Source: Cyclobacteriaceae bacterium (GTDB taxonomy: Bacteria; Bacteroidota; Bacteroidia; Cytophagales; Cyclobacteriaceae). From it: DNA of 34,369 bases. The position numbers were made by a program, and so were the translations under genes. The notes under the pieces are model-generated. The model saw only the letters and a list, made by a program, of their open reading frames with translations, had not been told where the DNA came from and searched no databases. How positions within the stretch are numbered: the first letter of the stretch is position 1; each line of letters begins with the position of its first letter. The stretch covers positions 1-34,369 of the forward strand of contig JAEUUE010000065.1 in NCBI GenBank assembly GCA_016787605.1, read 5' to 3'. This document shows positions 1 through 34,369 of the stretch, one piece after another.

Positions 1-2
1 CT

Positions 3-2099
3 GACTTCCTCTCGCGGGAGTTGCCCGAAGTGGAGGCCACGACGCGAATCGACAACTCCGAGCAGCAGTTTACCGTGGGTGGTACCGTCATTCGTGAGTC
101 GGGCATATACGGCGACAGCAGCTTCTTCCAGGTATTTCCCACGGCATTTCTGGAAGGGTCGCCCAGCCAGCCGCACGCTGGTCCCCGCAGCATCGCTATC
201 TCCGATGCGCTGGCCAGGCGATTATTCCGGGATGCGCAGGCCCAGGGCAAGTATGTCACGCTGGATGGCAAGCGGGAGTTCCTGGTTTCAGCCGTTTACA
301 AGGAATACCCGCGGAACAACAGCCTGTATTACGCAGACTTTGTTTTGCCGTTTCACGCCAAGCCGCGGCAGGCGGATGAGTGGGTGAACTATTTTGTGAA
401 ACTGCTCCCCAACACCGACAAGGTGCAGGTGGAGAAAAAGATCGACACCCATCTGCGAAAAGTATTTGGTCATGATAAGGTCACCTCGTATCTCCATGTG
501 CTCACCGACTGGCGGTTACGCTGGAGCTTTGAGAACGGCAAGCCTTCCGGGGGAAGGATTGTCTACGTGATCATCTTCAACATCACCGGCGCATTCATCC
601 TCCTGATGGCTTGCGTCAACTATGTCAACCTGGCGACGGCCCGGGCGAGCCGCAGGGCGCGGGAGATCGGCGTCCGGAAAGTCACCGGCGCCACCCAGCA
701 GGTACTGGTCAAACAGTTTCTGACCGAGAGCCTCATCCTATCCGGTCTCGCTTCCCTGCTGGCACTCGGACTGGTGGCCATGATACTGCCTGCCGTGCGG
801 TCGTTCCTTAACCTTCCGCTTGTGCTGGAGTGGTCAGATCCTGTTTTGTGGGGAGGCGTGCTGGCAATCACCTCTGCCACCGGACTTACGGCAGGGACGT
901 ATCCTGCCTTTCTGCTTTCCGCTGTTCGTCCCGCCTCCGTGCTGAAGGGCAACGTGTACTCCGCGCTTTCAGGCTCCGGCGTTCGAAAGGCATTGGTCAC
1001 CTTCCAGTTTGCCTTGTCCATCGGGCTCGTTTTCGTGGCCCTGCTGATGTGGAAGCAGACCGGTTTTCTGCTCAGCCGCGATGTAGGTTACGACAAGCAC
1101 AACGTGATCAACGTGTGGTGGCCCACGGATGTGGCGTTGCCCCAGGAGTCGTTCAAGACCGAGCTGGCGCGGCACCCTTCGGTGAAGGCCGTTGCCTTTG
1201 GCGGCGCGAGCCCCATGGAGATCAACGGCTACACCGAGGTGAAGTGGGCGGGCATGCCTGCCGACAAGCCCACGTTCCTCTACGGTGTCACCGTCGACTT
1301 CGACCTTATCCCCACGCTGGGGCTGAAGCTGGTGGAAGGGAGAAATTTTTCACCCGACCGGCCGGCCGACAGCAGTAACTTCATCATCAACCGCAAGGCG
1401 GCCGAGGTGCTGGGTATGCAGAACCCCGTTGGTCAGCACATCAGCTACAGTATGTACCGTGAGACGAAAGGGGAGATCATCGGTGTGATCGACGATTTTC
1501 ACAACGACGACATACATTTGCCCATCGCCCCGGTGGTTTTTGTCGCCGGAAGACCGAAGGAGCTGTTTAACCTTTTCGTCCGTTACGAAGAAGACCAGGC
1601 TGAAGCCGCGGTTGGCAACCTGAAAGCCGCCTTTGCGAAGTTCTATCCCGGCGTCTCGTTTTCTCACAGCTTTCTCGATGACGACTTCGAGATGCAGATG
1701 AACCGGGAGATCTTCCTGGGCAAGATTTCGATGGCCCTTACGGTAATCGCCATCCTCATTGCCGTGCTGGGCCTGTTGGGCCTCACCTTGTTCAGCGTGG
1801 AGCGGCGCACTAAGGAGGTGGCCATCCGCAAGGTACTAGGCGCCACCGTTCCCCAGGTGATGGTCCTGTTCTTCCGGGAGTTCGTGAGGCCCGCGTTGGT
1901 GGCCTTCGTGATTGCCTTTCCTTTGGCCAACTATTTCATCCAGCAATACCTCGAAGCCTTTGCCTACCGGGTTCCGGTGACGGCGCTCACGTTCCTGTCT
2001 ATTGCCGCCGGGTCGTTGGCCGTGATTGGCAGCGTCGTATCCTTTCACACCTACAAGGCAGCCGTAACAAATCCTGTGGAGGCGCTGAAGTGGGAGTGA
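3..2099 (+). CDS. ABC transporter permease, FtsX/MacB type (5' truncated by window edge)
   Basis: This is the inner-membrane permease of an ABC exporter of the MacB/FtsX family, which moves lipophilic or peptide substrates or drives envelope remodelling. The frame is open from base 3 with no start codon before the window edge, so about 100 N-terminal residues, including the first membrane helix, are missing; 698 residues are visible. A periplasmic MacB-type domain comes first. Then come the helix near GAFILLMACVNYVNLATARA, the cytoplasmic motif REIGVRKVTGAT, three more helices, a second periplasmic domain, and a second FtsX domain with the matching motif KEVAIRKVLGAT. The repeated E(I/V)xxRKVxGAT motifs are the family hallmark, and two FtsX domains in about 790 residues is the usual Bacteroidota form. 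The protein ends in NPVEALKWE, a typical tail. The partner ATPase is not in the window. Confidence 0.93.
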   Translation, partial: DFLSRELPEVEATTRIDNSEQQFTVGGTVIRESGIYGDSSFFQVFPTAFLEGSPSQPHAGPRSIAISDALARRLFRDAQAQGKYVTLDGKREFLVSAVYKEYPRNNSLYYADFVLPFHAKPRQADEWVNYFVKLLPNTDKVQVEKKIDTHLRKVFGHDKVTSYLHVLTDWRLRWSFENGKPSGGRIVYVIIFNITGAFILLMACVNYVNLATARASRRAREIGVRKVTGATQQVLVKQFLTESLILSGLASLLALGLVAMILPAVRSFLNLPLVLEWSDPVLWGGVLAITSATGLTAGTYPAFLLSAVRPASVLKGNVYSALSGSGVRKALVTFQFALSIGLVFVALLMWKQTGFLLSRDVGYDKHNVINVWWPTDVALPQESFKTELARHPSVKAVAFGGASPMEINGYTEVKWAGMPADKPTFLYGVTVDFDLIPTLGLKLVEGRNFSPDRPADSSNFIINRKAAEVLGMQNPVGQHISYSMYRETKGEIIGVIDDFHNDDIHLPIAPVVFVAGRPKELFNLFVRYEEDQAEAAVGNLKAAFAKFYPGVSFSHSFLDDDFEMQMNREIFLGKISMALTVIAILIAVLGLLGLTLFSVERRTKEVAIRKVLGATVPQVMVLFFREFVRPALVAFVIAFPLANYFIQQYLEAFAYRVPVTALTFLSIAAGSLAVIGSVVSFHTYKAAVTNPVEALKWE

Positions 2100-2115
2100 G
2101 GCATTGTATCGACGT

Positions 2116-2140
2116 GCTAGGGTGTCAACGTGTCCAGGCT
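2116..2140. repeat. Degenerate octamer-like repeat
   Basis: Just after the permease there are two imperfect 8-bp-spaced units (GGGTGTCA, ACGTGTCC) followed by AGG. They resemble the clearer octamer array at 2477-2500. This match is weak and is listed because the same kind of repeat recurs in the next gap. Confidence 0.3.
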
Positions 2141-2335
2141 TTGATTACCTCACTCTCAAAATCTGATACTCGAGCGCCGGGTTCCTTGGGATAGCGGCCC
2201 CATTTTCTTGGAATGTTCTCCCCGGATTCACTTGGCATGGGACTTACTACTAGGCATAAGGGGTTCAACCCGAAGAGCACGCTTAGATTGTGCAGTCTTT
2301 ACTTAGGACAGGCACAAATCAAAAGTAGTTTAGGT

Positions 2336-2470
2336 ATGAGTGAGAATAGCAATTCGAACAGTGACTCAAAGATGATTGTGGAGCTGAGTTTCTGGTGTTG
2401 CGTGGGTGCCGCGGGCGCCTTCCTGCTGGTAATTGCCAGATTCCTTTTCTACTTCTTTGAGTATTGGTAG
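2336..2470 (+). CDS. Putative 44-residue single-pass membrane peptide
   Basis: No family is recognised. The frame encodes a hydrophilic Ser/Asn-rich head (MSENSNSNSDSK) followed by one strongly hydrophobic segment (about residues 17-41) ending in FFEYW. That is the expected layout of a small membrane protein. The same frame is open further upstream to 2213, but the ATG at 2336 sits two bases after a -7-like TAgtTTAG (2326-2333), and residues before it look like non-coding sequence. It lies alone between the permease and a lipoprotein, in a lower-GC stretch. It could be a chance ORF; the head-plus-helix layout and the nearby promoter-like element are the only support. Confidence 0.35.
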   Translation: MSENSNSNSDSKMIVELSFWCCVGAAGAFLLVIARFLFYFFEYW

Positions 2471-2476
2471 ACCGGA

Positions 2477-2533
2477 AGGTGCTAAGGTGTTCAGGTGCCT
2501 GATTATTTGTGTATCTGGGTGTCTGGGCTGGGT
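2477..2533. repeat. Short octamer tandem repeat array
   Basis: Three consecutive 8-bp units are visible at 2477-2500 (AGGTGCTA, AGGTGTTC, AGGTGCCT). A second loosely 8-bp periodic stretch follows at about 2510-2533 (GTGTATCT, GGGTGTCT, GGGCTGGG). The rest of the 2471-2714 gap holds no convincing gene, only the promoter element at 2690. Confidence 0.55.
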
Positions 2534-2689
2534 GTTTTCTCCCAAGTGCGCAATATTCTTGATCGAATCGCGGTGGCTTGGCACTGACCGTTAGGTTGGT
2601 TGTAAATACGGGCCATTTATTGGTCACCAACGCAGCTGATTAAGAAAGAATGCTTTTAAGTTGTGTAATTTAGCAGCCGGGTTCGTAGG

Positions 2690-2697
2690 TATTTTTG
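2690..2697 (+). promoter_or_regulatory. Bacteroidota-type -7 promoter element
   Basis: TATTTTTG is an exact match to TAnnTTTG, the Bacteroidota primary sigma factor -7 element. It lies 17 nt before the ATG of the lipoprotein at 2715. No good TTTG/TTG element was found 19-20 nt upstream, so the call rests on the -7 element alone. Confidence 0.45.
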
Positions 2698-2714
2698 ACT
2701 TGGCAGAAAGCCGA

Positions 2715-3140
2715 ATGACGCCAGCACCCAGCATACTCTGTTTTTGTTTCCTGGTCTTCCTGTTATCGTGCGAGGATGAAGACTTCCTGTTGTCGAGAGA
2801 CGAAGAAGAGACTAGTGCTCATGGGTTTACGGAGCAAATGTCCCCGATAACCGGTACGGATTTGCCAGGAACCTGTCGCGCAAATGTGAAGCTCACGTTT
2901 GAAGTTGAACATGGAGTTTATAATGGGTGCGGGCAGTATTCCAGGCACGAAACTTTTATAAAGGGCAAGGACATCTATGTCACCTTCTTCGCCAAATATC
3001 CTACTGAAGCCTTCTGTACGAGTAATGCCCCGATTCGCTCAACGAATTACATGTTTATTCCCTCGTCTCCAGGGGAGTATACTTTTCATTTCAAGCAAAC
3101 CGAAACAAAGGAACTCGTCCAGGTACTGGTGGTGATTTGA
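2715..3140 (+). CDS. Orphan lipoprotein (141 aa)
   Basis: A secreted lipoprotein of unknown function. From the ATG at 2715 the protein begins MTPAPSILCFCFLVFLLSCED, a short signal peptide with lipobox LLSC. The mature part starts with an acidic stretch (EDEDFLLSRDEEE) that would keep it off the inner membrane under Bacteroidota sorting rules (inference). The rest looks like one small beta-sandwich: alternating hydrophobic residues, four cysteines that could pair, and a C-terminal strand ELVQVLVVI, with a phrase SSPGEYTFHFKQTET typical of Ig-like strands. The frame stays open 18 codons upstream, but that part does not resemble a leader and would bury the signal peptide. Codon use and GC are lower than in the flanking genes. 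Confidence 0.7.
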   Translation: MTPAPSILCFCFLVFLLSCEDEDFLLSRDEEETSAHGFTEQMSPITGTDLPGTCRANVKLTFEVEHGVYNGCGQYSRHETFIKGKDIYVTFFAKYPTEAFCTSNAPIRSTNYMFIPSSPGEYTFHFKQTETKELVQVLVVI

Positions 3141-3296
3141 CACCAAGGGGGTTTACTTTGCCCCGGGGATGGGCGGAGACTAAATAGACGAGTAGAAATT
3201 GTAAAGGTTAGTTCGAAATCATCCAGATAAAGGCCCGCTGGCCTTGTCGGTATACTATCTCACGGTCTGTTACGTTAGGACATGTAGAAACAACAG

Positions 3297-4070
3297 ATGA
3301 GCATCAAGACGGTATCGTACACTGCTTTTGGCCTGATTCTAGCCGGCTGCACAGGCTTTGAATTTGAGCAAACCGGTAAACGTTTGGTGGAAACAAATCA
3401 CTCCTACGGAGGGTTTTATGCCAGGTTCCATTATGCTAATGAACGGATCGATGAATTGACTTTCCATGGTGGCGACAACAACTGGCAGGAAACTTACTTA
3501 ACGGTGGTCTACCTCGACCCAAAAAGGCCTGAGATTTCCGTTGTTGAGTATTACCCCAATTCCAGTGATCCCATTAGGCGGGACACACTAGTTTATGATG
3601 GAGGCAACCTAACGCATATTGTCAAGTCCTCGCTGGTTGACGGCCTGAAGCGCCAGGACACAGTATTTTTCAGTTATGATGGGGAGAACAAGTTGATTGA
3701 GGCCCGATTCCTGAGTAAACGCTTAACTTTCTCTAATTACCAAAACGGGGATGCGTGCGAGCTGAAGGTATACCAGGATGGGCAACTGGTAGGGAATGTC
3801 GCGATCAAGTATGACAAAGGTAGGTCACCCTTTAGTGAACTTGGGTATCTCAATCTGGTGATCTTTGGTGAAAACTATCTCGAAGGATTTGAGTATTTGA
3901 CCGACCATAACGCTGTCGAGTGGACGGAAATTCGATACGCGGGAGTAACGCTGACATCAACTTCCCTAAATGCCATAGACTACGACCTGCTGTCGAGGCC
4001 ATTGAATATCACGCAAACCCGAGTAGGAGAGTCAGAATTTAAGTTGCAGACTTACTTTAAATATCAGTAA
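3297..4070 (+). CDS. Orphan lipoprotein, 257 aa, RHS/YD-like strand repeats
   Basis: A predicted lipoprotein with no recognised family. The N-terminus MSIKTVSYTAFGLILAGCTG gives a short signal peptide with lipobox LAGC, which supports the ATG at 3297. The mature protein is a series of tyrosine-rich beta strands. They carry phrases like VYDGGNLTHIVKS, FFSYDGENKLIEARF and YDLLSRPLNITQTR, similar to the Y-D-x-x-x-R/N-L strands of RHS/YD and of the calcium-binding-like lipoproteins common in Bacteroidota. It follows the previous lipoprotein by about 160 bp and shares its lower GC. Nothing points to an enzymatic site. It ends convergently with the gamma-glutamyltranspeptidase gene. Confidence 0.72.
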   Translation: MSIKTVSYTAFGLILAGCTGFEFEQTGKRLVETNHSYGGFYARFHYANERIDELTFHGGDNNWQETYLTVVYLDPKRPEISVVEYYPNSSDPIRRDTLVYDGGNLTHIVKSSLVDGLKRQDTVFFSYDGENKLIEARFLSKRLTFSNYQNGDACELKVYQDGQLVGNVAIKYDKGRSPFSELGYLNLVIFGENYLEGFEYLTDHNAVEWTEIRYAGVTLTSTSLNAIDYDLLSRPLNITQTRVGESEFKLQTYFKYQ

Positions 4071-4083
4071 GCCGATCCACCAC

Positions 4084-4102
4084 ACTGTTAGACAATAACA
4101 GT
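4084..4102. terminator. Hairpin between convergent genes
   Basis: ACTGTTA (4084-4090) and TAACAGT (4096-4102) form a perfect 7-bp stem with a 5-nt loop. It is followed by TT and lies in the 80-bp gap where the lipoprotein gene and the GGT gene converge, so it could act in either direction. There is no long T tract. Confidence 0.45.
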
Positions 4103-4150
4103 TTGTCCGCGTCTCTGAAACAACGAACTGGAAAAGTTGCCGGTGTGTCC

Positions 4151-5830
4151 TTAATACCCCCTTGCCTCATCATCACTCCGCGTTCGGTCCGCCCCGCCTT
4201 CGAGCTTGCCATTGGGGAGAACGAGGATGGCGTCGACACGGCCGATGTTGGGTCGGGGCATGAGCTTATGACCGAGGGCCACGAGGGCAAGGCTGTCTTC
4301 TTTGGCTAACGCACCTTTCTCGGGAATAATCGCATCGGGGAGCCACTGGCTGTGAATACGGCGCGCGTCCACGGCCGCCTGCATGCCCATACCGTGCTCG
4401 ACAACGTTCAGAATCACCTGGAAAACGGAGGTAATGATCGTGGAACCGCCAGGTGAGCCTACTACCATGTGAAGTTTGCCATCTTTCTCTACAATGGTCG
4501 GTGACATGGCGCTCAGCATCCTTTTGTTGGGCTCAATCTTGTTGGCGGTACCGCCGGTCACCCCAAACACGTTGGGCACGCCGGGCTTGGAACTGAAGTC
4601 GTCCATCTCGTCGTTAAGGAAAAATCCGGAACCGGCCACCACAACCTTGTTGCCAAACCACAGGTTGAGCGTAGTGGTCACCGCCACGGCGTTGCCGTCC
4701 TTGTCCACCACGCTGAAGTGGGTCGTCTCTTCGGATTCATAACCGGGAATATTGCCGGCGCTGATTTCCGTGCTGGGCGTGGCCTGTTCGGGGTTGAAAC
4801 TGGCCATGCGGTCGGCAATGTACTTGCTGTCAATTAGCTCGGCCACGGGGACTTTGAAGAAGTCAGGGTCACCCATGTACTTGGCGCGATCGGCGTAAAT
4901 GCGGCGCTCGGCCTCCACCATGGCGTGCACGGACTTCGGGGTGTTGAAGCCCCAGTCCTTGAGTGGCAGGGGCTCTACCGCTTTCAGCAGTTGCACCACA
5001 CACAGTCCGCCGCTGGAAGGAGGAGCCATGGAGATGATCTTGTAGTTCTTGTAGTCGGCCACCACGGGGTCGCGCCATACGGACTTGTAGTTCTTCAGGT
5101 CTTGCAGGGTGATCAACCCCTTGCCGCGCCGCATCTCGGCAACGAGATCTTCGGCGGTCTTGCCCTCATAAAAGCCGGCACGCCCGCTGTCGCGGATGCG
5201 CTCGAGGGTGTGGCCCATGTCAATCCACCGGATGGTGTCGCCTTTGGCCCAGGCCCGCATAAGGAACTCGGGCTTCACGGTGTTGTATTTCTCCAGGTCC
5301 TGCTGCAGGCTGTTGATGTCGTTGGCGCCACGCTCAGTGAGGGGGTAGCCGTTCAGGGCCAGGTCGATGGCAGGCTGCACGAGATCTTTCCATGGAAGCG
5401 AGCCATACTTCGCATGTGCCTCCACCATGCCGTCGACGCTGCCGGGCACGCCTGAGGCGAGGTGACCGTACAGGCTCAGGCCTTCAATCACATTGCCGGC
5501 GCTGTCGAGGTACATGTCGGTGGTCGCCGCAGCAGGAGCTTTCTCCCGGAAGTCGAGGGTGGCGGTTGTGCCATCTTTCAGGCGCAGCACCATGAATCCG
5601 CCGCCACCGATGTTGCCGGCCGCAGGAAATACGATCGACAGGGCGAAGTGGGTGGCGATGGCCGCGTCAACGGCGTTGCCGCCCTTCTTCATGATATCGG
5701 TACCGACCTGGGAGGCCAGCGGGTGGGCGGAGACGACCATGGCGGAGTCGGTCACGAGGCCCACGACGGGTTCTTTGGTCTGGCATGCAACGACCGCAAC
5801 GGCAATCAGCAGGAAGAAAAAACGTTTCAT
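4151..5830 (-). CDS. ggt: Gamma-glutamyltranspeptidase, lipoprotein form
   Basis: This Ntn hydrolase cleaves the gamma-glutamyl bond of glutathione and related peptides and transfers the glutamyl group to amino acids, peptides or water. The precursor of 559 residues begins MKRFFFLLIAVAVVACQTK, so it is exported and lipid-anchored at the Cys of VVAC, unlike the soluble periplasmic E. coli enzyme. The autocleavage site and nucleophile is the first Thr of TTHFSVVDKDG (about T369), giving a roughly 190-residue small subunit. Other family signatures are GFFLNDEMDDFSSKPG, PNKRMLSAMSPTIV, GSPGGSTI for the substrate pocket, and the C-terminal SDDEARGY. Length matches the family. It is divergent from a TetR-type regulator 54 bp away, which is the obvious candidate for local control. 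Confidence 0.96.
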   Translation of the reverse strand: MKRFFFLLIAVAVVACQTKEPVVGLVTDSAMVVSAHPLASQVGTDIMKKGGNAVDAAIATHFALSIVFPAAGNIGGGGFMVLRLKDGTTATLDFREKAPAAATTDMYLDSAGNVIEGLSLYGHLASGVPGSVDGMVEAHAKYGSLPWKDLVQPAIDLALNGYPLTERGANDINSLQQDLEKYNTVKPEFLMRAWAKGDTIRWIDMGHTLERIRDSGRAGFYEGKTAEDLVAEMRRGKGLITLQDLKNYKSVWRDPVVADYKNYKIISMAPPSSGGLCVVQLLKAVEPLPLKDWGFNTPKSVHAMVEAERRIYADRAKYMGDPDFFKVPVAELIDSKYIADRMASFNPEQATPSTEISAGNIPGYESEETTHFSVVDKDGNAVAVTTTLNLWFGNKVVVAGSGFFLNDEMDDFSSKPGVPNVFGVTGGTANKIEPNKRMLSAMSPTIVEKDGKLHMVVGSPGGSTIITSVFQVILNVVEHGMGMQAAVDARRIHSQWLPDAIIPEKGALAKEDSLALVALGHKLMPRPNIGRVDAILVLPNGKLEGGADRTRSDDEARGY

Positions 5831-5840
5831 GGAGTAAAGT

Positions 5841-5870
5841 TTTGTCTAATTGAGCCTAAATGTATTATTT
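5841..5870. promoter_or_regulatory. Overlapping divergent promoter elements between ggt and the TetR gene
   Basis: In the 54-bp gap a plus-strand TTTG (5841-5844) is followed after 18 nt by TATTATTT (5863-5870), a partial TAnnTTTG for the regulator. On the minus strand TACATTTA (5857-5864) is a 7/8 -7 element for ggt. The two -7 elements overlap by two bases, so a protein bound here would affect both genes. No clear palindromic operator was seen. Confidence 0.35.
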
Positions 5871-5884
5871 CCGTTCCAATCCCT

Positions 5885-6511
5885 ATGAGCCTCCGCAAAG
5901 AAAAGGCCGCCCGCCTCAAACTGGCCGTCCTCGACCATACCCTCAAGCTGATCGGCCGCCGGCCATTCGAGGATCTCTACGTGGAAGACATCTGCCAGCG
6001 GGTCAAGATCTCGAAGGTGACCCTGTTCAAGTACTTCCCTGTCAAGGAAGACATCCTGGCCTATTACTTCCGCGTGTGGTGCCTGCGCCGCACGGTGGAA
6101 CTGCGGGAAAAGCCGAAGGAGGGTGTCCAGGGAGTAGTCTACCTGTTCGACAAGCTCTCCGAGGACTTCGACCAGCACCCGGGCATTATGCTGAGCGTGG
6201 TCGGTTACCTCTCAAACCCCAAGCGACCGCCGAAGCCGTTCCCGCTCAAAGCGGAGGAGAAGAAACTGCTGTTCCCCGACGTGGCCGACATCCACAATGT
6301 GGAGATCATGAGCATCGAGCAACTGATGGAGAAATTCGCGCTGGAGGGAGTATTCAAAAAAGAGTTTACGAAAACGAGCAACACGAGGGAGATCACCCAG
6401 TTGCTGATGACCTTGTTCTTTGGTTCGCTAGTCACGCTCCAGTTGACGCAGGTGAGTCCGACGAAGCCGATGTTGAGAAGAATGGTGGAGCTGGCGGTGA
6501 AGGGAATGTGA
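5885..6511 (+). CDS. TetR/AcrR family transcriptional regulator
   Basis: A DNA-binding repressor of 208 residues. Residues about 8-55 form the TetR helix-turn-helix domain: helix 1 LKLAVLDHTLKLIGRRPFED, then VEDICQRVKISKVTLFKYFPVKEDIL, where KVTLFKYFPVKEDIL is the classic recognition helix and turn (T-L-F-K-Y-F). The C-terminal two thirds are helical and would bind a ligand and dimerise; ligand not predictable. The frame is open far upstream, but that part is antisense to ggt, and the ATG at 5885 gives a normal TetR N-terminus. It is divergent from ggt, so autoregulation and control of ggt is a reasonable inference. Confidence 0.9.
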   Translation: MSLRKEKAARLKLAVLDHTLKLIGRRPFEDLYVEDICQRVKISKVTLFKYFPVKEDILAYYFRVWCLRRTVELREKPKEGVQGVVYLFDKLSEDFDQHPGIMLSVVGYLSNPKRPPKPFPLKAEEKKLLFPDVADIHNVEIMSIEQLMEKFALEGVFKKEFTKTSNTREITQLLMTLFFGSLVTLQLTQVSPTKPMLRRMVELAVKGM

Positions 6512-6513
6512 AT

Positions 6514-6612
6514 GTTTCACGCGGAGGCGCTAAGGCGCAAGCAAGCCGCAATTGACTTCAACCATACCATACCTTCGCGCCTTAATGGCGTCTTGGCGAG
6601 CTTTGGGTGAAC
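6514..6612. repeat. Imperfect inverted repeat of GC-rich intergenic type
   Basis: TAAGGCGC (6531-6538) pairs exactly with GCGCCTTA (6577-6584), and an outer arm TTCAC (6516-6519 region) can pair with GTGAA near 6607. It occupies the convergent gap between the TetR gene and the small lipoprotein. It resembles dispersed palindromic elements rather than a classic terminator. Confidence 0.4.
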
Positions 6613-6618
6613 AATTAA

Positions 6619-6834
6619 TTATCCTTTCATCCTGACTTTCTTCGCTCCCTGCTTATCCCCGAATGGGTGGAGGTCGACGCGGAGAGGGCCGATCTGCTTC
6701 TTGTGCCACCGGCTCTTTTTGTACCAGGTGTGATGGTACCTCGGCTTGATGACCTTGACGGTGTGATAGGTCTTCGATCCCGACGAGCAGGACCCCAGCA
6801 TCACACAAACCGCAATGGCCAGGAGGTATTTCAT
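6619..6834 (-). CDS. Small basic lipoprotein (71 aa)
   Basis: A short exported lipoprotein of unknown function. The leader MKYLLAIAVCVMLGSCSSGS has lipobox LGSC. The mature part of about 55 residues is very rich in Lys, Arg, His, Trp and Tyr (for example YHHTWYKKSRWHKKQIGP) with no acidic cluster. That composition suggests electrostatic binding to peptidoglycan, LPS or nucleic acid, but no family is recognised. It is alone on the minus strand, convergent with the TetR gene and divergent from the large SUMF1-domain gene at 6941. Confidence 0.75.
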   Translation of the reverse strand: MKYLLAIAVCVMLGSCSSGSKTYHTVKVIKPRYHHTWYKKSRWHKKQIGPLRVDLHPFGDKQGAKKVRMKG

Positions 6835-6883
6835 GCCTGAATAACGTACAAGTTACCAAAACCATTGTATTCTCAGCGCCTCC

Positions 6884-6918
6884 GCGCCTCTGCGGTTAAT
6901 CCCCCATCGCAGAGACGC
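6884..6918. repeat. Inverted repeat in divergent intergenic region
   Basis: GCGCCTCTGCG (6884-6894) and CGCAGAGACGC (6908-6918) form an 11-bp stem with one mismatch and a 13-nt loop. The flanking text (CGCCTCCGCGCCTCTGCGG) resembles the element at 6514-6612. It lies between two divergent promoters, so it is not a normal terminator. Confidence 0.5.
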
Positions 6919-6928
6919 ATAGAAATGC

Positions 6929-6936
6929 TAACTTGA
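6929..6936 (+). promoter_or_regulatory. -7-like element directly before an ATG
   Basis: TAACTTGA matches TAnnTTTG at six of eight positions counting the two free ones, and is followed by four bases (TTTC) and then the ATG at 6941. The same spacing recurs at 30857. If used, the transcript would have little or no leader. Confidence 0.3.
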
Positions 6937-6940
6937 TTTC

Positions 6941-9688
6941 ATGATTCGAGTTCTTACTTCCGCACTAATTCTCATCGCCATACCGGGTTTCACCCAGACC
7001 GTCGAAGTTTCTGCCGGCAAAGCCAGGAGGGTAGCCATTGAAGGCTATAGTATTGCACTCGACCGCCCCCTGGTAGCCTATCAGCTTGGCGACAAATGGT
7101 ATAACTCCTCGGAAAACTCCCCGTTGCAGATTACCACCGCGAAACCCGACTCCGGACAGGCGGCCCTGGTGGTGACGTTCCTCAACACTTCCAAAGACAC
7201 CCTGCGGCTCCACAACGTGGTACCTTTGGCGCCACAGCCCACCGAGATCTTCATCACCGGCAAAGGAGACCATCGCCTCTCACGTACTCACCTGTCCCGG
7301 CCCGGAAAGGTGCCGGTCAACGTCATCGTGCCGGACAATGCCTGGGACCTCGGCTACATCAGCCTCGACCAGCCGGGAGGTGTGCACCTCTACGCGCTCA
7401 CGCGGCGTATCCCCAACTCGTGGGACAAGGCCACACGCCGCCGGTTTGAGACTGTGATCAACCCGGGCGGTTCGGTGAAATACAATTTCTTCGTGGGTCA
7501 CTTTGAAGGAGAATGGCAGAACGGGCTTCGCCGATGCTTCCAGGAAAGGAAGCTCTACGACGTCGATAAGTTCGATGATGCCATGTTCCATCGAGCCGAC
7601 CTCCGCTGGATCCGTGACGCGTACGTCATGCACCTGATGGGGGCGTGGGATAAGGATTATTATGACATTGTCTCGGGGCAGTTCAACTGGAGGAAGTTCC
7701 AGCAACGCGGCGCCCGGCTCTACGGCGGTGATGACGTGATCTGCCTATGGCCCACGTGGCCTACCTTGGGCCTCGATCCCCGCAACCAGTTCGACATGTA
7801 CCGCGACCTTCCCGGCGGGTTGCCCATGCTTCGGGCGCTTGCCGACTCGCTGAGGAAACACGGGACGAAATTCTTCATCAGCTATAACCCCTGGGACGAG
7901 AGCACGCGAAGTGAAGGGCACCTCAACGGGTTGGCCGACCTGATCAAAGCCACCTCGGCGGATGGCGTCGTCCTCGATACAAAAGGGGAGTCCTCGCGGG
8001 AGCTGCAATTGGCCGCCGATGCCGTCAAGCCAGGCGTGATCATGTACAGCGAAGGCATGGCGGTGCCCAAGGACATGCCCGGCATTGTCTCCGGCCGCGT
8101 ACACAATGCCTTGTACTACCCGCCCATGCTGAACCTCAACAAGCTCATCAAGCCTGACTTCGCCATCTTTCGGGTAGCTGAAGTTTTTAAGGAGCCCATC
8201 CAGCGCGAGTATGCCACCGCCTTCTTTAACGGCTACGGTACGGAGATCAACCAGTTTGCACCCGGTCATCCCGACTATGAAGAAGAGCAGTATCGATACC
8301 TCGGCAAGACCTCGATGATCCTGCGCGAGAACACCTCGGTCTTTCACACGCCGGCATTCACTCCGCTGGTGCCCACACTGCGCGACAGCCTGTGGGCCAA
8401 CAGCTGGCCGGCGGCGGGGAAGCATATCTACACGCTCTTCAGCCTGAAACCCGGTGGGTACCGGGGTCCGCTGATGGAAGTGAAACCCCGTGACGGGTGG
8501 CATTGGGTCGACCTGTGGCACCATGAAGAAGCAACGGTGGCGGCGCAAGGTGAGAAGCACGCAGTTCATGCCTGGCTGGATGCCTTCGACAGTCGTTACC
8601 TGAGGACCAACAACGAAGGGCAGGCTGGCTGCCTGGCGGAGTTTCCGGTTAACATCCGGACCGAACTGAAAAGCGGTGTGCTGGTAGTCAGCACCGACGC
8701 CCAGCTCATCAAGGTATGGGCCGGCGATCCGTCCTACGAAAAGAAGCCCCTGACCCTCCAGGGAGGGAAGCAGCAGGTGAACATCCGCGGGCAGTTTGGG
8801 CGATATGAAGGGAAGTTCGTTGTACAGGCCTTCACCAACGGCGAGCTCGTCGATGAGGCCTACGCGTACCTCAAGCCCGGTGTGCCTGTACCCATCTCGG
8901 TGGTGACCCGCACCCCCGGCTATGATAAGGCCCCTGAAGGAATGATGCGGGTCCCGGACGGCAATTTCGTACTGAAGACCACCCACGGAGATGATTTCAT
9001 CCCATACCCGGCCGACAGCAAGGACAACGTGCAGGTCAAGGCGTTCTACATGGACAAGTTCCCCGTCACGAACGCCCAATTCAGGAAGTTCCTTTCCACC
9101 ACTGGCTACAAGCCCACAGACACGGCCAACTTCCTGCGGCATTGGAGGCGCGGAGAGATTCCGAAAGGGCAGGAGAACTTCCCGGTAGTCTACGTCTCGT
9201 GGGAAGATGCCAGAGCCTACGCCAGTTGGGCTGGGAAGCGCTTGCCTACCGAGGCTGAGTGGCAGCATGCGGCCCAGACGCCGGCCGGCAACGAGTGGCC
9301 CTGGAAGCAGACCAAACCCGTGACGCGCAAGGAGCAATACGTCACGGAGACGCTCACGGTGAAGGCCATTGAAGGAATCGATCCGAAGCACTGCAACCTC
9401 GGCGACGGCCGGCCGTACCCGGTAGGTAAGTACCCGAAGGGCGCCAATCCGTACGGGCTTCAGGACCTGGTGGGCTGCGTCTGGCAGCTCACGAATGACC
9501 TGTACGAGAGCGGTAGTTACCGGTACATTATCATGAAGGGAGGCAGCTATTATAAGCCCTCCTCCAGCTGGTGGTACGTGCAGGGAGGGCCGAGGGAGTT
9601 GCACTACCGGCAATACCTCCTGCGGGTTTCGCAGGGCTTCGAGCGGAATGCCACCGTGGGCTTCCGGTGCGTGGCTGATGTAAAGTGA
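6941..9688 (+). CDS. Exported protein: unassigned TIM-barrel-like glycosidase region fused to a SUMF1 (FGE-sulfatase) domain
   Basis: A 915-residue exported protein starting MIRVLTSALILIAIPGFTQ, a signal peptide cut after TQ. Residues about 20-190 are beta-rich. About 190-470 reads like a (beta/alpha)8 barrel, with strand-end motifs DDVICLWPTWPTLGLD, FFISYNPWDES, ADGVVLDTKGES and VIMYSEGM, similar in style to clan GH-D or GH31 glycosidases; I cannot assign a family. A beta region follows. Residues 668-915 are a SUMF1 domain: MMRVPDGNFVLK, MDKFPVTNAQFRKF, PVVYVSWEDARAYASWAGKRLPTEAEW, YGLQDLVGCVWQLTND, and the end GFRC. Genuine formylglycine-generating enzymes have two Cys after RGGS; here the text is KGGSYYKPSSSW, with Lys872 and Trp877 in their places. 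The domain is therefore probably a binding module rather than a sulfatase activator. It stands alone, with no sulfatase nearby. Confidence 0.85.
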   Translation: MIRVLTSALILIAIPGFTQTVEVSAGKARRVAIEGYSIALDRPLVAYQLGDKWYNSSENSPLQITTAKPDSGQAALVVTFLNTSKDTLRLHNVVPLAPQPTEIFITGKGDHRLSRTHLSRPGKVPVNVIVPDNAWDLGYISLDQPGGVHLYALTRRIPNSWDKATRRRFETVINPGGSVKYNFFVGHFEGEWQNGLRRCFQERKLYDVDKFDDAMFHRADLRWIRDAYVMHLMGAWDKDYYDIVSGQFNWRKFQQRGARLYGGDDVICLWPTWPTLGLDPRNQFDMYRDLPGGLPMLRALADSLRKHGTKFFISYNPWDESTRSEGHLNGLADLIKATSADGVVLDTKGESSRELQLAADAVKPGVIMYSEGMAVPKDMPGIVSGRVHNALYYPPMLNLNKLIKPDFAIFRVAEVFKEPIQREYATAFFNGYGTEINQFAPGHPDYEEEQYRYLGKTSMILRENTSVFHTPAFTPLVPTLRDSLWANSWPAAGKHIYTLFSLKPGGYRGPLMEVKPRDGWHWVDLWHHEEATVAAQGEKHAVHAWLDAFDSRYLRTNNEGQAGCLAEFPVNIRTELKSGVLVVSTDAQLIKVWAGDPSYEKKPLTLQGGKQQVNIRGQFGRYEGKFVVQAFTNGELVDEAYAYLKPGVPVPISVVTRTPGYDKAPEGMMRVPDGNFVLKTTHGDDFIPYPADSKDNVQVKAFYMDKFPVTNAQFRKFLSTTGYKPTDTANFLRHWRRGEIPKGQENFPVVYVSWEDARAYASWAGKRLPTEAEWQHAAQTPAGNEWPWKQTKPVTRKEQYVTETLTVKAIEGIDPKHCNLGDGRPYPVGKYPKGANPYGLQDLVGCVWQLTNDLYESGSYRYIIMKGGSYYKPSSSWWYVQGGPRELHYRQYLLRVSQGFERNATVGFRCVADVK

Positions 9689-9775
9689 GGCTATTATTGA
9701 CTTTGAAAATCATTTCATTGTCAATACTTTAGCATTCTGTTCCTCATTTTTTAGTCGAATCAAATACTTTTTGCC

Positions 9776-10630
9776 ATGAGAGCCATCTGGAAGGGTCACA
9801 TTCGATTTTCACTGGTAACGATACCCATCCGGGTTTACAATGCCATTGACTCGGCGCAGACCTTGAGTTTCAACCTGCTGTCGAAGGAAGGGCACAACCC
9901 GGTGGCTTACGAGAAGAAAGACAAGGTGACGGGCCAGGTGCTGCGGCAGGAAGATATCGTGAAGGGCTTCCAGTACGAGCCTGGGCAGTTTGTGATCATC
10001 GACGAAGAGGACTTCAACAAGGTCCGGCTCAAGAGCACCAAGGTGATCGACATCGAAGGCTTCGTGAAGGCATCGGAGGTACACCCGACGCTGTTCGACG
10101 CCCCGTATTTCATCGGTCCCGATGGCGACGTCGCGGCCAAAACCTACGCGTTGCTGTGCAAGACGCTGAAGGAGTCGGGCAAGGTGGGCGTGGGACGGGT
10201 AGTGCTCCGCGACCGCGAGACGGTGGTGCTGCTGACGCCGGAGAAGAACGGAATTTTGCTCTACAAACTCCGCTATCCCAACGAAGTAAAGAATATAGGT
10301 GAGGTGCCTCAACTGCTTGAAGATGTTAAGGTTGACAAAGCGCAGATCAAGATGGCCAAGATGCTGGTGGACAGCATGACCAAGCAGTTTGTCGACATCG
10401 AGATGAAAGACCACTACCAGGACGCGCTGCGGAGCATGATCCAGGCCAAAATCGACGGCAAGGAGATCGTGAGTGTGCAGGAAGAGGAGACTCCCGTGGT
10501 GGATATCATGACGGCGCTGAAGGCCAGCATCGAGAAGGCGAAGAAGCCCATGGAAAAAGCCAAGGGCAAGCAGGCCAAGGAGAAGAAGAAGGCTACCAAA
10601 GAAGTCAAGGCGCGCCGCAAGGCCGGCTAA
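9776..10630 (+). CDS. ku: Ku protein, non-homologous end joining
   Basis: Bacterial Ku binds broken DNA ends as a ring-shaped homodimer and recruits ligase D. The start MRAIWKGHIRFSLVTIPIRVYNA is the canonical bacterial Ku N-terminus, followed by the bridge-region motifs YEKKDKVTGQVL, FVIIDEEDF, IDIEGFV and YFIGPDGDVAAKTYALL. At 284 residues it has the usual length, ending in a Lys-rich tail (from about residue 255, KAKKPMEKAKGKQ onward) as in other bacterial Ku C-termini that help DNA binding. No ligase D or primase gene is adjacent, although Ku and LigD are often neighbours. The -7-like TACTTTTTG (9765-9773) lies two bases before the ATG. Confidence 0.97.
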   Translation: MRAIWKGHIRFSLVTIPIRVYNAIDSAQTLSFNLLSKEGHNPVAYEKKDKVTGQVLRQEDIVKGFQYEPGQFVIIDEEDFNKVRLKSTKVIDIEGFVKASEVHPTLFDAPYFIGPDGDVAAKTYALLCKTLKESGKVGVGRVVLRDRETVVLLTPEKNGILLYKLRYPNEVKNIGEVPQLLEDVKVDKAQIKMAKMLVDSMTKQFVDIEMKDHYQDALRSMIQAKIDGKEIVSVQEEETPVVDIMTALKASIEKAKKPMEKAKGKQAKEKKKATKEVKARRKAG

Positions 10631-10632
10631 GG

Positions 10633-10663
10633 TTGTATTCGGCTGATTCATGCGGTATCTTTG
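10633..10663 (+). promoter_or_regulatory. Complete Bacteroidota promoter immediately before the TPR gene
   Basis: TTG (10633-10635), a 20-nt spacer, and TATCTTTG (10656-10663) match the Bacteroidota -33/-7 consensus TTG-N19/20-TAnnTTTG. The ATG at 10668 follows after four bases (CCGC), so transcription would begin at or very near the start codon. This also fixes the start at 10668 rather than the in-frame ATG at 10650. Confidence 0.6.
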
Positions 10664-10667
10664 CCGC

Positions 10668-11261
10668 ATGGCCAAGGTTGTCAAGTTTCCTGTACAGCCA
10701 CCCGAGAAGTTCGGTTTCCGCCCTGTGCGGAAGAAGCGCGAGTCTCCGGCTCCAAAGAGCGGCCAACTTAACCTGTTTACCGGGGCCAAGGTCGTGCGGC
10801 TCAACCAGCTCAGCCCGTTTGAAGAGGCCCTGATGCTCGACGAGCACAACGACAAGACCGCCAAAGAGCACTACCTCAAAGCCATCAAGGAAGGCGATAG
10901 CGTGGCGGATGCGTACTGCAACCTGGGCATCCTGGAGAGCAAACTGAAGAACTTTCCCAAAGCCATCGACTGCTTTACGCTGAGCCTCAAGGAGGATCCT
11001 CGCCACTTTGAATCGCACTACAACCTGGCCAATCTCTACGCCGAGATCGGCAACCTGCCGTTAGCCAAGGTCCATTACCAGATGTCGATCAGCATTGAGC
11101 CGGAGTTTCCCAACAGCTACTTCAACCTCGGACTCACGCTGGCCATGAACCACGAGATCAACGAGGCCGTCGAGATGCTCCTCGAGTACCGCCGCCGTAC
11201 CACCGATGACGACCACAAGCAGGTGGATGAGTTGATTGAGAGTTTGATCCGGACCGTCTAA
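10668..11261 (+). CDS. Tetratricopeptide repeat protein (197 aa)
   Basis: A cytoplasmic scaffold-type protein with about four TPR units and no signal peptide. A basic N-terminal tail (MAKVVKFPVQPPEKFGFRP) precedes a run of 34-residue repeats: KTAKEHYLKAIKEGDSVADA, YCNLGILESKLKNFPKAIDC, HYNLANLYAEIGNLPLAKVH, and YFNLGLTLAMNHEINEAVEM, each with the alternating small and large residues of TPRs. It follows ku by 37 bp but has its own promoter. A role with Ku is possible but there is no direct evidence; the partner is unknown. The start is set by the promoter at 10656. Confidence 0.9.
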   Translation: MAKVVKFPVQPPEKFGFRPVRKKRESPAPKSGQLNLFTGAKVVRLNQLSPFEEALMLDEHNDKTAKEHYLKAIKEGDSVADAYCNLGILESKLKNFPKAIDCFTLSLKEDPRHFESHYNLANLYAEIGNLPLAKVHYQMSISIEPEFPNSYFNLGLTLAMNHEINEAVEMLLEYRRRTTDDDHKQVDELIESLIRTV

Positions 11262-11273
11262 CCTCACCCGGGC

Positions 11274-11294
11274 CCCTCTCCGCCCCGGAGAGGG
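11274..11294. terminator. Hairpin between convergent TPR and DUF3667 genes
   Basis: CCCTCTCCG (11274-11282) and CGGAGAGGG (11286-11294) form a perfect 9-bp stem with a 3-nt loop. It sits 12 nt after the TPR stop and serves both converging genes. It resembles a widespread GC-rich intergenic palindrome; there is no strong T tract. Confidence 0.6.
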
Positions 11295-11326
11295 AGTTAA
11301 TACGGAGTCCTAATTCCAGATCCTTC

Positions 11327-12148
11327 TCACAACGACCACAGGGTCACATAGAACAGAATCGCCCGATATGCTTCGAGCGCAATTTTCAGCACCCCCAGCA
11401 TCAACAGGCTTCTCAGCACCAGTTTAAAGCCCTTGTCTTCATAGAACGTGATTCCGGAGCGAACGATGAAATAGAGGTTTGTAGTAACTAACAGCGTTGT
11501 GAGTACCACTTCATTGACATAGGCACCCAGCCCAAAGACGCCAGTGATCAGGCTAAGGAGAAGGGCGTTGATGAAGAGGTTGAAGCACACGAGTTCGACA
11601 GACAGCCCTACATGGTCGGTGAAGTAGCGATTGCGGGTGCGGTAAATCAGGTTCAGCGGGAGGGAGACGAGGATGGCGTAGACAATGACCAGCATTTTGG
11701 CCAGTCCGCCGGTCTTCTGGTCATACACGAGTGCAAATGAACCGATGTCGCGGATGCCCATTTCCGTCATTTTAGCGGCAAGGGTGCTCACGCCGTATTT
11801 GCCGTGGAAGCTGTTGAGCTGGGTGCGGAGAGTGGCGTTGAAGAGCTGGACGATCGGGAAGATGAAATAGACCAGGTTGAGCAGGAAGAACAACGACATG
11901 GGCCGGAGATAGTTCACCCGGCGGCCTTCAGCGAACTCCTTGGACAGGAAGCCGGGGCGCAGGACCACGAGACTAATCGACTTGAAGAACTTGCTGTCGG
12001 CGAAGGTGAGCGCTATCAGGATACCACTGAGGAAGGTCTTCAGCGACCGGTCCTGCGGCAGGATGACCTTCTCACCGCAGAGGTTGCAGTAGTAACCGGT
12101 GAACTGGTTGCCGCAGCTCTTGCAGGTGTGGGTATCGGTGGGGGTCAT
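11327..12148 (-). CDS. DUF3667-type integral membrane protein with zinc ribbon
   Basis: A 273-residue membrane protein of the uncharacterised DUF3667 family, common in Bacteroidota. The N-terminus MTPTDTHTCKSCGNQFTGYY holds C9-x2-C12 and C21-x2-C24, a small zinc ribbon, followed by a conserved GEK and then about five hydrophobic segments, including a first region around SLVVLRPGFLSKEFAEGRRV. The ATG at 12148 is preferred over one twelve codons upstream, because it places the zinc ribbon at the N-terminus and lies five bases after a perfect -7 element. The upstream ATG falls in a tandem repeat. Function is not known. It is convergent with the TPR gene. Confidence 0.85.
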   Translation of the reverse strand: MTPTDTHTCKSCGNQFTGYYCNLCGEKVILPQDRSLKTFLSGILIALTFADSKFFKSISLVVLRPGFLSKEFAEGRRVNYLRPMSLFFLLNLVYFIFPIVQLFNATLRTQLNSFHGKYGVSTLAAKMTEMGIRDIGSFALVYDQKTGGLAKMLVIVYAILVSLPLNLIYRTRNRYFTDHVGLSVELVCFNLFINALLLSLITGVFGLGAYVNEVVLTTLLVTTNLYFIVRSGITFYEDKGFKLVLRSLLMLGVLKIALEAYRAILFYVTLWSL

Positions 12149-12153
12149 CGGGG

Positions 12154-12161
12154 CAAAGCTA
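12154..12161 (-). promoter_or_regulatory. -7 element directly before DUF3667 start
   Basis: On the minus strand TAGCTTTG is an exact TAnnTTTG, followed by CCCCG and the ATG at 12148. No TTTG is found 19 nt upstream, where the tandem repeat begins. The layout is the same as before the TPR gene and suggests a leaderless message. Confidence 0.5.
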
Positions 12162-12171
12162 GTGGGAAGTG

Positions 12172-12199
12172 GTCCATAGTCCATAGTCGATGGTCCATG
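12172..12199. repeat. Heptamer tandem repeat, four units
   Basis: Four consecutive 7-bp units are visible: GTCCATA, GTCCATA, GTCGATG, GTCCATG. They fill the gap between the DUF3667 gene and the HEAT-like gene. See also 16491 and 19899 for other heptamer arrays with different unit sequences. Confidence 0.75.
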
Positions 12200-12207
12200 G
12201 CTTATGT

Positions 12208-12726
12208 TCAGGGTGAGGCGTAGCGTTTGATAACCTTTTTGGCGCGGCAGACAAATCCTGAACTGGCGTAGGGGAGTTGCTCCTCCAGGATGAGAATCAG
12301 TTCCCGTTGGAGATCGGGATTGGAGCGGGCCAGGTTGTCGGCGACGGTCATGGAAAATACGCGGATAGCCGGGGCTTCGGCGGGGTCAGCAACAAAGGCA
12401 AAGCAGGCATTGGCGACCGCACCCTGGAGACGCCTCGGCACATCGACGAACTGCAGGAGCCGCACGATTGACCGCTTTGCCGCATCCTGCAAACCGGGCT
12501 TCCCGAGTTGTCCGACCAGGCGGCTGAGGTGTGGCTTGACCAGCTCCGGGTGTTGCTCTACGCAGTAGCTCAGTGGCCATGCGGCCCGCACCTGGATCCC
12601 TGGCGACCCACCAAGAAGGTGGTCAACCAGCTGTCCAAAGCGGTCAGAATCCTTGCCCACCCACCGGATAATTGCATCCGTCGATTGGCGCGAATTGGCC
12701 TCTTTGAGGGCTTTTTCAAGGTTCAT
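12208..12726 (-). CDS. HEAT-like helical repeat protein (172 aa)
   Basis: A cytoplasmic alpha-helical protein with no signal peptide and no catalytic motif. The sequence looks like four to five HEAT-type helix pairs: IRWVGKDSDRFGQLVDHLLG, QVRAAWPLSYCVEQHPELVK, LSRLVGQLGKPGLQDAAKRS, then IRVFSMTVADNLARSNPDLQ, ending LEEQLPYASSGFVCRAKKVI. The phrase RAAWPLSYCVEQHPELV resembles adaptin- or HEAT-repeat hypothetical proteins seen in Bacteroidota; function unknown. It is divergent from a 42-residue membrane peptide, with an 18-bp palindrome between them. Confidence 0.78.
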   Translation of the reverse strand: MNLEKALKEANSRQSTDAIIRWVGKDSDRFGQLVDHLLGGSPGIQVRAAWPLSYCVEQHPELVKPHLSRLVGQLGKPGLQDAAKRSIVRLLQFVDVPRRLQGAVANACFAFVADPAEAPAIRVFSMTVADNLARSNPDLQRELILILEEQLPYASSGFVCRAKKVIKRYASP

Positions 12727-12740
12727 AGCTAGAATTCACT

Positions 12741-12758
12741 TTATATATCGATATATAA
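12741..12758. promoter_or_regulatory. Perfect 18-bp AT-rich palindrome, candidate operator
   Basis: TTATATATCGATATATAA is a perfect palindrome centred between 12749 and 12750, 15 bp upstream of the HEAT-like gene start and in the divergent region shared with the gene at 12825. It is strikingly AT-rich in a GC-rich genome. A dimeric repressor site or a nucleoid-protein site are both possible. Confidence 0.4.
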
Positions 12759-12824
12759 TTACTTGATCAGTAGGAAAATATGAATTCGTGTTATAGTTTA
12801 GCTTCCCCATTAAACGATACGTGT

Positions 12825-12953
12825 ATGATTACATTTTTTGCTATCGTGGCTTTCCTGGTATTCCAGATTGGTGTTTGTGCCCTCTCCATCTATTTGATTG
12901 GAGCACGGCGTCACCGCAAGCTGATCGACAAGGGTTTATTCTCCGCGTTCTGA
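12825..12953 (+). CDS. Putative 42-residue single-pass membrane peptide
   Basis: The ATG at 12825 opens a short frame ending in TGA at 12951-12953. The product is MITFFAIVAFLVFQIGVCAL followed by SIYLIGARRHRKLIDKGLFS and AF: one hydrophobic helix (about residues 2-26) and a basic cytoplasmic tail. The positive-inside pattern is what a real small membrane protein shows, and a longer overlapping frame in this place has no such layout. A -7-like TAGTTTAG lies at 12794-12801. Its last 18 bp overlap the 3' end of the convergent thioesterase gene. No family is recognised. Confidence 0.5.
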   Translation: MITFFAIVAFLVFQIGVCALSIYLIGARRHRKLIDKGLFSAF

Positions 12954-13361
12954 GCGAAGCACGAGATCAATCTCCGGTGCTATTCGTTTGGGCTTCCCGG
13001 AAACGGGATCCAACAGGCACCAGGTCGTTTCCGCGTAAGCCAGAACCTTGCGGTCACGTGTACGCTGTATGGACACATGCCTTACCGACCGTGCTCCCTG
13101 GGCAGCATCCACCCAGGTGATCAGTTCCAGTTCGTCTCCCTCCACGGCCGATACGAAATAGTCTACCAGGTGCCTCATCACCACCCAGCGGCACTGGGCT
13201 CGCATTTCTTCCGGCGCAGCCGACTTCCAGTGGGCATCGGCCACATCCTGTACCCAGCTGACGTAGACCACATTGTTGACATGATCGAGGTTATCAATAT
13301 GCTCCCGCGACACCCGGAGCGGCATGCGATAAACCTGTTGGTTGATGGGAGGGTTGACCAT
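12936..13361 (-). CDS. Acyl-CoA thioesterase, 4HBT hotdog family
   Basis: A hotdog-fold thioesterase of 141 residues that hydrolyses an acyl-CoA to free acid and CoA. The motif EHIDNLDHVNNVVYVSWVQD is the 4HBT/YbgC-type signature around the central helix. It continues into RHLVDYFVSAVEGDELELIT and a final strand pair with RKVLAYAETTWCLLDP, as expected for a single hotdog unit. It is the last gene of the five-gene minus-strand operon, starting 5 bp after the stop of the upstream SDR. The likely role is recycling or releasing the product of the operon's acyl-CoA chemistry (inference). Confidence 0.9.
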   Translation of the reverse strand: MVNPPINQQVYRMPLRVSREHIDNLDHVNNVVYVSWVQDVADAHWKSAAPEEMRAQCRWVVMRHLVDYFVSAVEGDELELITWVDAAQGARSVRHVSIQRTRDRKVLAYAETTWCLLDPVSGKPKRIAPEIDLVLRSERGE

Positions 13362-13366
13362 AGCGA

Positions 13367-14197
13367 TTAGCGCACCTTCCTGGCGGCGGCTTCAAATCCT
13401 TCTTTTACCATCTTCCTGAACCGCGTAGGGGCCAGGCGCTTCCAAATCCAGGCCTTGCGGGCCACTTGAGGTAAGATAATGTAGAACTCCCCTTTCCCTG
13501 CCCGTTGGAGGATCTCGACGGCCACGTCCCGAGCTTCGATTCCGGAACGTTCAATGAAAAACTTCGTCGTCTTCTTTACCTGTTCACCCCCACGTACACT
13601 TTCGGCAATGTTGGTCCTGAAGTAGGAGGGCTGAATGCAGGAGACCCTGATGTTGTAATCCATGAGTTCGCCATAGAGTGTCTCGCTGATGGCTACCACG
13701 GCAGCCTTGGTCATGTTGTAGGCCCCCATGGTCGGGGCACAGCTGATGGCGGCCAGGCTGGCGGTATTCAGGATGTGCCCGGAGCGCTGGTTCTTGAAGG
13801 CGGGGATAAAGTAGTGGCATCCGTACACCACACTCAGCTGGTTTACCCGCACCATCCACTCCCAGTTGTCGAGGGAATACTCTTCAAACATGCCTCCGTC
13901 TCCGACCCCTGCATTGTTGAATAACAGGTCGATACCACCGGCCGCATTTAAGAAATCCTGAGCCACCTGGCGGTACTGTTCGCGGTCGCCCACATCGAGC
14001 TGGAAGCGAAGGGTTTTGGCGCCCAGTTTCTCAAACTCAACAGCGGCCAGGGCCAGTGCTTCGGCCTTGATGTCGGCGATACCCAGGGTCCAGCCGTCCT
14101 TGGCCAGTTCGGAGCAGAGGGCCTTGCCCAGACCGGAGGCGGCGCCGGTGACGAAAGCGCGGCGCTGAGGATGGAGGGATGAAAGAGTGTATTCCAT
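13367..14197 (-). CDS. Short-chain dehydrogenase/reductase (276 aa)
   Basis: A classical SDR that oxidises or reduces a hydroxyl or keto group with NAD(P). The cofactor glycine motif is TGAASGLG (residues about 17-24), with an acidic residue after beta-2 (IADIKAEA) that favours NAD. LLFNNAGVG, a Ser strand (HILNTASLAAIS) and YNMTK (the YxxxK catalytic pair) follow. The longer C-terminus, with VARKAWIWKRLAPTRFRKM, suggests a membrane-near or lipid substrate. It is fourth in the operon, 17 bp after the APH-fold kinase gene and 5 bp before the thioesterase. Confidence 0.92.
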   Translation of the reverse strand: MEYTLSSLHPQRRAFVTGAASGLGKALCSELAKDGWTLGIADIKAEALALAAVEFEKLGAKTLRFQLDVGDREQYRQVAQDFLNAAGGIDLLFNNAGVGDGGMFEEYSLDNWEWMVRVNQLSVVYGCHYFIPAFKNQRSGHILNTASLAAISCAPTMGAYNMTKAAVVAISETLYGELMDYNIRVSCIQPSYFRTNIAESVRGGEQVKKTTKFFIERSGIEARDVAVEILQRAGKGEFYIILPQVARKAWIWKRLAPTRFRKMVKEGFEAAARKVR

Positions 14198-14214
14198 AAG
14201 ATGGCACAGATGAG

Positions 14215-15267
14215 TTAAAGCGATTCCTTTTCCACGGCATTCATTCCACGCTTACCCAGGTCGCGGATGACGTGGATGAGCTGCCCGAACCTGGGATCCT
14301 TGGAATGGCCCTGCTTCCAGCGGGCGTAGATTTGCTGGGCAATCACGGCGTTCTTGAAGAGTCCAAATACGTAGTAGAAAATGGGGCTTTTCACGGGTTG
14401 CCCGCCACCGGCCAAATAGCGCTCCACCACCTGCTTCCGCGTCAGGTTGCCGGGCAGCCAGGAAATGTTAAAAACCTTGGCGAGGTCGCTATCGCCAGGT
14501 TCGCACCAATAGGCCAGCGAAGCACCCAGGTCCATCCACGGGTCGCCCACTGTCGACATCTCCCAGTCCAGGACTCCAACAATCTCGGGCAGTTGCCCTT
14601 CCCGAAATACGATGTTGTCATACTTGTAATCATTATGAAGAAAGGCGGGAGGGCCGTCCGCGGGCTGGTTGGCCATAAGCCACGTGGTCAACTCGTCCAT
14701 GTCCTGGATTACCTCGGTCTGCGCGGCCTGGTAGCGCTTCGTCCATCCATCAACCTGGCGGCTGATATATCCTTCTGGCTTACCTAATTCTATCAGTCCG
14801 GTTGAATGAATGTCCAGCTTGTGCAGCACCAGCAGATTATCCACGATGGCTTCTGAAAGTGCCTTCATTTCGCTGGCTCCCAGGTCGATTTCTTTCAACA
14901 TGGCAGGCCGCAGGATGATGCCGGTGAGCCGCTCCATCAGGTAGAAGGGAGCGCCGATGACGGACGGGTCTTCGCACAGAAGGATGGGCTTCGGCACTTT
15001 GGCGTAGTGCGCCCGAAGGAGGGACAGCACCTTGAACTCCCGTCCCATGTCGTGCGCCGATTTGATGGCGGCACCCACGGGCGGTCTGCGAAGGATCACT
15101 TCGCCGCGGTCCGTTTCCAGCAGGTAGGTGAGGTTGGAATACCCTCCCGGAAACTGGCGTTGCCTTGATACTCTGCCTACCTCGGGGAAGCCCGACAAGT
15201 AGGCATTCAGCTTTTCCAGGTCGACTTCCTCTCCCTGCCTGGTCTCCCGGGGTTGGTCGGCGTGCAT
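14215..15267 (-). CDS. APH-fold phosphotransferase, ACAD10/11 N-terminal type (LvaA-like)
   Basis: A small-molecule kinase of the aminoglycoside-phosphotransferase fold, in the branch that is fused to the dehydrogenase in animal ACAD10/ACAD11. Visible motifs are QFPGGYSNLTYLL (nucleotide loop), VILRRPP (the Lys/Arg strand), the catalytic HNDYKYDN (H211, D213, N218) and the metal-binding DWE (D234). Length, 350 residues, fits. In Pseudomonas putida the homologous LvaA phosphorylates the 4-hydroxyl of 4-hydroxyvaleryl-CoA. It is encoded between the ACAD gene (start 3 bp after the ACAD stop region) and the second SDR, so kinase and dehydrogenase here are separate but adjacent. Antibiotic resistance is very unlikely in this context. 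Confidence 0.9.
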   Translation of the reverse strand: MHADQPRETRQGEEVDLEKLNAYLSGFPEVGRVSRQRQFPGGYSNLTYLLETDRGEVILRRPPVGAAIKSAHDMGREFKVLSLLRAHYAKVPKPILLCEDPSVIGAPFYLMERLTGIILRPAMLKEIDLGASEMKALSEAIVDNLLVLHKLDIHSTGLIELGKPEGYISRQVDGWTKRYQAAQTEVIQDMDELTTWLMANQPADGPPAFLHNDYKYDNIVFREGQLPEIVGVLDWEMSTVGDPWMDLGASLAYWCEPGDSDLAKVFNISWLPGNLTRKQVVERYLAGGGQPVKSPIFYYVFGLFKNAVIAQQIYARWKQGHSKDPRFGQLIHVIRDLGKRGMNAVEKESL

Positions 15268-15269
15268 GC

Positions 15270-16487
15270 TTAGCGTTTCTTCCTCAGGTCAAGGCCGTAT
15301 CCCTTGAGGATGTTGATGGCCATACTTTGCTTGTGGACTTCGTCGGCACCGTCGTAGATCCGGGCCCCGCGTTCGTGTTGATAGAGCGTTGCCAGCATTG
15401 TGCCGTCGGTGAGGCCGAGGGCGCCATGCACTTGTATGGCCCGATCAAGTACTTTTAGCATCACATTGGCTGTGAAAAACTTAATGCCTGATATCTGATG
15501 CCGGGCTGCGGCAGCTCCTTCGCGATCAATGGTGTCGGCGGTCCGCAACACCAGCATCCGGGCCGCATCGATCTCGACACGGCTTTCGGCGATGAACCCC
15601 TGGATAAACTGCTTTTGCCCGAGCATGACCCCTTGCTCGATCTCCCGGCTTACGGCCCTCCGGCACATGAGGTCAAGGGCTTTCTCGGCAATGCCGATCC
15701 ACCGCATACAGTGGTGAATTCGCCCCGGGCCTAGTCGTTCCTGTGCCAGTTTAAACCCGGCGCCTTCATCGCTGATCCGGTTAGTGACGGGAACCCTACA
15801 ATTCTCATATCGCACCTCTGAATGGCTGGCCCATCCACCTCCGGCTTCACCCATGACAGGTATTTTGCGGACATGGTTAAAGCCCTTCGTGCCTGCCGGC
15901 ACAATGATCATGCTGGCCCTTTGATGAACAGGTGCCTCGGGATTTGTCACGGCCATGACAATCGAGAACGCGGCTCCTTCCTCACTGGAAGTGAACCACT
16001 TATGGCCGTTGATGACATAATCGTTTCCTTCCTTTACCGCCGTAGTGGCCAGCCGGGTAGGATCTGACCCGGCGAGTGCCGGTTCCGTCATAGCAAAGCA
16101 GCTGCGGATTTTGCCTTGTGTGAGGGGATGGAGGTACTTCTGCTTTTGTTCCGGCGAGCCGAACTTGCTCAGCAACTCCATGTTGCCGATGTCGGGGGCC
16201 TGGCAATTGAAGGTATAATGACCATACAGCGGTGCTCGTGCAAGCCATTCGCTCAGTTGTCCGAACTCGCAGAGCGTCAGACCCAATCCGCCTTCTTCCT
16301 TCGACAAATGGATTCCCCATAGACCGGCCTTCCTGACCAGTTCCCGCTTTGCATCCAGCAGGGCGTAAGTTTCCTGCGGAGAGCGATGATGGTGGCCTTG
16401 CTCCAGAGGGATGAGTTCGGTTTCTACGAAGGATTTGACTTTGGGAAGCAGCTCTTTAAGTCGTTCTGTCGAGAAGATGGGTTCCAT
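15270..16487 (-). CDS. Acyl-CoA dehydrogenase, ACAD10/11 type (LvaC-like)
   Basis: A flavoprotein of the acyl-CoA dehydrogenase fold, 405 residues, with the helical N-domain, the middle beta domain (CFAMTEPALAGSDPTRL) and the C-terminal helical domain. Features typical of the ACAD10/11 branch rather than ordinary fatty-acid enzymes are NCQAPDIGNMELL, LGPGRIHHCMRWIG and the end motif RIYDGADEVH. In MCAD-like enzymes the catalytic base is the Glu of YEGT; here the aligned residue is Asp379 (YDGA). Family members act on 4-phosphoryl-acyl-CoAs and convert 4-hydroxy to 3-hydroxy acyl-CoA via loss of phosphate. The gene follows the first SDR by 61 bp and directly precedes the kinase. Confidence 0.93.
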   Translation of the reverse strand: MEPIFSTERLKELLPKVKSFVETELIPLEQGHHHRSPQETYALLDAKRELVRKAGLWGIHLSKEEGGLGLTLCEFGQLSEWLARAPLYGHYTFNCQAPDIGNMELLSKFGSPEQKQKYLHPLTQGKIRSCFAMTEPALAGSDPTRLATTAVKEGNDYVINGHKWFTSSEEGAAFSIVMAVTNPEAPVHQRASMIIVPAGTKGFNHVRKIPVMGEAGGGWASHSEVRYENCRVPVTNRISDEGAGFKLAQERLGPGRIHHCMRWIGIAEKALDLMCRRAVSREIEQGVMLGQKQFIQGFIAESRVEIDAARMLVLRTADTIDREGAAAARHQISGIKFFTANVMLKVLDRAIQVHGALGLTDGTMLATLYQHERGARIYDGADEVHKQSMAINILKGYGLDLRKKR

Positions 16488-16490
16488 ATT

Positions 16491-16518
16491 GTTCCGAGTT
16501 CAGAGTTCCTAGTTCCGA
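16491..16518. repeat. Heptamer tandem repeat, four units, inside an operon gap
   Basis: Four consecutive 7-bp units are visible: GTTCCGA, GTTCAGA, GTTCCTA, GTTCCGA. They fill much of the 61-bp gap between the first SDR and the ACAD gene, right next to the ACAD start codon. The units differ from those at 12172, but the period is the same. Confidence 0.75.
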
Positions 16519-16548
16519 GTGAGTAGTATGAGGCCTGGTCCCTAGCCC

Positions 16549-17298
16549 CTAAATCACCGTTCCGCCGTCGGCGTAGAAGAGTGTTCCGGTGCAGTAGCCG
16601 GAGACATCCGACGAAAGGAAGAGGGCGAGGGCGGCGATTTCCTCGACGGTGCCCATGCGGCCCATAGGGACCTGCTTCAGGAACCGCTTGAGCATCGCCT
16701 CATCCTGCCAGATCGCCTGGGAGAACTTGGTTTTGATCAGCCCCGGGCAGATGGCGTTCACCCGGATGTTGTCAGGAGCCCATTCCTTGGCCAGCACTTT
16801 CGTCAGCATGTTCAGGGCGGCTTTGGAGACGGAGTAAATGCCCAGGCCGGGGTCGGGCGTGTCGCCGGCGATCGAACTCAGGTTAATCACGGACCCGCCT
16901 CGCTTCTTCAACTCAGGGTAAGCGTATTTGCATAGCTCGAACGGCGCCTTGACGTTGACGGTCATGATTTTGTCGTAGGCCCACTCCGGTGTTTCCACGG
17001 CCGATCCGAAGACGGGGTTGGCGGCGGCGTTGTTGACGAGGATATCGAGTCGGCCAAACGCGGAGACGGTCTGGTCGATCAGCGATTTGCAGGTGGCCAC
17101 GTCACCGGCGTTTCCAGCCAGGGCAAGGCATTCGCCGCCGGCATCGCGGACGAGGTTGGCCACCTTGTCGATTTCTTCCTGCTTGCGGGAGTTGATTACT
17201 ACTTTGGCGCCGTGTGCGGCGAGGGTGAGGGCGATGGCTTCGCCGATGCCTTTGCTGGCCCCGGTGATCAACGCGACTTTATTCTTCAGGTCTTTCAT
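16549..17298 (-). CDS. Short-chain dehydrogenase/reductase, DHRS4-like (249 aa)
   Basis: A classical NAD(P)-dependent SDR. It has TGASKGIG for the cofactor loop, SRKQEE after beta-2 (an Arg that favours NADP), ILVNNAAANPVFG, the Ser strand SVINLSSIAG, and the catalytic YSVSK. It ends in a normal YCTGTLFYADGG. The NNAAANP phrase is typical of DHRS4-like carbonyl reductases. MKDLKNKVALITGASKG from 17298 is the standard SDR start; an in-frame ATG six codons earlier at 17316 is also possible and lies 11 nt after the -7-like TATTTTTA (17328-17335). It is the first gene of the operon, so it would read into ACAD, kinase, SDR and thioesterase. Confidence 0.92.
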   Translation of the reverse strand: MKDLKNKVALITGASKGIGEAIALTLAAHGAKVVINSRKQEEIDKVANLVRDAGGECLALAGNAGDVATCKSLIDQTVSAFGRLDILVNNAAANPVFGSAVETPEWAYDKIMTVNVKAPFELCKYAYPELKKRGGSVINLSSIAGDTPDPGLGIYSVSKAALNMLTKVLAKEWAPDNIRVNAICPGLIKTKFSQAIWQDEAMLKRFLKQVPMGRMGTVEEIAALALFLSSDVSGYCTGTLFYADGGTVI

Positions 17299-17327
17299 AA
17301 CGGACGCCGACTTCATTCGGCTGAAGC

Positions 17328-17335
17328 TAAAAATA
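17328..17335 (-). promoter_or_regulatory. Candidate -7 element of the five-gene operon
   Basis: TATTTTTA on the minus strand matches TAnnTTTG at seven of eight positions and lies shortly before the first SDR gene. The opposite strand begins the M29-like lipoprotein gene about 60 bp away, so the region is a divergent promoter. Confidence 0.35.
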
Positions 17336-17394
17336 TCCCAAAGCGGTAAGAATTGCTATACATTTCTTTGGAATGATTGTAACTTTCGAACATC

Positions 17395-18576
17395 ATGATT
17401 ACTCGTCGATTGTCCTGGTTCTCTTCAGTTGCAACATGCCTGCTCATCGTCCTCGTCATCGGGTGCGGTGAAAAGAAAAAGCCTGTGCCGGAGTCCGGCG
17501 ACCTCGACTTCCGGGCAATCGCCGACCTGATGGTGGCACGAAGCAACCTCCAGCCCGGAGAACAGGTGTTGATCGTCGCCAGGCCCGGGCGATTTGATTC
17601 GCTGGTCGCGTTGCTGGAGCAGGCGGTGGCCAAGACCGGAGCCAACTACCTCGGCGCCATCAGTACCGACAGCCTTAACCAGCCCGAAGCATGGACCACC
17701 GACTTTGTCCGTGCCGCGCTGCATAAGTCAGACACCGACCTGACGGCCCAATTGGGCGAAGTAGATCTGGGCATCATGCTCCCGGGTGCGGTCCCCACCG
17801 ACAAGCCCTATGCGGCCATGCAGGAGGTCCTCAATATGGGGCACGGCCGCACCATCCACTTCCATTGGAGCGGAGCGTATGATGTGTTGGGACAGCCCAT
17901 AGAAATTACACCCGCCATTGACCGCCTGTATCAGCAGGTGCTGATGGACACCCGGTACGATTCGCTGACGCGTATCCAGCAGCGGTTTGATTCCGCCATG
18001 CGCAACGCTGATGTCCGCATCACGACGCCGGCGGGCACGGACCTTACCTTCCGCATCGGCGACCGGCAGGTGACCAAGCAAGATGGTGACGCATCGCTCG
18101 GCCGGATCCAGTATGCTCGCAACCTGATTGACCGCGAAGTCGAGCTTCCCGCCGGGGCTATCCGCGTAGCCCCCATTGAAGAGACGGTGGAAGGCACCAT
18201 CGCCTTCCCGGACGGCTTGTGGAATGGAAAGAAAGTGGAAGGACTAGTACTTACATTTAAGAAAGGCAAAGTGGTAAACATCTCTGCCAAGAGCGGGCAA
18301 GAGTCGGTGAAGGCGGAACTCGACAAAGCAGGCGACGCCGGGTATTCATTCCGGGAGCTGGCCGTCGGCTTCAACCCGTTGCTGACTATCCCTACGGATA
18401 ATCCTTTCATTCCTTACTACGGTTACGGCGCCGGAATCATCCGCCTCTCCCTGGGTGACAACACCGAACTTGGCGGCAACGTCAAGGGCGGCTATGTGCG
18501 GTGGAATTTCTTCCTCGACGCCACCGTCGCCGTGGGTGATGACCTTTGGGTCAGGGATGGAGTCCTTCTCAAGTAG
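17395..18576 (+). CDS. M29 aminopeptidase-like lipoprotein, probably lacking metal ligands
   Basis: A 393-residue lipoprotein with leader MITRRLSWFSSVATCLLIVL and lipobox VIGC (Cys24). The mature part matches the M29 (AmpS/PepS/AmpT) thermophilic aminopeptidase fold: an N-terminal domain with LQPGEQVLIVARPG, then TPAGTDLTFRIGDRQVTKQD, LPAGAIRVAPIEETVEGTI and FRELAVGFNP. The two Glu ligands are kept (about E262 and E321). The usual HxALG and HxD ligands are not: the aligned text reads IIRLSLGDN and GYVRWNF, giving Arg350, Arg369 and Asn371 instead of His, His and Asp. It is probably a pseudoenzyme or binds a different ligand. The next gene starts 9 bp downstream, so the two are probably co-transcribed. 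Confidence 0.82.
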   Translation: MITRRLSWFSSVATCLLIVLVIGCGEKKKPVPESGDLDFRAIADLMVARSNLQPGEQVLIVARPGRFDSLVALLEQAVAKTGANYLGAISTDSLNQPEAWTTDFVRAALHKSDTDLTAQLGEVDLGIMLPGAVPTDKPYAAMQEVLNMGHGRTIHFHWSGAYDVLGQPIEITPAIDRLYQQVLMDTRYDSLTRIQQRFDSAMRNADVRITTPAGTDLTFRIGDRQVTKQDGDASLGRIQYARNLIDREVELPAGAIRVAPIEETVEGTIAFPDGLWNGKKVEGLVLTFKKGKVVNISAKSGQESVKAELDKAGDAGYSFRELAVGFNPLLTIPTDNPFIPYYGYGAGIIRLSLGDNTELGGNVKGGYVRWNFFLDATVAVGDDLWVRDGVLLK

Positions 18577-18585
18577 ATCGATCCT

Positions 18586-19812
18586 ATGAGATACCTGGTA
18601 ATTGTCCTTGCAATGCTCTGCGTTGACGCGCACGCGCAGAAGGGAAAGAGTGGGGCCGCGGAACTCTATTTTCCGGGGCCGGACGCTGACTGGAAACGCA
18701 AAACCCCGAGTGAAGCGGGTTTCGATGCGGCCAGACTGCAGGAAGCGATCAACTATTGCATAAGCCAGGAGACTCCGAACCCGCGGAGCATGGAGCAGAA
18801 CCACTATCAGACGTTCGGGCGCGAACCTTTCGGGCAGGGCATCGGCCCGTTCAAGGACCGCGGCGATGTCACCGGGGTCGTGCTGCATAAAGGCTACCTC
18901 ATAGCCGAGTGGGGCGACCCGTTTCGTGTAGACATGACCCACAGCGTCACGAAGAGTTTCTTGTCGACCGTCATCGGGCTGGCCGTGGACAAAGGACTGA
19001 TCCGCCATATGAACGACACGGTGTGGAAGTATGTGCCGCCCATTCTGCCGTACGAGGCTATTCCCGTGGCGGATAAGGCAGCGTATTTGGGCCAGCCACA
19101 ACTCATTACACCATTCGAGACACCCCATAACCGGAAGATCACCTGGGATCATTTGCTGCGGCAGGTCAGCGACTGGGAGGGAACCCTGTGGGGCAAACCC
19201 GAGTGGGCCGACCGCCCGGGACCCAAGCCCTCGGAGTGGATCACGAGGCCGAGGAATGAGCCGGGTGCCGTCTATGAATACAATGACGTGAGAGTAAACG
19301 TGCTCGCGCTGGCGGGCTTGTCGGTCTGGCGCCGGCCCCTGCCGCAAGTGCTGAAGGAATACATCATGGATCCGATCCAGGCATCGAATACGTGGCGCTG
19401 GTATGGCTATGAAAATTCCTTTGTCGTCATCGACGGGCAAATCATGCAGTCGGTCAGCGGCGGCGGGCATTGGGGCGGGGGCATGATCATCAGCGCACGT
19501 GACATGGCGCGCTTCGGTTACCTCACCTTGCACAAGGGCAAATGGAAGGGACAGCAGTTGCTTTCAGAGAACTGGGTGAGCCAAGCTACCACGCCGACCG
19601 CCGCGCAGGATACCTACGGATATATGAATTGGTTCCTGAACACCGACAAGAAATTGTTGCCATCGGCGCCCGCGTCAGCCTTCTATCACCTGGGTAATGG
19701 CACCAACATGGTTTATGTTGACCGTGAGAATGACCTCGTAGTCGTTGCACGGTGGATCAACAATTCGGCGATGAATGATTTCATCGGCAAGATTCTGGAG
19801 GCCAAGAAATGA
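18586..19812 (+). CDS. Exported serine hydrolase, beta-lactamase/transpeptidase fold
   Basis: A 408-residue exported enzyme of the class C beta-lactamase/S12 group. Leader MRYLVIVLAMLCVDAHAQ ends in a normal AHA-Q cleavage site. The nucleophile and Lys are S120-V-T-K123 in THSVTKSFLS; the second motif is YEYND (YxN), and GGHWGGG stands where lactamases have KTG. Members include esterases, D-aminopeptidases and penicillin-binding proteins; the substrate cannot be told from the sequence. Its neighbour 9 bp upstream is the M29-like lipoprotein, which suggests a shared role in peptide or cell-wall fragment processing. Confidence 0.9.
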   Translation: MRYLVIVLAMLCVDAHAQKGKSGAAELYFPGPDADWKRKTPSEAGFDAARLQEAINYCISQETPNPRSMEQNHYQTFGREPFGQGIGPFKDRGDVTGVVLHKGYLIAEWGDPFRVDMTHSVTKSFLSTVIGLAVDKGLIRHMNDTVWKYVPPILPYEAIPVADKAAYLGQPQLITPFETPHNRKITWDHLLRQVSDWEGTLWGKPEWADRPGPKPSEWITRPRNEPGAVYEYNDVRVNVLALAGLSVWRRPLPQVLKEYIMDPIQASNTWRWYGYENSFVVIDGQIMQSVSGGGHWGGGMIISARDMARFGYLTLHKGKWKGQQLLSENWVSQATTPTAAQDTYGYMNWFLNTDKKLLPSAPASAFYHLGNGTNMVYVDRENDLVVVARWINNSAMNDFIGKILEAKK

Positions 19813-19831
19813 GGGGTCTTGCAGCAGATGC

Positions 19832-19887
19832 GGGGCTGAAGCCCCAACTAAATATGTTGCCCTTCATCCACGGCCTAAAGGCCGTGG
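19832..19887. repeat. Double hairpin element (REP-like)
   Basis: GGGGCT-GA-AGCCCC (19832-19845) and CCACGGCCT-AA-AGGCCGTGG (19868-19887) are two perfect stem-loops with 2-nt loops, 22 nt apart. They lie between the serine hydrolase and the decarboxylase genes. The pair looks like a mobile REP or MITE-type intergenic element and could also end transcription. Confidence 0.65.
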
Positions 19888-19898
19888 CAATTGACCCC

Positions 19899-19919
19899 AC
19901 TAACCACTGTCCACTTTCC
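19899..19919. repeat. Heptamer tandem repeat, three units
   Basis: ACTAACC, ACTGTCC and ACTTTCC follow each other directly, ending five bases before the decarboxylase ATG (19925). It is the fourth intergenic locus in this window with a 7- or 8-bp period. Confidence 0.6.
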
Positions 19920-19924
19920 CCCCA

Positions 19925-21343
19925 ATGACTCCCGAAGAATTTCGCACCCACGCCCATCGGCTTGTCGACTGGATGGCCGACTACCTGGGCAATATTGGAA
20001 GTTATCCTGTCAAGCCCGGCATCAAACCCGGCGACATCAAGAAGCAGTTGCCGCTGCAGGCGCCGGAGGGAGGAGAGAGTTTCGAAGCCATCTTTTCGGA
20101 CTTTAACAACATCATCCTGCCGGGGATGACGCACTGGCAGCACCCGCAGTTCTACGCCTACTTTCCATCCGGCAGCAGTGAGCCGTCGATCCTCGGCGAG
20201 ATGCTGGCGACCACGCTTGGTGCCCAGTGCATGATCTGGCTTACCTCGCCGTCGGCGGAAGAACTGGAAGAACGGATGATGGAGTGGCTTCGTGATGCCA
20301 TTGGTCTGCCGAAAACATTTACCGGCGTCATCCAGGACAGCAGCTCGTCGGCGACGCTGGTGGCACTGCTTTCTGCCCGAGAGTGGAAGTCGGGCTACGC
20401 GATCAACCAGTCGGGGTTCACCGGCAAAGAAAAGTTCAGGGTCTATACCTCCACGCAAGCGCATTCTTCCGTCGACAAAGACGTGCGTATTGCCGGGTTC
20501 GGTATCGACAACCTCGTGAAGATCGGCACCGACAAGAATTACGCGATGAATCCTGCTGAGCTGGAGGCCGCCATCATCCGCGACAGGGAGAATGGATTCA
20601 CGCCCTTGTGCGTGGTGTCGACCATCGGGACGACCAGTTCTACCGCCATCGATCCCATTGCGGCCATCAGCGACATCTGCACAAAGCACGGTCTGTGGCA
20701 CCACATCGACGCCTCGTATGCCGGCAGTGCGCTCATCCTTCCCGAGATGAGGTGGATGAGCGAGGGCGCGGAGCGTTGCGACAGCTTTGTATTCAACCCC
20801 CACAAGTGGATGTTTACGAACTTCGACTGCTCCGCCTACTTCGTCAGGGACAAGCAGGCATTGGTCAACACGTTCAGTATCATGCCTGAGTATCTCAAAA
20901 CCCCGGAAGACCGGCTGGTGAACAACTACCGCGACTGGGGAGTGCCGCTGGGTCGGAGGTTCCGGGCGCTGAAACTCTGGTTTGTGGTCAGGAGCTATGG
21001 CGTGGAAGGCATGCGACAGCGCCTGCGCGACCACATTGCCTACGGACAGTGGGTGAAGGAACAGGTGGAAAGTACGCCCGGGTTGGAGCTCATGGCGCCC
21101 GTACCGCTCAACCTCGTTTGTTTCCGGCTCCACCCGGAAGGAGTGAACGATGAAGCCAGGCTGGATGAAATCAATTCTTCGTTCATCCAAACCTTGAACA
21201 GCAGCGGCAAGATACTATTGACTCAAACGCGACTCGACAACAAGTTTGTGATCCGTTTTGTCGCCGGACAAACGCATGCCACGCTCGAAACAATAAAGAA
21301 GGGCTGGGCCCTGATCCAGGCCTCAGCCCCTCATTCGCGATAA
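19925..21343 (+). CDS. Aromatic-L-amino-acid decarboxylase family (group II PLP decarboxylase)
   Basis: A cytoplasmic PLP enzyme that decarboxylates an aromatic or related L-amino acid to the amine. The N-terminus with EFRTHAHRLVDWMADYL and the HWQHPQFYAYFPSGSS phrase are typical of the DDC/TDC/TyDC branch. STIGTTSSTAID and HIDASYAGS (Asp pairing with the PLP ring nitrogen) follow. The PLP Schiff base Lys is K294 in FNPHKWM. Length 472 fits. Substrate (Trp, Tyr, Phe or DOPA) cannot be fixed. It is read in the same direction as the hydrolase 112 bp upstream, but an element with two hairpins separates them, so it may have its own transcript. Confidence 0.94.
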   Translation: MTPEEFRTHAHRLVDWMADYLGNIGSYPVKPGIKPGDIKKQLPLQAPEGGESFEAIFSDFNNIILPGMTHWQHPQFYAYFPSGSSEPSILGEMLATTLGAQCMIWLTSPSAEELEERMMEWLRDAIGLPKTFTGVIQDSSSSATLVALLSAREWKSGYAINQSGFTGKEKFRVYTSTQAHSSVDKDVRIAGFGIDNLVKIGTDKNYAMNPAELEAAIIRDRENGFTPLCVVSTIGTTSSTAIDPIAAISDICTKHGLWHHIDASYAGSALILPEMRWMSEGAERCDSFVFNPHKWMFTNFDCSAYFVRDKQALVNTFSIMPEYLKTPEDRLVNNYRDWGVPLGRRFRALKLWFVVRSYGVEGMRQRLRDHIAYGQWVKEQVESTPGLELMAPVPLNLVCFRLHPEGVNDEARLDEINSSFIQTLNSSGKILLTQTRLDNKFVIRFVAGQTHATLETIKKGWALIQASAPHSR

Positions 21344-21359
21344 TTCGGGCAATTCGTGG

Positions 21360-22841
21360 CTAGTACTTCGCCGGTTGTCCTTTCTTTGGAATTGTCCGTA
21401 GAATAAACTCCCTAAAGTCCTCGTTGGCCGTCACCAGATCTTCGGCGCGCAGGTACATCATGTGCCCGCTGCGGTAGCCCTTGAAGCTGAACCGGTCTTT
21501 CATTTTTCCGCTCGGGTCGATGTTCCACATGGTGTATTTGGCATTGAAGTACTGGGTGGCGCCGTCATAGTAGCCGCACTGGAACATCACGTGGAGATAC
21601 GGATTCTCCGCCATCGCCAGGCGCAGGTTTCGGCCCGTGTTGTCGTTGCTGCGGTCCCAGGGATTTACCGGGCCGAACATGTTGTACTTGATATCGGTCT
21701 TGTACTTTAGCACTTCGCGCAGGTAGTAGTTGATAGCCGGGGTAAAGGAGTGGAGCCAGGATGTGAGTTCAGCTGCATAGTCCGGCTGCACACCCGCTTC
21801 CTTCATATCGATGCCCTTGTAGCGGCTATCGAGACGGCCGATGGTGTAGCCTCCTTTTTCCCGCAGCAGTTCTTTCCAGAAGAACTGCGCCGGTACATCG
21901 AGGTTATGCTGGAGGATGACCTTCTCCGACATGCCGGAATACCGGGCCATTTTGGCGGCCAGCTCTTTGCGCTTCGCCTCACTGATAAATCCGCCCTGCG
22001 CTAGGCCGGGGATGAGTTCGTTGAGGGTGAACTGTTCTACTTCGGGGAGCATGTCGGTGAGGTCTTTTTGCTGCAGGTCGGCTGGCAGCATCTTATGATA
22101 CCAGGCTGCGGCGGCGAAATAGGGTAGGTTCAGTGCGGCATCCACCGGGCCGCCGCGTTCAATGCCCAGGTCGGTGGGCGACAGGAGCACGACGCCGTTG
22201 AGGTACATCCAATGCGCGTTCTGCAATTCGAGCGCCAGGCCAGCCACTCGGGTGGTGCCGTAGCTTTCGCCGATGAGGTATTTCGGCGCGGTCCACTTGT
22301 TCTTGCGCGTCACGAAGTTCGTCAGCCACTCGGCGAGGTACTTGATGTCGGCAGTGACTCCAAAGAACTTCTCCTTGGGCGTATCCTTAACCAGGATCCG
22401 GGAGTAGCCCGTGTTGACGGGGTTGACATAGACGATGTCGGCTACATCGAGGATGGTGTTGGGATTCTCACGGATACCATACGGCATCACCGGGTAGCCT
22501 TCGTTGTCGATTTCCAGGATGCGGGGGCCGGTGTAGGCGATGTGCATCCACACCGATGCCGAGCCGGGGCCGCCGTTAAAAGAGATCACCAATGGGCGTG
22601 TCGCGCGGTTGGTCACGTCGGTCCGCTCGTAGTAGGTGAATTCGAGCGCGGCGATGGCCTTGCCGTCTTCATCCCACACCGGCTGCGTACCCGTCGTCAC
22701 CATGTAGGGAAAACGCTTGCCTTTGACGGTCACCTCGCCGGTGGTGACGATAGTGGAGTCTTGCTGCAGCTTCCTGACTTTTTGAGCGAAAGACGGAGCC
22801 GCGATGATCACGGCGAGAAGAAGGATAAACAGTTTTCTCAT
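21360..22841 (-). CDS. Peptidase S10, serine carboxypeptidase-like, exported
   Basis: An exported carboxypeptidase of the S10 family. Leader MRKLFILLLAVIIAAPSFAQ. The oxyanion region is SFNGGPGSASVWMH, the nucleophile Ser is S193 in GESYGTTR, the acidic member lies in MFQCGYYDGATQYF, and the His is in YRSGHMMYL. The order Ser, Asp, His is the family order and the 493-residue length fits. It removes C-terminal residues from peptides outside the inner membrane. The methyltransferase gene lies 30 bp upstream on the same strand. It converges with the decarboxylase gene only 16 bp away. Confidence 0.94.
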   Translation of the reverse strand: MRKLFILLLAVIIAAPSFAQKVRKLQQDSTIVTTGEVTVKGKRFPYMVTTGTQPVWDEDGKAIAALEFTYYERTDVTNRATRPLVISFNGGPGSASVWMHIAYTGPRILEIDNEGYPVMPYGIRENPNTILDVADIVYVNPVNTGYSRILVKDTPKEKFFGVTADIKYLAEWLTNFVTRKNKWTAPKYLIGESYGTTRVAGLALELQNAHWMYLNGVVLLSPTDLGIERGGPVDAALNLPYFAAAAWYHKMLPADLQQKDLTDMLPEVEQFTLNELIPGLAQGGFISEAKRKELAAKMARYSGMSEKVILQHNLDVPAQFFWKELLREKGGYTIGRLDSRYKGIDMKEAGVQPDYAAELTSWLHSFTPAINYYLREVLKYKTDIKYNMFGPVNPWDRSNDNTGRNLRLAMAENPYLHVMFQCGYYDGATQYFNAKYTMWNIDPSGKMKDRFSFKGYRSGHMMYLRAEDLVTANEDFREFILRTIPKKGQPAKY

Positions 22842-22871
22842 AGTCGTATGTTTGATTCGGAGTAGATTGAT

Positions 22872-23591
22872 TTAGTTGGGTTTGTGCGCCACCACGATGT
22901 AGTTCAGGGTGATCACATCGCTGGGGTAATTTTTGTCAAGCCAGATGGCGTAATGGTTCATGAGCTGGGTGAGCCGCAGGTCGATATAGAGCATTTTTCG
23001 CAGCTTGGTGAGCAGGCTTTTGCGGGTGCGAAACTCGTGGTACAGTGCGTTGGTGCGCAACTGGTAAATAGTCGCCCATTTGCCACCGTTGGGCTTGATG
23101 TAGTCGATCTGCAGCCCGGCTTCTTCGAAGAGTTCCTTCAACGAGTGTTTTGTGAACCGGAAGAAATCGTAGGGTTCCTCGTGAAGTTCCCAAACGAAAG
23201 GAACCGTGAGGAGAATATGTCCGCCCGGCTTCAGCACCCGGAAGATTTCCTTCATCATGGTGTGGTGGTCGAACACATGCTCGAGCACCTGCGTGCAAAG
23301 GATGGAATCGAACGAATTATCGGGAAATTTAAGGTCGGTGGCCGGGCAGATGACATCCACGCGATTGGCATCACCTTGTTGCACGTCGCATCCTGTCTGT
23401 TTCTCGGTCTTCGGGTTATACAATGACTCGTACGGCTTATTGCCGCAGCCGAGGTCGAGGAAGTTTCCCCGCGCATACGTATCGATGGCCTCCCGGATGT
23501 CGCGGATAAGGAAGTAGTAATGAATGTAACTGGGATCCTTGGTCCGGATTTTCCAGTTGCTGAGCCTGGGCAGATGGTCCTGTCGCGTCAT
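22872..23591 (-). CDS. Class I SAM-dependent methyltransferase (Methyltransf_11)
   Basis: A 239-residue Rossmann-fold methyltransferase. Motif I is FLDLGCGNKPYE, the acidic post-I residue is in QTGCDVQQGDA, motif II/IV is SFDSILCTQVLEHVFD, and motif III is KPGGHILLTVPFVWELHEEP. The FxxxLExxF part (SLKELFEEAGLQI) is also typical. The substrate is unknown; a sugar, quinone or lipid headgroup is possible. A -7-like TAACTTCG (23620-23627) lies about 28 nt before the start. S10 peptidase follows, 30 bp downstream. Confidence 0.9.
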   Translation of the reverse strand: MTRQDHLPRLSNWKIRTKDPSYIHYYFLIRDIREAIDTYARGNFLDLGCGNKPYESLYNPKTEKQTGCDVQQGDANRVDVICPATDLKFPDNSFDSILCTQVLEHVFDHHTMMKEIFRVLKPGGHILLTVPFVWELHEEPYDFFRFTKHSLKELFEEAGLQIDYIKPNGGKWATIYQLRTNALYHEFRTRKSLLTKLRKMLYIDLRLTQLMNHYAIWLDKNYPSDVITLNYIVVAHKPN

Positions 23592-23619
23592 GAGGGTGGC
23601 GTGTTGACTGTATGGGCGC

Positions 23620-23627
23620 CGAAGTTA
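23620..23627 (-). promoter_or_regulatory. -7-like element before methyltransferase gene
   Basis: TAACTTCG matches TAnnTTTG at seven of eight positions. The same octamer precedes the aldo/keto reductase fusion gene (29315), and both are followed by GC-rich text. Confidence 0.35.
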
Positions 23628-23649
23628 GGATTCGGGAAGGGATTTACCA

Positions 23650-24924
23650 TCAGGCAAACGGCTGGTCGATGGCCGGGCTCGGCTGGCTGAACCATTTGAC
23701 GCCCTCTTCGGTCATGTACGCACAGTCTTCGAGGCGGATGCCGAATTCACCATAGATGGATATCGTGGGCTCGATGCTGAAGCACATGCCGGGCTGCAGC
23801 GGAGTTTTGTTGCCGAGCACCATGTTACCCCATTCATGGCCATCCATCCCGATGCCATGGCCCGTGCGGTGGGGAAGGCCGGGCACTTTGTAGCCGGGGC
23901 CAAAGCCTGCGTCGGTGATTACTTTGCGGGCGGCGATGTCCACATTCTCGCAGGGGTCGCCCAGTTTGGCTGCGGCAAACCCGGCTGCCTGAGCTTCCTT
24001 CTCCAGGTTCCAAATCTCGCGCTGCCGCGCTGTCGGCTCACCGAACACCACCATTCGTGTGATGTCGGACGCATAGCCGTGCACGCTGCAGCCGCCATCC
24101 ATCAGCACCACATCGCCGGGCTGAAGTTTTTGGGGAGTGCTGCTGCCGTGAGGAAAGGCAGAGGCGGTGCCGAAGGAGGCGAAGGCTCCGCCGCGGGCAC
24201 CCAGCTTGCGATGGGCGTCGGCGATGATGCCGGAAAAATCGCCGGGCGACATCCCTTCTTTAAGCAGCGGGATGGCAGCCTTGTAGGCGGCAATAGTGAT
24301 GTCGTTAGCCTTTTGCATGAGGGCCAGCTCGGTGGCGCTCTTGAACATCCGGCAGTTGATGGTCACCGGGTCGGCGCTCAGGTACTGCAGGTGGGGTGCT
24401 TCCTGGCGGATGCCGTCGTAAAGAAAAAAGCGTACGCGTTCTTCCATGCCGATGCGGCCCGTTCGGATGCCGAGGTCGGCGAAGATGCCGGTCACCAGTT
24501 TATACGGGCTTTCGTGCTCTTCCCAAACCCGTACGTCGTTACCGAACAGAATCAATTCGCGCAACCGGTCTTCCTCAAAGTGCGGACACACATACTTCAC
24601 TTCGCCCTTGGCGGGAATGATCGCTGCCATCATCCGCTCACTGTTGCCCCATCGTACGCCGGTGAAGTATTCCATACTGGTGCCGCCGTCGAGGTAGATG
24701 GCGTTGATCTTGTTTTCCACCATCAGGCGTTGTGCCTTTTCGATGCGTCCCTTTCGTTCCTCCACGGAGATCGGCTGAACGCCATCCATCATCGACTGAA
24801 GGCCGTCGAGGGGAGATTTGGCCTGGTCGGCGGGTGCAGGGGTTTCACAGCCGGGCAGCGTGGACAGCAAGGTGGCGGATCCGGCCGTCACCGCGGTATT
24901 TCGGAGGAAGTCGCGTCTTTTCAT
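23650..24924 (-). CDS. M24 family Xaa-Pro aminopeptidase, Tat-exported
   Basis: A 424-residue metallopeptidase of the M24 (pita-bread) fold that removes an N-terminal residue before proline. The leader MKRRDFLRNTAVTAGSATLL has the twin-arginine pattern (KRRDFLRN) and is followed by LPGC, so the product may be a Tat-exported lipoprotein. Five ligands are in the expected order: Asp in LMDGGCSVHG, Asp in ASDITRM, His in HRTGHGIGMDGHEWG, Glu in FSIEPTIS and Glu in RLEDCAYM. An N-terminal creatinase-like domain with AIYLDGGTSMEYFTG is present. Divergent from the S9 peptidase gene; the -7 element at 24941 supports the start. Confidence 0.93.
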   Translation of the reverse strand: MKRRDFLRNTAVTAGSATLLSTLPGCETPAPADQAKSPLDGLQSMMDGVQPISVEERKGRIEKAQRLMVENKINAIYLDGGTSMEYFTGVRWGNSERMMAAIIPAKGEVKYVCPHFEEDRLRELILFGNDVRVWEEHESPYKLVTGIFADLGIRTGRIGMEERVRFFLYDGIRQEAPHLQYLSADPVTINCRMFKSATELALMQKANDITIAAYKAAIPLLKEGMSPGDFSGIIADAHRKLGARGGAFASFGTASAFPHGSSTPQKLQPGDVVLMDGGCSVHGYASDITRMVVFGEPTARQREIWNLEKEAQAAGFAAAKLGDPCENVDIAARKVITDAGFGPGYKVPGLPHRTGHGIGMDGHEWGNMVLGNKTPLQPGMCFSIEPTISIYGEFGIRLEDCAYMTEEGVKWFSQPSPAIDQPFA

Positions 24925-24940
24925 GGCGTTGGGTTTGAGG

Positions 24941-24948
24941 CAAAACTA
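24941..24948 (-). promoter_or_regulatory. -7 element of the M24 peptidase gene
   Basis: TAGTTTTG on the minus strand is an exact TAnnTTTG, 16 nt before the ATG at 24924. No good -33 was seen. The remaining divergent gap up to 25086 holds no other clear element. Confidence 0.45.
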
Positions 24949-25086
24949 GCCGTTTCCCCAAGGGCCTGATCATCATTTATATGGGTGGCGAGGGAATGGG
25001 TCCGGGATCACGCCCCGGCGCCGGTAGTAACTTTTCCGGGAAACAGTCTGGGATTTTCGCTTACATTAAGAGACAAATTCAAACCC

Positions 25087-27195
25087 ATGAAACGATATCT
25101 CCTGTTTTGCTTCGCGGCGGTCCTGGCGCTGGAAGGATTTGCGCAGCCCTTCACCTTCAACGCTGTCAAGAGCGCACCCTTTCCCAACGAGCTGACCGGC
25201 GGCGCCCAGGGCTCCAGGATTGCCTGGGCGTTCAATGAAGAAGGCAAGCGAAATGTATACGTTGCCGAAGGCCCGGAATTCCGGCCTCGAAAACTTACCA
25301 ACTACAATCTCGACGACGGGCAGGAGATTACCAGCCTCAGCATTTCGAACGACGGCAAATGGGTCGTATTTGTGCGTGGTGGCGACCACGGCTCCAACTG
25401 GGAAGATGGGTTGCCGGTCAACCCGGCGTTTACCACTTCACCCTACAAGGTGCAGGTCCTCAGTGTACCTTTTGCCGGGGGTGATGTGAAATCGCTCGCC
25501 GAGGGCGACTACCCGGTCATTACGCCCAAAGGCACGGAAGTCACGTTTGTGAAAGGCAACCAATTGTGGACGGTGCCGGTTGACGGATCTTCCGCGGCAA
25601 AGAACCTGTTCACTACCCGCGGCTCAATCAATGATTTTGAATGGTCGCCCGACGGATCGAAACTGGTGTTCTCGGTGGGCAGGGGAGATCACTCGTTCAT
25701 CGGGGTGTACACCAATGCAGAGACACCCATCCAATGGATCGCTCCCAACTACAACCATGACGGCTCCCCCCGCTGGTCGCCCGACGGTTCGCGGATCACC
25801 TTCATCCGCACGCCCGGAAGCGGCGGCGCTCCTGATTCTGTATTAACTCGCCGTCATCGTCCGTGGTCCATCTGGGTAGGCGACGTCAGGACGGGTAAAG
25901 CGACCCAACTTTGGAAAGCGCCGGAGACATTGCGCGGCTCCATTCCGACCACTCATGGCGGGACCAACCTCCATTGGGCAGCCGGCGAACGCATTACGTT
26001 CCTGTCATACCACGACGGCTGGCCGCACCTGTATTCCATATCCTCCCAAGGCGGTGCTCCCTTGCTGCTGACGCCGGGTAATTTCATGGCCGAGTACATC
26101 AAGCTGAGCCCCGACGGCAAGTGGCTGGTATTCTGCGCCAATGCCGGACCTGACAAGCTCGACCTGGATCGCCGCCACGTGGTGCGCGTGCCCGTCGACA
26201 AGGCTGCCATGGAAGTGCTTACGCCGGGATCAGGAAATGAATGGACGCCTGTGGCCACCGGCGACGGTACCACGATGGCCTACATTAGCGCTACAGCACA
26301 GCGGCCTCCCATGCCGACGGTCATGAGGCTGGCCAACAAGCAAACGAAGATCCTTGGCACAGAGTTGATTCCCGCCGCCTTCCCGGAGAAAAGCTTGGTG
26401 ACGCCGAAGAAGGTCACGTTCAATGCCCCCGACGGCGTGCTGGTTCATGCCGATCTCTTTGAGCCGGTGGGCGGAGCGGCAAAGAAGCCGGCCATCATTT
26501 ATATCCACGGGGGCCCGCCGCGGCAGATGCTGCTCGGCTGGCATTATTCGGATTACTATTCCAATGCCTATGCTTCCAATCAGTATCTCGCCAGCCTCGG
26601 TTTTGTGGTGTTGTCGGTCAACTATCGATTGGGAATCGGGTACGGTTTCGAGTTCCATCAGCCAGCCAATGCCGGGACGAACGGCGCTTCCGAGTATCTT
26701 GACATCAAGGCAGCCGGAGAGTGGCTCGCCAAGCAGCCCAATGTAGATGCTTCGAGGATTGGCGTCTATGGTGGTTCTTACGGCGGTTACCTTACCGCCA
26801 TGGCGTTGGGTAAAGACTCGAAACTCTTCGCGGCCGGCGTCGACATTCACGGGGTGCATGATCGCACGATCGAGCGGACCCGCAACCTGGTTGCGCCCGA
26901 CCGGTATGAGCGTGCGCCGGATGCCGACAAAGCGCTGCAGGTAGGCTGGCAATCGTCACCCACCGCTTATGTGGATACGTGGACTTCACCGGTTCTGATG
27001 ATTCATGGCGACGATGACCGAAATGTTCGTTTTAGCCAGACCACTGACCTCGTTCGCCGTCTTGAGAAAAAGGGAGTGGAAATGGAAACCCTGGTGATCG
27101 TCGACGACACGCACCACTGGATGAAGCACACCAATGCCCTGGTCGTGTACCAGGCGACCGCGGATTATTTTGTGAAGAAGCTGATGAAGAAATAA
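25087..27195 (+). CDS. Exported S9 prolyl oligopeptidase-family peptidase
   Basis: A 702-residue exported serine peptidase. The start at 25087 gives the signal peptide MKRYLLFCFAAVLALEGFAQ; the frame is open 34 codons upstream, but that part has no leader. Residues about 25-430 form a beta-propeller of PD40/TolB blades (FEWSPDGSKLVFSVG, SPRWSPDGSRITFIR, LSPDGKWLVFCA) that gates the active site. The C-terminal alpha/beta hydrolase has HGGPPRQ (oxyanion), nucleophile S564 in YGGSYGGYLTA, Asp644 in HGDDDRNV and His676 in DDTHHWMKH. Likely a DPP-IV or acyl-aminoacyl-type peptidase for short peptides. Its TAA overlaps the next gene's ATG by one base (TAATG). Confidence 0.95.
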   Translation: MKRYLLFCFAAVLALEGFAQPFTFNAVKSAPFPNELTGGAQGSRIAWAFNEEGKRNVYVAEGPEFRPRKLTNYNLDDGQEITSLSISNDGKWVVFVRGGDHGSNWEDGLPVNPAFTTSPYKVQVLSVPFAGGDVKSLAEGDYPVITPKGTEVTFVKGNQLWTVPVDGSSAAKNLFTTRGSINDFEWSPDGSKLVFSVGRGDHSFIGVYTNAETPIQWIAPNYNHDGSPRWSPDGSRITFIRTPGSGGAPDSVLTRRHRPWSIWVGDVRTGKATQLWKAPETLRGSIPTTHGGTNLHWAAGERITFLSYHDGWPHLYSISSQGGAPLLLTPGNFMAEYIKLSPDGKWLVFCANAGPDKLDLDRRHVVRVPVDKAAMEVLTPGSGNEWTPVATGDGTTMAYISATAQRPPMPTVMRLANKQTKILGTELIPAAFPEKSLVTPKKVTFNAPDGVLVHADLFEPVGGAAKKPAIIYIHGGPPRQMLLGWHYSDYYSNAYASNQYLASLGFVVLSVNYRLGIGYGFEFHQPANAGTNGASEYLDIKAAGEWLAKQPNVDASRIGVYGGSYGGYLTAMALGKDSKLFAAGVDIHGVHDRTIERTRNLVAPDRYERAPDADKALQVGWQSSPTAYVDTWTSPVLMIHGDDDRNVRFSQTTDLVRRLEKKGVEMETLVIVDDTHHWMKHTNALVVYQATADYFVKKLMKK

Positions 27196-27842
27196 TGGCG
27201 GAAAAGAAAATTGCCATCAAGGTCTCCGCTTCATTGGGAAGCGTTTCCGGCAAGGTGATCGAAGCGAAGAAACCCATCGCCGTACTGGTGCTGGCTCATG
27301 GCGCCGGAGCGGGGATGGATCACCCCTTCATGAAAAACCTGTCAGTGGCGCTGGCGGAAGAAGGCATCACCACGCTACGCTACAATTTTCTTTACATGGA
27401 GCACAAGCGCGGCAGGCCGGATGCGCCTGCCGTGGCCATGAAGGCTGTGCAAGCGGCGGTGGCCAAAGCCGCTGAGCTATTTCCGAAACTTCCCTTACTG
27501 GTCGGTGGAAAATCGTTTGGCGGAAGGATGTCCTCGCATTGGGTATCTGACAAAAACCCGGCGGATGTAAGGGGCCTGGTCTTCTTTGGTTTTCCGTTGC
27601 ATCGCCCGGGGGCGCCGTCTATCGAGCGGGCCGAGCATTTATACTCCATCAAGGTACCGATGCTTTTTCTCCAGGGAACGCGCGATACGCTGGCCGATCT
27701 CGCCAGCCTGAAGAAAGTAATCAAGAAGCTGAAACCATCCACCCTGGTCACTTTTGAAGGAGCCGATCACAGCTTCAAGGCCGGGAAGGAGAACCTGGTT
27801 CCAAAACTTGCGGAAACCGTTTCGCGGTGGCTGAGTGAGTAG
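27195..27842 (+). CDS. Alpha/beta hydrolase of the TEX30/KANL3 type
   Basis: A 215-residue alpha/beta hydrolase related to the TEX30/KANL3 and dienelactone hydrolase group. VLVLAHGAGAGMDHPFM is the oxyanion strand, YNFLYMEHKRGRPD is a family hallmark, GGKSFGGRM carries the nucleophile Ser, LQGTRDTLA the Asp and GADHSFKAG the His. No signal peptide, so it is cytoplasmic. Substrate not known. The start codon overlaps the stop of the S9 gene (TAATG), so the two are translationally coupled, which suggests a joint step after peptide or ester uptake, though the linked reaction is not evident. Confidence 0.88.
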   Translation: MAEKKIAIKVSASLGSVSGKVIEAKKPIAVLVLAHGAGAGMDHPFMKNLSVALAEEGITTLRYNFLYMEHKRGRPDAPAVAMKAVQAAVAKAAELFPKLPLLVGGKSFGGRMSSHWVSDKNPADVRGLVFFGFPLHRPGAPSIERAEHLYSIKVPMLFLQGTRDTLADLASLKKVIKKLKPSTLVTFEGADHSFKAGKENLVPKLAETVSRWLSE

Positions 27843-27869
27843 AGAAGCGGCAGGAATTGACTGTGTCGG

Positions 27870-29309
27870 CTAGAGCATGGCCTCCGCCTCGATTTCCACG
27901 AGGTAGGGATTTCCGATCAGGTCGGCCTTCACCAATGTGTTGGCCGGCTGGATGTCGCGAAATCGTTCGCCGTGGGCGCGGGATACCGGCTCCCAGTGGG
28001 AGAGGTTCTTCAGGTAAATGCGTGTGCGGACTACCTGGTCCAGCGAGCCGCCCAACGATTGCAAGGCGCCTTCAATTTTATCGATGATGAAGTGCGTCTG
28101 GGCGGCGGGATCATCGCCGCCGATGGGCAGCACGCCGTGGGTGGCCGTGGTGCCCGAGACCAGTATACGGTTTCCTTTCTTTATGGCCCGGCTGAAGCCG
28201 GCGAGGTCTTCCCATACGGTTCCACTGAGCGCCTTGGATCGGCCATCGCGGCCTTCCTTCACCGGGTAAGGAGCCGGCATAGACTGCAGATGATGGCTGA
28301 GATCGCCGGAGGCGGTGAGAAAAGGCGGGCGCCGGTATTCGTCGCCGCAGTCGCCGGGAATCGCGTCAAGCGCGGAGAGAGCTTCCTTGATTTCAGACAG
28401 GTCAGCGGCCGTAAGCGTCAGGTTGAACAAACCAACAGTATCGTCAATGTGATGGCTGACCCCGAGCCGGGCACCCACGATCACGGCGCCCACAGCGGGC
28501 TGGTCGAGAATATACCTCGAGGCGACCCGGGCGATGGATACCTGGTGGCGTCGGGCCACGGTATTAACCTTCTCCAGCATCTGCTGGTAACGGGCCCATC
28601 CGCCGGCAGCATCGATGAATCGCTTATACTTCATCTCCGACCAGGTCTGGAGATTCTTCGGCTCCGGTTTGCCCAGCCATTTGTCCGACAGGAATCCACC
28701 CGCCAGTGTGCCATAGGCGAGAAGTTGAACGCCTTCTTCCAGGCACAGGTCTTTCATCGCACCCGAGGCGCGCTGGTCGACGAGCGAGTAGGAAACCTGG
28801 TTGGAGACGACAGGAATTCCTGTGGAACAGACAATGCGGAGATGGGCAGTATCAAAATTGGTAAGGCCGAGGTGGGCAATGAGTCCTTCTTTCTTCAGTT
28901 CGGCAAGAAAAAACAAGGCATCGAGCCACCGGGGGTCGGCGTAATTCCAGGCGTGGAACTGCATGAGATCGATTCTCTCGACCTGCAGCCGGGTGAGTGC
29001 CCGGGTCACCGCTTCCCGTACTCCCGCGCGCGTTACCGGACCGGGAGCCGGCACCCACTTGGTGAGCAGCTGTACCGGTCCTTTGGCTACCTCCTTATGG
29101 AAGACTCCTGCAATGACTTCTGCCGAGCCGTAGTGGTCGGCCATGTCGAACGTGGTGAGTCCCGCTTCCGCGTAGGGAAGCATTTTCGGGGCTGTCGACT
29201 GGGGATCCAGCGTCTTGCCGTCGCGCTCCAGGTCGGCCACCTGCCAGAGGCCGGTGACTACCCGGGAAATGGTAAGCCCGGGGGCGAGCTCGATCCGTTC
29301 ATGGGTCAT
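27870..29309 (-). CDS. Aldo/keto reductase fused to a RidA-like (YjgF/UK114) domain
   Basis: A fusion of 479 residues. Residues about 1-335 are an aldo/keto reductase, with FDMADHYGSAE holding catalytic Asp and Tyr, LLTKWVP the Lys, and LMQFHAWNY the His. Residues about 345-479 are a Rid domain: AIKKGNRILVSGTTATHG, QTHFIIDKIEGALQSLGG, VVRTRIYLKNL and VEIEAEAML. In RidA, the Arg in the ARLP motif binds the substrate carboxylate; here the aligned text is ADLIGNP, with Asp instead, so imine deamination of the RidA type is doubtful. The start at 29309 (MTHERIEL) is five bases after TAACTTCG and fits the AKR N-terminus; an upstream extension reads into the permease gene. The permease gene ends 10 bp upstream. 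Confidence 0.9.
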   Translation of the reverse strand: MTHERIELAPGLTISRVVTGLWQVADLERDGKTLDPQSTAPKMLPYAEAGLTTFDMADHYGSAEVIAGVFHKEVAKGPVQLLTKWVPAPGPVTRAGVREAVTRALTRLQVERIDLMQFHAWNYADPRWLDALFFLAELKKEGLIAHLGLTNFDTAHLRIVCSTGIPVVSNQVSYSLVDQRASGAMKDLCLEEGVQLLAYGTLAGGFLSDKWLGKPEPKNLQTWSEMKYKRFIDAAGGWARYQQMLEKVNTVARRHQVSIARVASRYILDQPAVGAVIVGARLGVSHHIDDTVGLFNLTLTAADLSEIKEALSALDAIPGDCGDEYRRPPFLTASGDLSHHLQSMPAPYPVKEGRDGRSKALSGTVWEDLAGFSRAIKKGNRILVSGTTATHGVLPIGGDDPAAQTHFIIDKIEGALQSLGGSLDQVVRTRIYLKNLSHWEPVSRAHGERFRDIQPANTLVKADLIGNPYLVEIEAEAML

Positions 29310-29314
29310 GGTCG

Positions 29315-29322
29315 CGAAGTTA
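29315..29322 (-). promoter_or_regulatory. -7-like element overlapping the permease stop codon
   Basis: TAACTTCG, a 7/8 match to TAnnTTTG, includes the permease stop TAA and is followed by CGACC and the ATG at 29309. It may let the fusion gene be transcribed apart from the permease, with almost no leader. Confidence 0.3.
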
Positions 29323-30822
29323 CTCGGGAGGGAGGGTGGAAAACAATTTCTTTTCGTCGACACCGGCGCGGCGCAGCTTCCGACGCTCGAGGAAGTAGAG
29401 GACCGATGCTCCCAACATCACCAGGAGCCATACCGGCGTGGAGTGAAAGTACCAGGCGTCAACTTTTGATGTGAGATCTTTGAAGACGTGAATGCTCAGC
29501 AGGCCGAAGAGCAGGATGATTCCCACTGTGGCCAGCATGATTTGAATGCCCCGGTGCTTTACCACGGAGATCGATTCATACAATACCGGGTTTCTTCGAC
29601 GCAGGACCAGGACGGCCATGCACATCGCCATGAAGTTGATCAGCATACTGGTGACCATAATATCGATGCCGAGGAAGAAGTCGCCGGCGAAGTGACTGCC
29701 CAGGATCCCCACAGAGGCCATACCCCCGCTGAGCAGGAGGGCGATATGAGGCGTCTTGAACCGCGGGTGTACCTGGGTGACGGCTTTCGGGAAGATCCCG
29801 TCTTCCGCCCAGGCGAACATCAATCGCGAGACCGACAGCAGCATGGCCGGCAGATCGTTGATGAGCGCCACGGCGGCGCCAGAGACAATGATGATCGTCC
29901 ATCCCGGGTTCAGCACGACACTCATCAGCCCGGAGGCTGTGACATCGCCTTGGTTAGCCATCTGCGCAACATGTCCCCAGGGAACGGTGTGATAGACCGC
30001 GCCGGCGAAGAGCAGGTAGAAGAGGCCCACAATGCCGACGGCCAGCCCGATTGCCAGCGGGAGGTTTCTGCCGGGATTCTTTGCTTCACCTCCGGCCTGT
30101 GCGATGCTGTCGAAGCCGATGAAACTGGAGAAGAGCACTGCGCTGGCGGAGAAGAAGGTGAACAGGTCAAAAGGCGCGGCCATTCCCCGAACGTTTTCAG
30201 CCGCTTCCGGCGAGAGGTGCGCCAGGTATTTCTCCTGGCCCGTGGAGTAGCCGACCACGATGACGACTGCGCCGAGGGCAAACATCAGGACCATCAGCGG
30301 GATGAGGGTGCGTTCGTACGCCTGGATACCCCGGATGTTGATCCAGACAAAAAGCCAGAGCAAACTGAGCGACAGGCTGACTCGCACCGAGCCGGAATCC
30401 AACCAGGCGGCTACCTGGTCTTGCTGAAGGGCGAAGGCGATATCACGGAAGAACGGGATGATGACATAGGAGACAACGCCGATGGCGATGGATAATCCAA
30501 ACCATTGGGAAAAGCTGGCAACAAAACCAAGGTAAGGGTGCAGTCCGCGGCTGGCATAGATGTAACTGCCGCCCGCCCGGGGCATGGCCGACGCCAGGAT
30601 CGCATAGGCAAAGGCGGCGAGTATGGCCGGTAGCGCGGCGAACAGGAAAGCCGGCACTACGTGGGGACCGATCCCTGGCACGTTGCGCTGGATCATGAAG
30701 GGTACCACGTAAATGGAGGCGCCGATCATGGAGCAGATACCGGTGGCGGTGAGACCCGCCAGGCTCAGCTGCCGCGAGAGGCCGGAGGCGCGAGATGAGC
30801 CGAGCAAGGTAGGTTGCATCAT
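29320..30822 (-). CDS. APC-family amino acid permease
   Basis: An inner-membrane transporter of the APC superfamily, 500 residues with about twelve hydrophobic segments. The first helix carries GLTATGICSMIGASIYVVPF, the unwound TM1 substrate motif of this family (GxxIGxxIY), and TM2 has ILASAMPRAGGSYIYASRGL. AVLFSSFIGFDSIAQAGGEAKNPGRNLPLAI is the TM6 region, seen in pieces FIGFDSIAQAGGEAKNPGRN. A TTG at 30831 is a possible alternative start, but the ATG pair at 30822/30819 is better. The AKR-Rid fusion gene follows 10 bp downstream, so the permease may import its substrate or a related amine or amino acid (inference). Confidence 0.92.
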   Translation of the reverse strand: MMQPTLLGSSRASGLSRQLSLAGLTATGICSMIGASIYVVPFMIQRNVPGIGPHVVPAFLFAALPAILAAFAYAILASAMPRAGGSYIYASRGLHPYLGFVASFSQWFGLSIAIGVVSYVIIPFFRDIAFALQQDQVAAWLDSGSVRVSLSLSLLWLFVWINIRGIQAYERTLIPLMVLMFALGAVVIVVGYSTGQEKYLAHLSPEAAENVRGMAAPFDLFTFFSASAVLFSSFIGFDSIAQAGGEAKNPGRNLPLAIGLAVGIVGLFYLLFAGAVYHTVPWGHVAQMANQGDVTASGLMSVVLNPGWTIIIVSGAAVALINDLPAMLLSVSRLMFAWAEDGIFPKAVTQVHPRFKTPHIALLLSGGMASVGILGSHFAGDFFLGIDIMVTSMLINFMAMCMAVLVLRRRNPVLYESISVVKHRGIQIMLATVGIILLFGLLSIHVFKDLTSKVDAWYFHSTPVWLLVMLGASVLYFLERRKLRRAGVDEKKLFSTLPPE

Positions 30823-30856
30823 TCTTGCCAAGATGGGGATTTTGGTCCAATCCTCT

Positions 30857-30864
30857 TATATTGA
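30857..30864 (+). promoter_or_regulatory. -7-like element directly before the lipoprotein at 30869
   Basis: TATATTGA followed by CCGG and the ATG. It shows the same layout as TAACTTGA at 6929 and may give a leaderless message. A TTTG at 30841-30844 is too close (12-nt spacer) to be a normal -33. Confidence 0.3.
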
Positions 30865-30868
30865 CCGG

Positions 30869-31549
30869 ATGAATAGGTGGGCATGGACGTTCGTGGCGGC
30901 CGCCGCTTGCACCTCATGTTCGTCTGTCAGCAAAATCACCGACTCCGAACTGAGCAGCGGGGTTTATCTTTTGCCGGCATCCGGGGAGCGCGGCGAAAAA
31001 ACCAAGCAACGGGTTTACCTGGAAGAGGCAGGGGATTCAACCTCCTATAAGCCCATTGACAAGCACCAGGTTGCTACAGGTCCGGCGGTGCGGGTAACCT
31101 CTGGTCAGGTCTTTCAAAAACCAAGTTTTGATATTGACGTGTTGGTGGTAGTATTCAAGTATCGCCCGGGACTGGCTTCCGTGCCCAGTCAACTCACGAC
31201 CGACTTCAACGGCAACCTGTTCCTGGGATACCGCCGTGATTGGTACTCGGTCACGGACAAGTCCACGCCTTATGGATGGAAGCGCAAGGTGAGCCAGAAG
31301 TCGATATCGGTTGGCGGTTTCGCGGGGATCGGGACCACGTTTGTCAGCCCCTGGACGACCAACCACCGGACCACCGATGAATACAGCGGGTTTATCCTGT
31401 CGAAAGGTGTTTCCGCTATGGTGGGCGTAAAAAGCCTGACGGTTGGGCTGGGCGTCGGGTGGGATAATCTGGTAGACCGCGACAAGGATATTTGGGTCTA
31501 TCAGTTCAAGCCCTGGTACGGTCTTAGCCTTAGTTTGAACTTAAACTGA
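30869..31549 (+). CDS. Orphan lipoprotein with beta-barrel-like C-terminal half (226 aa)
   Basis: A predicted exported protein of unknown function. The start MNRWAWTFVAAAACTSCSSV is a short leader with two Cys that could be lipidated (AAAC or CTSC). The first half is mixed; the second half has alternating hydrophobic and polar strands such as FLGYRRDWYSV, SVGGFAGIGTTFVSP, VSAMVGVKSLTVGLGVGW and YGLSLSLNLN. That pattern is typical of outer-membrane or amphipathic beta sheets, with turns between them. The frame is open upstream to 30713, but this leader defines the start. It is divergent from the APC permease and runs toward CorA, 49 bp away. No family recognised. Confidence 0.72.
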   Translation: MNRWAWTFVAAAACTSCSSVSKITDSELSSGVYLLPASGERGEKTKQRVYLEEAGDSTSYKPIDKHQVATGPAVRVTSGQVFQKPSFDIDVLVVVFKYRPGLASVPSQLTTDFNGNLFLGYRRDWYSVTDKSTPYGWKRKVSQKSISVGGFAGIGTTFVSPWTTNHRTTDEYSGFILSKGVSAMVGVKSLTVGLGVGWDNLVDRDKDIWVYQFKPWYGLSLSLNLN

Positions 31550-31598
31550 GTTGCCCTGAGGAAAACTCCTATATTGCCAATGATTTTTTGAGCTTCGT

Positions 31599-32498
31599 AT
31601 GACGAATATTTTCTTGGAGAAAGGGAAGGGGGAGTACGACTGGATTGACCTCACGCATCCGACCAAAGCCGAGTTGAACGAAGTAGCCACCCGCTACGGC
31701 CTTCACGCGGCCCTGGTGGAAGATTGTCTTCAGCCCGATCACCTTCCCAAGCATGAAGTGGTAGGCGACAACCAGTTCGTGATCCTGAGGGCATTTAATG
31801 AGAACGCCACAGAGGAAGCAGATACCATCCAGGAAGTCACCGACAAGATCGCGGTATTCTTCGGGAGCGATTTCATCGTGACCGTCCACCGGCCGGAGTT
31901 TCCCTTTCTGACGGAGATCAAAAAGGAATTTGTCGAAGCAGGAAAGTGCCCGTCCCCGTACCATGTGCTTTTCCGTCTTTTCTCGCATGTTATTGTTACG
32001 TACGACAAACCTTTGTCTCACCTCATGCGGGAGATAGACTTGTATGAGCCCAAGATATTTCTGCAGCGCAAGACTCCGGATTTGCTGAAAGACCTCTACT
32101 ACATGAAGCGCCGGGCTACGGTGATGGACAACGTCTTTGAGCTTTCCAAGATCATCCATGAGAACCTGAAAGGCAAGATCTCGGCCCTCCAGTACAACCA
32201 CCTGAAAGACGAGTTTGTCAGGCTCCAGACAAGCACCCGGCAGGTGACGGATAATGTGACTAACCTGCTCAACATCTACATCTCGCTGTCGGCCCAGCGG
32301 ACGGGGGAAGTGATGCGGGTCTTGACCGTATTTTCGGTCTTTTTTATGCCGCTCACGTTCATAGTCGGGATTTACGGCATGAACTTCGACCATATGCCAG
32401 AGCTCCGCTGGTATTACGGGTATTTCTATGCCATCCTGTTCATGGTAGGCGTGACCCTCAGTATCTACCTCTGGTTCCGCAGAAAAGGATGGATGTAG
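31599..32498 (+). CDS. corA: CorA family divalent cation transporter
   Basis: A CorA-like channel for Mg2+ (some members move Co2+ or Ni2+), a homopentamer in the inner membrane. The 299-residue protein has the cytoplasmic alpha/beta funnel (YDWIDLTHPTKAEL, VTVHRPEFPFL), the long stalk helix with FELSKIIHENLKG and LQTSTRQVTDNVTNLLNIYI, then TM1 (VFSVFFMPLTFIVGIYGMNF) with the signature G260-M261-N262, and TM2 followed by the basic tail FRRKGWM. The start at 31599 is set by a stop codon just upstream in frame. A TATATTGC element lies at 31570-31577. Regulation by a Mg2+ leader was not seen; the upstream gap is only 49 bp. Confidence 0.95.
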   Translation: MTNIFLEKGKGEYDWIDLTHPTKAELNEVATRYGLHAALVEDCLQPDHLPKHEVVGDNQFVILRAFNENATEEADTIQEVTDKIAVFFGSDFIVTVHRPEFPFLTEIKKEFVEAGKCPSPYHVLFRLFSHVIVTYDKPLSHLMREIDLYEPKIFLQRKTPDLLKDLYYMKRRATVMDNVFELSKIIHENLKGKISALQYNHLKDEFVRLQTSTRQVTDNVTNLLNIYISLSAQRTGEVMRVLTVFSVFFMPLTFIVGIYGMNFDHMPELRWYYGYFYAILFMVGVTLSIYLWFRRKGWM

Positions 32499-32564
32499 CC
32501 GGCGGTTCCTGACTACGGTCATGCCTATCGGTGGACGAGATGATGTAACTTACTGTTCAACGAA

Positions 32565-34369
32565 ATGACCTCTATGGCTGACCGTTCTGCGACTTCACAT
32601 CATATCCAGCATGGGCTGCCGTTTCCTATTGGGCCCCGGTGCCAGGATGGCGGCGTTAATTTCTGCCTTTTCTCCCGTAATGCACGCCGCGTAGAGCTCC
32701 TGCTGTATCACACCGCCAACGATAAGGATCCCTATCGCACTCTTTCGCTGGACCCGGTAAGCAACCGGACGTATCACTATTGGCATGTGTTTGTCCCCGG
32801 GTTAAAGGCGGGCCAACTGTATGCATACCGCGTCGATGGTCACCACGACCCCGCACAAGGTCACCGCTTTAACGCGTCTATTCCACTGCTCGATCCGTAT
32901 GCCAAGACCATTGCTTTTCCCCAAACCCGGTCGAAGGCGGGCAACGGCAAGGGGGTGCCGTGGAAGAGCGTCGTGTGCGATATGTCGAAGTACAACTGGG
33001 AGGATGACGAACACCCGCGCACGCCCTTTTCCCAGACGGTCATTTACGAAATGCACGTAGCCGGATTCACCAAGCATCCCAATTCGGGGGTCAGTCCCGA
33101 CAAGCGGGGGACCTATGCGGGACTGATCGAAAAGATTCCTTACCTGGTCGACCTCGGTGTCACCGCGGTTGAACTGCTCCCCGTATTCCAGTTCGACGAC
33201 AAGCCGGGTCCGCAGGGACGGAAAGATTATTGGGGCTACAGCCCGGTCTCCTTCTTTGCCCTGCACCAGGGATACAGCAGTGATCCCACGCCGCTGGGAT
33301 CTCTCGCCGAGTTCCGCAACATGGTCAAGGAACTTCACAAGGCGGGCATCGAAGTGATCCTCGATGTGGTGTTCAACCACACCGGGGAAGGAGGTGAGGA
33401 CGGCCCGACCTATTCCTTCCGTGGCATTGACAACAGTGTCTATTATTCCCTGGAGCAAGGCAACCTGGCCAAGTATGCCAACTACTCGGGTACGGGCAAT
33501 ACAATGAACGCCAACCACCCGGCCGTGCGACGCATGATCATCGACAGCCTGCACTACTGGGTCAAGGAGATGCACGTCGATGGCTTCCGCTTCGACCTTG
33601 CATCCATCCTGGCGCGCGACCACCGGGGGCATATCATCGAAAACCCTCCCATCCTCTGGGATATTGAATCTGACCCCATCCTTGCCGGAACCAAACTCAT
33701 TGCAGAAGCCTGGGACGCAGCCGGGCTGTACCAGGTGGGCACCTTCGTGGGCGACAGCTGGAAGGAGTGGAACGGGAAATTCCGCGACGACGTCAGGAGT
33801 TTCATGAAAGGAGACAACGGGGTCATCAAGCGGTTTGCCTCCCGGCTCGTAGGCAGCCCCGACATCTATGGCAAGGACGAACGGGAGCCGGAACAGAGCA
33901 TCAATTTCATTACCTGCCACGACGGCTTCACGCTCAACGACCTGGTTTCGTACAACAGCAAGCACAACGAAGCCAATGGGGAAGACAACCGCGACGGCAC
34001 GGATCACAACCTCAGCTGGAATGGCGGGGTGGAGGGCCCCACCGATGATCCCGCCATCGAAGACTGGCGAAACCGCCAAATCCGGAATTTCTTCTCCATC
34101 ACCCTGCTGTCGGTGGGTGCCCCGATGCTCTCGATGGGCGACGAAGTGCGGCGTACCCAACGGGGCAACAACAACGCCTATTGCCAGGATAACGAGCTCA
34201 GTTGGTTTGACTGGGACCTGGTGAAGAAGAACCAGGACCTGTTCCGGTTTGTGCGGGAGCTTATCCGCATGCGACTCATGCGCGAGTCGGCACAGCAGCA
34301 GCGGTACCCGATGAACCTGCGGGAGATGCTGGAACAGCGGCTCATTGCCTGGCATGGTGTGCGGCTCAA
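32565..34369 (+). CDS. glgX: Glycogen debranching enzyme GlgX/isoamylase type (3' truncated by window edge)
   Basis: A GH13_11 debranching enzyme that hydrolyses alpha-1,6 branches in glycogen or limit dextrin. About 601 residues are visible; the remaining 100 or so lie beyond the window. An N-terminal CBM48-like domain comes first, starting HGLPFPIGPRCQDGGVNF and FSRNARRVELLLY, then the barrel with YEMHVAGFTKHPNSG, IEVILDVVFNHTGEGG, the nucleophile Asp344 in GFRFDLAS, the acid/base Glu381 in LIAEAWDAAG, and Asp453 in TCHDGFTLNDLVSY. CQDNELSWFDWD is the GlgX-specific phrase. The ATG at 32565 is the first after an in-frame stop; a second at 32574 is possible. CorA lies 66 bp upstream on the same strand. 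Glycogen synthesis genes are not in the window. Confidence 0.96.
   Translation, partial: MTSMADRSATSHHIQHGLPFPIGPRCQDGGVNFCLFSRNARRVELLLYHTANDKDPYRTLSLDPVSNRTYHYWHVFVPGLKAGQLYAYRVDGHHDPAQGHRFNASIPLLDPYAKTIAFPQTRSKAGNGKGVPWKSVVCDMSKYNWEDDEHPRTPFSQTVIYEMHVAGFTKHPNSGVSPDKRGTYAGLIEKIPYLVDLGVTAVELLPVFQFDDKPGPQGRKDYWGYSPVSFFALHQGYSSDPTPLGSLAEFRNMVKELHKAGIEVILDVVFNHTGEGGEDGPTYSFRGIDNSVYYSLEQGNLAKYANYSGTGNTMNANHPAVRRMIIDSLHYWVKEMHVDGFRFDLASILARDHRGHIIENPPILWDIESDPILAGTKLIAEAWDAAGLYQVGTFVGDSWKEWNGKFRDDVRSFMKGDNGVIKRFASRLVGSPDIYGKDEREPEQSINFITCHDGFTLNDLVSYNSKHNEANGEDNRDGTDHNLSWNGGVEGPTDDPAIEDWRNRQIRNFFSITLLSVGAPMLSMGDEVRRTQRGNNNAYCQDNELSWFDWDLVKKNQDLFRFVRELIRMRLMRESAQQQRYPMNLREMLEQRLIAWHGVRL

Follow-up and report, generated by a model that had tools for sequence, protein, structure and literature searches.

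Five minus-strand genes, all with ATG starts, are clustered in the window, i.e., the whole 34,369-nucleotide stretch of DNA that was analyzed. The first, SDR1 (16549..17316), encodes a predicted NADP(H)-type short-chain reductase of 255 aa. It is followed by the gene for a 405-aa acyl-CoA dehydrogenase homologue (ACAD; 15270..16487), predicted to be a 4-phosphoacyl-CoA eliminase of the ACAD10/11 type from a sister clade; the gene for a 350-aa APH-fold kinase (14215..15267), predicted to act on 4-hydroxyacyl-CoA; SDR2 (13367..14197), which encodes a predicted NAD(H)-type dehydrogenase of 276 aa; and the gene for a 141-aa hotdog-fold thioesterase (12936..13361) of the YbgC/FadM/acyl-ACP-thioesterase type. 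Each of the five proteins passed a Pfam family cut-off. The intergenic gaps are, in this order, 61, 2, 17, and 5 bp, as given in the first-pass annotation of this DNA, and the motifs listed there are in place: NCQAPDIGNME at residue 94 and YDGADEVH at residue 378 of the ACAD (the latter including Asp379), and HNDYKYDN at residue 211 and DWE at residue 234 of the kinase. The immediate neighbors of the operon are M29-like and beta-lactamase-like genes at one end and, at the other, a DUF3667 gene and an unassigned gene of 172 aa. A scan for promoters and terminators gave no more matches than shuffled sequences.

Three other members of the genus (genomes L072, L075, and L076) share the complete set, with gene order and strand unchanged. 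In two more, contig ends interrupt the operon, leaving the first four genes (L073) or everything from an ACAD fragment to the thioesterase gene (L074), while L077 and L078 have all five genes with the thioesterase gene relocated to the front. The recurrence of this gene set and order in relatives indicates that the five-gene set did not arise by chance. The earlier expectation that relatives would keep the order of all five genes holds for close relatives; further out, the conserved core is SDR1-ACAD-kinase, or ACAD-kinase alone. The thioesterase gene is likewise restricted to close relatives, and is an accessory part of the operon.

Among PDB entries, the ACAD scores highest against M. abscessus 4hr3 (270 bits) and human and mouse ACAD11 (267–269 bits), with the next ACAD at 152 bits; it is 39% identical to ACAD11. 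Its residues R251, H259, R262, and D379 correspond to ACAD11 R626, H634, R637, and D753 (mouse numbering for D753). In ACAD11, the HCMR motif is reported to be essential and the Asp to be catalytic (PMC12440821). The R/H/R/D quartet is present in 72 of 72 ingroup ACAD rows, including that of the window, and in none of four outgroup ACADs, all of which have Glu rather than Asp at the final position.

Phylogenetic trees were built from hand-picked rows. The ACAD tree took in 18 of 80 named loci, with three ACADs from the window's own genome and 5ol2 as the outgroup; the kinase tree used the same 18 loci where a kinase was present, plus two more. The length filter removed three ACADs as too short, namely the truncated one of L074 and two matches from the window's own genome (L002 and L006), and the kinase of L153 was dropped for an in-frame stop. 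The window ACAD is a member of clade B, which comprises 45 rows (98/98); its sister, clade A, comprises 23 rows (100/100) and holds ACAD11. Each of the two clades forms one side of a branch in 98–100% of bootstraps. Clades A and B unite to the exclusion of other ACADs with support of 100/97, a joining that is less sure than this figure, given a long-branch warning at the root for the outgroup rows and L034. The grouping with ACAD10/11 anticipated by the first-pass annotation was therefore recovered in part: the window ACAD joins ACAD11 apart from other ACADs, but lies outside the clade to which ACAD11 belongs. Clade B ACADs occur in six phyla. Judged by sequence, clade B is a deeply branching second ACAD lineage that shares the active-site residues of ACAD11 and spans Bacteroidota and other phyla. 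It also has features of its own. Of the 45 clade B rows, 42 have W and 3 have F directly after R262 (residue 263), with no W at the equivalent position among the clade A rows listed, and a Y or W directly before D379 is specific to clade B. Together with an identity to ACAD11 of only 39%, these residues beside the active site suggest that the substrate may differ.

For the kinase, the top PDB match is 9o56 (E 1.5e-87), followed by ACAD11, to whose kinase domain it is 33% identical. Residues R170, D213, N218, and D234 correspond to R176, D220, N225, and D240 of mouse ACAD11 and are present in 74 of 74 rows; mouse R86 was excluded from the comparison because its alignment is uncertain. In the mouse kinase, D220 is catalytic, N225 is its helper, and R176 met CoA in a published simulation; D240 occupies the metal-binding position of the fold. 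In a tree without LvaA, the ACAD11 kinase groups with kinases from Ralstonia, Sphingopyxis, Burkholderia, Azoarcus, and Caballeronia (6 rows, 100/100), and the window kinase lies in a neighboring clade (64 rows, 98/99), as do 13 of the 19 kinases adjoining clade A ACADs. Kinase and ACAD lineages have been re-paired between clades, which takes three label changes, each of them required by starred branches. Such re-pairing suggests that the two clades share one reaction. The re-paired lineages are natural chimeras, and pose the question of whether the two proteins must recognize each other. A kinase gene was present within the retrieved stretch at 62 of 80 ACAD-anchored named loci; the other 18 had no kinase beside the ACAD, 6 of them with <1.4 kb of contig remaining downstream.

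The two short-chain dehydrogenases differ in their predicted roles. SDR1 has an NADP-type arginine, R44, and the catalytic residues Y161 and K165; R44, Y, and K are invariant across all 72 rows that aligned at ≥45% identity (duplicates kept). Its top NCBIfam model, PRK07035, scored below its cut-off, and the broad subfamily model PRK07231 was passed. SDR1 has the same length as the Pseudomonas citronellolis LvaD homologue (255 aa), the likeness being one of length and NADP-type motif rather than of alignment to LvaD. We propose that SDR1 is LvaD-like, converting 4-ketoacyl-CoA to 4-hydroxyacyl-CoA. Both SDRs had originally been assigned to this keto/hydroxy step; SDR1 fits there, but SDR2, which alternates with a gene for 3-hydroxyacyl-CoA dehydrogenase (3HCDH), does not.

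SDR2 has an NAD-type aspartate, D42, and the catalytic residues Y160 and K164. Clade B loci were defined by ≥50% ACAD identity to the window, and SDR2 and 3HCDH were called at 60% and 50% identity, respectively, on the same strand and within 4.5 kb. Presence was called by tblastn because length-based ORF picking had mis-called genes in G+C-rich plasmid loci. After five duplicate loci were merged, 104 kinase-adjacent loci remained: 37 have 3HCDH, which is the next beta-oxidation enzyme but one, 26 have SDR2, 41 have neither, and none has both. Among the 93 loci with good flanks, 35 have neither gene. The exclusion has a Fisher p of 2e-6, a value that overstates it, since it reflects few independent evolutionary events, mainly in one kinase clade. 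Genome-wide, in 29 genomes picked for comparison, a 3HCDH orthologue was absent from 12 of 12 SDR2-type genomes and present in 15 of 15 3HCDH-type genomes. Since the two genes share none of these loci and the SDR2-type genomes examined lack 3HCDH, SDR2 probably stands in for 3HCDH, acting after the enoyl-CoA stage and not at the keto/hydroxy step. SDR2 homologues at 53–59% identity also occur in seven stretches without such a kinase, suggesting that SDR2 is a recruited generalist.

We consider it likely that the operon, in the full scheme that follows, gives acids with an oxygen function at carbon 4 a side route into beta-oxidation. A general cellular CoA ligase would admit the carboxylic acid, and SDR1 would reduce the 4-ketoacyl-CoA to 4-hydroxyacyl-CoA. 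The APH-fold kinase, as a homologue of the kinase domain of ACAD11, would transfer the gamma-phosphate of ATP onto the 4-hydroxyl. The ACAD, with its four active-site residues, would then eliminate phosphate in an FAD-dependent reaction without net oxidation, giving 2-enoyl-CoA. A hydratase encoded outside the operon would yield 3-hydroxyacyl-CoA, which SDR2, going by its exclusion of 3HCDH and its cofactor motif, would oxidize with NAD+ in place of the 3HCDH of sister operons. Least certain is the role of the thioesterase, which may release CoA from stalled or overflow acyl-CoAs. The predicted central route, from 4-hydroxyacyl-CoA through 4-phosphoacyl-CoA to 2-enoyl-CoA, is well supported at the level of sequence. 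The first-pass annotation had put forward a separate ACAD10/11-like kinase and ACAD as a candidate 4-hydroxyacyl-CoA route, and the diagnostic residues and the conserved operon bear out that candidacy.

Several readings of the substrate can be weighed. One, which has somewhat less than an even chance, is that the operon salvages medium- or long-chain 4-hydroxy acids from lipid oxidation or gamma-lactones, as mammalian ACAD10 and ACAD11 do, rather than levulinate; the evidence for this reading is indirect. The mammalian proteins are reported to act on 4-hydroxy fatty acids (PMC12440821 and PMC11342911), and have the same two catalytic parts, with R/H/R/D in the ACAD and R/D/N/D in the kinase (the comparison being with ACAD11, not ACAD10). 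By contrast with those fusions, the window has two separate genes, plus SDR1, SDR2, and the thioesterase gene, and its ACAD and kinase fall in the sister ACAD clade and the neighboring kinase clade, respectively. The FadM/acyl-ACP-thioesterase-like character of the thioesterase would fit a substrate with a longer acyl chain, although chain length is unpredictable from sequence. PIG3-type NAD(P)H:quinone oxidoreductases handle quinones and similar compounds, and a gene of this type lies near the operon, mostly divergently, in 11 loci of the family, but is absent from the window operon. It is often seen, divergently oriented, beside the Bacteroidota SDR1-ACAD-kinase-3HCDH operons (e.g., Algoriphagus litoralis L231), which share the homologous core trio (ACAD 55–61% identical) but have 3HCDH in place of SDR2, and no thioesterase gene was found in them.

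A less probable reading is that clade B applies the same phosphorylate-then-eliminate logic to a different hydroxyacyl-CoA, e.g., one with a branched or isoprenoid chain or with its hydroxyl on another carbon. The W/F263 and Y/W positions described above and the deep branch between clades A and B would fit this, but kinases akin to those paired with clade A lie beside clade B ACADs, and the reverse, a pattern that favors one class of substrate for both clades.

Dedication to levulinate or 4-hydroxyvalerate, as a true lva-type operon, appears unlikely. In the Pseudomonas putida lva operon (LvaA-LvaE), too, the kinase, the ACAD, and the SDR each have a gene of their own (PMC12440821, PMC11342911, and PMC6692424), and the SDR, ACAD, and kinase classes match LvaD, LvaC, and LvaA. 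However, SDR2 and the thioesterase are additions, and the window ACAD lies outside the clade that would hold LvaC: a published identity of 56–62% to ACAD10/11 (PMC11342911) suggests that LvaC belongs to clade A, a placement made solely through that figure. With gaps of 2–61 bp, the operon genes are too close together for LvaB to be encoded between them. A DUF6285 profile, the family to which we presume the 12 kDa LvaA partner LvaB belongs, had no match in the genome. No CoA ligase, transporter/symporter, or LvaR/sigma-54 regulator was seen among the immediate neighbors scanned. The absence of LvaB and a ligase from the operon had been taken to imply a different partner or entry point; the absence stands, but a special partner is needless, since PMC6692424 describes the P. 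citronellolis LA18T lva cluster as one in which no lvaB was found, like the window operon, and lvaE as dispensable in P. putida, and the window's genome has seven AMP-binding family matches elsewhere. Proteobacterial plasmid clusters (L027 and L030–L032) also combine an SDR2-like gene (32–40% identity) with ACAD and kinase genes, and L027 has an SDR1-like gene (43% identity), but their ACADs are of clade A, and the ACAD-SDR-kinase-histidine phosphatase plasmid clusters carry a phosphatase gene that the window operon lacks. Lastly, an ordinary ACAD beside an unrelated small-molecule kinase, with no phosphoacyl chemistry, is conceivable in that both families are very large, but we reject it as highly improbable given the tree, the ACAD10/11-type residues in every ingroup row, with Asp for Glu, and kinase adjacency in several phyla.

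The function of ACAD10 and ACAD11 was assigned only in 2024–2025 (PMC11342911 and PMC12440821), and the bacterial side of those accounts, as far as the available text goes, comprises pseudomonads and one tested Burkholderia pair (also PMC6692424). The chemistry is already known, while the clade B branch and its gene partners seem to be undescribed; in openly licensed literature, we found no paper on a 4-hydroxyvalerate acyl-CoA dehydrogenase in Bacteroidetes. More speculatively, and with the odds against it, clade B may be a separate phosphate-eliminating branch that spans six or more bacterial phyla and has a substrate range of its own, determined by the aromatic residue next to the catalytic arginine. 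The two versions of its operon would finish the pathway differently, one with a 3HCDH-type enzyme (probably S-specific) and the other with SDR2, possibly using the opposite 3-hydroxy stereoisomer, and the window lineage would have added the thioesterase as a release valve. The SDR2 and 3HCDH operons provide a natural comparison in which substrate range and the downstream step become testable, and cultured carriers of the genes include A. litoralis, Sediminibacterium sp. C3, and Spirosoma fluviale.

Five ORFs at 17316–12936 on the minus strand, separated by intergenic gaps of 61, 2, 17, and 5 bp, encode in order SDR1 (255 aa), the ACAD (405 aa), the APH-fold kinase (350 aa), SDR2 (276 aa), and the hotdog thioesterase (141 aa). 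Each protein passes the Pfam cut-off for its own family. None passes any of the NCBIfam equivalog models listed (the best 25 for each SDR), and SDR1 passes the broad NCBIfam subfamily model PRK07231. The motifs named in the first-pass annotation lie at positions 94 and 378 of the ACAD and 211 and 234 of the kinase, and its identification of Asp379 in the ACAD is right. Its core idea, a candidate 4-hydroxyacyl-CoA route, stands; its grouping of the ACAD, its assignment of both SDRs, and the puzzle it saw in the missing LvaB do not. We read the operon as a probable kinase-eliminase operon of the ACAD10/11 type, in which the ACAD belongs to a sister clade and a different enzyme serves downstream. 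The gene set, residues, trees, conserved linkage, and, within our sample, mutual exclusion are observed directly. In the predicted pathway, SDR1 would reduce the 4-keto group, the kinase would phosphorylate the 4-position, the ACAD would eliminate the phosphate with FAD remaining redox-neutral (after excerpts of PMC12440821 and PMC11342911), SDR2 would oxidize the 3-hydroxy group, and the thioesterase would release CoA.

The closest PDB matches of the ACAD are the Mycobacterium abscessus protein 4hr3 and human and mouse ACAD11, at 267–270 bits; the next ACAD scores 152 bits. In mouse ACAD11, R626, H634, and R637 lie beside the catalytic D753, which is the proposed reason that the enzyme accepts 4-phosphoacyl-CoA, and the HCMR motif is described as essential (both from an excerpt of PMC12440821). 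The equivalent residues in the window ACAD are R251, H259, R262, and D379. All four are present in 72/72 aligned relatives, counting the window, human, and mouse proteins, compared with 0/4 outgroup ACADs, three of which come from the window's own genome. By sequence, the ACAD is a relative of ACAD10/11, and it very probably works as they do.

A tree of 73 hand-picked ACADs splits into two clades. In clade A (23 rows, 100/100), ACAD11 is joined by proteins of M. abscessus, Deinococcus, Burkholderia, Azospirillum, and Streptomyces and by a small number from Bacteroidota. The window ACAD is in clade B (45 rows, 98/98), along with other Bacteroidota and rows titled as Planctomycetota, Chloroflexota, Acidobacteriota, Gemmatimonadota, and Ignavibacteriota, the rows from these other phyla being mostly metagenome-assembled genomes. 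The two clades are united apart from the outgroup at 100/97, with a program warning that long branches (the outgroup and L034, a Cupriavidus locus) meet at the root. Because the window ACAD falls in sister clade B and is only 39% identical to ACAD11, it is kin to ACAD10/11 but not inside the ACAD11 clade, and the earlier placement within an ACAD10/11-LvaC group is not borne out. Pseudomonas putida LvaC, placed via its published 56–62% identity to ACAD10/11 alone (excerpt of PMC11342911), appears to belong to clade A. Twenty-five columns separate B from A (≥90% in B, ≤10% in A); one of them is W263, immediately after R262, which is W in 42/45 clade-B rows and F in the other 3; the clade-A residues at this position are L, A, and S. 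The kinase-ACAD-SDR trio of L034 (Cupriavidus sp. P-10 megaplasmid, ~4935–8024) encodes an ACAD that retains the Asp and a THCMR motif and forms a long branch outside both A and B; it is possibly a third lineage with the same chemistry.

In the kinase alignment, 74/74 rows conserve the residues equivalent to ACAD11-kinase R176, D220, N225, and D240. A tree of 72 kinases places the window protein in a 64-row clade (98/99), neighboring a 6-row clade with the ACAD11 kinase (100/100). When 62 rows are labeled by the ACAD clade of the neighboring gene, the labels need three changes, all three forced by starred branches. The kinases of loci L145–L147, with clade-A partners, group with that of L050, with a clade-B partner (99/94), and those of L148, L150, L216, L220, and L240, with clade-B partners, group with Deinococcus kinases that have clade-A partners (98/85). 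Such re-pairing of kinase and ACAD lineages suggests that the two ACAD clades act on one type of product. PDB entry 9o56, deposited as an "aminoglycoside phosphotransferase," matches the window kinase at E 1.5e-87; its sequence resembles that of a 4-hydroxyacyl-CoA-kinase relative, and the deposited name may mislead.

The kinase was present in 18/40 genus draws, 20/60 family draws, and 27/296 phylum draws (own genome included each time; 5 of the 27 phylum matches weak, with E above 1e-10). In an ACAD-anchored contig scan, it lies beside the ACAD in 62/80 named loci, these being the best 80 of 582 confirmed. Pooling all searches gave 122 distinct clade-B-type ACAD loci, not a random sample, with the kinase adjacent in 104. 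Among these 104, SDR1 occurs in 63, a 3-hydroxyacyl-CoA dehydrogenase (3HCDH, PRK08293-like) in 37, SDR2 in 26, and the thioesterase in 7, with neither SDR2 nor 3HCDH in 41. The identical five-gene order is complete in three relatives (L072, L075, and L076) and truncated by contig ends in L073, where the first four remain, and in L074, which runs from a fragment of the ACAD to the thioesterase. L077 and L078 have the thioesterase in first position, and L079 has ACAD-kinase-SDR2. Across L072–L079, identity to the window is 72–83% for ACAD, 66–85% for SDR1, 62–80% for SDR2, 55–69% for the kinase, and 42–53% for the thioesterase. In Chitinophagaceae (Sediminibacterium and Flavihumibacter, for example), the genes run SDR2-SDR1-ACAD-kinase. 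Among cultured relatives, Sediminibacterium sp. C3 (L179) is of the SDR2 type and Algoriphagus litoralis (L231) of the 3HCDH type.

SDR2 and 3HCDH occur together in 0/104 kinase-adjacent loci. Among the 93 loci with at least 1.5 kb on both sides, 35 have 3HCDH, 23 SDR2, none both, and 35 neither (Fisher p 2e-6, an overstatement, since loci share ancestry). Exclusion extends genome-wide across 29 genomes picked for the purpose: a 3HCDH orthologue is missing from 12/12 SDR2-type genomes (best matches ≤34% identity; three of the 12 just 79–87% complete) and found in 15/15 3HCDH-type genomes (≥56% identity). Two further genomes, G346 and G287, have neither gene in the fetched stretch and also lack the 3HCDH orthologue. 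The window genome has three 3HCDH-domain matches over cut-off, elsewhere than the operon. Since the 12 SDR2-type genomes lack the orthologue and no sampled locus has both genes, we infer that SDR2 would perform the job of 3HCDH. The first-pass annotation had put both SDRs at the keto/hydroxy step; only SDR1 fits there, and SDR2, given this mutual exclusion in the loci and genomes sampled, more probably acts after the enoyl-CoA stage. L134 and L136 (and, by gene content, L233) have SDR2 and no 3HCDH, yet their ACADs are nearest the 3HCDH-type group (L136 from a quick tree, L134 also in the 73-ACAD tree); the L134 and L136 kinases belong to the SDR2 group of the 72-kinase tree. The pattern looks like a single exchange of a kinase-SDR2 pair. 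Residues of these types generally mark NADP and NAD cofactors, respectively: all 72 SDR1 rows have R44 (NADP type), and all 35 SDR2 rows have D42 (NAD type), with rows at ≥45% identity, duplicates kept, and 7 SDR2 rows from outside such operons. These motifs agree with SDR2 standing in for 3HCDH as a putative replacement.

The missing LvaB and CoA ligase need no special explanation, because the lva cluster of P. citronellolis, among levulinate-induced genes, has a histidine phosphatase gene where no lvaB was found, because loss of lvaE does not stop P. putida from growing on levulinate (both as related in an excerpt of PMC6692424), and because 7 matches to the AMP-binding family exceed the cut-off in the window genome. 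Clade-A clusters of Proteobacteria also carry a histidine phosphatase gene, and such a gene likewise adjoins the clade-B ACAD and kinase in two Planctomycetota loci (L221 and L235).

In L150 (Bacteroidota, family f13), the sole scanned sequence of L148–L151, a second, AidB/ACDH-11-like acyl-CoA dehydrogenase of 567 aa lies between ACAD and kinase; at the same position in each of the other three is an ORF, these being 558–601 aa long. A divergent PIG3-type NAD(P)H:quinone oxidoreductase gene adjoins many 3HCDH-type operons (L039–L045, L047, L048, L053, L139, L142, L144, and others), with a TetR regulator at L039 and homologues of this regulator at other loci. In the window, the 61-bp SDR1/ACAD gap is partly filled by short direct GGAACT/GGAACTC repeats (16491–16519, minus strand), a pattern with 9 genome matches (≤2 mismatches; three overlap at one place) versus 0 for the reversed control. 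A Ku domain gene (non-homologous end joining; 9776–10630, plus strand) is followed by a TPR-repeat gene (10650–11261, plus strand). At 12208–12726 (minus strand), a 172-aa protein without a Pfam or NCBIfam match has homologues, 44–56% identical, that flank the operon at this same end in L074–L078.
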